Shown here one piece after another: positions 1 to 62,404 of a stretch of 62,404 nucleotides of DNA. Every line of letters begins with the position of its first letter. Position 1 is the stretch's first letter. The stretch comes from Treponemataceae bacterium. Its GTDB lineage: Bacteria > Spirochaetota > Spirochaetia > Treponematales > Treponemataceae. A model generated the notes under the pieces. The model saw only the letters and a program-made list of their open reading frames with translations. It was not told the origin of the DNA and did no database searches. The position numbers were made by a program, and so were the translations under genes. The stretch lies in NCBI GenBank assembly GCA_024402495.1, contig JAKSTR010000007.1, positions 1 through 62,404 on the forward strand, read 5' to 3'.

Positions 1-686
1 TCGCCGTATTCGCTGTCCCTGCTGGTTAAGCCTTTGGTAGAACCTTCGCGACCGATATGTTCATCGCCATATTCGCTGTTACGGTCGCGCAGAGATTTTG
101 TACCGCCGCCAGTGCCGTCACCGCGAACGCTGGAACCGCTGGCTGAGTCGTATTCCGTTACATCAGCCTGCGCAAGACTTTTTGTACCGCCTTCGCGGCC
201 GATATGTTCAATGCCTTCTTCGCTGTTGCGGTCGCGCAGAGATTTTGTGCCGCCGCCAGTACCGTCACCTCGAACGCGGGTTTTTGGCGTACCGTCGTCA
301 ATTTCTTCAGCCTGTGCTAAATCTTTGGTACCGCCGGTGCGTCCAATATGTTCGGCGCCTTCTTCGCTGTTGCGTTCGTTCAGCTGTTTTGTGCCGCCGC
401 GGTTTTCTTTATCTTCAAGCGTAACGGTTGCGCCTTCTTTTTCTTCCTGAATTTTTTCAATTTTTCTAAGATTATTGATGGCGTCCTGTTTGTTTCTGGC
501 TTTTTCTTCTTCGGTTGGCGGTTCGCCAATACCTTTTACAACGCTTGCCACAACTGCGGCGGTAAGCGGAACTGCCGAAACGCCTGCAATTGCCGCCGAA
601 ACGCACGAACTTAACATCGTGATGCTTATTGCGCAAGCAGTAAGAACTGTAAGTGATTTTTTCAATTTAGTTTTTATCAGTTTCAT
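1..686 (-). CDS. Repeat-containing lipoprotein, 3' end outside window
   Basis: An open frame of at least 228 codons runs off the left edge, so its C-terminus is not seen. The start ATG at 686 is preceded by AGGAAAACA. The first 28 residues form a lipoprotein signal ending in the lipobox LSSC (Cys28), so the product is probably a lipid-anchored envelope protein. After a charged linker (EEEKARNK and following) the chain becomes a tandem repeat of about 49 residues. Each unit carries GGTKSLRDRNSEEG, EHIGREGGTK and RGDGTGGGTK segments, and the underlying DNA repeats with a 147-bp period (compare 82-120 with 229-268). No known domain is recognised and no function is proposed. The repeats are hydrophilic and rich in Gly, Arg, Asp and Glu, as in surface-exposed or disordered proteins. 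Confidence 0.85.
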   Translation of the reverse strand, partial: MKLIKTKLKKSLTVLTACAISITMLSSCVSAAIAGVSAVPLTAAVVASVVKGIGEPPTEEEKARNKQDAINNLRKIEKIQEEKEGATVTLEDKENRGGTKQLNERNSEEGAEHIGRTGGTKDLAQAEEIDDGTPKTRVRGDGTGGGTKSLRDRNSEEGIEHIGREGGTKSLAQADVTEYDSASGSSVRGDGTGGGTKSLRDRNSEYGDEHIGREGSTKGLTSRDSEYG

Positions 687-717
687 TGTTTTCCTGTAAT
701 GCCATACGGCGTTTTTT

Positions 718-763
718 TTCTATTGAATTTGTTCTATAACTTTCTATAAACCAAATGTTCTAT
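718..763 (-). promoter_or_regulatory. Cluster of four TTCTAT motifs upstream of lipoprotein
   Basis: The hexamer TTCTAT occurs at 718, 732, 742 and 758 (ATAGAA on the lipoprotein strand), with spacings of 14, 10 and 16 bp. It lies 30-80 bp upstream of the lipoprotein start at 686. The region should hold its promoter, but no clear -35/-10 pair stands out. A binding site is only an inference. Confidence 0.25.
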
Positions 764-845
764 CTGTTTATTTTCGACCAAAAAAAACATTTTCAGCACA
801 GCGAATTTGCCTGTGTACCAAACAGGCGCTTTGTAAAGGCTTTAA

Positions 846-874
846 TGGAAAATCAGGTTAAAATATGTTAAAAT
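846..874 (+). promoter_or_regulatory. Possible promoter placing TSS at the aat-like start
   Basis: TGGAAA (846-851), a 17-bp spacer and TAAAAT (869-874) lie so that transcription would begin about one base before the ATG at 882. No Shine-Dalgarno sequence precedes that ATG, which fits a leaderless message. The -35 match is weak. Confidence 0.35.
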
Positions 875-881
875 CATTCCC

Positions 882-1910
882 ATGAGGCTCATGCATTTGG
901 AAGATTTGTGGGGGCGTGCCCTTTATGACTGTTCGCTTGTAATTGAAAAAGCAGAAGATTTGCAGAATATCCGCAGTCTGCTGGAAAAAAATTACCGGGA
1001 AATTTCATATTTTAACGATTTTAACGACGACTGGGATGCTTCGATTTTGGATGTCGTTTACGATACGGCAGTTTGCGACGATTTTGATCCCAAAATTATC
1101 CGCAAGGCGCTGGAACTGGGCTTTTATCCGCTTGCAACAACCCGGCGCATTTGCCACCGGCGCGAACTGCCCAAACGGCTTGCCGCAGAATACGACGATG
1201 CTTTTTTTGAAAATCTGAAAGACATTCCGGTGGATTTTTCTGAAACTGGCGGCTTTAACCGTAATGCGGCTGGCGAAGCAGGCGAAGAAATTGATGCAGC
1301 CGAAAATCTCCGGAAAATTCCGCCGTTTTTTCGCTTTTGCGTTCAGCTTTTAACAATCCGCTATCATTCCAAAAAACTTATCATTTTTTTCAACAATTTC
1401 CGCATACCCCAAAAAGTGCCTTCTCTTATAAAAAAAAGATTTGCTGATTACACTTTAACTTTCAACAAAAACTTTAGTCTTTGCATGGAAGAACTTAAAA
1501 ACACTTACCGCAACGAAACATGGCTTTATCCTCTTTTGGTAGAACAGTTTACGCAGATAAACCAGAACCCGGACGAAAGCATCAGCGTTGATTCTGTTGA
1601 AATCTGGCATGACGGCGAACTGGTTGCAGGTGAATTTGGTTTTGTGACCGGCAATGTTTACGCAAGTTTAAGCGGCTTTCATAAGGAAGACGATATCGGT
1701 ACGGTGCAGATGGTGGTGCTGGGCTTATATCTTAAAAAGCACGGTTTTGCCTACTGGGATTTGGGCATGGAACTGGATTACAAATATCGATTTGGCGCTG
1801 TTGCCTGCAACTGGGACGAACAGGACGAAGCCTATGCCAGAACCAGCCGCCGCCGTATTGCCTTTTGCAGAGACGAAATACCGCTGACCGACTTTTTGAG
1901 CGATATGTAA
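882..1910 (+). CDS. aat: Leucyl/phenylalanyl-tRNA-protein transferase-like protein
   Basis: The protein has 342 residues. Its C-terminal half follows the L/F-tRNA-protein transferase pattern: NETWLYPLLVEQF, then SVEIWHDGELVAGEFGF, then YWDLGMEL and the RFGA segment. In that family these motifs form the GNAT-like core that moves Leu or Phe from tRNA to the N-terminus of proteins and marks them for degradation. The N-terminal part holds DFDPKIIRKALELGFYPLA, matching the short N-domain of the family. The protein is about 100 residues longer than the usual 230-240, mainly through an acidic, low-similarity stretch around residues 105-150. ATG882 has no SD; a second ATG at 891 follows GAGG closely. 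Family membership is fairly clear, but transferase activity is inferred. Confidence 0.7.
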   Translation: MRLMHLEDLWGRALYDCSLVIEKAEDLQNIRSLLEKNYREISYFNDFNDDWDASILDVVYDTAVCDDFDPKIIRKALELGFYPLATTRRICHRRELPKRLAAEYDDAFFENLKDIPVDFSETGGFNRNAAGEAGEEIDAAENLRKIPPFFRFCVQLLTIRYHSKKLIIFFNNFRIPQKVPSLIKKRFADYTLTFNKNFSLCMEELKNTYRNETWLYPLLVEQFTQINQNPDESISVDSVEIWHDGELVAGEFGFVTGNVYASLSGFHKEDDIGTVQMVVLGLYLKKHGFAYWDLGMELDYKYRFGAVACNWDEQDEAYARTSRRRIAFCRDEIPLTDFLSDM

Positions 1911-1921
1911 TGCAAAAAAGG

Positions 1922-1972
1922 GTGCAGGATGGTGCATGGTGCTACATGGCTCAAATAGCTGCCGGGCTTTTT
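1922..1972. repeat. Direct repeat, copy 1, left of sugar cassette
   Basis: This segment begins GTGCAGGATGGTGCATGGTG and ends GCCGGGC plus a T-run. It is nearly identical to 4310-4364. The end could form a short AGC/GCT hairpin followed by Ts, so the repeat may double as a terminator for the gene ending at 1910. The two copies bracket genes 2056-4094. Confidence 0.7.
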
Positions 1973-2055
1973 TTTTGGTTTACGGGCTTTGTCTATTCAA
2001 AAAAGGGCAAAAATGCTAGCATTGTTCAGTTAATTTGTTGAATGGAAAATTTTTT

Positions 2056-3033
2056 ATGGCAAAATATTTAATAACCGGTTTTTCTGGTTTTGTTTCTTTC
2101 TATTTTTTGGATTTATTAAACCGCGTTGCAGAAAACGGCGAAAAAACAGAAATTCTGGGCGTAGATTTAGCCCTGCCGCCAGATTATGACACAGATTATA
2201 AGTTTGAAAATTTAAATATCCGTTTTTTATCAATGAATCTTCTGGACGTGAACAGTCTGGAAATTGCAATTCATTCTTTTTATCCGGATTATATTGTACA
2301 TTTTGCTTCCTTCAGCAGCGTTGGCGCAAGCTGGAAAGACCCTATTGGCTGTTTTATGAACAACACCAACATTTTTCTGAACATGGTGGAAGCGGTAAGA
2401 AAAATCGGGGTAAAATGCCGTATTTTGTCAATTGGTTCTTCGGAAGAATACGGAAACGTAACCAGAGACCAGATACCGCTGACCGAAGAAAAAAAACTTC
2501 AGCCGGTAAGTCCTTACGCCATTGCCAGAGTTTCGCAGGAAATGCTTTCCAAATGTTATGTGGATTCTTTCGGGCTTGATATAGTTTTGACCCGTTCCTT
2601 TAACCACATAGGTCCGCGTCAGCGCGACTGTTTTGTTGTACCTTCATTCATAAAGCAGATTCTGGAACAGAAAAAGCAGGGCGTTGAAAACATTTCAATC
2701 AGTACCGGCGATTTGTCAATTATCCGCGACTTTCTGGATGTGCGCGACGTTGTAAAGGCCTATTATTTGCTTTTGCAGAAAGGCAAAAAAGGCGAATTGT
2801 ACAATGTCTGCAAAGGCGAAGGCCGTTCGCTTAAAGAAATTGTTGATTCGATTGCAGAAATTGCCGGCGTAAAAGTTACCGCCGTAACTGACCCTGAAAA
2901 AATAAGGCCAAACGACAATATGGTAATTGTTGGCAGCAACCGGAAAATTATAGAAGATACGGGCTGGCAGACAGAATATTCGCTGGAAGAAACTTTAAAA
3001 GAAATGATAGAAAAAATGGAGCAGAAAAAATGA
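2056..3033 (+). CDS. NAD(P)-dependent nucleotide-sugar epimerase/reductase (GDP-4-keto-6-deoxymannose reductase-like)
   Basis: This is a 325-residue extended short-chain dehydrogenase. The Rossmann start is YLITGFSGFVS, with the last Gly of the usual TGxxGxxG replaced by Ser. The SSEEYG strand, the SPYAIARVSQE helix, RSFNHIGPRQ and IRDFLDVRDV resemble GDP-6-deoxy-D-lyxo-4-hexulose reductase (Rmd) and GDP-mannose dehydratase relatives, which make deoxy-sugar donors. The catalytic YxxxK motif reads Y154-A-I-A-R158, so the lysine is arginine. ATG2056 is preferred to the upstream ATG at 2035 because the Rossmann strand begins immediately after it. The gene overlaps the next by ATGA, so the two are probably cotranscribed and act in one glycan pathway. 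The exact substrate is unknown. Confidence 0.75.
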   Translation: MAKYLITGFSGFVSFYFLDLLNRVAENGEKTEILGVDLALPPDYDTDYKFENLNIRFLSMNLLDVNSLEIAIHSFYPDYIVHFASFSSVGASWKDPIGCFMNNTNIFLNMVEAVRKIGVKCRILSIGSSEEYGNVTRDQIPLTEEKKLQPVSPYAIARVSQEMLSKCYVDSFGLDIVLTRSFNHIGPRQRDCFVVPSFIKQILEQKKQGVENISISTGDLSIIRDFLDVRDVVKAYYLLLQKGKKGELYNVCKGEGRSLKEIVDSIAEIAGVKVTAVTDPEKIRPNDNMVIVGSNRKIIEDTGWQTEYSLEETLKEMIEKMEQKK

Positions 3034-4094
3034 ACGTATTATACGACCACCAGATTTGGCTGATGCAGCGTTTCGGCGGTATTTCGCGCTATTTTATTGA
3101 ACTGATGAAAAACAGCGGAGGTCTGTTTAATTATTCTGTTACCGGCGTTTATTCGTCGAATGAATATTTAAAAGACATGGGGCTTCATAAAGATTTTCCG
3201 GTTTCCTTTAATTTCAAAGGCCGCCGCCGTATCTTAAAGCGCCTTAACGAAGGTGAATCTGTTAAACAGATGAACGGCGATTCTGTAGATATTCTGCACC
3301 CGACATATTTTTCGCCGTATTTTAACACCAGCAAAAAAGTCGTTCTAACCGTTTACGACATGATTTATGAACTTTTCCCCGAAATGATGTGCGACGGCGA
3401 AATGATAAATATGCGTAAAGAAACCGTGCACAAAGCTGACAAGATTATTGCAATCAGTGAATGCACTAAAAAAGACCTTCTGCGCATTTATCCTGACATT
3501 TCGCCGGAAAAAGTAGAAGTTACCTATCTGGGCAATTCGTTCCCGGTATCAGAAAATGCCAGGAAGGAAAATTACATTCTGTTTACCGGCAACAGGGCTT
3601 CTTACAAAAACTTTGCCAATTTTGCCCGGGCTGTTGCGCCTGTTTTAATAGAAAACAATTTGAAACTTATCTGTACCGGTTCAAAATTTGCCAGCTGGGA
3701 ATTGTGGTTTTTAGACCAGCTTGGTATTGGCGACAGGGTAGAAAGCCGTTTTGTAAACGATGCGGAATTAAGCGATTTGTATTCAAAAGCCTTGCTTTTT
3801 GTTTTTCCGTCGCTTTACGAAGGTTTCGGCATTCCCATTCTGGAATCTTTTGCTTCAAGCTGTCCGCTGCTTTTAAGCAATGCAAGCTGTTTTCCGGAAA
3901 TTGCGGGTGATGCCGGCGTTTATTTTGACCCGTACAGCATTGACGATATGCGCGAAAAAATTAATTCCGTGCTTATGTCGCAGGCTAAGCAGCAGGAACT
4001 GGTTGAAAAGGGCAGGGAACGCTTAAAGCTTTTTGACTGGGCAAAAACAACCCGCGAAACCGCAGAAGTTTATAAAAGTGTACTTAAGAATTAG
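3030..4094 (+). CDS. Glycosyltransferase, GT-B fold (GT4 family)
   Basis: The protein has 354 residues and an architecture typical of GT4 mannosyltransferases. The N-terminal acceptor domain starts NVLYDHQIW and includes FGGISRYFIEL. It is followed by VLTVYDMIYELFP and then by ADKIIAISECTKKDLL. The donor domain has VTYLGNS, ILFTGNRASYKNF and the EX7E motif, with E264 and E272 in EGFGIPILE. Family members transfer a sugar from a nucleotide donor to a growing glycan at the cytoplasmic side. Its ATG overlaps the stop of the reductase gene, implying translational coupling and use of the same deoxy- or mannose-type sugar. No membrane segment is seen. Acceptor and donor are not predictable. Confidence 0.85.
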   Translation: MNVLYDHQIWLMQRFGGISRYFIELMKNSGGLFNYSVTGVYSSNEYLKDMGLHKDFPVSFNFKGRRRILKRLNEGESVKQMNGDSVDILHPTYFSPYFNTSKKVVLTVYDMIYELFPEMMCDGEMINMRKETVHKADKIIAISECTKKDLLRIYPDISPEKVEVTYLGNSFPVSENARKENYILFTGNRASYKNFANFARAVAPVLIENNLKLICTGSKFASWELWFLDQLGIGDRVESRFVNDAELSDLYSKALLFVFPSLYEGFGIPILESFASSCPLLLSNASCFPEIAGDAGVYFDPYSIDDMREKINSVLMSQAKQQELVEKGRERLKLFDWAKTTRETAEVYKSVLKN

Positions 4095-4221
4095 TTTATG
4101 CGCCGGTTTTTGGGCAAATGTTTTAAGGCTTTGTTCGCGGTATTTGGCGGTTTTATAAAATCCGGCGTTTCTTTGCTGAATTACTGAATTTTTTCACTTC
4201 TTCTATAAAAAAATGACAGAC

Positions 4222-4268
4222 AGAACGAACGATGCTTTGTTGCAGGCTTGCAATTTATCGTTCGTTCT
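4222..4268. repeat. Perfect 12-bp inverted repeat
   Basis: AGAACGAACGAT (4222-4233) and ATCGTTCGTTCT (4257-4268) are perfectly complementary and enclose 23 bases that can pair further through TTGC and GCAA. No T-run follows, so it is not a standard terminator. The rest of 4095-4380 is non-coding. Confidence 0.7.
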
Positions 4269-4309
4269 TGCTGAAATTGCATCCGCGTATTAAATCTGCT
4301 GGCGCAGGC

Positions 4310-4364
4310 GTGCAGGATGGTGCATGGTGCTGCATGGCAGTCAAAGAAGCGCCGGGCTTTTTTG
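4310..4364. repeat. Direct repeat, copy 2, right of sugar cassette
   Basis: This is the second copy of the element at 1922-1972. Both begin GTGCAGGATGGTGCATGGTG and end in GCCGGGCTTTTTT, with a slightly divergent middle. This copy can form AAGC-GCCGG-GCTT followed by Ts. It lies just upstream of the tRNA promoter. Confidence 0.7.
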
Positions 4365-4380
4365 GCTCTGTGCCTCTTCG

Positions 4381-4409
4381 TTGACTAAACGGGGCTTTTT
4401 TGGTAATCT
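4381..4409 (+). promoter_or_regulatory. Promoter for tRNA-Pro
   Basis: TTGACT (4381-4386), a 17-bp spacer and TAATCT (4404-4409) form a good sigma-70-type promoter. The expected start lies near 4416, about 29 bases before the mature tRNA. Confidence 0.65.
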
Positions 4410-4444
4410 AGTCGCGTTTTTGCGTCAATTTTAGTTGCTTTTGT

Positions 4445-4518
4445 CGGGCAATAGCGCAGTTGGTTAGCGTACCAGTCTGGGGGACTGGGGGTCGCGGATT
4501 CGAGTTCCGCTTGCCCGA
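4445..4518 (+). tRNA. tRNA-Pro (anticodon GGG)
   Basis: A complete cloverleaf can be drawn. The acceptor stem is CGGGCAA with TTGCCCG, followed by discriminator A. The D-arm is GCGC/GCGT around AGTTGGTTA. The anticodon stem is CCAGT/ACTGG with loop CTGGGGG (anticodon GGG). The T-arm is GCGGA-TTCGAGT-TCCGC. The 3' CCA is not encoded. Confidence 0.95.
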
Positions 4519-4838
4519 CAAAAATAATTAGAACTGGCGCATTTTTTTTGCATTTTTGAAAAATGGCTTTTGGGGCAATGCCGGTGCTTTTTTAGATATT
4601 CTGCGCATTGCGGTTTTGTGCGCCAGTATCGCCTGTATTATGGAATATTTTTGCAATACCGGCGCAAGCTTCTGTCTTTACGTCTGCGATGGCATTTTTT
4701 GCGCCAAAAATATCTGCGCCGATATGCGGAATGGAAATTTTTCAACTTGAAAAGCCTGCAAACAGAATAAATTGCAAAAAAAACACCTTAAAATTTGCTT
4801 TTTGAAAAAAATATTACCATATTAAATATGAGGTATTT
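4519..4838. other. Intergenic region without recognisable genes
   Basis: This is 320 bases between the tRNA and lon. Short open frames of about 65 codons exist on the plus strand, but they have no ribosome binding site and no recognisable composition. No convincing tRNA terminator and no CIRCE-type heat-shock operator in front of lon was seen. Confidence 0.5.
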
Positions 4839-7229
4839 ATGGCAGAACCTAATATTATTCCTGCAGATCAGGTACTTTCTAATAAATTGTATTTAATTCC
4901 GTTAGCCGGTCACCCGATTTTTCCGGGTGTTTTTACCCCGCTTATGATAAGTTCGCCGGAAGACGCCAACGCTGTTGAGCTTGCATACGGCGCCGACGGT
5001 TTGATTGGTATTGTAATGGTAAAAAACGATGTCGAAGAACCCGGTGCCAGCGACCTTTATACCGTTGGTACTGCGGCGCGCATCGTTAAAAAAATCAATT
5101 TGCCGGACGGCGGCGTAAATATTTTTATTTCTACCGTAAAGCGTTTCCGCATAAAAAAGGTGCTCAGTCCGCGCGAACCGATGGTGGCGCTGGTTGACTA
5201 CCTTGAAGACGAAGAAGACGACACTTTTGAAGTAAAAGCCTTAACCCGTGCCTTGATAAGCGAAATGAAAGAAATTTCGGACAACAATCCGCTTTTTTCG
5301 GAAGAAATGCGCCTGAACATGGTAAACATCGACCAGAGTGGAAAAATTGCCGATTTTATTGCTTCAATTTTGAACGTTGATAAAGAAGACCAGCAGCGCA
5401 TTCTTGAAATGACAAACGTGCGCCAGCGCATGGAACAGGTTCTTGTCTTCATCAAAAAAGAACAGGAACTTTTGCGCATTCAGAAGAAAATTCAAAGCGA
5501 AATTAACGAAAGAATTGAAAAAAATCAGCGCGAATATTTTTTGAAGGAAGAACTGAAGAACATAAAAGAAGAACTTGGCATGATAACCGATGCCAAAAGT
5601 TCTGACTATCAGAAATTCAAGGAAAAAATAGACGCTTTTCATTTTGAGGGCGAAATTAAGGAAGCCGTTGAATCTGAGCTGGAAAAACTTTCGCTTATGG
5701 AAGCCGGTTCCAGCGAATATACGATGGTGCGCAATTACATAGAAACTATTGCAAATCTTCCGTGGAACGACCCTGAACCTGAAAATTATGACCTTGCGGC
5801 GGCTAAAAAAATGCTTGAAGCCGACCATTACGGGCTTGAAGACGTTAAAAAGCGCATAATTGAATATCTTGCCGTTAGAAAACTCAGAAACGACAGCAAG
5901 GGTTCTATTATTCTGCTGGTTGGCCCGCCGGGCGTTGGTAAAACCAGCGTCGGACGTTCTATTGCCAAAGCCATGAACAAGCCGTTTTTCAGGTTTTCTG
6001 TTGGCGGTATGCGCGACGAAGCCGAAATTAAAGGTCACCGGCGTACTTACATTGGTGCAATGCCGGGAAAAATCATTCAGGGGCTGAAGATTGTAAAATC
6101 TAAGGCGCCGGTTTTTATGATTGATGAAATTGACAAAATGTCATCAAGCTATCAGGGCGACCCTTCTTCTGCTTTGCTGGAAGTGCTTGACCCCGAACAG
6201 AATGTGGCTTTCCGCGACCATTATCTGGATTTGCCGTTTGACGTTTCAAACATTCTGTTTGTTCTTACGGCGAATTCGCTGGATTCCATTCCGGGGCCGC
6301 TGCTTGACCGCGCAGAAATTATCAGTCTTTCGGGCTATATTGATCAGGAAAAGGTTGAAATTGCCAAAAAATACCTTGTACCGCGCAGCCTTGAAAAAAA
6401 CGGCCTGAAAAAAGGTCAGGTTAAATACAGCAAGGAAATGCTTCTGGCAATTGCCAATAAATATGCGCGTGAAGCCGGCGTGCGCAATTTTGAAAAAAAT
6501 CTTGATAAAATACACCGCAAGTATGCAACTGAACTTTTAACGGGCGACGCATATTTAGCCGCTCAGGACGATGAACAGCGTGCCGAAGCGTTGTCTGCAA
6601 AACTTGAAGTTACAGGCGAAGATATTGCCAGATACCTGGGTAAGCCGATTTTTGACGAAGACGAAATTAAAAAAGCCGATACCGCCGGTACGGCAATCGG
6701 GCTTGCGTGGACAAGTATGGGCGGCGATACTTTGATTATTGAAGCTATAAGCAACCACGGTAAAGAAGGCATGCAGTTAACCGGGCAGATGGGCGACGTA
6801 ATGAAAGAATCTGCAAGCATTGCATTAAGCTGGGTGCGCCGTTACGCAATAGAAAAACGCATCTGTGCAAGCGACTGGTTTGACAAAAACTTTATTCACC
6901 TGCACATACCGGAAGGAGCAACGCCAAAAGACGGTCCTTCTGCCGGTATAACGATGTCAACGGCTTTGCTTTCGCTTGTTGGCGGAAAGTGCATAAAACC
7001 GGCTTTTGCCATGACCGGCGAACTTTCGCTTACGGGCAATGTTTTGCCGATTGGCGGCTTAAAGGAAAAAACGGTGGCGGCTAAACGCAATAAAATTAAG
7101 CACATTATTATCCCAAAACAAAATGTGCGCGATTTGGACGACATTCCGGAACACGTTAAAAAAGGTTTAACCTTTCACCCGGTAAGCAGAATGGAAGAAG
7201 TTGTTGAACTGATTTTTGATTCGCTTTAA
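4839..7229 (+). CDS. lon: ATP-dependent protease La (Lon)
   Basis: The protein has 796 residues, the usual length for bacterial LonA. The N-terminal substrate-binding domain begins LYLIPLAGHPIFPG. A coiled-coil region (about 205-260) follows. The AAA+ module has Walker A GPPGVGKT (362-369) and Walker B MIDEID (427-432). The protease domain has the Ser-Lys dyad, Ser701 in PKDGPSAG and Lys744 in GGLKEK. Lon degrades misfolded and regulatory cytosolic proteins as a hexamer. GAGG lies 8 bases before ATG4839. The gene stands alone and ends at a strong terminator. No heat-shock operator was recognised. Confidence 0.97.
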   Translation: MAEPNIIPADQVLSNKLYLIPLAGHPIFPGVFTPLMISSPEDANAVELAYGADGLIGIVMVKNDVEEPGASDLYTVGTAARIVKKINLPDGGVNIFISTVKRFRIKKVLSPREPMVALVDYLEDEEDDTFEVKALTRALISEMKEISDNNPLFSEEMRLNMVNIDQSGKIADFIASILNVDKEDQQRILEMTNVRQRMEQVLVFIKKEQELLRIQKKIQSEINERIEKNQREYFLKEELKNIKEELGMITDAKSSDYQKFKEKIDAFHFEGEIKEAVESELEKLSLMEAGSSEYTMVRNYIETIANLPWNDPEPENYDLAAAKKMLEADHYGLEDVKKRIIEYLAVRKLRNDSKGSIILLVGPPGVGKTSVGRSIAKAMNKPFFRFSVGGMRDEAEIKGHRRTYIGAMPGKIIQGLKIVKSKAPVFMIDEIDKMSSSYQGDPSSALLEVLDPEQNVAFRDHYLDLPFDVSNILFVLTANSLDSIPGPLLDRAEIISLSGYIDQEKVEIAKKYLVPRSLEKNGLKKGQVKYSKEMLLAIANKYAREAGVRNFEKNLDKIHRKYATELLTGDAYLAAQDDEQRAEALSAKLEVTGEDIARYLGKPIFDEDEIKKADTAGTAIGLAWTSMGGDTLIIEAISNHGKEGMQLTGQMGDVMKESASIALSWVRRYAIEKRICASDWFDKNFIHLHIPEGATPKDGPSAGITMSTALLSLVGGKCIKPAFAMTGELSLTGNVLPIGGLKEKTVAAKRNKIKHIIIPKQNVRDLDDIPEHVKKGLTFHPVSRMEEVVELIFDSL

Positions 7230-7259
7230 TTTGGTGTTTGCGTTTTTGCAAGATATTTA

Positions 7260-7298
7260 ACTGCCTGCATTTTATAAAAAGTGCAGGCAGTTTTATTT
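7260..7298 (+). terminator. Terminator of lon
   Basis: ACTGCCTGCA and TGCAGGCAGT form a 10-bp perfect stem around TTTTATAAAAAG, followed by TTTATTTT. Confidence 0.9.
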
Positions 7299-7311
7299 TG
7301 CGCGCAATTAA

Positions 7312-7390
7312 CAACCTCGCCGCAATCAGCGAGGTATGTTGTTCTTAATAAGCGGTTGCAGTCGGTTTTAATATCCCGATGCACGAATAA
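7312..7390 (-). repeat. Dispersed structured repeat, copy A
   Basis: Read on the minus strand, this copy runs from TTATTCGTGC through GACTGCAACCGCTTATTA and CATACCTCG to GCGGCGAGGTTGTT. It matches 56137-56252 at most positions but lacks that copy's internal hairpin segment. The GTTGTT end contains CCTCGC/GCGAGG flanked by AACAA/TTGTT and can fold. It lies directly after the lon terminator. It is non-coding. Confidence 0.75.
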
Positions 7391-7510
7391 AAAATTGCGG
7401 AATGTATTTTTTTTCAGTTTTGCTTTTTTTGCGCTTTTTGGTGCTTTGTAGTGTTTTGTGGCGCAAAGGTTGTGTGATGCGTACTTTGGGTGCGGAAAAA
7501 ATACGGAAAG

Positions 7511-7600
7511 ATTAAAATCAGATTAAAGAAATTTAAAAAAATGCGCATTTATTAAAGATTTATTAAAACTTTATTAAGGTTTCATTAAAGTTCAATTAAA
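7511..7600 (+). promoter_or_regulatory. 11-bp-phased ATTAAA array upstream of the DUF4349 gene
   Basis: ATTAAA (once ATTAAG) begins at 7551, 7562, 7573, 7584 and 7595, exactly 11 bp apart. A second in-phase pair is at 7511 and 7522. Direct repeats spaced by one helical turn are typical of OmpR/PhoB-family response-regulator sites. That reading is inference: no regulator gene is nearby and the promoter itself is not clear. A hairpin, CAGAAAGCT with AGCTTTCTG at 7673-7702, lies in the leader before the SD. Confidence 0.5.
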
Positions 7601-7726
7601 AAGGCATGTTTTGCTGAAACTTTTTTTACCGGATGCGTGTTATTTTTTACGTAATTAACAAGACCGAATTAACAGAAAGCTGAAGAAAGTTTTAGCTTTC
7701 TGCTTTATAAAAGCCAGGAGATTTAT

Positions 7727-8788
7727 ATGAAAATTAAAATGAATTTTTCCGCTGCAAAGGTTATTACCGGCGCAGTTGCTGTATTTGGTTTGGCATGTGC
7801 TGCGGCGCTAAGTTTTTCTGCCTGTTCTAAAAAATCGGCGGGCGGAATGATGCAGAAATCTGACTCATTTGCAGTTTATGATGACGAAATGGTTTTTGAA
7901 TCTGCCAGCTATGAAGCGCCGATGGCTGCGCCGCGGGTAATGAAAGCTGCCAAAGAAGTAATGGTAACCAATTCTGCTGTTGCAGACATGGCGTTTGAAG
8001 AAAATTCCGGCGCAACAAATATTGATATGAACAGCAATGTAAATATCAGCCAGCAGCGCAAGCTTATTTATAACGGCGACGTTAATCTTTTGGTTAACGA
8101 TCTGGAAGAAACGGAACAGAAAATTGCCGCCTGGGTTGAATCTTACGGCGGTTACATTACGAATTCTTCCATTAACAACAATAATATGAACGTTACGGCG
8201 CGAATTCCTGCGAAATTTTTTGATCAGGCAATGGAAGGCACTGCCGAATTCGGCAAAACCGAACACCGTTCTGTTTATACCGAAGACGTTACCGACCAGT
8301 TTTACGACCTTTCTACACGTTTGGAAACCCGTAAAATTCTGCGCGAACGTTTGCAGACTTATCTTAAAGAAGCCGCAAGCGTAAAAGACATGATTTCCAT
8401 CGAAAAAGAACTTAATAATGTTCAGAGCGATATTGAATCGATGGAAGGCCAGTTTAAGCGTTTGAATAACCGCATTGATTTTGCAACTATTACGATTTAT
8501 GGTCATTTGCAGGTTAACCAGACACAGATTGGCTACCGTTACCCGGATTTGGGTAAAAAATTCCGCCAGCTTTGGGCAGACGTGCTTAATTTCTTTGCAG
8601 ATTTTCTGGTAGGAATTTTCTACTTTGTGATTTATGCAATTCCAATTTTGGCTGCAATCTGGCTGCTTTACTTTATTTGCTTTGGAAGAATCGGCCTTGT
8701 AAAAAAACTGTTTGCTGTTGCAGGCAGCAAAGCAAAAAAGTCTGACAAAATTGAAAAGTCGGAAAACAGCGGCGAAGGGCAGCAATAA
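7727..8788 (+). CDS. DUF4349 family membrane lipoprotein
   Basis: The protein has 353 residues. An N-terminal signal ends in SFSAC (Cys33), so it is probably lipidated. Residues 109-265 match the DUF4349 pattern: RKLIYNGDVNLLV, then WVESYGGYITNSS, then ARIPAKFFDQAM, VTDQFYDLSTRLETRK and a coiled-coil segment rich in Glu and Asn. A C-terminal membrane helix lies around residues 291-315, followed by a basic, Lys-rich cytoplasmic tail. The family is common in bacteria and has no established biochemical role. AGGAG precedes ATG7727. The gene is alone between two terminators, and a phased ATTAAA array upstream suggests regulation. Having both a lipobox and a C-terminal helix implies two membrane contacts. 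Confidence 0.8.
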   Translation: MKIKMNFSAAKVITGAVAVFGLACAAALSFSACSKKSAGGMMQKSDSFAVYDDEMVFESASYEAPMAAPRVMKAAKEVMVTNSAVADMAFEENSGATNIDMNSNVNISQQRKLIYNGDVNLLVNDLEETEQKIAAWVESYGGYITNSSINNNNMNVTARIPAKFFDQAMEGTAEFGKTEHRSVYTEDVTDQFYDLSTRLETRKILRERLQTYLKEAASVKDMISIEKELNNVQSDIESMEGQFKRLNNRIDFATITIYGHLQVNQTQIGYRYPDLGKKFRQLWADVLNFFADFLVGIFYFVIYAIPILAAIWLLYFICFGRIGLVKKLFAVAGSKAKKSDKIEKSENSGEGQQ

Positions 8789-8806
8789 GATTTTGTAGAT
8801 TTTCAT

Positions 8807-8911
8807 TCCTCAAATGGGAGTTACTGAGGAAAATGGATTATTGATGTATTGCTATTTGTTATTAAAAAAGTGAAATTAGTCCACCTGCTTTGTTTTGCCC
8901 AAAACAGGTGG
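8807..8911 (+). other. Two inverted repeats downstream of the DUF4349 gene
   Basis: TCCTCA/TGAGGA (8807-8830) and CCACCTG/CAGGTGG (8881-8911) are short inverted repeats between the two convergent genes. The second is followed by ATTTTCC and may help termination. Confidence 0.45.
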
Positions 8912-8951
8912 ATTTTCCATGTTTTAAACTGCATTTTGAAATGCGGCTTAA

Positions 8952-9000
8952 AAAAACAAAAGGCACCGGAAAGTATTTTTTCGGTGCCTTTTGTTTTTTT
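8952..9000. terminator. Bidirectional terminator between convergent genes
   Basis: AAACAAAAGGCACCG pairs with CGGTGCCTTTTGTTT, with A-rich and T-rich flanks on both sides. It can serve the plus-strand DUF4349 gene and the minus-strand cysteine desulfurase gene. Confidence 0.9.
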
Positions 9001-9054
9001 TAGATATTCTGCAAAGTTCTGCAATTCAATTGAAAAATTGTGCAGCAAAAACAG

Positions 9055-10329
9055 CTAAAACATTGAACGGATTTCTGCAATTGCCGCCAAAAGATTTTTC
9101 ATGTCTTCGTTTCGGGTTTCGCAGCCAAAAGAAAAACGCACCGCGTTTGCGGACTGGTCTTTTTTTACGCCCATCGCTTCCAGAATCGGGCGGCTAAGTT
9201 TGCGCGAAGAACACGCCGAACCTGTAGAAATGCTGAAACCTTTTTCGCTTAAAGCCCTTACCATGACTTCGCCCGGTATGTTTTCAAAAGAAGCCTGCAC
9301 AATCCACGGCGAAAACATCCGGATTGTGCTGTATTTTTCAGTTTCGCCCCGGACTTGCGGAATTAGTGCCGTGCCTTTTAGTTTCTTTAAGTTTTCCAGA
9401 AAATCAAAAGTATATTCAATCTGCTGGCAATAACGCCGGGCAGCATTCTGGTTTGCCACATTCTGCAAAATTACATTCGGGTCGTCTGTCTGGGCACACG
9501 CCAGCGCAGACTGGGCGTTTTTGGGCGTCAATGCGTAGCGTTCCAGACATTCTGCAATTGCCAGGGCTCCAAAAAGGTTTTCGGTGCCCGGTCTAAGGGA
9601 AGATTCCTGTTCGCCGCCGCGCATAAAAGGTTCCTGCCGCTGTGACAGGTACAAAAGCCCTATGCCGCGTGGTCCGCGCAGTTTGTGACCGCTGAAAGCC
9701 GCGCTGTCTATGCCGGGATAAGCCGGGAAAAATGGCACTTTGCCAATAGTTTGAACTGCGTCTACGTGAAATTTGGGCTTTTTTTTGCCGGCAAATTTTG
9801 CCTTCAAACCGTCTGCAATCTGGTAAACCGGCTGAATGCAGCCTGTTTCGTTGTTTACTGCCATTACGCAAACCAGCAGCGTTTCGTCGTCTACTTTTTC
9901 CAGCAGCTTTTCCGCGTCTATTCTTCCGTCTTTTTCCGGCAAAACAGAAATTACATTGAAACCGCAGTTTTTCATGCTTTCTGCCATTTCCCGTATTGCC
10001 GGGTGTTCAATTGCCGAAATTACGATATTGCCGCGGCTTTGGCTGTTGCGCAGTGCCGGGCGCTGCAAAAGCGAAACTATCGGCCAGTGGTCGCTTTCCG
10101 TGCCGCCGGAAGTAAAAATCAGGTTGTTTTCTTTTACGCCAAGGGCTGCGGCACAGCGTTTGCGTGCGCTGCTTAACAGGACTTTTGCCTGCAGGCCTTC
10201 CTTGTGTACGCTTGAAGGGTTTGCAAAACTGGTGCAGGTTTGCTGAAGTGCGTTTTGTAAAATTGTCTGGTCGCCGGGGGTTGTAGCCGCCCAGTCGAAA
10301 TATCCGGGAAAAATATCATCTGATGCCAT
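9055..10329 (-). CDS. Cysteine desulfurase (NifS/IscS-like class V aminotransferase)
   Basis: The protein has 424 residues from ATG10329 and starts MASDDIFPGYFDWAATTP, which matches the normal family N-terminus. Motifs include FTSGGTESDHW, SAIEHPAIREM, VNNETGCIQP, HVDAVQTIGKVP and the PLP lysine K216 in SGHKLRGP. The reactive cysteine is C373 in STGSACSSRK. The enzyme takes sulfur from L-cysteine for Fe-S cluster or thiolation pathways. No iscU, sufU or tRNA-thiolation gene is adjacent. The frame stays open upstream through the 41-bp array, but that stretch is repeat-derived and is not included. ATG10329 has no clear SD. The subclass (IscS versus NifS) is not resolved. Confidence 0.93.
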   Translation of the reverse strand: MASDDIFPGYFDWAATTPGDQTILQNALQQTCTSFANPSSVHKEGLQAKVLLSSARKRCAAALGVKENNLIFTSGGTESDHWPIVSLLQRPALRNSQSRGNIVISAIEHPAIREMAESMKNCGFNVISVLPEKDGRIDAEKLLEKVDDETLLVCVMAVNNETGCIQPVYQIADGLKAKFAGKKKPKFHVDAVQTIGKVPFFPAYPGIDSAAFSGHKLRGPRGIGLLYLSQRQEPFMRGGEQESSLRPGTENLFGALAIAECLERYALTPKNAQSALACAQTDDPNVILQNVANQNAARRYCQQIEYTFDFLENLKKLKGTALIPQVRGETEKYSTIRMFSPWIVQASFENIPGEVMVRALSEKGFSISTGSACSSRKLSRPILEAMGVKKDQSANAVRFSFGCETRNEDMKNLLAAIAEIRSMF

Positions 10330-10400
10330 GTGCAGAATGGTACATAATTTGCAGAATTTTTTCAAACGCAAAAATATTTGAATAAGCAGCCCCGAATGCT

Positions 10401-10680
10401 GAGGTTTGAAAAGGCTAAAAACGCGCTGGGCAGTGTTCGCGAGTTTTTGAAAAGGTAAAAAACGTGCTGGGCATGGCTCGCGAGTTTTCGATAATGCCAA
10501 AAACGTGCTGGGCATGGCTCGCGAGTTTTCGAAAATGCTAAAAACGTGCTGGGCATGGCTCGCGAGTTTTTGAAAAGGCTAAAAACGTGCTGGGCAGTGT
10601 TCGCGAGTTTTCGATAATGCAAAAAACGCGCTGGGCATGGTTCGCGAGTTTTCGATAATGCCAAAAACGCGCTGGGCATA
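10401..10680. repeat. 41-bp tandem repeat array (about 6.5 copies)
   Basis: Units begin at 10425, 10466, 10507, 10548, 10589 and 10630, with a partial seventh at 10671; the period is exactly 41 bp with no spacers. Each unit contains GCTGGGCA, a palindromic TCGCGA and CAAAAACG-like or TAAAAACG-like ends. Two sub-variants alternate (ATGGCTCGCGAG or AGTGTTCGCGAG). The array fills the gap upstream of the cysteine desulfurase gene. A period that is not a multiple of three argues against a coding origin, although several minus-strand frames are open across it. Confidence 0.95.
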
Positions 10681-10712
10681 AAAAAACAGCCCGTGATAAA
10701 GGCTGTCTTTTT
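10681..10712 (-). terminator. Terminator of the tmk operon
   Basis: On the minus strand GACAGCC pairs with GGGCTGT around TTTATCAC and is followed by seven Ts. It ends the tmk and 201-residue protein transcription unit before the tandem array. Confidence 0.85.
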
Positions 10713-10746
10713 AATTCGTCTGATTTACTGAAATTCGGTTTTCTAT

Positions 10747-11352
10747 TCAGTATGTGTTTTCGTCCATCGCTTCAAACTGGGCTTTTACTTTCAGCAGCCG
10801 GTCAAGTTCGCGGTTAATCGTCTTGCCGTAATCCAGCTTTCCGTTTTCAATGCGCGCGTTTTCGTCTTCCCATGACTGAATGTCGGTTAAGTACAAAAAG
10901 TTGAATTTGCCTTGCCTTGCTTTTTCAGACCAAAGCTTTGCTTCTTCCCAATAGTACAGACCGGCGCGGTAAGCTGTTTCGGCTGTTTCCAGATCGCGCA
11001 GATACTGTTCCTTCCACGGCGCATCGTAAAAATAAGCAACATTCTTGTCCCAGTACCTGCCAAGGCGCAAATGCTGTTCAATTAGCTTTAAGTTTATGTG
11101 CATCATAAAAAGATAGCGGTATTTTTCCCAGTCAGTTTTGTCTGTAATTTTTGCCATTGCATACTGCGGATTTGCAAAATCGGCGGCAGCGGCACGTTCA
11201 AGCCAGTAAATGTTTTCAATGACATCGTCCGGGTACTGCTGGTAATGCACATGGTACATTCTGTAAAACTGTTCTTTATAAGAAACTACGTAAGCCGAAA
11301 GCGGCAGTGAGGCACATATAAAAACTATTAAAGTAATTGCAAATTTTTTCAC
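10747..11352 (-). CDS. Exported protein of unknown function
   Basis: The protein has 201 residues if translation starts at GTG11352, which overlaps the tmk stop as GTGA. This start places a clean signal sequence at the N-terminus (KKFAITLIVFICASLPLSAY), whereas longer versions bury it. The mature part is rich in aromatic and charged residues. It contains IYWLERAAAADFANPQYAMAKI, resembling one short helical TPR or Sel1-type repeat, then long helices rich in Glu, Lys and Arg. No catalytic motif is recognised. It is coupled to tmk and followed by a terminator. A periplasmic helical scaffold is the most that can be inferred. Confidence 0.7.
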   Translation of the reverse strand: MKKFAITLIVFICASLPLSAYVVSYKEQFYRMYHVHYQQYPDDVIENIYWLERAAAADFANPQYAMAKITDKTDWEKYRYLFMMHINLKLIEQHLRLGRYWDKNVAYFYDAPWKEQYLRDLETAETAYRAGLYYWEEAKLWSEKARQGKFNFLYLTDIQSWEDENARIENGKLDYGKTINRELDRLLKVKAQFEAMDENTY

Positions 11353-11969
11353 GCTTTGATTATCGGCAAATTGCCAATAATGCCCCATATTTTTTCAAAA
11401 ACCGCTTCTACGCTTTGGGTTGCGTCAATATGAACGATTTGAGTTTTGTCTTTATATTCTTCCATTATAGACTGGTAATTCCTGCGGGTTTTTTCAAGAA
11501 AATCAATTTTTTCATATATTTCCGTAACCCCGCGCCCGCCTATACGGTTAATTGATACAGAAGGTTCAAGGTCAAAGTAAAATACAATTTGCGGCAGCGG
11601 AAAACCTTCGTTCAGCTGGCGCGGCAAATCTGCGCCGCATTCGGTGCTCTGGTATGCAAGGTTAGAAAAAATATAGCGGTCGCATACAACCAGCGTGTTC
11701 CGGCTGCAAAGTTCGGCAATGCCGTTTGCGCCGTACAGGTGTTCGCAGCGGTCGGCGGCAAAAAGCCGGGCAATGGTATCTGGATGCAGTTTAATTTCGC
11801 CTTTCAGCACCTGGCGCAGAAAAACGCCGGTCGGGTTTGGCGAAGGTTCAAAAGTGAAGAACGATTTTGTTTTTGAATAACCTGCAAGTTTTTCCTGCAA
11901 TAATTTCAACTGGGTTGTGGTTCCGGCACCGTCAATGCCTTCAAAAACAACGAAATTATTTAATACCAT
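11349..11969 (-). CDS. tmk: Thymidylate kinase
   Basis: The protein has 206 residues, normal for dTMP kinase, which converts dTMP to dTDP with ATP. The fold markers are present: VVFEGIDGAGTTTQ at the N-terminus, FEPSPNPTG in place of the usual REPGGT segment, VVCDRYIFSNLAYQ with the DR(Y/F) motif, and IVFYFDLEPSV. The P-loop lysine is missing: the loop reads G11-I-D-G-A-G-T17-T-T, so Thr sits where Lys is expected. AAGGA lies upstream of ATG11969 after an 11-base gap. The gene is divergent from tamB and coupled to the exported-protein gene. Function is probably retained because all else is conserved. Confidence 0.9.
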   Translation of the reverse strand: MVLNNFVVFEGIDGAGTTTQLKLLQEKLAGYSKTKSFFTFEPSPNPTGVFLRQVLKGEIKLHPDTIARLFAADRCEHLYGANGIAELCSRNTLVVCDRYIFSNLAYQSTECGADLPRQLNEGFPLPQIVFYFDLEPSVSINRIGGRGVTEIYEKIDFLEKTRRNYQSIMEEYKDKTQIVHIDATQSVEAVFEKIWGIIGNLPIIKA

Positions 11970-12015
11970 TTTAATTTGTTTCCTTTTTGTTGTAGAATAG
12001 GGCTTATATTTTACC

Positions 12016-12041
12016 GCAAAACTGAAAAATAAAAGTTTTGC
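12016..12041 (+). promoter_or_regulatory. Inverted repeat in tmk-tamB intergenic region
   Basis: GCAAAACT and AGTTTTGC form a perfect 8-bp inverted repeat with a 10-base loop, 28 bases before the tamB start. It may be an operator or a leader hairpin. No clear promoter hexamers were found for either divergent gene. Confidence 0.4.
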
Positions 12042-12069
12042 ATTTGGGATTGTTTAACGAGTAATCGGC

Positions 12070-15000
12070 ATGAAATCATCTTTTCTAAAATATGCACTTA
12101 TCGCTTTGCTGTTTATTTTGCTTATTGGCATTATTCTGTTTGCCATGCGACCGGTGTATTACAATTTTGCCTCAAAACTGAATGCCGTTGCCTTTAACTT
12201 TTTAAATACCTATACAAAAGATTTGGGTCTCGAAGTTTCCTACGATTCTCTTTCTCCGTCACTTTTTTCAAGCATTCAGTTTGAAGGCATAAAGCTGAAA
12301 AATGCCGAAACCGGGCAGATTTTAATTGAATTTGATAAAATTTCTTTAAAATACAACATCTGGCAGATTATAAAAGGCGATTATTCCGGCGCAATTAAGG
12401 AATTTGTCATCGACGGCGGTACAATCAGTTTTTCTACCAAAAGCGATATGCAGCTTTTGCAGCAGATTATTGAAAAATTTTCAAAAAAAGAAGCCAGACC
12501 GCATGAACTGCCCAATCTTGCAGAACGCGGCGCTTTGCCCAAACAGGAAGACGATTTAAAAATTGAAGTTGAAGGTCTTGAAAAATACAACATAAAAAGT
12601 TTTGAAGACCTGAAAAAAGAAAGCAAAAAAGCTTTCAATCTGACTTTTACAATTTCCTTCAGGAACATACTTTTAAGGTTTCTGGATAAAAGCACCGTTG
12701 CGGAACTTTTTATAAAAAAAGCTTCTTTAAGCCCTGACGCAAAAACAATGCGGAACAAAATTGAAATCGAAAGCAGTTTGAACGCCCAGCTTCTGGGGAA
12801 AAAACTGCCGAAATTCTTGCAGGGCAATAACAATAAAATCAGTCTGGACATAAGCGCGAAAGGTTCGTGCACGCAGGATTTTTCCGAAGCTTCTGCGCAG
12901 CTGAATTTTTTCAATCAGAAAGTGGGCGAATACAGCATTTCCAAAATTGCATTCCTGCTTTCTGTTACAAAAGAAAACTTGGCGCTCCGTATGGTTCAGA
13001 ACCTGCGCCCGTTCAATATTCGCGCCGACTACGCCTTTAAAACTGGCGATTTTTACGCCCGGCTTGACAGCGAAAATCTGGATTTTTACGATTTGCTGCC
13101 GATTCAGGCTAATTCTGTGCGCCTGCGCAGGATAAAGGGTTCTGACTTTAACGGCGTTTACGAAGTATGGGCAAACAGCAAAAAAAGCGTTTTGTCCTAC
13201 AACGTAGACGGCGGCTTGATTTTGCCAGAAAAGCTTGTAAAAGGCGGCATAAATGCTTTGTACGCTTTTAGCGGCACAAAAAATGCAATAAACATTAAAA
13301 ATTTTTCGTTTGACAGTGCGCCGTTTGCCGCCGGTTTTGCCGGCAGTGCAAATTTTAATACATGGGCAGTAAACGGCAATTTTGATTTGCGTAAAATTGC
13401 CCTTAGCAACGGTAACCAGCTTGCGGCGCAAATTTTCTGCAACCCGCTTAAAACGGCAAAAGGCGCGGCAAAAGGTACGCATTTTGTAATTCCGCGCTTA
13501 AATTTTGGCGAACAGTCTTTTAAAAATATCAGCCTGAATGTTTCGCCGGCAGGCAGGGGGCTGGATTTTACGTTTTTTGCCGCAGATGCAAATGTTTCCA
13601 GCGTTTTTGCAAGCAACGCCGCCGGGCAGATTGACAAACTGTTTGTAAACCGCCAGCTGGGCGATATTCTGCTAAGCCAGAACGGCATTATCAGCGCCGA
13701 AGCTGAAGCGACGAATGTTTACAGCCAGATTGCACAGAAATCCGGCACGATTTTTATAGACGGCAACTATTCTTTTGAAAACGGCAACGGTTTAATGGCA
13801 AACATTCAGTGTACAAATTTAAGTACCGTAAGCATTTGCAAAGCCGCAAGTTTTTTTGCCAAGCCTAAAGCCGTAAAAAGCCTTACAAAAACTGCCAAAA
13901 AGCTTGTTCCGTACAATCTAACGCTGAACGGCTTTGTAGATACGAATTTCAAGTCATATTCCGTAAACGTGCCAATTGTAAGCGTGATGCATACAAAAGG
14001 CAAAGACCAGAGCTTGAAATTCAGCTTAAGCGGCAGCGAAAATCTGTTTTCGCTTAACCAGATTGAATTGAAAATTGCAAGGCAGATTTTAACAGGTTCG
14101 CTACAAGTTGATATGGGCGAAAAATTCAAGGATATTATTCTTTCTGCAATTTTGGATTTTAACGGTATTCCGTATAATTTTGGCGGTACTTTTGTGCCCG
14201 ATTCCTATGTTTCGCTTCTGGGCGACTACGGTCTGGAAGGTTACTGCAACCTTACGCCGAAAGAGTCCAAACTTGCAAACCTGCGTTTTTCGGCAATGCC
14301 GGTAAAAATTTCAAATATGCTTTTGTCTGCTTCCATGCAGCTTGAAGGCGACATTACGGACAGCAGCGACTGGAACGTGCATTTATCGATGCTTGAAATT
14401 GAAGAAATCAGCAAAGTCATTGCGGCACGCCCGAAATTTTCGCTGCAGGGCGTGGCAAACAACAGCGGCATGCTTATTGAAAACATAAGTTACATCGACA
14501 GCATCGGCGCGCTTGCCGGGGCAGGTTCTGCAAGCTGGCTGTACAGCGACGGCATAATTGATTCAATTACCGGCAATCTGCAAATGGTAAATCCTTTCAG
14601 CACCGAAAGTTTTGACCTTAATCTTGCGGTTTCCAACCCGGAAATGGTGCCGAATTACATGGCATCTTTCAACAAAGATTATTATTTCACTCTGGAAAGT
14701 TCCGTAAACGATTTTGCTTTTTCCAGAATTTTAAACCGGCAGAACTCTTCCAACAAGCTAAGTTTTTCGCTTAATGCTTCGGGCACTTTGATGGAACCTT
14801 TGTTTAATGTACACGTTTTGGATTCTTCGTGTTCAATAAACGGTTATCCGATGGATTTTGCCGGTTCGGTTTTGTTTGCAGACGGGCATTTCAGCCTTGA
14901 AAACATAAATGTGCTTTACCGCAGCCAGCAGGTTACGAACGTTGTACTTGATTTTGTTCCGCAAACTTTCAGCGGCGTTTTGAGCTTTGATTATCTGGGC

Positions 15001-16821
15001 ACGTTTTTCCCGGACAGCAAGGCAATGCACAAAGTCAAAGTTCCGCTGGTTTTTACCTGTGCCGGCGTCAGCCAGACAGAAGACTATGATGTTAAATCCA
15101 GCGCGATGTTCAGCGTACCAAAAGATTTTAGCGTTCAGCTGGCGGTTGCCGGCATTAGCGGCGATTTGATTAACGTGCCGGATACTTACAATTATTCAAT
15201 TGTAAAAACTGACCAGCGTTTTGACCTTTACGGCGGCATAAAGGACGAGGTAAGGGCTTATTACGAGCTTGATACCGGTTCTCTTTCTGTTAGTTTTGCA
15301 AAACCTTCGGCTTTAACCGGCAAATTTTCCGGCGTAATTGACCCTAAAAAGAATAAAATCCTCATTGCGGCGCGTAATGTGCGCGCAGACTTGCAGCGTC
15401 TGAAAGGTGTCTTGACTTATCCTGCAATTATGGTAGAAAACGGCTTTTTAAGCGGCAACGGCATGATTAGCGGTCTTTTGACCGACCCGGAATTTGACGG
15501 CGATTTTGTAATTGACGATTTTGAAGTGCGCCTGCCTATGTACATTACGGATACGATAAAAGTTGCCAGACTGCCGATTTCGGTTGTGCAGAGTACTTTC
15601 CGCGTAGAACCGCTTGCCGTAAATGTTAAAAACGGTTTCATGCTTTTTGATGCCTTTGCATATTTTGACCGCTGGCGTTTTGATACTCTTTCAATGAACG
15701 TGCGTACTTTGGAAAAAGCCCAGATTCCGGGCATGTTTGCAATGAACTTTTTTGACCTTACCGGCGATGTTGCGGGTGCCATTACCATGGAAATGACTCT
15801 GGATGAATTCCGCATGACCGGCAACTTAAAGGCAGACAGGGTTTCGGCACAGCTGAATACTTATAAAAAAGACGAAATGAAAAGCAGCGGCAAAAAGAAG
15901 CTTGACGCAAAAGTTGATTTGCAGGTTGAACTGGGTGAAAAATGTGAAGTCTGTTACCCGTCGCGCAAAAATCCGCTGGTATGGGCAACTGTTGTTCCAA
16001 AAACGAAAGTTTACGTTCTCTGCGATACTTCAATGGGCACTTATTCTTTTAAAGGCGATGTACCGTTCAGGGGCGGTGAAGTGTTCTACATCGGACGAAG
16101 CTTTTATCTGCGTCAGGGCCGCATCGTATTTGACGAAAACCAAGACCGTTTTGATCCGCGCATTACGTTCAATGCAGAAATCCGTGAACGCGATGCCGAC
16201 AACCGGCAGGTTAAGATTATTCTTTCTGCCGAAAACCAGCTTTTAAGCAACTTGTCGCCAACTCTTTCAGCAAGCCCGGCAAAAACCCAGGCAGAAATTA
16301 TGGAACTTCTGGGGCAGGCTTTAACGGCTTCCAACCGCAGCGATGATTCTGCCATTGCCAGCGTGGCTTTCGGTCTTATGGACTACGGTTTTCAGATGGG
16401 GGTTTTCAAGCAGGTTGAAAAGCAGTTGCGTAATGTACTGAAATTTGATATTTTTTCATTTAGAATTCCAGTCGTGCAGAATTCGCTTATGTCTATTGTT
16501 AATGCCAATGCCGGTAAATACGACAAGGGTGTTTCTCTGGGCAACCTGCTTGACAATACTACGGTTTATGTCGGCAAGTTTCTGGGCGATTCTTTGTACG
16601 CTGACGCAATGATTCAGTTAGTTTACGATGAAAAGTTTGTAAATAACGATAATTTGCTCCGGGGCTTAAAGCTTCAGCCTGAAATTGGTTTTGAAATGGA
16701 ATCGCCTTTTGCAACCATTCGATGGAGTATTGCACCGGATGTAACTGCAATTAAAAGTTTTAAGACAAATTTGTGGGTTCCTTATAATACAGTAACTTTG
16801 TCATGGAAATTTCAGTTGTGA
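12070..16821 (+). CDS. tamB: TamB-like (DUF490) inner-membrane-anchored translocation/assembly protein
   Basis: The protein has 1583 residues. An N-terminal signal anchor (residues 8-27) is followed by a very long chain of beta-strand segments, the AsmA/TamB-type groove. The last 350 residues carry the DUF490/TamB signature, including TYSFKGDVPFRGGEVFYIGRS, LRQGRIVFDENQDRFDPRITF and a terminal strand ending SWKFQL. Proteins of this type span the periplasm and help outer-membrane protein assembly or move lipids to the outer membrane. bamA and skp follow at once, which supports an envelope-biogenesis operon. The SD is weak (GAG, 7 bases upstream). There is no TamA gene next to it, so BamA may be its barrel partner. 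Confidence 0.88.
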   Translation: MKSSFLKYALIALLFILLIGIILFAMRPVYYNFASKLNAVAFNFLNTYTKDLGLEVSYDSLSPSLFSSIQFEGIKLKNAETGQILIEFDKISLKYNIWQIIKGDYSGAIKEFVIDGGTISFSTKSDMQLLQQIIEKFSKKEARPHELPNLAERGALPKQEDDLKIEVEGLEKYNIKSFEDLKKESKKAFNLTFTISFRNILLRFLDKSTVAELFIKKASLSPDAKTMRNKIEIESSLNAQLLGKKLPKFLQGNNNKISLDISAKGSCTQDFSEASAQLNFFNQKVGEYSISKIAFLLSVTKENLALRMVQNLRPFNIRADYAFKTGDFYARLDSENLDFYDLLPIQANSVRLRRIKGSDFNGVYEVWANSKKSVLSYNVDGGLILPEKLVKGGINALYAFSGTKNAINIKNFSFDSAPFAAGFAGSANFNTWAVNGNFDLRKIALSNGNQLAAQIFCNPLKTAKGAAKGTHFVIPRLNFGEQSFKNISLNVSPAGRGLDFTFFAADANVSSVFASNAAGQIDKLFVNRQLGDILLSQNGIISAEAEATNVYSQIAQKSGTIFIDGNYSFENGNGLMANIQCTNLSTVSICKAASFFAKPKAVKSLTKTAKKLVPYNLTLNGFVDTNFKSYSVNVPIVSVMHTKGKDQSLKFSLSGSENLFSLNQIELKIARQILTGSLQVDMGEKFKDIILSAILDFNGIPYNFGGTFVPDSYVSLLGDYGLEGYCNLTPKESKLANLRFSAMPVKISNMLLSASMQLEGDITDSSDWNVHLSMLEIEEISKVIAARPKFSLQGVANNSGMLIENISYIDSIGALAGAGSASWLYSDGIIDSITGNLQMVNPFSTESFDLNLAVSNPEMVPNYMASFNKDYYFTLESSVNDFAFSRILNRQNSSNKLSFSLNASGTLMEPLFNVHVLDSSCSINGYPMDFAGSVLFADGHFSLENINVLYRSQQVTNVVLDFVPQTFSGVLSFDYLGTFFPDSKAMHKVKVPLVFTCAGVSQTEDYDVKSSAMFSVPKDFSVQLAVAGISGDLINVPDTYNYSIVKTDQRFDLYGGIKDEVRAYYELDTGSLSVSFAKPSALTGKFSGVIDPKKNKILIAARNVRADLQRLKGVLTYPAIMVENGFLSGNGMISGLLTDPEFDGDFVIDDFEVRLPMYITDTIKVARLPISVVQSTFRVEPLAVNVKNGFMLFDAFAYFDRWRFDTLSMNVRTLEKAQIPGMFAMNFFDLTGDVAGAITMEMTLDEFRMTGNLKADRVSAQLNTYKKDEMKSSGKKKLDAKVDLQVELGEKCEVCYPSRKNPLVWATVVPKTKVYVLCDTSMGTYSFKGDVPFRGGEVFYIGRSFYLRQGRIVFDENQDRFDPRITFNAEIRERDADNRQVKIILSAENQLLSNLSPTLSASPAKTQAEIMELLGQALTASNRSDDSAIASVAFGLMDYGFQMGVFKQVEKQLRNVLKFDIFSFRIPVVQNSLMSIVNANAGKYDKGVSLGNLLDNTTVYVGKFLGDSLYADAMIQLVYDEKFVNNDNLLRGLKLQPEIGFEMESPFATIRWSIAPDVTAIKSFKTNLWVPYNTVTLSWKFQL

Positions 16822-16893
16822 TTGCCGCTGAAACGGTTTCTGCTGTTGCCTGCGGCTTGTTGAATTAAAAAGTATGACTTTTGGGAGTATTGA

Positions 16894-19299
16894 ATGTTAT
16901 TGAAAAGCAAAAAAATGTTGTTGATTTGCGCAGCTTTTTTGCTGGTTGCCGTTGCTTCTGTTTTTTCGCAGGACGATGACTGGTTTTACGGCAAGCCGGT
17001 AAAGGCTGTAAACTTTGAAGGACTTGTTTCCATAAAAAAATCAGACTTGAATGCTATTACAAAAAGATATATCGGCAGTGATTTTTCTGACGAGCTGTAT
17101 TACGACCTTCTGAGCCGCATCGGTTCTCTGGATTATTTTGAATCTTACGAAATGAGCATCGAGCCTGCAAATGCAGATTACAGCGGAGTTATCCTTAAAT
17201 TCAGCGTTGAAGAAAACCCGACCATTACAAGAATTCTGTTTGTCGGCAACATGAAAATCCGCCAGACTGAATTGAAGCAGGCTGTTTCAATTAAGGAAGA
17301 TGATATTTTTTCTTCTGCCGTTCTTGCCGCTGAAGAAAACAAAATCCGCGAACTTTACCTTAAAAAAGGTTTTACAAATGTTCGCGTTGGTGCAACCTAC
17401 AAACCAAACGACAACGGCGGAATTGATGTTTCTTTCCTTATTAACGAAGGTTCTGCAACTGTTATCCGTTCTATCAATTTTCAGGGCAACCAGATTTTTT
17501 CTGACAAAACCCTGAAAGGTACTTTGAAACTTAAAGAAAAAAGTCTTTTCAACAAAGGTTCATTCCAGGAATCAACCTTGGAATTGGATAAGCAGTCAAT
17601 TTTGACCTATTATTTGAACCGCGGTTACATTGACGTTAATCTGGTTGACGTTATCCGCGAAGAAAGTCTTGACAACGACGGTAACAGCGTAATGGATATT
17701 ACTTTTGTTATTTCTGAAGGTTACCAGTACACTTATGCCGGCATTGATTTTCAGGGTAACTGGCTTTTTTCTTCGGATTATCTGGCTTCAAAAGTTAAAA
17801 TGGAGCTTAATGACGTTTTCAACTATACAAAATTTCAGGACGGTTTAAGTTCTCTTTCTGATGTTTATTACGAAAACGGCTACATTACGACTGCAATTAT
17901 TCCTGAAGAACAGAAAGACCCGGACATGCGCCAGATTTCGTTTATGGTTTACATTGACGAAAGAAGCAGAAGCCACGTTGAAAACATTACGGTACAGGGA
18001 AACAAGAAAACCCTCGATTCCGTAATCCTGCGCGAAATGCCGCTGAAACCAGGTGATATTTTCTCTCGTACCAAACTGACCAACGGTTTGCATAACTTGT
18101 ATAACTCGCAGTTTTTCTCTTCCATTGTACCGGATGTTATGCAGGGCTCTGAAGAAGATCTGGTAAATGTTGTCTTGAACGTAGAAGAACAGAGTACGAC
18201 TTCAATTGAAGCCGGTATTTCTTTTGCCGGTTTGACAGACCCTAACGCTTTCCCGCTGTCGCTTTTTGTTTCATGGAAAGATACAAACTTTGGTGGAACA
18301 GGTCAGAGTATCAGTGCTTCTACAAACTTGTCTCCCGATACACAGAGTATTTCTCTTGGTTTTTCAAATCCGTGGGTTTTTGACCGCCCGATTTCATTTT
18401 CTTCAAATCTGTCCGGCGAACGCAGCAAGGAAAGCACTTTGCAGAAAGTCTGGACACCTTACGGTCTGGATATTACAAACTACAATATGTCGTATGTTGC
18501 ATGGGATGTTTCTTTCAGCAACTCTTTAGGTTACCGCTGGTATCTTGATGATTCTGTAGTGTCGCTTAGCGGCGGTTTGACTAACAACTTTTTGCGCAAT
18601 ACTTACGATACTTCTTTGATACCTGTTGATGAAACAATTTCCAGCTATGAAAACAACTGGGGCTTGCAGAACAGTATATGGAGTGCTGTTGGCATTGACT
18701 CGCGTGATTACCGCCCGAACCCTACAACCGGCTGGTTTGCAAAAGAGACTTTGTCTTGGTCTGGTTTGCTGCCGATTGAAAAGCAGTTCTTCCTGCGTTC
18801 TGATACTATCGGCGAATATTATATTACGCCGTTTAATATTCCGGTTAACGAAAAATATAATTTGCAGGTTACATTTGCTGCAATTTCTGCTTTGGGCTTG
18901 ATTCAGCCGGTTCGCGGTCAGATTTCTAGTTCTAACCGCCTGCAGATTGACGGTATGTTTGTTGGCCGCGGTTGGGACGAAATGTACAAGCAGAAAGGAA
19001 ACATGATGTGGTCTAACAACTTTGAATTGCGTGTTCCTGTTGTTCCAAACATTCTGGCTGTTGATTTCTTCCTTGATGCTGTTGCACTGAAAGAAGAAGC
19101 ACCGAGTAATTACAGCGGAATTCATTCCGGCGATTTCTATTTCAGTTTTGGACCGGGCGTACGTTCTCTGGTTCAGCAGCTGCCTTTGCGCTTCATGCTT
19201 GCAAATACGTTCAAGATGGAAAACGGCGTATTCAGATGGGGTAACGGAAAAGGTCCGGAATGGAAAACTGTAATTTCATTCGTAATGACAAATAACTAG
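16894..19299 (+). CDS. bamA: Outer membrane protein assembly factor BamA (Omp85)
   Basis: The protein has 801 residues. A signal peptide ends at VFSQ. Five POTRA domains can be told by their repeated strand openings: VKAVNFEGL, ITRILFVGN, IRSINFQGN, YAGIDFQGN and ENITVQGN (about residues 32-425). A C-terminal beta-barrel follows, with LFVSWKDTNFGGTGQS and the VFVGRGWDE-like lid loop region (MFVGRGWDEMY). BamA folds and inserts outer-membrane proteins. GGGAG lies before ATG16894. The order tamB-bamA-skp-mutS matches the treponemal Tp92 locus. The chain ends VMTNN rather than in the usual aromatic residue. Confidence 0.96.
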   Translation: MLLKSKKMLLICAAFLLVAVASVFSQDDDWFYGKPVKAVNFEGLVSIKKSDLNAITKRYIGSDFSDELYYDLLSRIGSLDYFESYEMSIEPANADYSGVILKFSVEENPTITRILFVGNMKIRQTELKQAVSIKEDDIFSSAVLAAEENKIRELYLKKGFTNVRVGATYKPNDNGGIDVSFLINEGSATVIRSINFQGNQIFSDKTLKGTLKLKEKSLFNKGSFQESTLELDKQSILTYYLNRGYIDVNLVDVIREESLDNDGNSVMDITFVISEGYQYTYAGIDFQGNWLFSSDYLASKVKMELNDVFNYTKFQDGLSSLSDVYYENGYITTAIIPEEQKDPDMRQISFMVYIDERSRSHVENITVQGNKKTLDSVILREMPLKPGDIFSRTKLTNGLHNLYNSQFFSSIVPDVMQGSEEDLVNVVLNVEEQSTTSIEAGISFAGLTDPNAFPLSLFVSWKDTNFGGTGQSISASTNLSPDTQSISLGFSNPWVFDRPISFSSNLSGERSKESTLQKVWTPYGLDITNYNMSYVAWDVSFSNSLGYRWYLDDSVVSLSGGLTNNFLRNTYDTSLIPVDETISSYENNWGLQNSIWSAVGIDSRDYRPNPTTGWFAKETLSWSGLLPIEKQFFLRSDTIGEYYITPFNIPVNEKYNLQVTFAAISALGLIQPVRGQISSSNRLQIDGMFVGRGWDEMYKQKGNMMWSNNFELRVPVVPNILAVDFFLDAVALKEEAPSNYSGIHSGDFYFSFGPGVRSLVQQLPLRFMLANTFKMENGVFRWGNGKGPEWKTVISFVMTNN

Positions 19300-19359
19300 T
19301 ATTTTAGCGGGTAAAAATAGTTGAAATGTTTTTACATTTCGCATTTTTGGAGGATTTGT

Positions 19360-19884
19360 ATGAAAAAACAAATTTTTGCGTGTGCATTTTTTTTTATTGC
19401 TTCAGTTTGTTCACTTTGCGCAGAACAAATTACAAAGTTTGCCGTTGTTGATACATCGGTGGTTTATCAGACCTATTTTCGCGAATCAACTTCGGTACGG
19501 GCTTACGAAACCCAGAAAGCCGAATTTCAGGCAGAGATTAACAATTTGACGGCAGAATTAAAGGCTTTGCAGCTGCGCAAAATTGACGCACAGAAAAGCA
19601 ACGACCAGATTGCAATGCAGCGTCTTGATGCTGAAATTACACAAAAATCTGCATATTTAACAGAATACGCCCGTGCAAAAAATATTAAGCTTGACGACAT
19701 GAAAAAACGCCTCCAGTTTGCGGACGATTTTTACAGTCGGCTTTATACCGTAATCGGGCGCATTGCCGAAAGTGAAGGTTACAGTCTGGTTTTAAGCCTG
19801 CAGCAGGCAGAATCGGTACTTTGGTACAGCACTTCTGTTGATATTACAAACCTTGTAATTGAAGAACTTTCGCGTGACCGCTAA
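19360..19884 (+). CDS. skp: Periplasmic chaperone Skp/OmpH
   Basis: The protein has 174 residues. The start ATG19360 has GGAGG seven bases upstream, which decides it over an in-frame start 39 bases earlier. A signal peptide ends at SLCAEQ. The mature protein begins FAVVDTSVVYQTYF, the OmpH strand, then has a long charged coiled coil (about residues 50-120), and ends with a second strand segment (GRIAESEGYSLVLS). Skp trimers hold unfolded outer-membrane proteins in the periplasm and deliver them to BamA. The gene follows bamA by 60 bases and ends the operon at a terminator. Confidence 0.9.
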   Translation: MKKQIFACAFFFIASVCSLCAEQITKFAVVDTSVVYQTYFRESTSVRAYETQKAEFQAEINNLTAELKALQLRKIDAQKSNDQIAMQRLDAEITQKSAYLTEYARAKNIKLDDMKKRLQFADDFYSRLYTVIGRIAESEGYSLVLSLQQAESVLWYSTSVDITNLVIEELSRDR

Positions 19885-19904
19885 TTGTAACGCAATTTTT
19901 TATA

Positions 19905-19937
19905 AAACGGGTACTTGATAAGTGCCCGTTTTTTTTA
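19905..19937 (+). terminator. Terminator of the tamB-bamA-skp operon
   Basis: AAACGGGTACTT and AAGTGCCCGTTT pair around GAT and are followed by a run of Ts. Confidence 0.9.
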
Positions 19938-19965
19938 TGCTTTCAGTTTTTGTTCAAATGCAGTC

Positions 19966-19994
19966 TTGTTTTTAGTGTTCTAAAATTTTATACT
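19966..19994 (+). promoter_or_regulatory. Possible mutS promoter, leaderless layout
   Basis: TTGTTT (19966-19971), 17 bp, and TATACT (19989-19994). Only six bases separate the -10 hexamer from the mutS ATG at 20001, and no SD is present. Confidence 0.5.
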
Positions 19995-20000
19995 TTCAAA

Positions 20001-22775
20001 ATGGAAAAAGAACAGGCACTTACGCCGATGATGGCGCAGTATAAAAATATAAAATCACAATATCCCGATGCAATTCTGTTTTTCCGGCTTGGCGATTTTT
20101 ACGAAATGTTTGATGAAGAAGCCGTCGAAGTTTCACGTTTGCTTAATCTGACATTGACCCACCGCGCCGGCCGCCCGATGTGCGGTATACCGCATCATGC
20201 CATGAAAATTTACGTTGCCCGGCTTTTGCGCCACGGCAAGCGTGTTGCCGTTTGCGAACAGGTTACGCTGCCCACGGGCAAAGGCATAACCGACCGCAAG
20301 GTAATTGAAGTAATTACGCCGGGCACTACGGTAGAAGACGCCTATCTTGATAAAACCGTCAACAATTTTACAGCCTGTCTTGTTCCGCCTCAAAAGGGTG
20401 CGCCTGCAAAGGATGCCCAGAAAGTTGCTTTTGCGTGGCTTGACGTTTCTACCGCGGTTTTTCAGGTTTGTACGTGGAATGTTGACCAGAACGCGGAAGA
20501 ATTTGCAAAGGCAATAAGCCGGGTAAGCCCGAGCGAACTGTTGTTGCCCAAATCACTGCAAAACAATGCCGCGTTTGCCCCGGTTCTGGAACTGGCTGGC
20601 GAAAATACAATGATTTCATATTTTCCCGACTGGCAGTTTTCCAAGGAAACGGCGTACAAAACCCTTTTGGAACATTTTAAAACCGCCAATTTAAACGCCT
20701 TTTCTTTAAGCGAACAGTCGCCGGAAATTGTGCCCTCGGGATTTGTTCTGGATTACGCTACAAAAAACGCCGGCACGCGCCTGAACCAAATCAATAACCT
20801 GAAAGTTTTTCGCGACGACCGTTTTCTGGCAATGGACAGCGCGTCGCGGAAAAATCTGGAAATTACGCTTAACCTTCAGGATGGCGGTACCCAGTACACG
20901 CTTTTTGAAGTTTTGAACCATACCGCAACGCCGATGGGCGCGCGTCTTTTGCGTTCGCATCTGTTTTTGCCCTTAACCGACGTTGACCAGATTAACCGCC
21001 GTCAGGACGAAGTTCAGTTTTTTGTTGAAAACCAGAACAAAGCCCAGACAATTTACAAGCTTCTGTCTGCGGTTTCGGACATTGAGCGCCTTTCCAGCCG
21101 TATCGGCATGGACCGCGCCCACGGCAAGGATTTGCAGGCTTTGCGAACCAGCCTTTTGCGCTATATCGAAATGCGCGAATGCTGCCCGGATTTTTCCCTT
21201 TTTAAGGAAGACGTGCAGAATGCAAAAACCGTTGCCGATTTGATAAACCGTGCAATTCTGGAAGAACCGAGCATCGTTTTAACCGAAGGCAAGCTGATTG
21301 CCCGGGGCTGGAACGAGGAACTTGACCATATTCACAAAGTTCAGAACGATTTTTCTGAAATTCTTGCAGAATATCTGGAAGAAGAAAAGCAGAAAACCGG
21401 CATTTCAAGCCTTAAAATCAAATACAACAACCAGAGCGGCTATTATCTGGAAGTCAGCAAGTCAAACCTGCACCTTGTACCGGATTATTTTGTGCGCCGC
21501 CGTTCCTACATTACAGGTGAACGCTACACGTCACCAAAACTAGAAGAACTGGAACGTGAACTTTTGTCTGCATCAGAAAAAATAGTCGAACTTGAGCGCA
21601 GTCTGTTCATCGATTTCCGCAATCAGCTGAAGCCGTTTATACCTTCGCTTTTTGCCTATGCCGCCGAAATTGCCGCCTTGGATCTGCGCGTTTCGCATTC
21701 ATTTTGTGCAAGCAATTTTCATTGGGTGCGCCCGCTTGTTGATAATTCTGCCAGTTTTAATATTGAACAAGGCCGTCACCCGGTTGTTGAACAGCATTTG
21801 CCTCAGGGCGCATTTGTTGCCAACAGCACGAATTTGAGCCAGAATCCGTTTGCGCTCATCACCGGCCCGAATATGGCAGGAAAAAGTACCTATCTGCGCC
21901 AAAACGCCCTTATTGCGCTGCTTGCTCAAATCGGTTCTTTTGTGCCAGCCAAATCGGCGCATATCGGCGTTGTTGATAAAATATTCTGCCGCGTCGGCGC
22001 TTCTGACAATCTGGCGCGCGGTGAATCAACTTTTTTGGTTGAAATGGCAGAAACGGCAAATATTTTGCGCGCGGCAACAGAAAAAAGCCTTGTAATTATG
22101 GACGAAGTAGGGCGCGGAACTTCTACCGAAGACGGGCTTTCCATCGCTTGGGCTGTTTCTGAACATTTGCTGAACAAGATTAAATGCAAAACCCTTTTTG
22201 CAACCCATTATCACGAACTTACCAGACTTCAGCACAGCAATTTGCAGCTTTTGTGCCTTGAAGTTTTGGAAAATGACGGCGAAGTTGTATTTTTGAAGCG
22301 CATAAAAGAAGGTGCGTCGCAAAATTCCTACGGTCTGCACGTTGCAACCCTTGCCGGGGTTCCGGCAGAAGTTGTAAATCGCGCACAGAATTTGCTGACG
22401 ATTTTGCAGAAAAATGCTCAGAATCAGCAGGAAAGTCTGGCTGCGAATTCGGTGCAGTTAGCAGAAAGTGCCGGCAGCGCAAATATGGCAAGCAGTTGTA
22501 AAGAAAAAGCCCAGAACCTGCAAAATCCGCAGGGCGAAGAAACAGAAATTTTTTCAAATACAGAAAATGCTTCGCCGCAAGTTCAGCTGGTAGAAAATTT
22601 TGAGAATTTTGAAGATTTTGCACGGCAGCAAAAAACTTCGTTCAGTGCGCCCGGTCTTTTTTCTGACGAAGAGCTTATACTGGACGAAATTCTTTCCATT
22701 AATCCGGAAGAAATTACGCCGCTTCAGGCTTTGCAAAAACTTTCGGCATGGAAAACGGCGCTGCAGGGAAAATAG
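20001..22775 (+). CDS. mutS: DNA mismatch repair protein MutS
   Basis: The protein has 924 residues. ATG20001 gives MEKEQALTPMMAQY, the normal start, followed by the mismatch-binding motif with FFRLGDFYEMF. The clamp and lever domains follow. The ATPase domain has Walker A GPNMAGKST (622-630), Walker B LVIMDEVGRGTST and FATHYHEL. MutS recognises mismatches and recruits MutL, which is not in the window. A C-terminal region of low complexity (about 800-890) precedes a last conserved helix ending KTALQGK. The gene stands alone between the skp terminator and a lipoprotein gene. There is no SD before the ATG. Confidence 0.97.
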   Translation: MEKEQALTPMMAQYKNIKSQYPDAILFFRLGDFYEMFDEEAVEVSRLLNLTLTHRAGRPMCGIPHHAMKIYVARLLRHGKRVAVCEQVTLPTGKGITDRKVIEVITPGTTVEDAYLDKTVNNFTACLVPPQKGAPAKDAQKVAFAWLDVSTAVFQVCTWNVDQNAEEFAKAISRVSPSELLLPKSLQNNAAFAPVLELAGENTMISYFPDWQFSKETAYKTLLEHFKTANLNAFSLSEQSPEIVPSGFVLDYATKNAGTRLNQINNLKVFRDDRFLAMDSASRKNLEITLNLQDGGTQYTLFEVLNHTATPMGARLLRSHLFLPLTDVDQINRRQDEVQFFVENQNKAQTIYKLLSAVSDIERLSSRIGMDRAHGKDLQALRTSLLRYIEMRECCPDFSLFKEDVQNAKTVADLINRAILEEPSIVLTEGKLIARGWNEELDHIHKVQNDFSEILAEYLEEEKQKTGISSLKIKYNNQSGYYLEVSKSNLHLVPDYFVRRRSYITGERYTSPKLEELERELLSASEKIVELERSLFIDFRNQLKPFIPSLFAYAAEIAALDLRVSHSFCASNFHWVRPLVDNSASFNIEQGRHPVVEQHLPQGAFVANSTNLSQNPFALITGPNMAGKSTYLRQNALIALLAQIGSFVPAKSAHIGVVDKIFCRVGASDNLARGESTFLVEMAETANILRAATEKSLVIMDEVGRGTSTEDGLSIAWAVSEHLLNKIKCKTLFATHYHELTRLQHSNLQLLCLEVLENDGEVVFLKRIKEGASQNSYGLHVATLAGVPAEVVNRAQNLLTILQKNAQNQQESLAANSVQLAESAGSANMASSCKEKAQNLQNPQGEETEIFSNTENASPQVQLVENFENFEDFARQQKTSFSAPGLFSDEELILDEILSINPEEITPLQALQKLSAWKTALQGK

Positions 22776-22808
22776 AAGGTATTATTACTGCCTGTAGCTG
22801 CAAGAATG

Positions 22809-22837
22809 TAGACAATAAAGAAAATATATTATAAAAT
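22809..22837 (+). promoter_or_regulatory. Promoter of the poly-Gly lipoprotein gene
   Basis: TAGACA (22809-22814), a 17-bp spacer and TAAAAT (22832-22837); TATAAA overlaps it at 22830. The start is expected near 22844, at the edge of a perfect palindrome. Confidence 0.55.
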
Positions 22838-22844
22838 ATATGCA

Positions 22845-22860
22845 CTGTAATAAATTACAG
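22845..22860. promoter_or_regulatory. Palindrome at the predicted transcription start
   Basis: CTGTAAT-AA-ATTACAG is a perfect 7-bp inverted repeat with a 2-base centre. It could be an operator or a 5' hairpin. It sits between the -10 hexamer and the SD of the lipoprotein gene. Confidence 0.5.
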
Positions 22861-22877
22861 GAGTTTTAGGAGATATC

Positions 22878-23330
22878 ATGAAAAGAATTAATAAAACAGT
22901 TTTGCTGACTTTGTGTGTATTATTTGCAATTTCACTGCTTTGTTCTTGCGGCGGCGGCGGTGGCGGCGGCGGTTCAAGCGATAATTATGGTGAACCGAAA
23001 GGAAAATCGTCTGTAGCAACTGGTGTTGCTTTTCCTGATGGTTTTTATGGTTATTGGAAAGATGTTAACAATAGTAATAAAATTGTTTTTATAGCACCTA
23101 ATTCTTATATTGAATTCGCAGTAAGCGGCAGCACAATGAAAGCTACAGCTTCATACAATTGTGCAATTACAGCCGGAGAATCTGGAACTGTAACATTAAG
23201 TGGTGCCAATTATCGTACATCTGCATTTGCCTATACATTAAGTGCTGCCAAATTAACGCTTTCTAACACAAGAAGCGGTGCAGAACTTACTAAATTGGGT
23301 GCATCTGTTCCTTATACCATTACTAAATAA
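22878..23330 (+). CDS. Small lipoprotein with poly-glycine linker
   Basis: The protein has 150 residues and starts with AGGAG seven bases before ATG22878. The signal ends in the lipobox LCSC (Cys24), followed by eight glycines and a Ser-rich linker. The mature domain (about residues 45-150) looks like a single small beta-sandwich: FPDGFYGYWKDV, IVFIAPNSYIEF and ANYRTSAFAYTLS, with strand-like alternation throughout. No family is recognised. A second lipoprotein at 56297 has the same anchor-plus-poly-Gly design but a different body. It is monocistronic, with its own promoter and terminator. Confidence 0.75.
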   Translation: MKRINKTVLLTLCVLFAISLLCSCGGGGGGGGSSDNYGEPKGKSSVATGVAFPDGFYGYWKDVNNSNKIVFIAPNSYIEFAVSGSTMKATASYNCAITAGESGTVTLSGANYRTSAFAYTLSAAKLTLSNTRSGAELTKLGASVPYTITK

Positions 23331-23355
23331 TTTGGTATTATATTGTTAGTTTTAC

Positions 23356-23391
23356 AAAAGCGGAAAACTTTTAAGTTTTTCCGCTTTTTTT
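23356..23391 (+). terminator. Terminator of the lipoprotein gene
   Basis: AAGCGGAAAACTT pairs with AAGTTTTTCCGCTT (one bulge) and is followed by Ts. Confidence 0.85.
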
Positions 23392-23571
23392 ATGCCTGCT
23401 TAGAATTTTGCCACCGCGAATTTTGTAAAATTTCACAGTTATTTTGTAAAAATTTTCATAAAAAGTGCAAAATATTTTAAAAAAATTTGTATATAAAAAG
23501 ATGTGAAGCCTTTTTATAATTTTCTGAAAAATGCAAAAGTTCAATTTGATTTTGCTCTTTTTAGTTTTGCC

Positions 23572-24279
23572 ATGCAAAAACTGCGCAGGCTTGCCGCCTT
23601 TTTACTTGGCAGCGAAAACTGCGCAGTCTGCAAAAAGCAAAACGTATTTTTGTGCAATTCCTGTTTCTGCAAAACTTTTGCGCTTGCCAAAAACGTGCGC
23701 CGCTGTAAAAAATGCGGGCGCATATTGAATAACGGCAAAAATTATTGCGTAGACTGTGCCGGCGGCAATATTTTTTCTGCACTGGATTTGGCACTGCCGG
23801 TTTTTGCATATACCGGCAACCGTAAAAAATTATTGCAATTGTGGAAAATGGAACAGAACCGCCAGCTGGTTTTTTATTTTGCCCGTTTTTTTTACAAATA
23901 TTACGCAAAGTATTTTAATTCAATTGTTTTAGTTGGCGTGCCGCCGCGCCCGGGTAAAATTTTTAATCAGGGCTGGGACCAGATTGACGATTTGGTTTTG
24001 GTTTTGCAGGGAAAATATAAGCTTCAGTTTGCAAAAATGCTGCTTCGTACCGACGGATTGCAGCAGAAATACCGCAGCAGGGACCAGCGCATAAACGGCG
24101 GGGCGCGCTACAAACTGAATCCGCGGTACAAAGGCACAATACCAAAAAAAGTTTTGCTGATAGACGATGTTTTAACCACCGGCGCGACCCTGGAAGAATG
24201 TGCAGAAGTCCTTAAAAGTGCCGGCGTTGAACAGGTTTTTGCGCTGACGCTTTTCTTTGTTCCAAAAGCCGAAAAATAA
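23572..24279 (+). CDS. comF: ComF family phosphoribosyltransferase-like protein
   Basis: The protein has 235 residues from ATG23572. Two CxxC pairs form an N-terminal zinc finger (CAVCKKQ, LCNSC, then CKKCGR and CVDC). A type I phosphoribosyltransferase domain follows, with the PRPP-binding motif VLLIDDVLTTGAT. RYRSRDQRING corresponds to the flexible-loop region of ComF proteins. Family members are linked to DNA uptake in competent bacteria, but in most species the substrate is unknown. An alternative in-frame GTG at 23503 would add 23 residues and lies 5 bases after a TATAAA, so a leaderless start there cannot be excluded. Neither start has an SD. No other competence gene is nearby. Confidence 0.85.
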   Translation: MQKLRRLAAFLLGSENCAVCKKQNVFLCNSCFCKTFALAKNVRRCKKCGRILNNGKNYCVDCAGGNIFSALDLALPVFAYTGNRKKLLQLWKMEQNRQLVFYFARFFYKYYAKYFNSIVLVGVPPRPGKIFNQGWDQIDDLVLVLQGKYKLQFAKMLLRTDGLQQKYRSRDQRINGGARYKLNPRYKGTIPKKVLLIDDVLTTGATLEECAEVLKSAGVEQVFALTLFFVPKAEK

Positions 24280-24307
24280 AAACATTTTCGGTACAAATGC
24301 CAAATAC

Positions 24308-24336
24308 TTGACAATTTTATAGGCTTTTGCTAAATT
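24308..24336 (+). promoter_or_regulatory. Promoter of the rimP-nusA-infB operon
   Basis: TTGACA (24308-24313), a 17-bp spacer and TAAATT (24331-24336) form the best sigma-70-type promoter in the window. Transcription would start near 24343, giving a leader of about 114 bases before rimP. Confidence 0.75.
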
Positions 24337-24366
24337 ATTAATGAACATAACATATATCTTTAGCAT

Positions 24367-24396
24367 CAAAGAGTCGTTCAAACGGCTCTTTTTTTA
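24367..24396 (+). terminator. Attenuator-like terminator in the rimP-nusA leader
   Basis: AAAGAGTCGTT and AACGGCTCTTT form a hairpin (one G-T or mismatch pair) followed by seven Ts. It lies downstream of the strong promoter and upstream of rimP, so it would interrupt the operon transcript early. It could alternatively be read as the comF terminator. Confidence 0.7.
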
Positions 24397-24456
24397 TATC
24401 TATTCGAGTAAATTTGGAAATATTGCCAGATTTTTTAACCAAAAATAGGAGACATT

Positions 24457-24921
24457 TTGGAATATACGAGCCTTGACACCATTCCTTACTATGCAGACTG
24501 CGCGCCGATTGTAAAGGCAGCCGGTTATGTGCTGGTGGAACTGCGTGTTTTTCGTACAAACGGCACGATTCAGATTCGTGCGGTAATTGGTCATGCAGAT
24601 CCGTCTGTAAAAACAGGCATCGGAATTGACGATTGTGCAAAAGTTCACCGGGTTTTGCTGCCCCGTATGGAAGCAATTTTGGATTCTCAGGATACTTATA
24701 TGGAAGTAACTTCGCCGGGAACTGAAAGAAACATTAAAAATGCAGCAGAATTTCCTTTTTTCAAGGAAAAATACATCAGGGTTTACGATGTGTCAGTTTC
24801 GGACTGGGTTTCTGGGCAGATTGTTGATGCAGATGAAAACCAGCTGAAACTTAAAATTGATGATGCGGAACGTAGTATTCCGCTGGAACAAATATCAAAA
24901 GCAAAATTGCTTAATTCATAG
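24457..24921 (+). CDS. rimP: Ribosome maturation factor RimP
   Basis: The protein has 154 residues. Translation starts at TTG24457, with AGGAG four bases upstream; no ATG fits. The N-terminal domain has APIVKAAGYVLVELRVF, then IDDCAKVHRVLLPRM and the family motif VTSPGTERNI. A C-terminal SH3-like barrel follows (KYIRVYDVS to SKAKLL). RimP binds the 30S subunit and helps its late maturation. It is the first gene of the classic rimP-nusA-infB-rbfA-truB order and precedes nusA by nine bases. A promoter and an attenuator-like hairpin lie upstream. Confidence 0.93.
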   Translation: MEYTSLDTIPYYADCAPIVKAAGYVLVELRVFRTNGTIQIRAVIGHADPSVKTGIGIDDCAKVHRVLLPRMEAILDSQDTYMEVTSPGTERNIKNAAEFPFFKEKYIRVYDVSVSDWVSGQIVDADENQLKLKIDDAERSIPLEQISKAKLLNS

Positions 24922-24930
24922 GGGTGTTGT

Positions 24931-26421
24931 ATGTCAGCTGAAATGGTTGAAGCCATCAGAGGAATTATGGAAAGTGATAGTAATATTTCAGAGAACATGC
25001 TGAAAGAAACTATCGAAAATTTTTTATTGGCAGCCTATAAGTGTACTTACGGAACAACAGAAAACGCCGTTGTAAAGTTTTCAGAAGATATGTCGGATGT
25101 TTCGCTTTATTCACGCAAGGTTATTCTTGATGGAATCTGGGATCCGTCTGTTGAAATTGAACTTGAAGATGCCTTGAAACTTTCTCCGGATTGCGAAGAA
25201 GGCGACGAAATTGATATTTTGATTGATCCTGCAAAAGAATTTTCACGCAAGGCAATTCAAACCGGAAAGCAGGCTGCTTTGCAGGCTTTGCGCGACATTA
25301 AAAAAGACGGTCTTTACCTTGAATGGAAAGAAAAGCTCGGTCAGATTATTACCTGCTATTTTCAGCGTGAACGCAACGGAAATATTTACGTTGACTTGAA
25401 AAACGTTGAAGGCATTCTGCCTAAAAAATTCCAGTCACCGCGCGACGCATATTCTAAAGACAACAAGCAGATTAAAGCGCTGGTAACTGAACTTAAAAAG
25501 ACCAAAAATGGCTTGCAGGTTGTGCTTTCGCGCACCGAAAGCGATTTTGTACGCTGTCTTTTGGAAAACGATGTTCCGGAAATTTCTGATAAAATAGTAG
25601 AAATTCACAAAATTGTGCGCGAACCCGGTTACCGCACCAAGGTTGCAGTATATACTTCACGCGAAGACATTGACCCGGTTGGCGCATGTGTCGGTCTGAA
25701 AGGTACACGCATTCAGGCTGTTATCGGCGAACTGGACGGTGAAAAAGTTGACGTATTGAAATACGATTCTGATCCGCGCGTATTCATTAAAAATGCGCTT
25801 TCACCGGCTGAAGTATCAGAAGTTTACATTCTTGACGAAGACAAGCGCCAGGCACTGGCAGTTGTTACCGAATCACAGTTTTCTCTGGCAATTGGCAAGC
25901 AGGGCCTGAATGTTCGCCTTGCAAACCGCCTTGTAGACTGGAGCATTGACGTTAAGACTGACGACCAGACAGAAGAAATTGAAGCATTGACTGCTGAATC
26001 TCGCAAGGCAGTTAACGACTTGTTCAGCAATGAACAGGTTGAAGATTATGCTGAAATCAATACAATTTCTGACCTTCCGGGTGTTGATTCAAAAGTTGCC
26101 GCAGCACTTAAAGCTGCCAGCATCGACACCATCGAAGAATACCTTGACGCTTATGACAGCGGCAGCCTTTCCGGTATTGAAGGTGTTACAGAAGAAGAAC
26201 TTGCAAAGTTGCATGAATTGGTAAATTCTGTGGTTGAGTTTGTAGAAGAAGAAAGTGCTGAACCTGCTTCTGAAACTTCGGCAGAAGAACAAGAAGAAGC
26301 TGCCCCGGCAGAAGAAGAAGTTTATGAATGCCCTGAATGTGGTGCAAGAATCACTCTTGATATGACTGCTTGTCCAAACTGTGGTGTTGAACTTAGTTTT
26401 GAATATGAGGACGAAGAATAG
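24931..26421 (+). CDS. nusA: Transcription termination/antitermination factor NusA with C-terminal zinc ribbon
   Basis: The protein has 496 residues. The N-terminal RNA-polymerase-binding domain is followed by an S1 domain (GQIITCYFQRERNGNIYVDL) and two KH domains (VGACVGLKGTRIQAVIGEL, then SLAIGKQGLNVRLANRL). A helix-hairpin-helix-like segment (about 375-430) follows. The chain ends with an acidic linker and a four-cysteine ribbon, C467-x2-C470 and C481-x2-C484, which standard NusA proteins do not have. NusA pauses RNA polymerase and takes part in termination and antitermination. GGGG precedes ATG24931. It lies within the rimP-infB operon, where autoregulation at the leader hairpin is possible. 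Confidence 0.95.
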   Translation: MSAEMVEAIRGIMESDSNISENMLKETIENFLLAAYKCTYGTTENAVVKFSEDMSDVSLYSRKVILDGIWDPSVEIELEDALKLSPDCEEGDEIDILIDPAKEFSRKAIQTGKQAALQALRDIKKDGLYLEWKEKLGQIITCYFQRERNGNIYVDLKNVEGILPKKFQSPRDAYSKDNKQIKALVTELKKTKNGLQVVLSRTESDFVRCLLENDVPEISDKIVEIHKIVREPGYRTKVAVYTSREDIDPVGACVGLKGTRIQAVIGELDGEKVDVLKYDSDPRVFIKNALSPAEVSEVYILDEDKRQALAVVTESQFSLAIGKQGLNVRLANRLVDWSIDVKTDDQTEEIEALTAESRKAVNDLFSNEQVEDYAEINTISDLPGVDSKVAAALKAASIDTIEEYLDAYDSGSLSGIEGVTEEELAKLHELVNSVVEFVEEESAEPASETSAEEQEEAAPAEEEVYECPECGARITLDMTACPNCGVELSFEYEDEE

Positions 26422-26429
26422 GATAAAAC

Positions 26430-29057
26430 ATGTCAGATGAATTAGAAAAAAAACCAGAATTTATTCTTAACAAGAAAAAAGGCGAAACAAAAGAAACCAA
26501 GGAAACAAAAGAGCAGAAACCGGCTGAACGTCCGGCGGCTCCGGCTGAAAAAACCGAAAAACGCAAAGTCGTTGTGGTTAAAAAGAAGCCTGCTCCGGCA
26601 AACAATGCCGCCGGTAATGGTGGTGCAAATGCTGGCGCTGCAAAAGAAAACGCCGGTGCAAAACCGCAGGCTGCACACAATGGTGAAAAACCAAAAGTTG
26701 TTGCAAATTCGCAAAATACAGCAGCTGCATCTGGCGAAAAACGCCCGGTTTCTTCAATTATCAGTCCTCAGCGCCCAAACAGCAAGCAGGGCAACTTAGC
26801 CGACAAGCACCGCAACGACCGCAGCAATGGCGGTCAGCGCCGTGAAGGCGGCTACCAGCGTCGCGAAGGCGGTTTTACCGGTGCTCAGGCACGCGAAGGT
26901 TACCACAACCGCAACAATAACGCAGGTCAGGGTCAGAACGGCGGCGGACAGCGCTTTAACAACGGCGGCAACGGCGGTCAGCGTTTTGGCGGACAAAACG
27001 GCGGACAGCGTCAGGGCGGCGGATTTAACCGCGGTGCCGGCGGCGGTCAGCGTCCGGGCTTCGGCAATCGTCCGGCAGGGCAGGGCGGCGGTTTTGGCAA
27101 CCGCAGCGGCTTTGGCGGCGGCATGAATGCTGCACCGGTTGAAGAAAACAAGAAAAATACACAGAAGCGCACGTTTAACAAGGCTAAAAAGCCTGTTTAC
27201 AACCGCAAAGATAGAGAAGACGCAGAAACCGTTGACAGACTGCTTAACCAGAAGAAAAAACAGGCTGTTAAAACCAACCCTGTTCCAAAAGAAATTGAAA
27301 TTATGGACACAATTTCAGTTTCTGAACTTGCAAAGAAGATGAATTTGAAAGCATCTGAAATTATTGCAAAACTTATGGGCATGGGAATGATGGTTTCTAT
27401 CACCCAGACAATCGATGCTGATACGGCAACTTTGGTTGCCAGCGAATTCGACTGCGAAGTTAAAATCATCAGTTTGTACGACGAAACCGTTATTGAAAGT
27501 GAAGCCGACCGCGAAGAAGACATGATGACTCGCCCGCCGGTAGTAACCGTAATGGGACACGTTGACCACGGTAAAACCAAAACTCTTGATGCAATCCGCA
27601 GTGCAAACGTAGTTGCAAGCGAATTTGGCGGCATTACCCAGCACATCGGTGCATATCAGGTAGAAACCGAAAAAGGCTGCATCACTTTCCTTGATACACC
27701 AGGTCACGAAGCATTTACAATGATGCGCGCCCGCGGTGCAAAAATTACGGATATCGTAGTTTTGGTTGTTGCAGCTGACGATGGCGTTATGCCGCAGACA
27801 GTTGAAGCCATTAACCATGCTAAAGACGCCGATGTACCGATTATTGTTGCAGTTAACAAAATCGATAAACCGGAAGCAAATATCGACCGCGTAAAAACCC
27901 AGCTTTCTGAATACGGCTTGACACCGGAAGAATGGGGCGGACAGACACAGTATGTTCACATTAGTGCCCTTAAAAAAGAAGGTATTGACGATTTGCTTGA
28001 TGCCATTCTTTTGCAGGCAGAAGTGCTTGAACTTAAGGCAAACTATAATTGCCGTGCCGAAGGTAAAGTTATTGAATCGCGCATTGACCACGGACGTGGT
28101 GTTGTTTGTACAGTTGTTATTGAACGCGGTACATTGCGCATCAACGACCCTTATGTTGGCGGTATTTACGCAGGTCACGTACGCGCAATTTACAACGACC
28201 GCGGCAAGAAGCTTAAAGAAGCAACACCTTCCATGCCGGTAGAAATTATCGGTTTTGAAGGCATGCCGAATGCCGGTGATCCATTCCAGGTAACAGAAAC
28301 CGAACGTGATGCACGCGATATTTCTGCAAAACGTCAGGAACTTAAGCGCTTTGAAGATTCTAAAAGCGTTAAAAAAGTTACCTTGGAAAACATTTACGAT
28401 ACAATTACCGACGACAATATGCTTGAACTTAAAGTTATCATCAAAGCTGACGTTCAAGGTTCGGCAGAAGCACTTAAGTCTTCACTGGAACGCCTTTCTA
28501 CAAAAGACATCCGCTTGAACGTAATTCACTCTTCTGCAGGTGCAATTAACGAAAGCGATGTTATGCTTGCCGCCGCTGACTCTAACGCAATCATCGTTGG
28601 TTTCAACGTTCGTCCTACGCCAAAAGCAAAAGCACTGGCAGATCAGGAAAAGGTTGACATTCGCAAGTACAACATCATCTATAAAGCAGTTGAAGAAATT
28701 ACCGCCGCAATGGAAGGTATGCTTAAACCGGATGTTAAGGAAGAAGTTATCGGTACAATCGAAGTTCGCGACACATTCAAAGTGCCAAAAATCGGACTTA
28801 TTGCCGGTTGTTACGTTCTTACAGGTATGGTTAAACGTTCCAGCAGCGTAAACGTAATCCGCGACGGTATCGTAATTTTCAACGGCAAGCTTGCTTCGTT
28901 AAAGCGCTTTAAGGACGATGCAAAAGAAGTTGCTGCCGGCTACGAATGCGGTATCGGTTTGGAAAACTGGCAGGATATTAAAGTTGGCGACCAGTTTGAA
29001 GTAATTGAAATGGTTGAAGTTGCACGCAAACTTAATTCCGGTTCAGGCGACAAATAA
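26430..29057 (+). CDS. infB: Translation initiation factor IF-2
   Basis: The protein has 875 residues. A long N-terminal extension starts basic and Ala/Pro-rich, then becomes a Gly, Asn, Gln and Arg-rich region (about residues 125-235) with many GGQR and GGxxRF units, an RGG-like disordered segment. The IF2N-type domain follows ([14 protein letters not shown]). The G domain has GHVDHGKT (376-383), DTPGHEAF and NKID. Domains II and III, and the C-terminal fMet-tRNA-binding domain ([16 protein letters not shown]), complete it. IF-2 delivers initiator tRNA to the 30S subunit. AGGAT lies before ATG26430, nine bases after nusA. Confidence 0.97.
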
Positions 29058-29066
29058 GGGGAATAA

Positions 29067-29426
29067 ATGTCAGAATACAGACTGATTCGTCTTGGCGAAC
29101 AGATTCGTAACGAAATTTCGCAGATGATTTTGCGCCAGCAGATAAAAGACCCGCGTGTTTCTACTTTTTTAAGCATTAACCGCGTTGAAGTTTCCGGCGA
29201 TTTGTCTTATGCGAAAGTTTACGTTTCAAGCTTTATGGACGAAAAAAGAACCCTGAAAGGCGTAAAAGGTCTGGAAAGTGCCGCAGGTTTTATTCAATCT
29301 ACTTTAGGAAAGAAATTAACCATCCGGCAGTTTCCGAAATTGCAGTTTATAGCAGATTCAAGCATAAAAGACGGCTTTGAAATGGTTCGAAAACTTGAGG
29401 AGCTTGAAGCTGAATCAGAATCATAA
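29067..29426 (+). CDS. rbfA: Ribosome-binding factor A
   Basis: The protein has 119 residues, normal for RbfA. It has the KH-like pattern RLGEQIRNEISQMILRQ, DPRVSTFLSINRVEVS, LSYAKVYVSSF and a C-terminal RQFPKLQFIADSSI segment. RbfA binds 30S precursors and helps 16S rRNA 5' end maturation. AGGGG precedes ATG29067, ten bases after infB. Its 3' end overlaps the truB reading frame by up to 50 bases. Confidence 0.95.
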   Translation: MSEYRLIRLGEQIRNEISQMILRQQIKDPRVSTFLSINRVEVSGDLSYAKVYVSSFMDEKRTLKGVKGLESAAGFIQSTLGKKLTIRQFPKLQFIADSSIKDGFEMVRKLEELEAESES

Positions 29427-30573
29427 TTCGGGGCTTGAATTTTACAAGCCGTCCGGCAATTTTCCGCCGGACGGCGTTGTTCTTTATGCCAAGCAGTCGG
29501 GGTTAACAAGTTTTACTTCGTTGTGGGCAATAAAACACGCATTAAATACCTCAAAAATCGGTCATACCGGCACGCTGGATAATTTTGCAGACGGCTTGCT
29601 GGTTGTTTTGTCAAACCGAATGACCAGATTTGTTTCTCATATCACGGATTTTGATAAATCTTACGAAGCAATTATAAAATTTGGCGAAGAAACGGACACT
29701 CTTGACGTTGACGGCACGGTAATAAAAACTGCGCCGCTGCCAGAACGCGAAGATTTTGAAAAAGCCTGCCGGATTTTTACCGGCGAATTAGACCAGATTC
29801 CGCCGGTTTATTCTGCAATTCAGGTTAACGGCAGGCGTGCCAGCGATTTGGTGCGCGACGGGCAGGAACTTGAGCTGAAAAAACGCCGCATCACAATTTA
29901 CGAAAATACACTTATTGAATTTACCGGCGAATATGCGCATATTCGCGTGGCGTGTTCCAAAGGCACTTACATCAGGGCTCTGGCGCGGGATATGGCACAA
30001 AGCTGCGGCAGCTGCGCACATCTGGTAGCGTTGCGGCGCACCAGCGTAGGTCCCTTTAAGTTGCAGAATGCCGCAGGCTATAACAAACTGCCTGATTTTT
30101 CAATTGGAAATTTACCGCGGCTTTTAACCCGCAAGGCTTCTTCATCTGATATAGAAGAGGCAAGTGAAGAAGAAATTCAGCAGAGTGTGCTGGCTTTTAC
30201 GCCGCAGCTTGCCCAAAACTGCGGTTTTGAATGCATTTTTGTCGCGCCAAAGTTTTTTTCAGACTTTTTGCAGGGCAGACCGCTGAATACAAAAGCTTTC
30301 CTTACTGCTCATGGTGAAGAATTTTGCGTTGAACAGAATACCGAATACGTTGTTTTTGCCCGGCAGGATAACAAAGGCAGCGCATTTTCTGCGGAACGTT
30401 TGTGCGGTTTGGTGCGTTTTAACGGCAACCGGGTAAAATACATTTTTGTAATTGCCAACGATTTGCCTGTTGCCCGCCCTGTAAACCATAAAAAGCCCGC
30501 AAAACAGAACTCGCAGGATATTCAGATAAAAGCAAAAACTGCAATTCCGGCTGAAAAGGAAAGTGAAAAATGA
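29377..30573 (+). CDS. truB: tRNA pseudouridine(55) synthase TruB
   Basis: The protein has 398 residues if TTG29377 is used. The conserved part begins GVVLYAKQSGLTSF near residue 33, so a later start inside the rbfA overlap is equally possible (TTG29395, TTG29404 or CTG29410). GAGGAG at 29398 would suit CTG29410 best. The catalytic aspartate is D68 in GHTGTLDNFADG. YEAIIKFGEETDTLD and RVACSKGTYIRALARD are further family motifs. TruB makes pseudouridine 55 in the T-loop of tRNAs. The protein is about 90 residues longer than the common bacterial form. The extra C-terminal part contains a PUA-like stretch and a Lys-rich tail. It overlaps ribF by four bases. Confidence 0.92.
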   Translation: MKWFENLRSLKLNQNHNSGLEFYKPSGNFPPDGVVLYAKQSGLTSFTSLWAIKHALNTSKIGHTGTLDNFADGLLVVLSNRMTRFVSHITDFDKSYEAIIKFGEETDTLDVDGTVIKTAPLPEREDFEKACRIFTGELDQIPPVYSAIQVNGRRASDLVRDGQELELKKRRITIYENTLIEFTGEYAHIRVACSKGTYIRALARDMAQSCGSCAHLVALRRTSVGPFKLQNAAGYNKLPDFSIGNLPRLLTRKASSSDIEEASEEEIQQSVLAFTPQLAQNCGFECIFVAPKFFSDFLQGRPLNTKAFLTAHGEEFCVEQNTEYVVFARQDNKGSAFSAERLCGLVRFNGNRVKYIFVIANDLPVARPVNHKKPAKQNSQDIQIKAKTAIPAEKESEK

Positions 30574-31442
30574 AAGTTTTTTACTGGGAAGAAATCAGCA
30601 GAAACAATGCAGTTTTTGGCGATTTTTTTGAAAATTGCAAAGAATCTTCTATTAAAAAGCGTTTTTTGCAAGGTTCTGCGCTGGCGGTTGGCGGTTTTGA
30701 CGGCTGTCATTTGGGGCATCAGGCAATTTTTAGCAGGCTTTTTGCCCGGAAAGAAATGCTTAAAGGCGTGGTTACTTTTGTAAAACCGCCCAGGGCGCTA
30801 AAAGAAGGCGAAAAATTTTCCGGCTGTATTTGTACGCTGCCCCAGCAAATTGAATTTTTTGACAGTATCGGGCTTGATTTTGTTCTGCTGATTGACTTTT
30901 CTTTGGATTTCGGTAGAATGAAAGGCGAAATTTTTTTGCAATTTTTATATGATTTTTGCAAAATGCGCTTTTTATCTGTTGGCAGCGATTTTCGCTGCGG
31001 CTACAAATTAGATACCGGTTGTGCAGAAATTGCTGATTTTGCCAGCCGGAAAAACGTAAAAACCGATTTTGTAGATGCTGTTTGTAATGATTCGGTACGC
31101 GTAAGTTCAAGTTTGATACGCAAGGCAGTTTGCAGCGGCGACTTTAATACGGCAAAAAAACTTTTAGGTCGTGCTTTTGTTTTAGATGTGCGCAATTTTG
31201 AACAAAGTTTCGGCGATGAAAATGAAATTATTCTAAAAGCAGACAAAGCTTTTAGTCAAATAATGCCGCCCGTTGGGCAGTACACAGTTTGTATAGAGGC
31301 ACTTTTTTGCGATTCTTCAAGAGAACCAGAAAAGCGCTCCTTTTCAGGCATTGTAAAAGTGAATCCGACTTTCCTTAGCTGTCGGTTTTCTTTTAGCGGT
31401 GTCTGCTTAAAGGTGCAGACAATAAAATTTGAAGAAATGTGA
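30570..31442 (+). CDS. ribF: FAD synthetase (RibF-like), kinase domain not recognisable
   Basis: The protein has 290 residues. The N-terminal adenylyltransferase domain has VGGFDGCHLGHQ with the HxGH motif (H47-L-G-H50), VVTFVKPPRA, VGSDFRCGYK and the RVSSSLIRKAV motif near residue 180. This domain makes FAD from FMN and ATP. In normal bifunctional RibF the last 120 residues form riboflavin kinase and open with a GRxxxGFPTAN-type motif. Here the C-terminal 100 residues keep GRAFVLDVRNFEQ and PVGQYTV but lack the GFPTAN motif and the metal-binding residues that follow. The ATG overlaps the truB stop as ATGA. Kinase activity is therefore doubtful. Confidence 0.85.
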   Translation: MKVFYWEEISRNNAVFGDFFENCKESSIKKRFLQGSALAVGGFDGCHLGHQAIFSRLFARKEMLKGVVTFVKPPRALKEGEKFSGCICTLPQQIEFFDSIGLDFVLLIDFSLDFGRMKGEIFLQFLYDFCKMRFLSVGSDFRCGYKLDTGCAEIADFASRKNVKTDFVDAVCNDSVRVSSSLIRKAVCSGDFNTAKKLLGRAFVLDVRNFEQSFGDENEIILKADKAFSQIMPPVGQYTVCIEALFCDSSREPEKRSFSGIVKVNPTFLSCRFSFSGVCLKVQTIKFEEM

Positions 31443-31453
31443 TTTTTAATCAC
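31439..31453 (+). promoter_or_regulatory. Hairpin at the ribF stop, upstream of rpsO
   Basis: GTGATT-TTT-AATCAC forms a 6-bp hairpin that includes the ribF stop and ends two bases before the rpsO SD (AGAGGTG). It could modulate rpsO translation. S15 autoregulates through varied leader structures in other bacteria; that link is inference here. Confidence 0.4.
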
Positions 31454-31465
31454 AAGAGGTGAATT

Positions 31466-31735
31466 ATGGCACTCTCAAAAGAAAAAACATCAGCCTTGGT
31501 TTCAGCCTTTGGCGCAAACGCAAACGACACTGGTAACGTACGTGTTCAGGTTGCAGTTATCACAGAACGCATCAAGCAGCTTACAGAACATTGCAAAATG
31601 TACAAAAAAGACACAAGTGCAGCACGCAGTTTGCTGAAACTTGTTGGTCAGCGCCGCAGCTTGCTTAAATACATGCAGCGCACAGACCTTGAAGGTTACC
31701 GCGCACTTATCAAAGAACTCGGATTGCGTAAATAA
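31466..31735 (+). CDS. rpsO: 30S ribosomal protein S15
   Basis: The protein has 89 residues, the standard length. It has the helical-bundle motifs DTGNVRVQVAVITERIKQL, then KDTSAARSLLKLVGQRRSLLKY. The C-terminus ends ELGLRK. S15 binds 16S rRNA early in 30S assembly. AGAGGTG lies before ATG31466. It is followed by a strong terminator and then pnp, a conserved bacterial pairing. Confidence 0.97.
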   Translation: MALSKEKTSALVSAFGANANDTGNVRVQVAVITERIKQLTEHCKMYKKDTSAARSLLKLVGQRRSLLKYMQRTDLEGYRALIKELGLRK

Positions 31736-31746
31736 GTTAGATTATT

Positions 31747-31789
31747 GCAAAGCTTTTTCAAAATTCTTTTTGAAAAAGCTTTGTTTTTT
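31747..31789 (+). terminator. Terminator of rpsO
   Basis: CAAAGCTTTTTCAAAA and TTTTTGAAAAAGCTTTG form a long stem followed by six Ts. Confidence 0.9.
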
Positions 31790-31812
31790 AAGGCGCGGTT
31801 AACGCCTTAAAC

Positions 31813-31857
31813 CCGGTCTGTTCAAAATGCGCTTTGCAAAGTTTTGTACAAACCGGC
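31813..31857 (+). promoter_or_regulatory. Imperfect stem-loop in the rpsO-pnp gap
   Basis: CCGGTCTGTTCAAAA pairs with TTTTGTACAAACCGG with two mismatches; the loop contains the palindrome CTTTGCAAAG. A smaller hairpin, AAGGCG/CGCCTT, lies just before it at 31789-31808. Both precede the pnp leader stem. Confidence 0.55.
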
Positions 31858-31865
31858 AGGTTGGC

Positions 31866-31946
31866 TACTGCATTGTAGATAGACAGAATTTATTAAAAAA
31901 GACAACGTAAATTGCTTTTTTTAACGAATTCTGTCACGGTGCAGTA
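31866..31946 (+). promoter_or_regulatory. Long stem-loop in the pnp leader
   Basis: TACTGCA (31866) pairs with TGCAGTA (31940-31946). GACAGAATT (31882-31890) pairs with AATTCTGTC (31927-31935). TTAAAAAAG pairs with CTTTTTTTAA closer to the loop. The stem ends about 60 bases before the pnp ATG. In Escherichia coli a comparable pnp leader stem is cut by RNase III and used for PNPase autocontrol; the same role here is inference. Confidence 0.7.
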
Positions 31947-32010
31947 AATCTTTTTATGGAAAATGTTAATTTTTCCACGATATAAGCTTTTTAGCTTAAA
32001 GGATTTTCTC

Positions 32011-34107
32011 ATGGTACAGAGAGTTAGTTACAAAATTGGTGATCAGGAATTAATTCTTGAAACTGGTAAAATTGGTAAGCAGGCAAACGGCTGTGTTTAC
32101 GCACAGTTTGCCGGAACAGCTGTAATTGCAACCGTTTGTGCTTCTTCAGAAGCAAAAGAAGGTTTGGATTTCGTTCCTGTTACAGTTGATTACAATGAAA
32201 AATATTATGCTGCCGGAAAAATTCCCGGCGGTTTTGTAAAACGCGAAGGTCGTCCTAAAGACAAAGAAATTCTGGTTTCTCGCCTTATTGACCGTCCTAT
32301 GCGTCCTCTTTTTGAAGTTTCTTTCGGCCGCGAAATTCAGATTGTTCCTACCTGTGTTTCTGCTGACGGCATTAACCCGGCAGATATTCTGGCAGTAGTT
32401 GCATCTTCTGCAGCCGTTACAATTTCAGACATTCCTTTTAACGGACCTGTTGCTGCGGCACGTGTTGCCTACATCAACGGCGAATATGTTATTAACCCGA
32501 CTTTTGAACAGCAGGAAAAAGCTGACCTTGAAATTGTTGTTGCCGGTACAAAAGACGGCTTTACAATGGTTGAAGGCGGTGCAAACGAAGTTTCTGAAGA
32601 AGTAATGCTTGGTGCTTTGGATAAGGCACAGGGTTTTATTACTGCAATGTGTGAACTTCAGGAAGAATTGCAGAAACTTGCCGGTAAAGAAAAATTGCCG
32701 CTTGCTCCGTTAAACGTAGAATTGCAGAACAAAGATGCAATTATTGCAATGGCAACACCTTTGCTTGAAAAAGCCTGTTTCCAGGACGGTAAAATGAACC
32801 GCGGAAACGCAATCAGTGCTGCTAAAAAAGAAGTTGCTGCCGCTTATGCAGAACAGCTTGCTGATGAAACACAGAAAAAGCTTTTTGATGCCTGTATCGA
32901 CGACATTCAGTACAATTTGCTCCGCAACAGCATTCTTGAAAAAGGTATCCGTATCGACGGCCGTAAATGCGATGAAATCCGTCCTATTACCTGCGAAGTA
33001 AACGTTTTGCCACGTCCGCATGGTTCTGCATTGTTTACCCGCGGCGAAACCCAGTCTTTGGCTGTAACAACTTTGGGTACAGCAATGGATGCACAGGTTT
33101 ACGATGACATTGACGGCGAAAGAAGTGAAAACTTCATTTTGCACTACAACTTCCCTCCTTATTCAGTTGGTGAAGTTGGCCGCCTTGCAACTGGCCGCCG
33201 CGAAATTGGTCACGGCAACCTTGCACGCCGTTCACTTGCACCAATGATTCCTTCTATGCAGGAATTCCCGTATACAATCCGCGTAGTTTCTGAAATTTAC
33301 GAATCAAACGGATCTTCTTCACAGGCTTCTACCTGTGGCGGTTGTCTTTCTCTTCTTGCCGCCGGTGTACCAATGAAAAAAATGGTTGCCGGTATTGCAA
33401 TGGGCTTGATTACCAGCGACGAAAACTACACAAAATACGAAATCCTTTCTGATATTCTGGGTGAAGAAGACCACCTTGGCGATATGGACTTTAAGGTAGC
33501 CGGTACAAAAGACGGTATTACCGGTTTCCAGATGGATATTAAAATTGCCGGTGTTACAACAGAAATCATGCAGAAAGCTTTGGCACAGGCAAAAGCTGGT
33601 CGCCTTCACATTCTTTCAATTATGGAAAAATGTATTGATAAACCGCAGCCGCTTAACCAGAATGCACCAAAAATTGATACAATGAAAATTGCAATTGACA
33701 AAATTGGTGCTTTGATTGGACCTGGCGGAAAAACTGTAAAGGCAATTTCTGCACAGTATGGCGTTACAATCAACACAGAAGACGACGGTACTGTAACAAT
33801 TTACGGTAAAAACTCTGCTTCTACCGACGGCGCTAAAGCAACAATTAAAGGTATTGTTGAAGACCCGGAAGTAGGAACAATCTATCAGGGAACAGTAAAA
33901 CGCATTATGGATTTCGGCGCATTTGTTGAAATTCTTCCTGGTAAAGAAGGTTTGTGCCATATTTCTAAATTCAGCCGCCAGAAAATTGCAAAAGTTTCTG
34001 ACGTTGTAAAAGAAGGCGACAAGATTCCTGTAAAACTGCTTGAAATTGACAAAATGGGAAGATTGAACCTTTCTTACATTGATGCTGTTGAGGCACAGAA
34101 AAAATAA
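32011..34107 (+). CDS. pnp: Polyribonucleotide nucleotidyltransferase (PNPase)
   Basis: The protein has 698 residues from ATG32011, which has AAAGGA eight bases upstream. A longer version from ATG31963 lacks an SD and adds 16 unusual residues. Two RNase PH domains are present (FAGTAVIATVCAS, RLIDRPMRPLF; then RTDGR-like RIDGRKCDEIRPI, SALFTRGETQ and GDMDFKVAGTKDGITGFQMDIK). A KH domain (GALIGPGGKTVKAI) and an S1 domain (GTVKRIMDFGAFVEILPGKEGLCH) follow. PNPase degrades RNA 3' to 5' by phosphorolysis. The leader is highly structured. The M16 peptidase gene follows after seven bases. Confidence 0.97.
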   Translation: MVQRVSYKIGDQELILETGKIGKQANGCVYAQFAGTAVIATVCASSEAKEGLDFVPVTVDYNEKYYAAGKIPGGFVKREGRPKDKEILVSRLIDRPMRPLFEVSFGREIQIVPTCVSADGINPADILAVVASSAAVTISDIPFNGPVAAARVAYINGEYVINPTFEQQEKADLEIVVAGTKDGFTMVEGGANEVSEEVMLGALDKAQGFITAMCELQEELQKLAGKEKLPLAPLNVELQNKDAIIAMATPLLEKACFQDGKMNRGNAISAAKKEVAAAYAEQLADETQKKLFDACIDDIQYNLLRNSILEKGIRIDGRKCDEIRPITCEVNVLPRPHGSALFTRGETQSLAVTTLGTAMDAQVYDDIDGERSENFILHYNFPPYSVGEVGRLATGRREIGHGNLARRSLAPMIPSMQEFPYTIRVVSEIYESNGSSSQASTCGGCLSLLAAGVPMKKMVAGIAMGLITSDENYTKYEILSDILGEEDHLGDMDFKVAGTKDGITGFQMDIKIAGVTTEIMQKALAQAKAGRLHILSIMEKCIDKPQPLNQNAPKIDTMKIAIDKIGALIGPGGKTVKAISAQYGVTINTEDDGTVTIYGKNSASTDGAKATIKGIVEDPEVGTIYQGTVKRIMDFGAFVEILPGKEGLCHISKFSRQKIAKVSDVVKEGDKIPVKLLEIDKMGRLNLSYIDAVEAQKK

Positions 34108-34114
34108 ATAAAAG

Positions 34115-35362
34115 ATGGCTATTCAAAAAGAAGTTTTGAATAATCAGCTTGTTCTCATTTCAGAACCGATTGCGACAGTAAAAACCGTTGCAATCGGTTT
34201 TTGGTTTAATGTCGGGTCGCGTTTTGAGGACGACAAAAACCGCGGTGTGAGCCATTTTGTTGAGCACATGCTTTTTAAGGGAACAAGCGATAAAAATGCT
34301 TACGATATTGCCTGTAGTTTTGACCGGATTGGCGGCTATATCAATGCTTTTACCGAGCGTGATGTAACCTGCCTGCATGCAACGGTACCGGCAAAACATT
34401 TTGAATATGCGCTGAATATTTTGTGTTCAATGGTAACGGATTCAACTTTTTTAAGCGAAGATTTGGAACGTGAGCGCAAAGTAATTGAAAGCGAAATTAT
34501 TACTTCTAAAGATGACCCGGAAGAAGCAGCTTTTGATGAATTGTATGCCGTTTTGTGGCCAGACCAGCGTTTAAGCCAGCCGATTGCCGGCACTGTTGAA
34601 CAGGTGCACGCAATAAAACGTGAAACTATTTTTGAATGGTATCAGCGTTTTTTTGCAAACGGCGAACTTGTCGTTTCTATAAGCGGTTTGTTTGAAGTGA
34701 ATAAAGCGGCTGAAATTTTACAAAAGCTTCCGCTCAGGCAAAAAAATAATCACAAATTAGAAAATTTAAAATGGCAGAAAGGCAATTTTTGTATAAAAGC
34801 GCCTTTTCTGCAAAATCAGCTTTTTGCGGCATTTCCTTTGCCAAAACTTAGTCCTGTTGAATACCAGAAACTGACGGTTTTAAATGCAATTATCGGCGAT
34901 ACAATGTCCAGCCGCCTTTTTCAGCGTTTGCGTGAACAGAACGGATTCTGCTATACGGTTTACAGTTTTTTTACTGTTTTTGAAGACACTGCGTTCTGGT
35001 GTGCATACACTTCGGTTGCAAAGAAAAATACCCGGATTGCCGCAAAAGAATTGAATGCCGAATTGCAGAATTTAAAAAATAACGGCGTATCACAAGATGA
35101 AATTAATGCTGCAAAAGAACATATTTGCGGCGAAGAAATTATTTCTTCGGAAGATGTGGAATCGCGGATGAAGCGCTTGGCGCGGCTTTATTTTATGAAT
35201 TTCGATTTGTGTACTTTTGAAGAATACTGCGAACAGATTAATTCTTTGCAGGCAAAAGAATTAAATGAAGAATTGTCAAAAATGCTTGATTTTTCCAATC
35301 AGGCGCGGATTATTTACGGAGGTCGCTTTGACTGGAAAAAACTTGAAAAATGTTCAAATTAA
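34115..35362 (+). CDS. M16 family zinc metallopeptidase (processing-peptidase-like)
   Basis: The protein has 415 residues with the inverted zinc motif HFVEH (H47, E50, H51) in [14 protein letters not shown]. The downstream glutamate lies in the ERKVIESEI helix. The second, non-catalytic half has [11 protein letters not shown] and [20 protein letters not shown]. Such single-chain bacterial M16 peptidases (YmxG-like) commonly sit next to pnp. Their substrates are largely unknown; small peptides or oligopeptides are likely. There is no signal peptide, so it should be cytosolic. The last 35 bases overlap dut. Confidence 0.93.
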
Positions 35363-35783
35363 ATGCGTATGCAAGCCCGGCGCAAAATTGCCGCAGTACC
35401 AGACTGCCGGTGCTGCCGGGGCGGATTTGCACGCTTTTTTAGATGAACCTGTAATTTTAAAACCGATGGAGCGCAAAGCGATTCCCACCGGCATTTTTAT
35501 AGAAATTCCCGAAGGTTACGAAGTTCAGGTTCGTCCGCGTTCCGGGTTGGCGCTTAAAAACGGCATAACCTGTCTTAACAGCCCCGGCACAGTAGACAGC
35601 GACTATCGCGGCGAACTGAAAACTATTCTGATTAACCTTGGCAGCGAAGATTTTGAAATAAAGAATGGCGACCGCATTGCCCAAATGGTTGTTGCGCCGG
35701 TTATTCAGGCTGAATACAAAATTGTTGCCGAATTATCAAGCACGGAACGCGCTGAAGGCGGTTTTGGTTCTACCGGAAAATAA
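35328..35783 (+). CDS. dut: dUTP diphosphatase
   Basis: The protein has 151 residues if it starts at TTG35328. GGAGG lies five bases upstream, inside the M16 gene, and this length equals typical trimeric dUTPases. All five motifs are visible: [42 protein letters not shown] and the C-terminal [12 protein letters not shown] arm. The enzyme hydrolyses dUTP to dUMP, keeping uracil out of DNA and supplying thymidylate synthesis. It is translationally coupled to the peptidase gene and followed by lptF after three bases. Confidence 0.95.
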
Positions 35784-35786
35784 AAA

Positions 35787-36899
35787 ATGCCCAAGCTTTT
35801 AACCCGCTATTTTGTAAAAGAACTGATTCTGTATTATTTTGTCTCTTTTCTGTTTTTTTTCATGATTTTTTTTGTAAATCAAATTCTTCTGATGATACAG
35901 GACGTATTGAAACAGCGGGTGCCGGTTGGAACGGTTTTGCTTTTAATGCTTTACTGTCTTCCTTTTGTAATTTCGCAGGCGGCGCCGTTTGCCACGCTTG
36001 TGGGTTTTTTAATGTGCATTGCCCGCATGGTTACGGACAACGAAATGCTGGTTCTGCGGGCTTTGGGCATTTCCTTTTTGAAGCTTTTGGTGCCGGTTTT
36101 AGTTGTAGGCGCGTTTATTTCTGTTTTTTCGTTTGCAGTAAATGATTTTTTGTTTCCGCGTGGTGCTTTGGCGTATAACAAGCTTTACCGCGATATTTTA
36201 ATTTCAAATCCGGCTGTTGAACTTGAACCCAACTCAATTAAGCGGACGCAGGATTCAATTTTGGTGACCGGAAATATTGAAAATAACCAGATAAGCGACC
36301 TGATTTATTTTGACCACGACCTTAAAGGCAACCAGCGCGTAATTGTCTGCAACGATGCAAAAGTTGCGCAGGCAACAAATGCGCAGGTTTTAATGCAGAT
36401 AAATATGAAAAATGCGAAAATTTTCATTCCGCAAAATGAAGATTTTAATTCCATAGATTTTATTTCCAGCGAATCTACGATTTTGAATATTTTTTCAAAT
36501 AATTTTTTCGGCAACCGCTACAACGGGCTTAATCCGCAGGAAATGACCAGCTACGATTTGGGCAATTACATAAAGGAACTGAAAAGCGACCCGAATCAGT
36601 CAAGACAATACATAAATATTTTTGAAGTTGAATATATGCGAAAATTTGCGCTGCCTTTTTCTTCAATATTTTTTGCTTTTCTTGCCTTTCCCCTTGCCGT
36701 AATTTTTGGCAAGCACAACGGGCAGACGGTTGGTTTTATTGTGGGTGTGGTAATTTGCGTGGCTTATTGGTCGCTGCAAAGTGTAGGGCAGGTTTTGGGG
36801 CAGCGCAACGGTTTCAGCGCCTTTTGGGGAATGTGGCTGCCAAACTTTATTTTAGCCGCCGTCGGGTTGTTTTTTTACGCAAGGATGCGCCGGACATGA
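35787..36899 (+). CDS. lptF: LptF-type permease (YjgP/YjgQ family)
   Basis: The protein has 370 residues with the YjgP/YjgQ layout: three N-terminal membrane helices (about 14-34, 55-75, 95-120), a beta-rich periplasmic domain (about 130-270) and three C-terminal helices. It starts LLTRYFVKELILYYFVSF, the family opening. In LPS-bearing bacteria LptF and LptG pair with the ATPase LptB to extract LPS from the inner membrane. Many treponemes lack classical LPS, so another glycolipid may be the cargo; that is inference. The stop overlaps the next gene as ATGA. Confidence 0.85.
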   Translation: MPKLLTRYFVKELILYYFVSFLFFFMIFFVNQILLMIQDVLKQRVPVGTVLLLMLYCLPFVISQAAPFATLVGFLMCIARMVTDNEMLVLRALGISFLKLLVPVLVVGAFISVFSFAVNDFLFPRGALAYNKLYRDILISNPAVELEPNSIKRTQDSILVTGNIENNQISDLIYFDHDLKGNQRVIVCNDAKVAQATNAQVLMQINMKNAKIFIPQNEDFNSIDFISSESTILNIFSNNFFGNRYNGLNPQEMTSYDLGNYIKELKSDPNQSRQYINIFEVEYMRKFALPFSSIFFAFLAFPLAVIFGKHNGQTVGFIVGVVICVAYWSLQSVGQVLGQRNGFSAFWGMWLPNFILAAVGLFFYARMRRT

Positions 36900-37960
36900 C
36901 ATTCGTTGTTTATTTCTGCAAAAAATTTAGCTCTGTCAGTTTAATTGCCCTGCTGTTTTTTTCTTTTGTGCTGGGCTTGGTAGATCTTTTTTTGAATTTG
37001 TGGCGCTATTTGGCTGAAAATGTAGAGATTTTGGATATTTTAAAGATTTTCTTTTTGTATTTGCCCAAAACGGTGTCTTTTGCGCTGCCGCTTGCGGTGC
37101 TTTTTGCGGTTGCTTTCGTTTTAAGCGACCTTTACGCCAAAAATGAACTTACAGCGGTTTTTGCTTCCGGCGTTTCGCTTTTTAGTTTTGCGCTGCCGGT
37201 TTTGGGTATTGCAGCCGTTTTAAGCCTTGGGCTTTTCTTTTTTGAAGATAAAATTGTAGTGCCAACTTACCAGCAAAAAGTTGAACTGCAAAACAAAGTT
37301 CTTAAAATTGCCGCGAACAAAGACAATACAAATCCGGTGGTAATTGCCGACGGCGGCAAAACAATTTATAAAGCCAATTACTACGATGACAATGTAAAAA
37401 CTTTGTATAATTTGCTTATTGTTAAGCGCGGCGAAAATTTTGAACTTGATTCGATTGTAAGGGCGCAGCGCGCAATTTTTAATGGCGGCAAGTGGCAGCT
37501 TGAAGATTTTGTGTGCTACAGGGTAAACGGCAATACTTTGGAACTGGCGGACGGTTTTACAGATTACAGTTTTGATCAGCCCGAAGATGCTTTTGCATTT
37601 ATTCAGTTGAAGGCAGACCAGGTTTGCGCCGCCGAAGCAAAAAAACAGATTGCGTATCTGGAACGTGCCGGTTTGCCTTATGCCGAAGCGCTTTCAGTTT
37701 ATTATCAAAAATTTTCGTTTCCTTTTATCGTTTTTATTGTTGTATTTTTGTCACTTGGTTTAAGCGGAAAAACACAAAAAAATGTTCTTTTGGTAAGTTT
37801 GCTGCTTTGCATTTCTGCGGCGGTAAGTTATTACGTTTTGCAAATGTTGACCATGCTTTTGGCGCAATTTGAATATATTTCACCATTAGCCGGAGCATGG
37901 CTGCCGGTATTTGTGTATCTGGCGCTAAGCTGCGTTCTTTTGCGCCACGCCCGTACCTGA
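36896..37960 (+). CDS. lptG: LptG-type permease (YjgP/YjgQ family)
   Basis: The protein has 354 residues from ATG36896, which overlaps the lptF stop. An upstream in-frame start would lie inside lptF and is unlikely. It has the same six-helix plus periplasmic beta-domain layout: TFVVYFCKKFSSVSLIALLFF, LPKTVSFALPLAVLFAVAFVLSD, LFFFEDKIVVPTYQQ, then C-terminal helices (FPFIVFIVVFLSLGLSG). With the preceding gene it probably forms the LptFG heterodimer. No lptB or lptC is in the window. Assignment of F versus G follows gene order only. Confidence 0.83.
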   Translation: MTFVVYFCKKFSSVSLIALLFFSFVLGLVDLFLNLWRYLAENVEILDILKIFFLYLPKTVSFALPLAVLFAVAFVLSDLYAKNELTAVFASGVSLFSFALPVLGIAAVLSLGLFFFEDKIVVPTYQQKVELQNKVLKIAANKDNTNPVVIADGGKTIYKANYYDDNVKTLYNLLIVKRGENFELDSIVRAQRAIFNGGKWQLEDFVCYRVNGNTLELADGFTDYSFDQPEDAFAFIQLKADQVCAAEAKKQIAYLERAGLPYAEALSVYYQKFSFPFIVFIVVFLSLGLSGKTQKNVLLVSLLLCISAAVSYYVLQMLTMLLAQFEYISPLAGAWLPVFVYLALSCVLLRHART

Positions 37961-37963
37961 ATT

Positions 37964-40547
<2,584 letters not shown>

Positions 40548-40630
40548 AAAAGAGTTTTTTATACGATTTTGCGTCTGCGTGTTTGGTAAAAACGGCGGCG
40601 CAAAGTGTTTTTGCAATATTAGTAAAATTT

Positions 40631-40664
40631 AAAAGCTGGAAACTTAAAGTTTTCAGCTTTTTTT
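40631..40664 (+). terminator. Terminator after the HEAT-repeat gene
   Basis: AAAAGCTGGAAACTT pairs with AAGTTTTCAGCTTTT and is followed by Ts. The rest of 40548-40792 holds no recognisable feature. Confidence 0.85.
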
Positions 40665-40792
40665 ATGCGGCTAAGATTTGGCGCCGTGGTTTAGATTAAA
40701 AAACTTTAATACGGGCAGAATTTTTGCGTTATCTGGTATTGTGTTTTTCCGTATTGCAAAAGCGGCTGCAAACCTTTTCTTGTTTGGGCATA

Positions 40793-40823
40793 AAAAAACC
40801 GTTGAACGAATCAACGGTTTTTT
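40793..40823 (-). terminator. Terminator of greA
   Basis: AAAAAACCGTTGA and TCAACGGTTTTTT form a symmetric stem with A/T runs on both sides. It would end the minus-strand greA transcript and could act in both directions. Confidence 0.85.
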
Positions 40824-40845
40824 GTTTTATGCACAAAGCTTCAAA

Positions 40846-43569
40846 TTAGGCAAGGTTTGCCGGTTCAATAGAAAGAATTGTGTATTTTTTGTTTTCTTCA
40901 CTAAGAATAAATTCTCTTGTTTCTCCAAGTTTCGAGTCGAGAATTTTTCCGCCGAGTGGAGAAGAGTAAGAAATAATTCCATTTGAAGGATCTGATTCCC
41001 ATGGTCCCAAAATGGTGTATTTTTCTTCTTTGTTTTCAAGTTCGTTTTTAAGCACAACAATCGTACCAAAAGAAACACGTGAAGTTGTCAAAGTTTTCGG
41101 GTCGAAAACTTTTGCTTTACCAATACCGTCTTCAAGTTTGGTCAACTGGGCACTAAGCTGAGTCTGCTTTTCTTTTGCTGCCTTGTATTCAGCGTTTTCT
41201 TTCAAGTCTCCCTGTGCCATCGCTTCTGCAATTTCGCGGGCGTTGTCAGGAATAAGAACTTTCTTAAGGTTATCAAGCTCGGCTTTTTTGGCTTCGAACA
41301 TTTTGAGCGTAACGATAAGACCTTTTGTTGTAACGGTTTTTTCTTCTTCGCCGTATACTTTAAAGTCTTTGTATGTTTCGCGGATTTTGTTAAGCATGTT
41401 CTGCTTAATGCTGCTGTCAAAACCTTTAAGGTCGTAAACCAGGGCGAAAAGACGTGTAACTGTTTCTTCGTCGTGGTCAAGCATGTAATTAAGCATTGTA
41501 TCATTCTTGAACAGCAGGTTCTGAATTTTGCGGTCAATCTTGCGGTTTTCTGTTGTATCGCAGTGGTTGTCAATTTCGCGGTACGCAATGTCAAGAATGT
41601 GAATCAATGTAATCATCTGTTTTTCATACGAAAGATTCAGTTCCTTGAACCATTCTTCTTCCTGAGATTCTTCAAAGAAGAAAATTACGGCTTCGCGGTA
41701 ATCGCGGTAGTTTTCAAAACAGTTCAGTGCAAGTTTTTTAAGCTTGTCAACGTGACCGTTGTTTTCAAGTGCGTCAAGCAATTCCTGCTGCAATACGCGC
41801 GGGAACAAGCGAACGTAAACGTCGTCCCAGTCCGGCAAAAGGTCTTTGATGCAAGACAGGTAATCTTTTTTAAGATATGTGTTCTTTGTATCTTTCAGTT
41901 CGTCGTAAATTTCGCGCGGATCTTCAATTTCGCCAAAAAGTTCTGCAAATGAATACTGCATTTTCTGGTTAAGCTGCGGATTTTCGGCACCAATTCTGCG
42001 CACAACAAGGTAAGAAGCAATAATCTGTTCGTTTACGTTGCTGAAAGATTTAAGATAGCCGACAAAATAGTTCAGCATTTCTGTAAAATGTTCAGAATCT
42101 TTGTCAGTTTCTTCAGAATTGTTAAACTTCATCAGGATGTCAATGCGAGAGAAGAAGTTTTTCTGTGCTTTAAATTCGTTTGCAAGCTTTTCTTCCGGTG
42201 TAATTTCGTGGTCGCGCACGGTATACATGGAAGAATCGTCCTGATTTACGCCGAAAATCGGATTTTCTGCGAGGATTTTTCTTGCTTTTGTGCTCCAGCT
42301 TGTCCAGTCAGAAGGTTTTACCAGAACGCTTGGGTTCAGTTCTTCTTTAATGCGCTTAAAGCTGCAGTTGTTGTTGAAGCTGCGGATAATGATTTTAAGT
42401 GAATCTTCAATGTCGTCCTGGATTTTTTTAGCCAGATCTTCGCGTTTCATTGTAGCTTTCAAAACCCAGATATGGTTTCTGTCCAGCGGCTGCAAGGCTT
42501 TTACTGCCATTTCGTGCGACATTGTTTTAATACCGTAAGTTTTGCCAAAGTTTACAACAATTTCCTGTTTGTCAACTTTGCGGATAATGCCAACACCCCA
42601 TGAACGGTGGAAAACGAAGTTCTTGACATCGAAAGCAATGCGTTTTTCAAAGTCGTTGATTGCTTCAAAAACGTTGCGGTAGCTTTTTTCAAGACTGGTC
42701 TGTTTAATGTAGTCTTCAAGCTGGGTATGTTTTTCGTATTTTGCACGGAAACATTCTACGATTTCCTTGCGTGCCCAGTTGTCGCTTGGGTCGTATTCAA
42801 GAATGCGTTTAAGGATTTCAATTGCCTTGTCGTAATTTTTTACGTCGTGGTAATAATTGTAAAGTTCGTGCAGAAGGTTTTCCGGTTTTACGGTTTGCAG
42901 AGTTGCTTCTTCCGGCCGTTTTGAAATCTTGCGGATAATCATATAGAAGAAGTCAATTTCTTCCGGAATGAGCTTAACCAGAGCAGCCCATGTATCGGTA
43001 ATCTGCTTTGCAGTCTGTTCCTGATTGATGTAGCGGAGAAGTGCTTTTTTGTAATATTCTACAGCAGATTCTGTATCTCCGTCTTTTTCATATTTTTCAG
43101 CAAGGGTTCTTGCAAGTTCAGCTTCGTTGTGGTCAACCTTTACGATTTTTACGTAGCAGTCCCAGTATTTTTCGTTGCCTTCGTCTTTGTAAGTGCTGGC
43201 AAGAGTGCGCAATGCAAATTTGTTGTTTTCATCTTCTTCAAGGATGGTGCAGCAGATGTGTTCAACAACCGGCATCTTCTTGTTGTCAATAAAAATATTT
43301 ACAAGGTCAATCAGCGCAGAATCGTCTAAGTTTTTCTTTCTTAAAGAAATCATTCCCGAAATAAAAAGGGCAATAATACTGTTCTTTGTATGAGAAAGAT
43401 GGTCATCACAGATGGCTTTCAGTTCGTCAAGACAACCTTTGCTTTGTGCTTCGTTAACGACATTCAAAAGCGCTTTGAATTCGTTGATAGAATACGCACC
43501 GATTGCAGCTCTGGTCCATTGTTCCTCATTCAGTTTATCCTGAACCGATTTTAACAGCTCTTGAGACAT
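40846..43569 (-). CDS. greA: Transcription elongation factor GreA with large N-terminal helical extension
   Basis: The protein has 907 residues. Only the last 150 are GreA proper: the coiled coil with REIAEAMAQGDLKENAEYKAAKEKQ (the acidic tip DLKENAEY) and the FKBP-like C-domain (KEEKYTILGPWESDP, SPLGGKILD). GreA rescues backtracked RNA polymerase by stimulating transcript cleavage. The N-terminal 750 residues are mostly helical, with TPR-like pairs (e.g. LARTLAEKYEKDGDTESAVEYYKKALLRY and DKAIEILKRILEYDPSD) and a KHLF-like middle domain with FHRSWGVGIIRKVD. Oversized GreA is a known trait of spirochaetes. TAGGAG precedes ATG43569. The TPR gene upstream is in the same operon. Confidence 0.93.
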   Translation of the reverse strand: MSQELLKSVQDKLNEEQWTRAAIGAYSINEFKALLNVVNEAQSKGCLDELKAICDDHLSHTKNSIIALFISGMISLRKKNLDDSALIDLVNIFIDNKKMPVVEHICCTILEEDENNKFALRTLASTYKDEGNEKYWDCYVKIVKVDHNEAELARTLAEKYEKDGDTESAVEYYKKALLRYINQEQTAKQITDTWAALVKLIPEEIDFFYMIIRKISKRPEEATLQTVKPENLLHELYNYYHDVKNYDKAIEILKRILEYDPSDNWARKEIVECFRAKYEKHTQLEDYIKQTSLEKSYRNVFEAINDFEKRIAFDVKNFVFHRSWGVGIIRKVDKQEIVVNFGKTYGIKTMSHEMAVKALQPLDRNHIWVLKATMKREDLAKKIQDDIEDSLKIIIRSFNNNCSFKRIKEELNPSVLVKPSDWTSWSTKARKILAENPIFGVNQDDSSMYTVRDHEITPEEKLANEFKAQKNFFSRIDILMKFNNSEETDKDSEHFTEMLNYFVGYLKSFSNVNEQIIASYLVVRRIGAENPQLNQKMQYSFAELFGEIEDPREIYDELKDTKNTYLKKDYLSCIKDLLPDWDDVYVRLFPRVLQQELLDALENNGHVDKLKKLALNCFENYRDYREAVIFFFEESQEEEWFKELNLSYEKQMITLIHILDIAYREIDNHCDTTENRKIDRKIQNLLFKNDTMLNYMLDHDEETVTRLFALVYDLKGFDSSIKQNMLNKIRETYKDFKVYGEEEKTVTTKGLIVTLKMFEAKKAELDNLKKVLIPDNAREIAEAMAQGDLKENAEYKAAKEKQTQLSAQLTKLEDGIGKAKVFDPKTLTTSRVSFGTIVVLKNELENKEEKYTILGPWESDPSNGIISYSSPLGGKILDSKLGETREFILSEENKKYTILSIEPANLA

Positions 43570-43627
43570 ATTTTTTCACTCCTAAGCGAAATTGCAGCTT
43601 TTGGCTGCGCGATGCAAAATGCACCGT

Positions 43628-44575
43628 TTACATTGTGTATTTTTCGTAAATGCTGGGGTTCAGCACTTTCAGTTTAAGCAGAATCTCGTTAATGCGTGCC
43701 CGATCTTCGCCAACGGTGATGTAGTGGTCAATCAGCCAAAAGTAGTGATTTATCAGTTGCGGCATCAAAACCTGCACATCATTTCCGCGCTGATGGATAG
43801 AAACTTCCAAACTGTAAATTTTTTGCTTAAGTTTACCAATTTCTATCGCTCCAAGCTCACGTTTTACGTTAAACACGCCGAATAATACACCGTAAACGGG
43901 AATCCATTCTTGTAGCAGGACACCGGTAAAACCGTTTTCCGCTGTCTGTTTAACCAGGTAACAGATAAGCTCGGAATCGAGCAACGATAAATCTACGCTT
44001 TGGGCATCAACAAAAAATGCTTCCCTAAAGAAAACCTTGGCAGTACGTTCGTTGCCGCAAAGTGCGTAACAATCTGCCATTTCGGCAAAAATTGTTGCAG
44101 AATTCGGGCAAAGCTGACATGCCGATTCAAGGAATTTTAGTGCATTTTCGTAATCACCAAGTTTTTTGTAACACAAACCGGCTTTCCGGTACAAATCGGG
44201 TCCAATTTGAACATTGCGCTGCTGGGCGGCTTTTGAAGAAAGCGTTTCATTGTAATATTTCAGCGCAAGGGAAAAAATTCCTTGACGAACTGCGTACATG
44301 CTGCGTTCAAAATACTGCCCGTCTTTGTCCATAAAGCGTGTAAATGCCTTCCATTGGGAAAGCAGACTTTCGCCTTTTTCGTATGGATCCTGATACTGTT
44401 CCGCTTTTGCCAGACGGTCTTTCCAGAAATTAATGCATTTAATCGCTGCCTGAATTTCTTTATTGTCTAAATCAAAAGACCAGGCATCCTGTAAAATCTT
44501 CCAGGCATCTTCAAATTTGCCTTCTTTGAGATTTTTGTATGCCTGTGATAGTTTGACTTCGGATTGTGTATTCAT
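43628..44575 (-). CDS. TPR protein upstream of greA
   Basis: The protein has 315 residues and no signal peptide. It contains several tetratricopeptide units: LSQAYKNLKEGKFEDAWKILQDAW, YKKLGDYENALKFLESACQLCPNS and AEMADCYALCGNERTAKVFFREAF. The C-terminal third is helical and unassigned. TPRs mediate protein contacts. Being cotranscribed with a TPR-extended GreA suggests, without proof, a link to transcription. ATG44575 has no SD, and a TTGACT-16-TATAAT promoter ends 12 bases before it. Confidence 0.8.
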   Translation of the reverse strand: MNTQSEVKLSQAYKNLKEGKFEDAWKILQDAWSFDLDNKEIQAAIKCINFWKDRLAKAEQYQDPYEKGESLLSQWKAFTRFMDKDGQYFERSMYAVRQGIFSLALKYYNETLSSKAAQQRNVQIGPDLYRKAGLCYKKLGDYENALKFLESACQLCPNSATIFAEMADCYALCGNERTAKVFFREAFFVDAQSVDLSLLDSELICYLVKQTAENGFTGVLLQEWIPVYGVLFGVFNVKRELGAIEIGKLKQKIYSLEVSIHQRGNDVQVLMPQLINHYFWLIDHYITVGEDRARINEILLKLKVLNPSIYEKYTM

Positions 44576-44587
44576 AGACTATATTTC

Positions 44588-44615
44588 ATTATACAGAAAT
44601 GTATGCTTTAGTCAA
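44588..44615 (-). promoter_or_regulatory. Proximal promoter of the TPR-greA operon
   Basis: On the minus strand TTGACT (44610-44615), a 16-bp spacer and TATAAT (44588-44593). Transcription would start about 4-6 bases before ATG44575, a near-leaderless message. Confidence 0.65.
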
Positions 44616-44648
44616 TTGTTTTTGAATTTTTTTCAGAAAAGGGCATTG

Positions 44649-44677
44649 TTTATATAATATCTGAGTTTTTTAGTCAA
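44649..44677 (-). promoter_or_regulatory. Distal promoter of the TPR-greA operon
   Basis: On the minus strand TTGACT (44672-44677), a 17-bp spacer and TATAAA (44649-44654). It would give a leader of about 67 bases. Confidence 0.6.
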
Positions 44678-44866
44678 GTAATTTTTGTAAAAAAGTTTTT
44701 TAAATCTATTTAAAATAATTGCTGCTGTTTTCCTTAAAAATTCAGTTTAAAATTGAATGAAAAATGTGCCCGCCGTATTTTTGCCTGCACTTGAAACAGC
44801 CGCTAATCAGCCATTAAATTGAAGAAAAATGCTGAAAAATCTTAAATTCCAAAATTGCCGTTAAAA

Positions 44867-44891
44867 AATCCGGTTTTGCGCCGGAATTTTC
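44867..44891 (+). other. Hairpin with partial T-tract in the rpe-TPR gap
   Basis: AAATCCGG-TTTTGCG-CCGGAATTTT forms a short stem followed by TTTTCAATTTTC. No plus-strand gene lies upstream of it. A TTGTAA-16-TATTTA pair begins at 44685. The remainder of 44616-44961 shows nothing else. Confidence 0.35.
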
Positions 44892-44961
44892 AATTTTCAT
44901 TCAAAATGAATTGCACAGGATGACATTACCGGCAATGGTATTTGGATTGTAAATTTTTCTA

Positions 44962-44990
44962 TTTACATACTTTAACTACTCTGTTATTAT
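44962..44990 (+). promoter_or_regulatory. Promoter of rpe, leaderless layout
   Basis: TTTACA (44962-44967), a 17-bp spacer and TATTAT (44985-44990). Seven bases separate the -10 hexamer from ATG44998, so transcription should start at or one base before the start codon. Confidence 0.6.
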
Positions 44991-44997
44991 TACCCAA

Positions 44998-45636
44998 ATG
45001 AGTAAATTTGTTCTTGCACCGTCAATTTTGTCTGCGGATTATACCAATTTAGCGAAATCACTTTCTATAATAGAAGAATCTGGCGCCCCGTGGGTGCATA
45101 TTGATATAATGGACGGCTCTTTTGTGCCAAACATCACATTCGGGCAGCCTGTCGTAGAAGCAATTCGTAAAATTTGCGGTCTCAATTTTGATGTGCATTT
45201 GATGATTGACAATCCGCAGAACCATATTGAAACTTTTGCCAAGGCGGGCGCCGACTGGATAACTTTCCATTATGAAGCGGCGGTTCATCATCACCGGATT
45301 ATCCAGCAAATTCATTCATTGGGCAAAAAAGCCGGAATTTGTATCGTTCCTTCTACGCCGGTTAGCGCGCTGGAAGAAATTTTGCCTTATGTTGATCTGG
45401 TTTTGGTAATGACGGTAAATCCGGGATTTGGCGGTCAAGTACTTATTCCGCGCTGCGTAGAAAAAATTGCTCAGCTTGCAGAAATTAGGGAAAAATATTC
45501 ATATAATTACAAAATTTCAGTTGACGGCGGAATAAATAACGAAACGATTAAGTCGGTAGTTGATGCTGGCGTTGACGTAATTGTTTCCGGCTCGTCATTT
45601 TTTTCTGGTTCGCTTAAATGGGAGCATTTGTTATGA
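44998..45636 (+). CDS. rpe: Ribulose-phosphate 3-epimerase
   Basis: The protein has 212 residues, typical for the family, a TIM barrel of the pentose phosphate pathway. It has APSILSADYTNL, HIDIMDGSFVPNITFG, FDVHLMIDNPQNH, VMTVNPGFGGQ and SVDGGINNET. The metal ligands (His and Asp in HIDIMD, His in DVHLM, Asp in VDGG) are present. It interconverts ribulose 5-phosphate and xylulose 5-phosphate. There is no SD before ATG44998; the promoter position predicts a leaderless mRNA. The stop overlaps the next gene as ATGA. Confidence 0.96.
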   Translation: MSKFVLAPSILSADYTNLAKSLSIIEESGAPWVHIDIMDGSFVPNITFGQPVVEAIRKICGLNFDVHLMIDNPQNHIETFAKAGADWITFHYEAAVHHHRIIQQIHSLGKKAGICIVPSTPVSALEEILPYVDLVLVMTVNPGFGGQVLIPRCVEKIAQLAEIREKYSYNYKISVDGGINNETIKSVVDAGVDVIVSGSSFFSGSLKWEHLL

Positions 45637-46340
45637 AAAAAGCAGCCGTTCTTTGTTTGGGTTTGATATTTTTCGCCTGTTTTATGCCGGTTTTCGGTCA
45701 GGCTTCTTTTAATGATGCACTTTTGCCCGGACTTGAAGCCTACGCAAGGGAAGACTGGGCAACTTCGATAATGCTTTTTAAAAAAGCTTATACCGAAAAA
45801 CGTGCGCCGGAAGAAGAATCTTTGTTCTGGCTGGTTATGGCACAGATGAGCGCCGGCGAAACGCGTTCTGCACTGAATGACTGCAATGCGTTTCTGGCAA
45901 AATATGCAGGCAGCGAACACGGTGCCGAAGTTGCCTATCAGCGGGGCAGGGCACTTTATCTGCTTGACCAGAACGATGAAGCCATTAAACAGCTTTATGA
46001 TTTTGTAAAGGCAAACCCGAATCACGAAAAGGTTTCTTTCGCTTTGTTCTGGATTGCTGAATCGCTGTACGGCTATAAAAATTACGAACGCGCGGCTTTG
46101 TTCTATAAAATGATTGTTGATGATTATTCTGCAAGCCCGAAACGCGAAGCAAGCTTGTACCGGCTGGAACTTATTCAGCAGCGCCAGCGCGAAGAAGAAT
46201 TGCTGCAGCTTTTGAAGATTACCCACGAAGAATCGCTTAAAGCTGCGGAAGAATATGAAAAGAAAAGCCGCAGTTACGAACAGGCAATTGCAGCGTATCA
46301 AAGAAGAATTTTTGAGCTGGAAAATCAGCTTTCAAAATAA
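45633..46340 (+). CDS. Periplasmic TPR/coiled-coil protein (YbgF/BamD-like)
   Basis: The protein has 235 residues from ATG45633, with GGGAG nine bases upstream and overlapping the rpe stop. A signal peptide ends at VFGQ. Residues 25-190 hold TPR-like pairs with the (SE)xxxYxxG(xx)ALxxY flavour, such as GAEVAYQRGRALYLLDQNDEAIKQLYDFVKANP (shown only in part by similarity) and FALFWIAESLYGYKNYERAALFY. The C-terminal 45 residues form a charged coiled coil. This order resembles outer-membrane assembly or Tol-Pal helper proteins, but neither complex is encoded here. Function is not established. Confidence 0.75.
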   Translation: MKKAAVLCLGLIFFACFMPVFGQASFNDALLPGLEAYAREDWATSIMLFKKAYTEKRAPEEESLFWLVMAQMSAGETRSALNDCNAFLAKYAGSEHGAEVAYQRGRALYLLDQNDEAIKQLYDFVKANPNHEKVSFALFWIAESLYGYKNYERAALFYKMIVDDYSASPKREASLYRLELIQQRQREEELLQLLKITHEESLKAAEEYEKKSRSYEQAIAAYQRRIFELENQLSK

Positions 46341-46449
46341 AAACAATTATGGAGAAAATGGAGTTTTTCTGTAATTGTACGTGTTTTTGTAATTGACGAA
46401 TTATAAAAGTGCGTTTTTATTTGCGGTTCGTTTCAAACCGCAAAAACGG

Positions 46450-46488
46450 CGAAGTCAAGGCTTTAAGCTTTAGCGTGCCTTGATTCGG
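46450..46488 (+). other. Hairpin in the TPR-TPR intergenic region
   Basis: CGAAGTCAAGGC and GCCTTGATTCG pair with one small internal loop. A TATAAT follows at 46491-46496, but no -35 hexamer at a proper distance was found. Confidence 0.4.
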
Positions 46489-46560
46489 CGTATAATAATG
46501 GTAGCTTTTTTATTTTTCAATTGAAAACTAAAAAAGCGTAAAATATGGAGTTTGACCAAA

Positions 46561-47682
46561 ATGCGCCAGATGGTGGTACAGGAACCAGGACAAGAGGAAC
46601 TTAGAAAAGAGCGTAAGTTATTTCAGCAGCACAAGTTCTCGGCAGTTATTGCTCAGCTTGAACCAAAGATTATGTATTTTCGTGAATCTTTTGAGTTCTT
46701 TTATATGCTGGGTGTTTCTTGTTTATACCTTGGTGACATTGGCGGCGCACAGGATTATTTGACGCGTGCCGCAACTTTGCGAAGCGATGCGCCTGAACTG
46801 CTTACTGCACAGGCTGCAATGTATTTGCGCCGCGGTGATACGGCACAGGCGGTTGATACTTACCTTGAAGTTTTGGAATTTGAACCCCAGAATAAAGTTG
46901 CCAAGCGTGCAATGACTTTTATCCGCAAAAACGGCGACATTTCTACAATTTCCCAGTGGGTTTCTAACGGAAAAATAAAGAGATTTTACCCTGATACAGG
47001 TTTTTATTTTCCTGTCATGCCTGTTATCTGGACTTGCGCTGTTGCATTACTGATATTTTTCAGTGTTCTTTTGGGTCGCTATATCAGCAGCAATAAACCG
47101 CAGCGCGCCGATTTAAGCCATCTTGAACTTTCCGGCGAAGAAAAGCGCAATCCGATTGACGTTAAGGGCGGAATCCATAACCTGATTTTAACTTCTTCTG
47201 AAATTACTAATTCTCACGATAAAGCCATTGATTATTTTCAGAAACACCGCGACAATGCGGCAATTGTTGAAATTAACCGTGTGCTTAATTCTAATGCGTC
47301 CAGTGCAATTAAGTCTAAAATGCTTGATTTGCAGGCTTTTGTGCAGGAACCCGACTTTGAAACTGTAAAAGACAATGCACAGGACAACTATACCTATGCT
47401 CAGGTTTCTGAAACGCCGTATCTGTATCAGGACTGCTGGGTTGTATGGAGCGGCCGCGTAGCAAACGTAGTTGAAGACGAGTACCAGTATATGTGCGATT
47501 TTGTTATCGGTTACGAAACCATGTCGCGCATTGACGGTATTGTTTCGCTTGTGGTTGATAAACCAACCCGCATTGATCCGGAACGGCCTTTGCAGATTTT
47601 GGGCAGAATTGATTTTGTCGGTACAAAAATTGTTTTGCACGGAAAAACTGTTTATCAGCCAATTCAGGGTGAATTGAAATAG
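46561..47682 (+). CDS. TPR membrane protein with C-terminal beta domain
   Basis: The protein has 373 residues from ATG46561, which has GGAG ten bases upstream. A TTG nine bases earlier is too close to the SD. The N-terminal half carries three TPR-like units (FFYMLGVSCLYLGDIGGAQDYL, ELLTAQAAMYLRRGDTAQAV). A single membrane helix lies near residues 152-174 (VIWTCAVALLIFFSVLLG). The outer part has a short helical linker and a final domain of about 100 residues that looks OB-like (DCWVVWSGRVANVV, LQILGRIDFVG). No family is recognised. It precedes recA by 120 bases but is probably a separate unit. Confidence 0.75.
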   Translation: MRQMVVQEPGQEELRKERKLFQQHKFSAVIAQLEPKIMYFRESFEFFYMLGVSCLYLGDIGGAQDYLTRAATLRSDAPELLTAQAAMYLRRGDTAQAVDTYLEVLEFEPQNKVAKRAMTFIRKNGDISTISQWVSNGKIKRFYPDTGFYFPVMPVIWTCAVALLIFFSVLLGRYISSNKPQRADLSHLELSGEEKRNPIDVKGGIHNLILTSSEITNSHDKAIDYFQKHRDNAAIVEINRVLNSNASSAIKSKMLDLQAFVQEPDFETVKDNAQDNYTYAQVSETPYLYQDCWVVWSGRVANVVEDEYQYMCDFVIGYETMSRIDGIVSLVVDKPTRIDPERPLQILGRIDFVGTKIVLHGKTVYQPIQGELK

Positions 47683-47804
47683 TTTTTGCTTGCAAAATAC
47701 CGTTCTAATTTAAAATGTTTTTAAAATAATAGTATATTTACGCATAAAATTGCTAAAATTTTTTATTTGCGCCTAATTTATTGCTGTGTGGGAGGAAAAA
47801 AAAG

Positions 47805-49010
47805 GTGGCAAAAATGACTGTAGAAACAGAAAATCCGGCAGATATGTCGGAAAAAATGAAAGCTTTGGAAGCTGCACGCTTGCAAATCGAAAAGCAATTT
47901 GGTCAGGGTTCTTTGATGAAACTTGGTACCCATGCCGATGCAGCTGGAATTGACGTAATTCCTTCAGGTTCAATTCTTCTGGACGAAGCACTTGGTATTG
48001 GTGGTTACCCGCGCGGTCGTATTATCGAAATTTACGGTCCGGAATCTTCTGGTAAAACAACTTTGGCTTTGCACGCAATTGCAGAATCGCAGAAGCTGAA
48101 CGGAATTGCAGCGTTTATTGATGCAGAACACGCCCTTGACCCTGTTTATGCCAAAAATCTCGGCGTAGATATTGATAACTTGTGGGTTTCTCAGCCGGAT
48201 ACAGGTGAACAGGCTCTTGAAATCTGCGAAAATCTGGTACGTTCCGGCGCAGTTGATATTATCGTTATCGACTCTGTTGCAGCGCTGACCCCGCAGAAAG
48301 AAATTGAAGGCGAAATGGGTGAATCTCAGATGGGCTTGCAGGCACGTTTGATGAGCCAGGCGCTGCGCAAACTTACTGCGATTGTTGGCAAAAGCAACTG
48401 TCTTGTAATTTTCATCAACCAGATTCGTATGAAAATCGGTGTAATGTTCGGCAACCCTGAAACTACAACCGGTGGTAACGCCCTTAAATTTTACACGTCA
48501 GTTCGTCTCGAAGTTCGCCGCATTGAATCAATTGAAGTTAAAGGTGAAGAAGATGCCGTTGGTAACCGCGTGCGCGTAAAAGTTGTAAAAAACAAGGTCG
48601 CACCGCCTTTCCGCAAAATTGAACTGGATATTTTCTTTGGAAAAGGTATTTCTGCAACTTCAAGTTTGCTGGATGCGGCTGTCAAGCACGAAATTATCAA
48701 AAAAAGCGGTGCATGGTTCTCTGTCGGTGACGAAAAAATCGGGCAGGGCCGCGAAAATGCTCTGGCATTTTTGGAAAGCAATGCCGAATTCCGCCAGAAA
48801 ATTGAAACTGAAATCCGCACCAAGCTTTTTCCCGGACAGAGCATAAAAAATGCTGACAAGCCCGGCGCAAAACCTGCTGACGAAAAAATTACTGTAGGCG
48901 TTTCTGCTGACCCTGATGCGGCAAAACCAAAAGCTGCTGCAAAACCGGCGGCTGCACCAGTAAAAGAAACAATTGGCAAAAAGCCTTTACCGCCAGAGGA
49001 ATTGTTCTGA
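47805..49010 (+). CDS. recA: Recombinase RecA
   Basis: The protein has 401 residues. GGAGG at 47791 sits nine bases before GTG47805, which therefore is the likely start; ATG47814 is an alternative. The P-loop is GPESSGKT (78-85), and [20 protein letters not shown], and [20 protein letters not shown] are the other signature segments. A Lys/Ala/Pro-rich C-terminal tail (about 350-401) is longer than in most RecA. RecA forms the filament for homologous recombination. No LexA-type box was recognised upstream. The stop overlaps folK by one base. Confidence 0.97.
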
Positions 49011-49543
49011 TGCTTGTAGTTCTTGGGCTTGGTTCTAATTTGCCGTTTGTAAAAAGCGACGGTACCTTAATGCAGTGCAATGCGGTTTTAGACGCGGCTT
49101 GTGTTAAATTGAGCGAAGTTTTGGCAAATTTGCGCTGTTCTTCCATTTATAAAACAAAAGCACGCTATGTAGAAAATCAGGCTGATTTTTTAAATATGGT
49201 GGTTTGCGGCGAATGGCAGGGCAGTGCGCGGGAACTTCTGGAAGTTTGCCAGTCTATAGAAAACGCTTTTGGTCGTGTTCGCTTGAATGTAGTAGAAAAA
49301 GGTCCAAGAACACTTGATATTGATATTGAACTTTTCGGCAATGAAATAATCCGCGAGGAAAATTGCCGGAAACCTTTAATAATTCCACACTATTTAATGC
49401 ACGAGCGCCAGTTTGTACTGGTGCCCTTGCTTGAGATTTTGCCGGAATGTGCCGACCCTATAACGGGGCAGAAATATTCCCAAATATTGGCAAATTTAGG
49501 CGATCAAGGTGTGGAATTATGGAAACAGTGCAGGAAGAGTTAG
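49010..49543 (+). CDS. folK: 6-hydroxymethyl-7,8-dihydropterin pyrophosphokinase
   Basis: The protein has 177 residues with the HPPK pattern: VLGLGSNL at the start, SSIYKTKARYVENQADFLNMV, and the signature GPRTLDIDIELFG with the two metal-binding aspartates. A basic HERQFVLVPLLEI segment completes the fold. It transfers pyrophosphate from ATP to the pterin in folate synthesis. Its ATG overlaps the recA stop as TGATG. Its 3' end overlaps scpA by 25 bases, so recA-folK-scpA-scpB is one transcription unit. Confidence 0.93.
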   Translation: MLVVLGLGSNLPFVKSDGTLMQCNAVLDAACVKLSEVLANLRCSSIYKTKARYVENQADFLNMVVCGEWQGSARELLEVCQSIENAFGRVRLNVVEKGPRTLDIDIELFGNEIIREENCRKPLIIPHYLMHERQFVLVPLLEILPECADPITGQKYSQILANLGDQGVELWKQCRKS

Positions 49544-50268
49544 CCGAGCTAGTTGACGACGGCACAAAGTTCAAGCTGGGCAAATTTGAAGGTCCTCTGG
49601 ACTTGCTGCTTTTTCTTATAAAGAAAAACGAAATAAATATTTACGATATTCCGGTGGGCGAAATTACCGAGCAGTATCTTGAGTATCTTGATTATGCGGT
49701 AAGTACCGATTTAGATAATTTGACCGATTTTTATTCTTTGGCTGCGGACTTGCTTCATATAAAGTCGCGTATGCTGCTGCCGGTTGAAGTTACTTTTGAT
49801 GACGAAGAAATTGAAGACCCGCGTCAGGAACTTGTTGATAAACTGATTGAATACCAAAAGTTCAAGAAACTTTCGGAATTGATGGAAAGAAAAGAAGAAG
49901 AAGCGGAATGGAGCATTGAAAGGCGGAAAATTCAGCGAATTCTTCCTTTTGAAGAAGAGGAACTTTGGGAACAGGTTGATACCTGGGACTTGCTGAAAGT
50001 TTTTTCTGATTTGATTTCGGCTTTTTCGGCTGAAAAAATTCTTGATATGCGCGAAGACATTACCACCAGCGAAAAAATTACGCTGATGAACGAGTTTTTT
50101 GAAAATAAGGGCGAGTGTTATTTTACCGATTTAATTGTGCGCGAAAAAAGCCTTCTGGACGTAGTCTGCGCTTTTATGGCAATTCTGGAAGCGGTAAAGC
50201 AGAAACTTGCGTGTATCTATCAAAACAAACTGTTTGGCGACATTAAAATTAAGCCATTTGAGAGTTAA
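49519..50268 (+). CDS. scpA: Segregation and condensation protein A
   Basis: The protein has 249 residues from ATG49519, which has AAGGTG upstream and lies inside folK. The kleisin N-domain is FKLGKFEGPLDLLLFLIKKN and YDIPVGEITEQYLEYL. The central helical region has LLHIKSRMLLP and LVDKLIEYQKFKKL. The C-terminal winged helix ends KIKPFES. ScpA bridges the SMC heads in chromosome condensation. scpB follows after two bases. smc itself is not in the window. Confidence 0.93.
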   Translation: METVQEELAELVDDGTKFKLGKFEGPLDLLLFLIKKNEINIYDIPVGEITEQYLEYLDYAVSTDLDNLTDFYSLAADLLHIKSRMLLPVEVTFDDEEIEDPRQELVDKLIEYQKFKKLSELMERKEEEAEWSIERRKIQRILPFEEEELWEQVDTWDLLKVFSDLISAFSAEKILDMREDITTSEKITLMNEFFENKGECYFTDLIVREKSLLDVVCAFMAILEAVKQKLACIYQNKLFGDIKIKPFES

Positions 50269-50270
50269 AA

Positions 50271-50816
50271 ATGGAAGTTGATTTGCAAAAAGAAACCGCT
50301 TTGATAGAAGCGATTTTTTATCTTGAAAGCGAGCCGCTTGATTGTCAGGCTTTGTCTAAAATTTCTAATCTTGGGCTTGAAGTTGTAGAAGCCGCAATTG
50401 AAAATTTACAGGAAAAATATCGTTCTGACGATTCGGGCGTTGATTTGATTCAGATTAGCGGCGGCTGGATAATAAGCCCGAAAGAAGAACTGTGGGAATT
50501 TTTGAAGGACCGTTACGGCAAAAAAAATGACAACAGGCTTTCCAAAGCGGCAATGGAAACTTTGTCGATTATTGCGTACAAGCAGCCGATTACCCGCGCC
50601 GAAATTGAAGCAATCCGCGGCGTTTCGGTTGATAATATGATCAGGCTTTTGCACGAACGAACCCTGATTAAGGAAGTTGGCAAAAAGGACGTGCCAGGTA
50701 AGCCTTCTCAATATGGAACGACAAAAGAATTTTTGAAATTTTTCAGAATGAACAGCATTGCTGATTTGCCAAAACTTGATGAAACAGAAAGTGAGAGATT
50801 TGAACTTGCAAGATAA
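50271..50816 (+). CDS. scpB: Segregation and condensation protein B
   Basis: The protein has 181 residues with two winged-helix domains: ALIEAIFYLESEPL at the start, GGWIISPKEELWEFL, LSKAAMETLSIIAYKQPITRAEIEAIRGVSVD and GKPSQYGTTKEFLKFF. These are diagnostic for ScpB, which dimerises and binds ScpA in the SMC complex. It starts two bases after scpA. Its 3' end overlaps the pseudouridine synthase frame. Confidence 0.94.
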   Translation: MEVDLQKETALIEAIFYLESEPLDCQALSKISNLGLEVVEAAIENLQEKYRSDDSGVDLIQISGGWIISPKEELWEFLKDRYGKKNDNRLSKAAMETLSIIAYKQPITRAEIEAIRGVSVDNMIRLLHERTLIKEVGKKDVPGKPSQYGTTKEFLKFFRMNSIADLPKLDETESERFELAR

Positions 50817-52005
50817 AAGATTTAACAAACTGGATTTTAGAACCGGCGCCAAAAAGGGCGGCCGTTCGCGTGATTTTAACAAAGACGAAAACTTTAAAAA
50901 AGACGGCGATTTTAGCAGAAACGCCGGCAACCGCGAAAAATACCATAATTCGCACCAGAATGAGCGGCGCGATACTTACAAACAGGCTGAAAAAACGCTT
51001 AGCTATAAGCAGTACAGGCAGAATTTTAAGCGCGCCGAAAATTCTGATATTCTTGGCAAAAATAATGATGGACCTATGCGGCTTCAGCTTGCTATTGCAC
51101 GCAGCGGTTTTGCAAGCCGCCGCGCCAGCGAAGAATTTATTCTTGCCGGCAGGGTGCAGGTAAACGGTACAACCGTTACCGAACTTGGTACAAAAGTTTC
51201 TGCCACGGACGAAATTCTGATTGACGGCAAGCCTCTTAAAGCGGAAGAAAATAAACGCTACGTTTTGCTCAACAAACCGATTGGCTATGTTTGTTCAATG
51301 TTTGACGAAAAAGGCCGTGAGTGTGCCGCCGATCTGCTGAAGGAACATTTTGAGGAACGCCTTTACAATGTTGGGCGTCTGGATATGTTTTCAAGCGGAT
51401 TGATTATTTTTACTAACGACGGCAATTTTGCGGCAAAAGTTTCGCATCCTTCTGCCGAACTGGAAAAAGAATATATCGTAGAAACCAGTTTGCCTTATCC
51501 GCGCAGTTTGCCGGAAAAATTCATGAAAGGCGTGCGCGTTGACGGCGTTTTTTATAAATGCAAGTTTGCCGAAGGCATAAATTCGCGCAAAATGCGCATT
51601 GTTTTAATTGAAGGCAAAAACCGCGAAATCAGGCGCGTTCTGGAAAGCTTTGATATGCGCGTTAAGTCGCTGGTGCGCGTGCGCATTGGTGATTTGACGG
51701 TTAAAAATGAAATCGGCGAAGAATTGGGCGACGGCGAGTTTAGGGAACTGAGCCAGAGTGAAGTTGATAATTTGCTTGAACTTTGTATGCGCAGAAGGGA
51801 AATGCCGCCGCGCCGCCGCGAACGCGATTATGAACGCAATGCAGAAAAAGCTGAAAAAGTAGAATTTTCAGAAGCCGATTCTGATACGGGCGCAAGTTCT
51901 GCAAGCTTGTTTATTCGTAAGCCGGCTGAAAAAACGGAAATTGCTGAAAGACCAGTTGCGGCTGCAAGCGCAAAAAGCGAAGACGACGGTAAACATTACT
52001 ATTAA
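50779..52005 (+). CDS. RluB/RsuA-type pseudouridine synthase
   Basis: The protein has about 408 residues if ATG50779 is used; the start is uncertain because the frame is open into scpB and no SD is evident. A basic, Lys/Arg/Asn-rich N-terminal extension of about 95 residues precedes an S4 RNA-binding domain (MRLQLAIARSGFASRRASEEFI). The synthase domain has GRLDMFSSGLIIFTNDG with the catalytic aspartate, and GKNREIRRVLESF. RluB-type enzymes modify 23S rRNA. A low-complexity C-terminal tail rich in Arg, Glu and Ala adds about 75 residues. The scpA-scpB-rluB order is common in bacteria. Confidence 0.88.
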   Translation: MKQKVRDLNLQDKRFNKLDFRTGAKKGGRSRDFNKDENFKKDGDFSRNAGNREKYHNSHQNERRDTYKQAEKTLSYKQYRQNFKRAENSDILGKNNDGPMRLQLAIARSGFASRRASEEFILAGRVQVNGTTVTELGTKVSATDEILIDGKPLKAEENKRYVLLNKPIGYVCSMFDEKGRECAADLLKEHFEERLYNVGRLDMFSSGLIIFTNDGNFAAKVSHPSAELEKEYIVETSLPYPRSLPEKFMKGVRVDGVFYKCKFAEGINSRKMRIVLIEGKNREIRRVLESFDMRVKSLVRVRIGDLTVKNEIGEELGDGEFRELSQSEVDNLLELCMRRREMPPRRRERDYERNAEKAEKVEFSEADSDTGASSASLFIRKPAEKTEIAERPVAAASAKSEDDGKHYY

Positions 52006-52063
52006 TTGTAAATGTTTTTTATAAATAAAAGTGCGATACTATAGAAGAAAAATGGAGAAATAA

Positions 52064-54421
52064 ATGGTTGTTGCAATAGATGGTCCTGCCGGAACGGGCA
52101 AAAGTACGATTGCGCATTTGCTTGCAGACAGGCTTTCGCTGACTTTTGTAAATTCCGGCAGTTTTTACCGGGCAATTACACTTTCGGCCTTAAAAAACGG
52201 CATCAATCTTAAAAATGAGGCTGAACTGGTTGCACACGCTGAAAAACTTTCAATTGATTACAAAAACAGCCGGCTTTTTTTGCAGGGCAGCGATGTTGAA
52301 GATTTGCTTCATACTGATGAAATTGACGCAAATGTTTCAAATGTTTCGGCAATTCCGCAAATCCGCGACATTGTAAATAAAAAAGTCCGGGCGCTGGCTT
52401 CAAAACTGAATATAATCTGCGAAGGCCGCGATATTACCACGGTGGTTTTCCCGGATGCCGAATACAAGTTTTATCTTGATGCTTCAATTGAAGTACAGGC
52501 TTTGCGGCGTTTTAATCAGGGCGTTTCAGACCTGACGCTTGAAGAAATCAAGCAGAAAATTAAAGAACGCGACGAGCTTGACAAAAAGAAAGCTGTCGGA
52601 GCACTAAAAAAAGCAGATGACGCAGAGTATATTGATACATCAGACTTGACGATAGAACAGGTTTGTGAGATAATGATTAATAAAATTCATATACAAGGGT
52701 TTAATATGGCAGAGAAGGATGTGGAAATGAATGAATCTCAGGACTCCAAGAGTAACGTTCAGACACAATTACAGGAAGAGTATCTGAAAAGTCTCGAATC
52801 ACTTGAAGAGGGACAGCTGGTAGAAGGCGAAGTTATCCAGGTTACAAGCGATCAGGTGTTCCTTGATGTGGGATTAAAATCAGAAGGTAAAATCCCGATT
52901 TCGGAGTTTTCGGCAGTGCCGAAAATCGGCGATAAAGTTAACGTTGTTCTTGTTCAGAAAGAGAGCAAACATGGCGAAGTTATCGTTTCAAAACAGAAAG
53001 CTGATATTCAGGCTTCTAAAAAATTGCTTCGTCAGGCATTTCAGGACAAAACACCTGTTGACGGTGTAATTGAAAAGCAGGTTAAAGGCGGCTTTGAAGT
53101 TAACTTGTGTGGTTGCGCTAAGGCATTTTTGCCTATCAGCCAGTCAGACAGCCAGAAAGTTGACCGTCCGGAAAAACTTATTGGCGTAAAAAGCAAGTTC
53201 TACATTGATCGCATGTATTCAGATAATAAGGTTAATATTGTTGTTAGCCGCCGTAAATATCTTGAAGAAACAATTGAAACTAACCGTGAAGCATTTTTCA
53301 ACAATGTAAAAATTGGTGACACTGTAAAAGGTGAAGTAAAAAGCTTTACAAGCTTTGGTGCTTTTATTGACTTGGGTGGTTTCGATGGATTGCTCCATAT
53401 CAATGATATGAGCTGGGGACACGTAACTCGTCCTAAAGATTTCGTTAAAAAAGGTCAGGAAATTGAACTTAAGGTTATCCGTTTGGATCCAAATGACAAA
53501 CGCATCAATCTTTCTTTGAAACATTTCAGCGAAGACCCGTGGTTGCACTTTGAAGACAAATACCATGTTGACGATATCGTAAAAGGTAAAGTTACAAAAC
53601 TTACCGAATTTGGTGCATTTATTGAACTCGAAGAAGGAATTGAAGGTCTTGCACATATCAGTGAATTCTCTTGGGTTAAAAAAATCAGCAAACCGGAAGA
53701 TGTTGTTAAAATCGGTGACGAAATTGAATGTATGATTCTTGGTTATGACATTCAGGCTGGTCGCGTTTCTTTGGGTCTTAAACAGGTTACTGCAAACCCA
53801 TGGGATGAAATTGGTAATAAATATCCGGTTGGAACAAAAATTACTGGTAAAGTTGCAAAAATTACTAACAGTGGTGCCTTTGTTGAAATCGAAGAAGGAA
53901 TTGACGGTTATTTGAGCGTTGATGATCTTTCTTGGACAAAGAAAATCAAGCATCCGGGAAGTGAACTTTCTGTTGGTAAAGAAATTGAAACAGTAGTTCT
54001 TGAAAGCGATCCTGAACAGCACCGCATCCGCTTGGGTGTTAAACAGCTTTTTGATGATCCATGGAAAGATTTCTGCAAGGAATATCACCACGGTTCAATT
54101 CTTGAAGGTGAAATCGTTTCAATTACAGACTTTGGTGTATTTGTACGTGCACCGGGCGGAATTGAAGGTCTTATCAACAAGGCTAACCTTTCTGAAGACC
54201 GCGAAGTTTCTTACGAAGAAGCTGTTACAAAATACAAAGTTGGCGACAAAATCAGTGTATTTGTTGTTGATGTTTTGCCAGAGAAACAGAAAGTTTCTTT
54301 CTCTGTACGCGACATTAAACGCCAGCGCGAACGCGAAGAAATGGAACGCTATATGTCATCTAACCAGGACGAAGACGAAGGTTCTTTCACTCTTGGTGAT
54401 ATGATTAAAAACAAGAAATAA
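52064..54421 (+). CDS. cmk-rpsA: Cytidylate kinase fused to ribosomal protein S1
   Basis: The frame has 785 residues. Residues 1-213 are cytidylate kinase: P-loop GPAGTGKST (7-15), VNSGSFYRAIT, EGRDITTVVFPDA and YIDTSDLTIEQV. Residues 215-785 are S1, with six S1 domains; the last four carry FGAFIDLGGFDGLLH-, FGAFIELEEGIEGLAH-, SGAFVEIEEGIDGYLS- and FGVFVRAPGGIEGLIN-type cores. CMK phosphorylates CMP and dCMP; S1 recruits mRNA to the 30S subunit. An in-frame ATG at 52706 with AAGGG six bases upstream could give free S1. The gene has GGAG before ATG52064 and ends at two hairpins. A cmk-rpsA fusion is known in treponemes. Confidence 0.94.
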   Translation: MVVAIDGPAGTGKSTIAHLLADRLSLTFVNSGSFYRAITLSALKNGINLKNEAELVAHAEKLSIDYKNSRLFLQGSDVEDLLHTDEIDANVSNVSAIPQIRDIVNKKVRALASKLNIICEGRDITTVVFPDAEYKFYLDASIEVQALRRFNQGVSDLTLEEIKQKIKERDELDKKKAVGALKKADDAEYIDTSDLTIEQVCEIMINKIHIQGFNMAEKDVEMNESQDSKSNVQTQLQEEYLKSLESLEEGQLVEGEVIQVTSDQVFLDVGLKSEGKIPISEFSAVPKIGDKVNVVLVQKESKHGEVIVSKQKADIQASKKLLRQAFQDKTPVDGVIEKQVKGGFEVNLCGCAKAFLPISQSDSQKVDRPEKLIGVKSKFYIDRMYSDNKVNIVVSRRKYLEETIETNREAFFNNVKIGDTVKGEVKSFTSFGAFIDLGGFDGLLHINDMSWGHVTRPKDFVKKGQEIELKVIRLDPNDKRINLSLKHFSEDPWLHFEDKYHVDDIVKGKVTKLTEFGAFIELEEGIEGLAHISEFSWVKKISKPEDVVKIGDEIECMILGYDIQAGRVSLGLKQVTANPWDEIGNKYPVGTKITGKVAKITNSGAFVEIEEGIDGYLSVDDLSWTKKIKHPGSELSVGKEIETVVLESDPEQHRIRLGVKQLFDDPWKDFCKEYHHGSILEGEIVSITDFGVFVRAPGGIEGLINKANLSEDREVSYEEAVTKYKVGDKISVFVVDVLPEKQKVSFSVRDIKRQREREEMERYMSSNQDEDEGSFTLGDMIKNKK
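52695..52708 (+). promoter_or_regulatory. Internal ribosome binding site for free S1
   Basis: AAGGG (52695-52699) lies six bases before an in-frame ATG (52706), exactly at the junction between the kinase and S1 parts. It could start a 571-residue S1. Confidence 0.55.
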
Positions 54422-54427
54422 TTTTGC

Positions 54428-54453
54428 TTGAAGCATGGTTCGCTGTGCTTCAA
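54428..54453 (+). terminator. First hairpin after cmk-rpsA
   Basis: TTGAAGCA and TGCTTCAA pair and are followed by TTTTAATT. Confidence 0.6.
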
Positions 54454-54470
54454 TTTTAATTGTTCTTATA

Positions 54471-54503
54471 AATGCATTGTCGCAAAGACAATGCATTTTT
54501 TTT
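54471..54503 (+). terminator. Terminator of cmk-rpsA
   Basis: ATGCATTGTC and GACAATGCAT form a 10-bp stem around GCAAA and are followed by eight Ts. Confidence 0.9.
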
Positions 54504-54504
54504 G

Positions 54505-54510
54505 TATAAG
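54505..54510 (+). promoter_or_regulatory. -10-like hexamer before the NtrC-like gene
   Basis: TATAAG ends seven bases before ATG54518. No good -35 hexamer was found. The start has no SD. Confidence 0.3.
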
Positions 54511-54517
54511 TGAAAAT

Positions 54518-55390
54518 ATGATAAATTCAACTTTCGTTTTAAGTGAACAAAGAGAAGTGATTGCAAATAGTTCGGCTGTTAAAAGTTTGGTTTCTGTTTT
54601 GGAAGCGCTGAAAAACAGCCAAAGCCCGCTGCTTTTTTATGGAGAAAAAGGGTCGGGACGGTGTTTTTTTGCCAAATATTTACATAAATGCAGCCAAAAC
54701 TGTGATTCGGTTTTTATGCGCTTAAATTGCAAAACGCTTTCCGTGGATTTTTTAACTGAATTGCTTGAAACAAAACCGGGAATGTTGCATTTTGATGAAA
54801 TTGATGAAAGTTCTGCTGAGCTTCAGATATTTTTGCTTGAGAATATTGAAAAATATTCGTGCCGCTTCAGTTTTTCTTCTGAAAAAAATCTGGAAGATTT
54901 GGTTGATGACGGAAGCTTTAGCCGTGGATTTTTCAATTTGATTTCTAATTTGCCGGTAAATGTGCCGCCGCTGCGCCAGCGCAAAGAAGATATTGAAGAT
55001 TTGTCAAATATGTTTTTGCAGATTTTTTCTAAAAAATACAACAAACATTTTACCGGCTTTTCTGATGAAGCCTTGAATCTTCTGAAAAATTCATTTTGGA
55101 GTGGCAATTTTCTGGAATTTTCTTCTTGCATTGAAAATGCGTGCTTTAATGCGCCGCCGCCTGTCATTGAAAGAGAGCATTTGCGCCTTAACAGCTTGAA
55201 TATATTGCCGGTTTCTGATAATTTAAACGATAGCGATAAAAGCCTTAAATCGGCGGTTGACCGTTTTAAAAAACAGTATATTTTGCAAATATTGAATGAG
55301 GTCAGATGGAATCAGACTGAGGCTGCAAAAGTGCTGGGAATTCAACGAACGTACTTGTCACGCCTGATTAAGGAATTGCAGATAAAGTAG
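54518..55390 (+). CDS. Degenerate NtrC-family regulator with Fis-type HTH
   Basis: The protein has 290 residues from ATG54518. Residues 20-215 resemble the sigma-54 activator AAA+ domain: LLFYGEKGSGRC at the Walker A site, PGMLHFDEIDE at Walker B, and PPLRQRKEDIEDL. It lacks the GAFTGA loop that contacts sigma-54, and the Walker A lysine is Arg (R48), so ATP-driven sigma-54 activation is unlikely. The C-terminal 45 residues form a Fis-like helix-turn-helix (WNQTEAAKVLGIQRTYLSRLIKEL). It probably binds DNA and regulates in a sigma-54-independent way. There is no receiver domain. The TPR gene follows after eight bases and may be cotranscribed. Confidence 0.8.
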   Translation: MINSTFVLSEQREVIANSSAVKSLVSVLEALKNSQSPLLFYGEKGSGRCFFAKYLHKCSQNCDSVFMRLNCKTLSVDFLTELLETKPGMLHFDEIDESSAELQIFLLENIEKYSCRFSFSSEKNLEDLVDDGSFSRGFFNLISNLPVNVPPLRQRKEDIEDLSNMFLQIFSKKYNKHFTGFSDEALNLLKNSFWSGNFLEFSSCIENACFNAPPPVIEREHLRLNSLNILPVSDNLNDSDKSLKSAVDRFKKQYILQILNEVRWNQTEAAKVLGIQRTYLSRLIKELQIK

Positions 55391-55398
55391 GAGATATT

Positions 55399-56094
55399 AT
55401 GTCACAAAACGAACAGGCAAAAAACGAAGAAAAAGTTAACTTTTCTGATAAGTTGAGCCAGTTTCTGGTTAAATTTCGCTTTCTGTTTTTAGGAATTATT
55501 CTGGCACTTCTTGTTGCCGTTGCTCTGGTTTTGGTAATTTCAAGTACAAGTACCAAAAAAGTAGAAAAAGGTCTTACAGAAATCGATTCAATTACTTACG
55601 AACTTTCTGAAGCAAGATCTGTTTTGAAAGATGCTGAATTGTCAGCAAAAGAAAGTGCATTGTTTGATCGTGCAAAAACAGTTGCCGATGCAAATACAAA
55701 AGGCGTTGTTGCCGTTCGCGCAAAAATGCTTATGGCAGAAATTGCATTTGCAAAAGCTGATTATTCTAATGCCTGCCAGTATTGGCTTGATGCTGTTAAC
55801 GCAGATTCAAAAGCTTATACAGCCGGTATTTGCTATTATCAGTGTGGTGTTTGCAGTGAAGAAATGGGCGATTTGGATTCTGCCGTAAAATATTTGCAGA
55901 CCGCCGCTGATACAGAAAACTTTGTTGCTGCTCCTCGCGCATTGTTCAATATTGGTCGTATTGAAGAAACCCGCGGAAAAATGGATAAAGCAGCAGAAGC
56001 TTATAAGAAACTTGCAGAAGCTTTCCCTAATGACGGCTGGACATCTTTGGCAAAGACAAGATTGTTAAATCTTGAAATTAACGGAAAACTTTAA
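55399..56094 (+). CDS. Membrane-anchored TPR protein (YfgM-like)
   Basis: The protein has 231 residues with TAGGAG seven bases before ATG55399. A short charged cytoplasmic N-terminus is followed by one membrane helix (about 33-55, FLGIILALLVAVALVLVIS) and a periplasmic helical domain with TPR pairs: KMLMAEIAFAKADYSNACQYW, YYQCGVCSEEMGDLDSAVKYL and LFNIGRIEETRGKMDKAAEAYKKL. The topology equals YfgM, a partner of the periplasmic chaperone network and the Sec translocon in proteobacteria. The assignment is by architecture only. It ends at a clear terminator. Confidence 0.78.
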   Translation: MSQNEQAKNEEKVNFSDKLSQFLVKFRFLFLGIILALLVAVALVLVISSTSTKKVEKGLTEIDSITYELSEARSVLKDAELSAKESALFDRAKTVADANTKGVVAVRAKMLMAEIAFAKADYSNACQYWLDAVNADSKAYTAGICYYQCGVCSEEMGDLDSAVKYLQTAADTENFVAAPRALFNIGRIEETRGKMDKAAEAYKKLAEAFPNDGWTSLAKTRLLNLEINGKL

Positions 56095-56110
56095 GATATT
56101 TGATATTTGA

Positions 56111-56136
56111 AGCCTGCTAATACGGCAGGCTTTTTT
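56111..56136 (+). terminator. Terminator of the TPR gene
   Basis: AGCCTG and CAGGCT (extendable) pair around CTAATACGG and are followed by six Ts. A dispersed repeat begins directly after it. Confidence 0.85.
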
Positions 56137-56252
56137 ATTCGTGCGGAGGGTTTAATACTCCGACGCTTGCGTCGTAATAAGGAGTATTAAATCAGACTGC
56201 AACCACTTATTACGAACAGCATACCTCGATGCTTGCGGCGAAGTTGTTGATT
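56137..56252 (+). repeat. Dispersed structured repeat, copy B with hairpin insertion
   Basis: This copy matches 7312-7390 (minus strand) from TTATTCGTGC to GCGGCGAAGTTGTT. It contains an extra segment of about 35 bp in which TTTAATACTCC (56151-56161) pairs perfectly with GGAGTATTAAA (56181-56191) around an inner GACGC/GCGTC hairpin. It is non-coding and lies between a terminator and a lipoprotein gene. Confidence 0.75.
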
Positions 56253-56296
56253 ATTTTATGGCAGGTTTTATTTTCCTGCTGTTTTGTTACCAATTT

Positions 56297-56959
56297 ATGA
56301 AAAAAAATATAAAACTTTCTGATATTCTTTCATTTTTATTTAGTATTTCTTTTGTTTTTGTTCTTTCGGCGTGTGGTGTAAGCGGCGGAGGCGGTGGTGG
56401 ATCCAGTTCTTCAGGTTCCGGCGGTTCTTCTAGCGGCAGTGTTACTTCCCCAAACTGTGACGACCCTGCGAATAATCTGTACCGTTTTACAACGTTAGAT
56501 TCAAGCTACTATAACCAGCCGGCAGGTAACGTTTATCGCGGAACAGCGGTTTATTACAAAATTTACAGCGATCGTTCCGCCTGTACCAGTCAGGCATCTT
56601 CTATTGTTGCTGCCGGTTCTGGCGGAAAAAATACATTGGACGGATTTGGTTTTAAACAGCTTGGCGGAAATGAAATTACTGTGTCGCCAAGTTCTTCAAA
56701 TCAGAATGTAACAATAAGATTATTTAAAGAAACCAGCTACAATGCAACTGGTCATAAGCGTTTCAACGGCAGCAGCGATTTTCAGTTTTCTTCAACTTAT
56801 TATCCTGGAATGGCTGGTGACAGCAACGGAGATTTTTCCGGTACGCCAAATTCTGCCGGACCGTGGTATGTCGCAGCCTTTGCCTTTGCCGTAGTAAACA
56901 GCAACGGTTCAAATAGTTATAATGAACCGCGCTATTTGGGAATGCTGAAAATATATTAA
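56297..56959 (+). CDS. Lipoprotein with Gly/Ser linker
   Basis: The protein has 220 residues from ATG56297. An in-frame ATG at 56258 would add 13 hydrophobic residues; neither start has an SD. The signal ends in LSAC (Cys26), followed by a Gly- and Ser-rich linker (VSGGGGGGSSSSGSGG and following). The mature domain (about 55-220) is rich in Tyr, Ser and Asn and looks beta-stranded (NLYRFTTLDSSYYNQPAGN, VAAFAFAVVNSNGS). No family is recognised. It shares the anchor-plus-poly-Gly design with the protein at 22878. It converges on dtd with one base between the stop codons. Confidence 0.7.
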   Translation: MKKNIKLSDILSFLFSISFVFVLSACGVSGGGGGGSSSSGSGGSSSGSVTSPNCDDPANNLYRFTTLDSSYYNQPAGNVYRGTAVYYKIYSDRSACTSQASSIVAAGSGGKNTLDGFGFKQLGGNEITVSPSSSNQNVTIRLFKETSYNATGHKRFNGSSDFQFSSTYYPGMAGDSNGDFSGTPNSAGPWYVAAFAFAVVNSNGSNSYNEPRYLGMLKIY

Positions 56960-56960
56960 A

Positions 56961-57398
56961 TTAAACTTCCAGCATAACGGTAAAAGGTCCGTCGTTCAAA
57001 AGCGAAACTTTCATATCGGCGCCAAAAATACCGTGCTGAACATCGCCGTAAAGCGACTGCCACCGGCTTAAAAAATATTCGTACAGTTCGTTTGCCTGTG
57101 GCGCCTTTGCTGCCTGTTCAAAGCCGGGGCGTGCACCGCGGCTGGTATCTGCGTAAAGCGTAAATTGCGAAATTACCAGCAGCTGACCGTTTACATCGGC
57201 AAGCGAACGGTTGGTTTTGCCGTTTTCATCTTCAAAAATGCGCAGTTTGTGTACTTTTTCTACAAGCTTTTCTACGCTTTCTTTTGTATCGCTGTGGGTT
57301 ACGCCCAGCAAAAGCAAAAAACCCTTGCCAATTTCGCCGGTGGTTTTGCCGTCTACTACGCATTTGGCATATTGAACTCTTTGAATGATTCCGCGCAT
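56961..57398 (-). CDS. dtd: D-aminoacyl-tRNA deacylase
   Basis: The protein has 145 residues, the exact family length. It starts MRGIIQRVQYAKCVVDG and has the active-site motifs SQFTLYAD and NDGPFTVML (usually NxGPVT; Phe replaces Val). The enzyme removes D-amino acids from mischarged tRNAs. GAGGA precedes ATG57398. The gene is alone on the minus strand, and its stop is one base from that of the convergent lipoprotein gene, with no terminator hairpin between them. Confidence 0.95.
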   Translation of the reverse strand: MRGIIQRVQYAKCVVDGKTTGEIGKGFLLLLGVTHSDTKESVEKLVEKVHKLRIFEDENGKTNRSLADVNGQLLVISQFTLYADTSRGARPGFEQAAKAPQANELYEYFLSRWQSLYGDVQHGIFGADMKVSLLNDGPFTVMLEV

Positions 57399-57490
57399 AA
57401 ATTCCTCATTTTGAATGTTTTCATAAAATGTACAAAAAACTGGTTATTAACTCAAGTAATTTTGAAAAACCCTTCAATTAAAAAAAATTC

Positions 57491-57519
57491 TGGCAAAATG
57501 CGGTTAATAGTTGTATAAT
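57491..57519 (+). promoter_or_regulatory. Promoter of the GGDEF gene, leaderless layout
   Basis: A perfect TATAAT (57514-57519) ends seven bases before ATG57527. The -35 region TGGCAA (57491-57496) at 17 bp is weak. No SD is present. Confidence 0.5.
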
Positions 57520-57526
57520 AAATCTT

Positions 57527-58594
57527 ATGGACTACATAGCACGGCTTACAAAAGAAGACAGGGACAAGTTCTATCAGTCAAAGTACGACTATTTTAGAAA
57601 AATGGCGGAATGGACGATTATTGTTTCTGTTCTTGCCAGTACCACGTATTGGGTTTCTGACTGTCAGCTTTTTGGCCGTCTCGCACGCGAAACTTTTTTT
57701 CCGCGTTTCTTCATGCTTATTCCGCTTTGTTTATATATTTTCACAATCCGCAGAGTAAATAATTACAAAATCGTTATTCCGTTTTCCTATTTAATGCTGC
57801 ATGGAATTATGTGGTGCACGATTTGGTCTATTTATTACCTGCCGATTAAGCAGCACGCAAACGAAGGCTTTATCATCATGCAGCTGATGTTTCTTGCCTA
57901 CGGATTTTGCGTACCGCGGCGCTGGTCTGTGTTTTTTCACGCCATGCTGATGGTTGATATACTGGTTTCGTACCCGATAAACCATTACGAAAGCATCAGC
58001 CTGATGATGACGCTTGGCATACCGTGCCTTGCAGGCAGCGAAGTTGTCGTGCATATTCTTGAAACTTCCTATGCGGAACAGTACCGTTTGCAGCTGAAAC
58101 TTGAAAGCGCCATGATGCACGACCAGCTTACCCATGTTTATAACCGCAACAAAATTGCAGACCTTTGCGTAAAGGGCACGGATATTTTTCACATGGAAAA
58201 AGCCGGCATCATGCTGATGGATCTGGATTTTTTCAAGAAAATAAATGACAAATTCGGACATGATATTGGCGATCAGGTTCTGGTTCAGCTTACAAAAATA
58301 ATAAACAGCTGCATTTGCGATTCTGACATTGTAATTCGCTGGGGCGGCGAAGAATTTGTTGTGATTCTGCCCAATTCTGACGAAACGCAGACGCAGGAAA
58401 CAGCTGAAAAAATAAGGCGCAGGGTAGAAGAGTTTGAAAATGGCATCTGCCATTTTACCGTAAGCATTGGTACGGCGGTTTATCACGGGGCAAATTACCA
58501 CGAAATCATAAAAAAAGCCGATACCGCTATGTACGAGGCAAAACGCAACGGACGAAATCAGGTTGTGGCTTTTAGTCCGGCTATTCCCCAGTAA
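57527..58594 (+). CDS. Membrane diguanylate cyclase
   Basis: The protein has 355 residues. Residues 20-185 contain about five membrane helices (e.g. FMLIPLCLYIFTIR, GIMWCTIWSIYYL, ILVSYPINHY). The GGDEF domain (about 190-350) starts AMMHDQLTHVYNRNKI and has LMDLDFFKKINDKFGHDIGDQVL and the active signature GGEEF (273-277). It should make cyclic di-GMP from two GTP. No RxxD inhibitory site is obvious just before the signature. In treponemes c-di-GMP affects motility and surface behaviour, but the input signal of this membrane module is unknown. The gene may be cotranscribed with the following three. Confidence 0.93.
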   Translation: MDYIARLTKEDRDKFYQSKYDYFRKMAEWTIIVSVLASTTYWVSDCQLFGRLARETFFPRFFMLIPLCLYIFTIRRVNNYKIVIPFSYLMLHGIMWCTIWSIYYLPIKQHANEGFIIMQLMFLAYGFCVPRRWSVFFHAMLMVDILVSYPINHYESISLMMTLGIPCLAGSEVVVHILETSYAEQYRLQLKLESAMMHDQLTHVYNRNKIADLCVKGTDIFHMEKAGIMLMDLDFFKKINDKFGHDIGDQVLVQLTKIINSCICDSDIVIRWGGEEFVVILPNSDETQTQETAEKIRRRVEEFENGICHFTVSIGTAVYHGANYHEIIKKADTAMYEAKRNGRNQVVAFSPAIPQ

Positions 58595-58605
58595 GGGGGG
58601 CTAAA

Positions 58606-58992
58606 TTGAAAATTGAACACTGCGCCATTTATGTCAGCAATCTGGAAAAGGCGAAAGAATTTTTTGTAAAATATTTTTGCGCCAGACCGAACGCCGGTTA
58701 TACAAATCCTGTAACGCAGTTTTCTTCGTATTTTTTAACTTTTGAAGATGGCGCGCGTCTTGAAATTATGCAAAAACCGGCTGTTGCACCAAAAACAAAC
58801 ACCAGTACCGAAACTTTGGGTTATAACCATATTGCATTCAGTCTTGGCAGCAAAGCCGCGGTAGACAGTTTAACCTGCCGTTTAAAAAACGACGGTTTTT
58901 GTGTTTTCAGCGCGCCGCGTATCACCGGCGACGGCTATTACGAAAGCTGCATAATCGATTTTGACGGCAATAAAATAGAACTTTGTGAATAA
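58606..58992 (+). CDS. Glyoxalase/VOC superfamily protein
   Basis: The protein has 128 residues and starts at TTG58606; a strong AAGGGGGG lies five bases upstream. It has two beta-alpha-beta-beta-beta repeats, KIEHCAIYVSNLEKAKEFFVKYF and YNHIAFSLGSKAAVDSL. The usual metal ligands are kept: His5, a Glu in ARLEIM, the His of NHIAFSL and a Glu in NKIELCE. It could be glyoxalase I or a relative such as a lyase or dioxygenase; length and ligands do not decide. It follows the cyclase gene by eleven bases. Confidence 0.82.
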   Translation: MKIEHCAIYVSNLEKAKEFFVKYFCARPNAGYTNPVTQFSSYFLTFEDGARLEIMQKPAVAPKTNTSTETLGYNHIAFSLGSKAAVDSLTCRLKNDGFCVFSAPRITGDGYYESCIIDFDGNKIELCE

Positions 58993-59011
58993 TTTCTTAA
59001 AATATTATAAT
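58983..59011 (+). promoter_or_regulatory. Promoter of the threonine-aldolase-like gene
   Basis: TTGTGA (58983-58988), 17 bp and TATAAT (59006-59011). It overlaps the end of the VOC gene and puts the start near 59018, four bases before ATG59022. The ATG at 59010 lies inside the -10 hexamer and is therefore unlikely. Confidence 0.5.
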
Positions 59012-59021
59012 GGAAGTAAAT

Positions 59022-60062
59022 ATGTTGAATTTTGAAAGCGATTACACCGAGGGCGCGCACCCGAAAATATTGGAAAATTTTGTAAAAACCAATTTTAAAC
59101 AGACAAGTTCTTACGGCTACGATAATTATTCCATAAGCGCAAAACAAAAGATAGCACAAATATGCAATTGCCCTTCGGCACAAATTCAGTTTGTATGCGG
59201 CGGCACGCAATGCAACCAGATTGTTATTGATTCACTTTTGCAGAGTTTTGAAGGCGTTGTCTGCGCCGATACCGGGCATATTAGCTGCCACGAAGCCGGC
59301 GCAATAGAATACACCGGGCACAAAGTTCTGCCTTTGCCGAATGATAACGGCAAACTTGTCGCCGCCGACCTGCAAAAATACGTACAAACCTTTTACGGTG
59401 ACCAGAATCACGAGCACATGGTTTTTCCGGGAATGGTTTATATTTCGCACCCGACAGAATACGGCACGCTGTATACTTTTGAAGAATTAAAAGCCCTTTC
59501 TGCCGTGTGCCGTAACTACAAACTGCCGCTTTACATGGACGGCGCCCGGCTTGGTTATGGGCTTGCCAGCCTTAACACCGACCTTGATTTTGAAAAAATC
59601 GCCGGTCTGGTTGATGTTTTTTCTGTTGGCGGAACAAAAGTTGGCGCATTTTGCGGCGAAGCGATTGTTTTTACAAAAAATAATATGCCGCCGCATTTTG
59701 ACAATTTTGTAAAACGTCACGGTGCGCTTTTGGCAAAAAGCCGGCTTTTAGGCGTTCAGTTTGATACACTTTTTACCGGCGATTTGTATTTGCAAATTAG
59801 CCGCCATGCAATTTTAATGGCAGAAAAACTGAAAAATGCTTTCATTGAAAAGAAATATCCGTTTTTTATTGATTCGCCCACAAACCAGCAGTTTGTGATT
59901 TTGCCGGACAATTTGATGGAAGAATTAAAAAAATCAGTTTCGTTCAGCTTTTGGGAAAAATACGACGACCAGCATACGGTTGTGCGTTTTGCAACAAGCT
60001 GGGCAACCACGCCCGAAGCCGTAGACCAGCTGATAAAACTTTTGCCCGATTGCGGCAATTAA
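59022..60062 (+). CDS. Low-specificity threonine aldolase / beta-eliminating lyase family
   Basis: The protein has 346 residues from ATG59022 (chosen on promoter position). It follows the fold-type I PLP pattern: FESDYTEGAHPKIL, FVCGGTQCNQIVIDSLL, HISCHEAGAIEYTGHKV, PLYMDGARLGYGL and the lysine in SVGGTKVGAFCGE. The family cleaves L-threonine or L-allo-threonine to glycine and acetaldehyde; some members act on other beta-hydroxy amino acids. The gene is followed by a polysaccharide deacetylase after twelve bases. Substrate preference cannot be read from the sequence. Confidence 0.88.
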   Translation: MLNFESDYTEGAHPKILENFVKTNFKQTSSYGYDNYSISAKQKIAQICNCPSAQIQFVCGGTQCNQIVIDSLLQSFEGVVCADTGHISCHEAGAIEYTGHKVLPLPNDNGKLVAADLQKYVQTFYGDQNHEHMVFPGMVYISHPTEYGTLYTFEELKALSAVCRNYKLPLYMDGARLGYGLASLNTDLDFEKIAGLVDVFSVGGTKVGAFCGEAIVFTKNNMPPHFDNFVKRHGALLAKSRLLGVQFDTLFTGDLYLQISRHAILMAEKLKNAFIEKKYPFFIDSPTNQQFVILPDNLMEELKKSVSFSFWEKYDDQHTVVRFATSWATTPEAVDQLIKLLPDCGN

Positions 60063-60074
60063 AACGAGGAAAAA

Positions 60075-60800
60075 ATGATACCTGCTTATTTAACGATTGA
60101 CGATGTACCGACCATGCGGAACGGAAAAATTGTGGATTATCTGTTTGCAAAGCAAATAAAAGCCACAATGTTTTGCTGGGGCGAGTTTTTGGAAAAAAAT
60201 TTTGAAGGCGCTGTATATGCCTTGCAGCACGGAATGATTTTGCAAAACCACAGTTACAGCCATCCGCATTTTAGCGAAATTACCTTTGAACAGGCTTGCG
60301 CTGAAATTGAAAAAAATGAAGAGCTTATAAAAAAAGCTTATTCGCTGGCAAATATTGAACGTCCGTTTAAAATGTTCCGCTTTCCTTATGGCGATCAGGG
60401 CGGCGAAAATGCGGAAAAAATTCAAAACTATTTGCGTCAGAACGGTTTTGTTACTTTGGCAAACAGCCATATCAGCCCAAAATCTTATGCGCGCTGCGGT
60501 ATTGGCGCAGAACAGCTGAAAAAAGTTGATACGATGTGGACTTTTGATTTTCAGGAATATTGCATTAGACCGGGAAATGATTTTACCATAGAAAACAGCC
60601 TTGCAAATGTTCAGTTTGCTTTTGGCGATGTGGTAAAAACCGTACCGGATGATTGCCGTGCGCCGGAAGGTACAGAAGCCGAAGAAATAATAATAATTCA
60701 TGACCACGTAGAAACGGAAGAAAATGCCGCCGGTTATTTTGAACGTTTGATAGACGAATTGTTGAAGCGCGACATTCTTTTTGTTCCGCCAGCAGTTTAG
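60075..60800 (+). CDS. Polysaccharide deacetylase (NodB domain)
   Basis: The protein has 241 residues with no signal peptide. The NodB motifs are YLTIDDVP (the catalytic-base aspartate and its metal-binding neighbour), HSYSHPHF (metal-binding H-x3-H), MFRFPYGD and IIIHDHV. The fold removes N- or O-acetyl groups from glycans, or acts on small amides in purine-type relatives. The first motif has IDDVP instead of FDDGP, as in cytosolic variants. CGAGG precedes ATG60075. It is the last gene of the unit and ends at a terminator. Confidence 0.87.
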   Translation: MIPAYLTIDDVPTMRNGKIVDYLFAKQIKATMFCWGEFLEKNFEGAVYALQHGMILQNHSYSHPHFSEITFEQACAEIEKNEELIKKAYSLANIERPFKMFRFPYGDQGGENAEKIQNYLRQNGFVTLANSHISPKSYARCGIGAEQLKKVDTMWTFDFQEYCIRPGNDFTIENSLANVQFAFGDVVKTVPDDCRAPEGTEAEEIIIIHDHVETEENAAGYFERLIDELLKRDILFVPPAV

Positions 60801-60803
60801 CTG

Positions 60804-60848
60804 AAAAGCCATACTGTGTTTTATGTCAAAATCACAGTATGGCTTTTA
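60804..60848 (+). terminator. Terminator after the deacetylase gene
   Basis: AAAAGCCATACTGTG and CACAGTATGGCTTTT form a 15-bp perfect stem. Confidence 0.9.
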
Positions 60849-60961
60849 TTCTCAGTATGAAATTTTTCCGTTCTGCAAAATTTCCTGCAAAAAACAGAAT
60901 CAAAAAATCTTCTTATAAAAAATCTCAAAACATTCCATCCGCACTATAAAATATATTATCC

Positions 60962-61216
60962 CAATCCTCAAAATAAAATATCTTAAGCCTTGAGACAAAG
61001 TATTCTAAGCCTTGGGGCAAAGTATCTTAAGCCTTGGGGCAAAGTATTTTGAGCCTTGAGATAAAGTTTCTTAAGCCTTGAGGCAAAATATCCTAAGCCT
61101 TGAGATAAAATGTCCTAAGCCTTGAGATAAAGTATCTTAAGCCTTGAGATAAAATGTCCTAAGGCTTGAGATAAAGTATTTTAAGCCTTGAGGCAAAGTA
61201 TCATAAGCCTTGAGAT
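60962..61216. repeat. 22-bp tandem repeat array (11 copies)
   Basis: Units start at 60984 and every 22 bp to 61204, with consensus TAAGCCTTGAGATAAAGTAT plus two bases. The last unit is partial and a degenerate one precedes the first at 60962. Variation is limited mainly to GAGATAAA / GGGGCAAA and GTATCT / ATGTCC. No spacers are present, so this is not CRISPR. It occupies the gap between the deacetylase terminator and the hsdR promoter. Confidence 0.95.
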
Positions 61217-61301
61217 GATTTTATTTTGCAGGAAATGGTTTGGAATATTTAAAAAAATTGAAAAAAAACAGTTACAGTATCGTTATTTGACACTTGATGT
61301 A

Positions 61302-61310
61302 TGATATAAT
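61302..61310 (+). promoter_or_regulatory. Extended -10 promoter of hsdR
   Basis: TGATATAAT (61302-61310) is an extended -10 element. A TTGACA lies at 61287 but only 12 bp away. The start is expected near 61317, giving a leader of about 34 bases. Confidence 0.5.
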
Positions 61311-61350
61311 ACAGATAATGTTCTTATAAAACAAAAAAAGGGTAAAAATT

Positions 61351-62404
61351 ATGGCGTCTTCATTTGATTACTTTGAAAAAGAATTTCCTGTATTGTCAAA
61401 ACTTGGAAAACTTGCAGAATCTTATTGCGAAACAGATCCTAACAGTGCAATCTACAAAATACGCAAAATAGGAGAAACCGTTACGGGGCTTGTCTATAAG
61501 TACGATGGCATACCTTGTCCGGCAGGCAGTATTAAAGAAGTAAGTCAGTATGACAGAATAAAAACATTGCAGGATTATGGAATAATAAACAAGTTACTTG
61601 CAAAATCATTTACCCGAATAAGAATTTTAGGCAATGATGCCGTACACGATGATTTGGATTCTTCTGTTCTGGTAAAGGAACTGCTGCCAATTTCTTACAG
61701 CGTTTGCCTGTGGTTTGCAGGCACTTACGGAACAAACAAAAACCCTGAATATAAAGAATACGTTGCCCCGGAAAAACTAAATGCAATAGCCAGAAAGAAA
61801 ATAGTTATAAAAATAAAAAAACACGCAGACTTAACGCCGGAACAGCAGCAGGAAGAAGAAGCCGAAAACCAGCTGATTGCCATAGCAAATGACGCAGCAA
61901 GCAATGCACCAAAAGTACAGCTTTCGGAACGCAAGAACCGTTCCTATAAAGCCAGCCGTTCACGGCCGCTAACGGAAGCAGAAACAAGAGAATTTATAGA
62001 CGAACAGCTGCGCAAGGTAGGCTGGGAATGCAACACAAATGAATTGAACCAGAAACTGCATGGCACAAAGCCCCAAAAAGGTCATAATATGGCAATTGCA
62101 GAATGGCAGACAGATTCAAAAATATATAATCACGGTTACGTAGATTATGCACTTTTTATTGGTGAAAAGCTTGTTGGTGTAATTGAAGCAAAAGCCATGC
62201 ATAAAGACATCCCCGGTGTTATTGACGGGCAATGTAAGGAATATGCAGAACTTATAAAAAATTCAGATGCAGATTATGTGCAGGGACAGTGGGGAAAATA
62301 TAAAGTTCCTTTTGCCTTTGCAACAAACGGACGCCCATATCTTAAACAGCTGGAAACAAAATCTGGAATTTGGTTTATAGATTTTAGAAAACCGACAGAA
62401 GCGC
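61351..62404 (+). CDS. hsdR: Type I restriction enzyme R subunit (HsdR), 3' end outside window
   Basis: 351 codons are visible without a stop, so the gene continues past the right edge. Residues 1-110 (FPVLSKLGKLAESYCETDPNSAI and following) match the DUF4145/HEPN-like N-terminal domain of EcoEI-type HsdR proteins. Residues 205-330 hold the HsdR nuclease core: REFIDEQLRKVGWE, D265 in GYVDYALF, and E279-A-K281 in LVGVIEAKA, a PD-(D/E)xK site. The helicase domain would follow outside the window. HsdR cleaves unmethylated DNA after ATP-driven translocation together with HsdM and HsdS. Ile-ATA and Arg-AGA codons look more frequent than in the core genes, which fits horizontal transfer. An AAGGG lies upstream of ATG61351. 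Confidence 0.82.
   Translation, partial: MASSFDYFEKEFPVLSKLGKLAESYCETDPNSAIYKIRKIGETVTGLVYKYDGIPCPAGSIKEVSQYDRIKTLQDYGIINKLLAKSFTRIRILGNDAVHDDLDSSVLVKELLPISYSVCLWFAGTYGTNKNPEYKEYVAPEKLNAIARKKIVIKIKKHADLTPEQQQEEEAENQLIAIANDAASNAPKVQLSERKNRSYKASRSRPLTEAETREFIDEQLRKVGWECNTNELNQKLHGTKPQKGHNMAIAEWQTDSKIYNHGYVDYALFIGEKLVGVIEAKAMHKDIPGVIDGQCKEYAELIKNSDADYVQGQWGKYKVPFAFATNGRPYLKQLETKSGIWFIDFRKPTEA

Follow-up and report, generated by a model that had tools for sequence, protein, structure and literature searches.

Copies of the repeat within the window

The window, that is, the whole stretch of 62,404 nucleotides analysed here, contains two members of a genome-wide repeat family, called copies A and B. 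The two related copies are real and align as first described in a sequence-only reading of this DNA, except that copy A extends to position 7306, not 7312. The covariance model, to which both copies themselves contributed, scored copy A at 96.6 bits (7306-7390, minus strand) and copy B at 82.5 bits (56135-56252, plus strand). Apart from these copies and their antisense shadows, nothing in the window scored better than E = 0.49.

Copy B lies behind the intrinsic terminator of a TPR gene (56112-56136, plus strand), composed of a hairpin of -15 kcal/mol (56112-56130) and a T-run that stands directly upstream of the target of copy B and supplies it. The target pentamer TTATT (56135-56139, plus strand; 7390-7386 on the minus strand for copy A) lies outside the element proper, as indicated by analogy with the empty sites found in congeners of genome G021 and by the flank profile of 122 elements. 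The element itself is a full-length form, CGTG...GTTGATT, of 113 bp (56140-56252, plus strand), recognised by the covariance model and by its BLAST family. Its left hairpin (56151-56191), supported by folding and by covariation across genera, has an exact 11-bp stem in which TTTAATACTCC (56151-56161) pairs with GGAGTATTAAA (56181-56191), enclosing an inner stem-loop, GACGCTTGCGTC (56162-56173), and a 3'-side bulge (56174-56180). The linker between the hairpins, ACTTATTACGAA (56205-56216), is unpaired in the consensus structure and ends with an invariant GAAC. The right hairpin (56217-56249), placed by alignment to the model and the consensus structure, is decayed, with several mismatches. The 3' end, ATT (56250-56252), was placed from the junctions, and the family end TTGATT resembles the target motif.

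Copy A is an 80-bp, middle-length form without the inner part of the left hairpin (7306-7385, minus strand; target pentamer 7386-7390), as assigned from the covariance model score and the size classes. The perfect 11-bp stem reported for the additional segment of copy B is present, but the segment is not an extra: copy B represents the common full-length form and copy A a shortened one. Likewise, the position just after a terminator holds in full for copy B, which has the same orientation as the TPR gene. For copy A it holds in position only, since the lon gene (ORF 4839-7229) and its terminator (7261-7294, identified from the sequence) are on the plus strand and are faced by the 3' end of copy A in the opposite orientation. 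No terminator hairpin was found at the insertion end of copy A.

No Rfam family reached its gathering score in the window, and only sub-threshold matches were found near copy B. One of them, a Trp operon leader match (56057-56138; 27.9 bits, gathering score 41), spans the last part of the TPR gene together with the terminator, and is probably just the terminator hairpin.

Size and distribution of the family

A covariance-model search of the whole genome had been proposed in the sequence-only reading; with a model built from 21 own-genome copies, it returned 44 matches at E ≤ 0.01 in the 2.97 Mb of the genome (G000), which contradicts a family of only two copies without conservation. BLAST with copy B found 50 matching stretches, some of which are pieces of a single copy, and about a dozen short forms of ~54 nt were additionally present. 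Read in the direction of copy B, the consensus of the family is TTATT followed by CGTGCGGAGGGTTTAATACCCCGACGCTTGCGTCGTAAAAAGGGGTATTAAACCCGACTGCAACTACTTATTAAGAACAACATACCTCGCTGCTTGCGGCGAGGTTGTTGATT. Three main size classes were distinguished, of about 113, 80 (copy A) and 48 bp, TTATT excluded.

Including the own genome, 16 of 40 genomes were positive, and the relatives carry the same architecture with other stem sequences. The number of matches was 6-18 in each of four congeners, 19 in G010, 7 in G021, 28 in G037 (4,059,867 bp) and 11 in G040 (2,843,201 bp). When 296 genomes drawn evenly from the phylum were searched with stricter filters, 16 were positive, all within one order: 15, counting the own genome, fall in the own family and one in a different family. 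At least 107 loci were returned by a pattern scan across 84,980 species genomes, and among the matches listed all belong to Treponema, Spirochaetaceae or other spirochaetes. The viral, phage and plasmid collections yielded no match to the repeat.

The same internal insert is present in elements at several sites: in four elements of G021 and two orthologous ones of G040, in four of G006, and in two or three of G010. Such variants thus appear to have been amplified after they arose.

Two-hairpin structure

Since the own-genome copies alone show no covariation, copies from different genera were used, and the structure alignment comprised 22 full-length elements from eight genomes. Thirty-six pairs form two hairpins, with 95% of the cells paired. 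Changes on both sides were observed in 23 of the 36 pairs, compared with 9.3 in shuffled alignments and at most 8 when the alignment was slid. On the top strand, G.T pairs exceed A.C pairs by 42 to 12, or by 26 to 12 without two hypervariable pairs, the cells being non-independent. This excess suggests that the top strand is the folding strand, either as DNA or as RNA.

Within single elements, the loop of the left hairpin agrees with that of the right one in 15 of 22 cases (5.1 in shuffles), as if both hairpins were read by one protein. A bulged T is present on the 5' side of the right stem in 79 of 122 copies. The left hairpin begins only two bases from the cut site.

Insertion sites and target motif

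The flanks of 13 copies from G021 were searched within its genus, and four of the insertion sites were found uninterrupted in congeners, with flanks that are mostly 92-99% identical. With the insertion point marked by a slash, the empty sites are CCCCATTTTATT/TCTATAA and AATTAATTTTATT/CAAATTG, each in three genomes, TTAAATTTATT/TACGACG in one genome, and GATTTTTTGATT/AGAAC, which occurs in related genes of one family (L305 and L307; L306 is slightly different). At the last site, the element (copy L118) interrupts a gene of the PD-(D/E)XK nuclease family (PF12784). At all four sites, CGTG...GTTGATT stands directly 3' of a pre-existing T(T/G)ATT, i.e., TTATT or TGATT. The left pentamer of L118 is TGATT, the same as in the empty relatives, and hence the pentamer belongs to the target.

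The flank profile of the 122 elements shows the same one-sidedness, with a conserved 5' flank, TT(T 71%, G 20%, C 6%)ATT, and a 3' flank without preference. The last bases of the element, TGATT, fit the target motif, and in the tandem pair L097 the second copy stands directly behind the first. Intergenic DNA has diverged too far among the own-genus relatives to give base-exact junctions at the copies of the window. In G001, the interval that separates the orthologues of copy B's neighbouring genes contains a terminator and no element.

Target-site duplications at the borders, which the sequence-only reading had led us to look for, were not visible beyond 3 bp; instead, the element is inserted behind a fixed motif. 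Because ATT is invariant in the target across the 122 sites, a three-base duplication is formally compatible with the data and a longer one is excluded. Of the possibilities named in that reading, a miniature mobile element is strongly supported: the family exceeds 40 copies, orthologous sites are empty in related genomes, the target motif is fixed and subfamilies have been amplified.

A classical MITE, derived by deletion from a DDE transposon and duplicating three target bases, ATT, would account for the ATT found on both sides of CGTG...GTTG at the sites examined. We regard it as unlikely, however, because the ATT never varies over 122 sites and the fourth base differs between the two sides (T, G or C on the left, G on the right). 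Moreover, the ends lack terminal inverted repeats (CGTGCGGAGG versus CAACAACC; CGTGCGG and GTTGATT are non-complementary). There is a hairpin near each end, and two unlike, conserved internal hairpins would not be expected of a MITE.

Search for a parent element and a transposase

The whole genomes of G037, G021, G010 and G006 were searched with the full element for separated left and right ends of an autonomous parent, and none of the main candidates inspected proved to be a left and a right end enclosing a transposase. None of 22 Y1 loci showed a good match to the element. A Y1 transposase gene is present in G000, G003, G037 and G294, and no Y1 over the cut-off was found in the Treponema denticola clade, G001, G002, G006, G010, G021, G040 and others; the clade and the genomes named here bear the element. 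The presence of Y1 does not track that of the element. Weak Y1 matches below the cut-off occur in G040, G021 and G010, and the one in G040 sits in an ORF of 380 aa that shows no obvious features of Y1. Among 18 genomes scanned for Y2, the single match was in an element-negative genome and the element-bearing genomes had none. Guide-target pairing of the IS608 type was not evident in the element.

The only IS200-type tnpA of the own genome (contig C186, L173:1119-1900) lies directly behind a terminator T-run, at a locus without a match to the repeat. In G294, a 60-bp near-perfect palindrome (L381:2054-2113) consists of two head-to-head left ends (ATTCGTGCGGAGAGG...CCTCTCCGCACGAAT) in a REPIN-like arrangement, a few hundred bases from an IS200-type tnpA; it is the only one among the loci fetched.

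Spread as a REP/REPIN-type element by a domesticated RAYT (TnpA-REP) transposase would agree with the dispersed, extragenic and hairpin-forming nature of the repeat, which has no inverted repeats, with the single head-to-head pair in L381, and with three Y1 genes of G037 that are RAYT-like by score. REPs carry a conserved GTAG motif (PMC8266576), but this motif is absent from the conserved columns of the 22 elements. In addition, element-rich genomes are without a Y1 gene over the cut-off, and the Y1 loci are without a good element match, all of which makes this origin very unlikely. The term REP-like, proposed earlier, is thus a loose fit that covers the hairpins but neither a GTAG motif nor a resident RAYT gene.

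Placement at terminators, apparent internal deletions and decay

Within the own genome, 17 of 47 copies stand directly 3' of a strong hairpin, and the same is true of 30 among 364 intergenic T-runs taken for comparison (odds ratio 6.3, p = 1.4e-6). Among copies drawn from a mixture of other genomes, with a cruder control, there was no terminator excess. The repeated placement after terminators noted earlier is borne out by the own-genome enrichment and by copy B, which has the T-run of the TPR-gene terminator as its target, but not by copy A. Many own-genome copies follow terminators because terminator T-runs supply the TTTATT motif; these T-runs are harmless places of insertion, and exposure of the non-template strand at terminators may also help insertion. 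The replication-strand bias was not significant in G037 and G040 (19:10, p = 0.14; pooled, 25:15, p = 0.15).

At two orthologous sites, G040 carries a form of ~138 bp and G021 a form of 52 bp, which is joined across common GCTTGCG tips, as a deletion running from one hairpin tip to the other would produce. The short and middle forms of the element resemble products of internal deletion. Across the clade, the 3' ends of 5S rRNA genes (Rfam RF00001) hold full copies, a copy with an insert, remnants of ~25 bp or no element. Such 3' ends in G040, G041 and G021 (L356, L357, L358, L359, L360 and L164) repeatedly hold the element or its ~25-bp remnants, TTATTCGTGCGGAG..GTTGTTGATT.

These observations also bear on the idea of a conserved structured RNA, a 3'-end stabiliser or a small RNA, which would have been duplicated around the genome and kept its structure for an RNA role. 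Strong covariation, the preference for G.T pairs on one strand and the frequent position at gene 3' ends are all in its favour. However, single-strand DNA hairpins explain the covariation equally well, close relatives have empty sites and occupancy varies between species, the L118 copy interrupts a gene, copies decay freely and many lie beyond terminators, so that we give this explanation little credence. The small RNA suggested earlier is not needed to explain copies that are polymorphic between species and often placed just beyond terminators. Hairpin sites used as single strands are characteristic of attC, and oral treponemes are known to carry integrons, but spread of solitary integron attC sites by an integron integrase is a negligible possibility, as attC recombination cuts at G/TT, the empty sites put the junction after ATT with no G there, and the copies are dispersed and form no cassette arrays.

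Proposed mode of movement

The one-sided target motif, the absence of inverted repeats and of a visible duplication, the hairpins at the ends and the target-like 3' end lead us to read the repeat as a single-strand element mobilised in trans. It is probably a mobile DNA element of ~113 bp that is non-autonomous and that most likely moves in single-stranded form with an enzyme supplied in trans, as IS200/IS605 elements do. As no parent IS was found and Y1/Y2 were undetectable in several element-rich genomes, we do not claim membership in IS200/IS605: we say that the repeat works like these elements, not that it is one of them.

According to this model, the top strand would become exposed and fold into the left and right hairpins. 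An enzyme acting in trans would then bind both hairpins, whose tip sequences tend to match, and cut after T(T/G)ATT at the left end and after TGATT at the right. The excised strand would join 3' of another TT(T/G)ATT; insertion there without visible duplication was seen at the sites themselves, and the chemistry of joining is presumed. Finally, the short and middle forms would arise as copies decay where they stand, through deletions joining short repeats of one hairpin to those of the other. Long and short forms at orthologous sites were observed, and deletion is the direction of change that we assume.

The enzyme that moved the element has either disappeared after the last transpositions, or has diverged beyond the reach of the Pfam models, or is of another kind. 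In a less probable version of the last case, the mover would be an enzyme outside the known Y1 and Y2 HUH transposases, a treponeme single-strand nuclease, so far unrecognised and possibly domesticated, which would recognise hairpins in pairs and cleave after T(N)ATT. Such a nuclease would explain insertion differences between congeners in complete genomes without a detectable Y1 gene. The family raises the question of how a hairpin element of IS200/IS605 style is mobilised where the genome has no recognisable Y1 transposase.

Comparison with known elements

The repeat is of the same kind as other small non-autonomous hairpin elements (PATE, REPIN), and the missing transposase together with the fixed pair of unlike hairpins makes it a variant. 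Elements of the IS200/IS605 group have no inverted repeats, make no target duplication and insert 3' of a specific tetra- or pentanucleotide (PMC7290912). PATEs (palindrome-associated elements), which are end-only derivatives of IS200/IS605, are similarly short and non-coding, have a hairpin at each end and are thought to be mobilised in trans; their parent family inserts 3' of a fixed short motif and makes no target duplication (PMC7290912), and the treponeme repeat likewise stands 3' of such a motif with no duplication visible. Unlike for PATEs, no parent IS with matching ends was found for the treponeme repeat, many element-rich genomes are without Y1, and its left hairpin stands two bases from the cut. 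ISDra2 inserts 3' of TTGAT (PMC2806898), nearly the same as TT(T/G)ATT. This IS200/IS605 member is an autonomous element of Deinococcus with tnpA and tnpB, and the likeness concerns the motif; no sequence relation is claimed.

REPINs, or REPs with RAYT, are likewise dispersed extragenic hairpin pairs that are probably moved in trans by a single-strand enzyme. In contrast to them, the treponeme repeat is without GTAG or a consistent RAYT, and its two hairpins differ from each other and keep a fixed order instead of being inverted copies. In another spirochaete, the IS605B stem loops of Borrelia are hairpins without a transposase that have a 5'-side bulged T (PMC2775950), a feature shared here by the right hairpin of most copies. 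The Borrelia stem loops have a parent IS605B on plasmids, whereas the treponeme repeat has no known parent and was found on chromosomes and contigs.

The open PMC literature contained no published description of the family; ISfinder and subscription papers lay outside this scope, and a name may already exist. The family is a common repeat of treponemes, oral species included, with a precise insertion rule and with presence/absence sites that differ between species, and it could serve as a strain marker. It may also account for some intergenic candidates for structured RNAs and for a gene disruption.

Other repeats associated with the element

At five loci of G037 (L106, L110, L112, L113 and L171), a further small hairpin, of the type AAGAAC(CCGCTTTCGCGG)GGGAG, lies inside the left or right hairpin of the element and is perhaps another tiny mobile repeat. 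One copy of the own genome (L011, contig C130) is adjoined by a different repeat, CATTCCGAACATGTTTCGGAATCCGCGGTGGATGCTGAACCAAGTTCAGCATGACG, in several tandem units, and a sequence similar to this repeat follows lon in G003.
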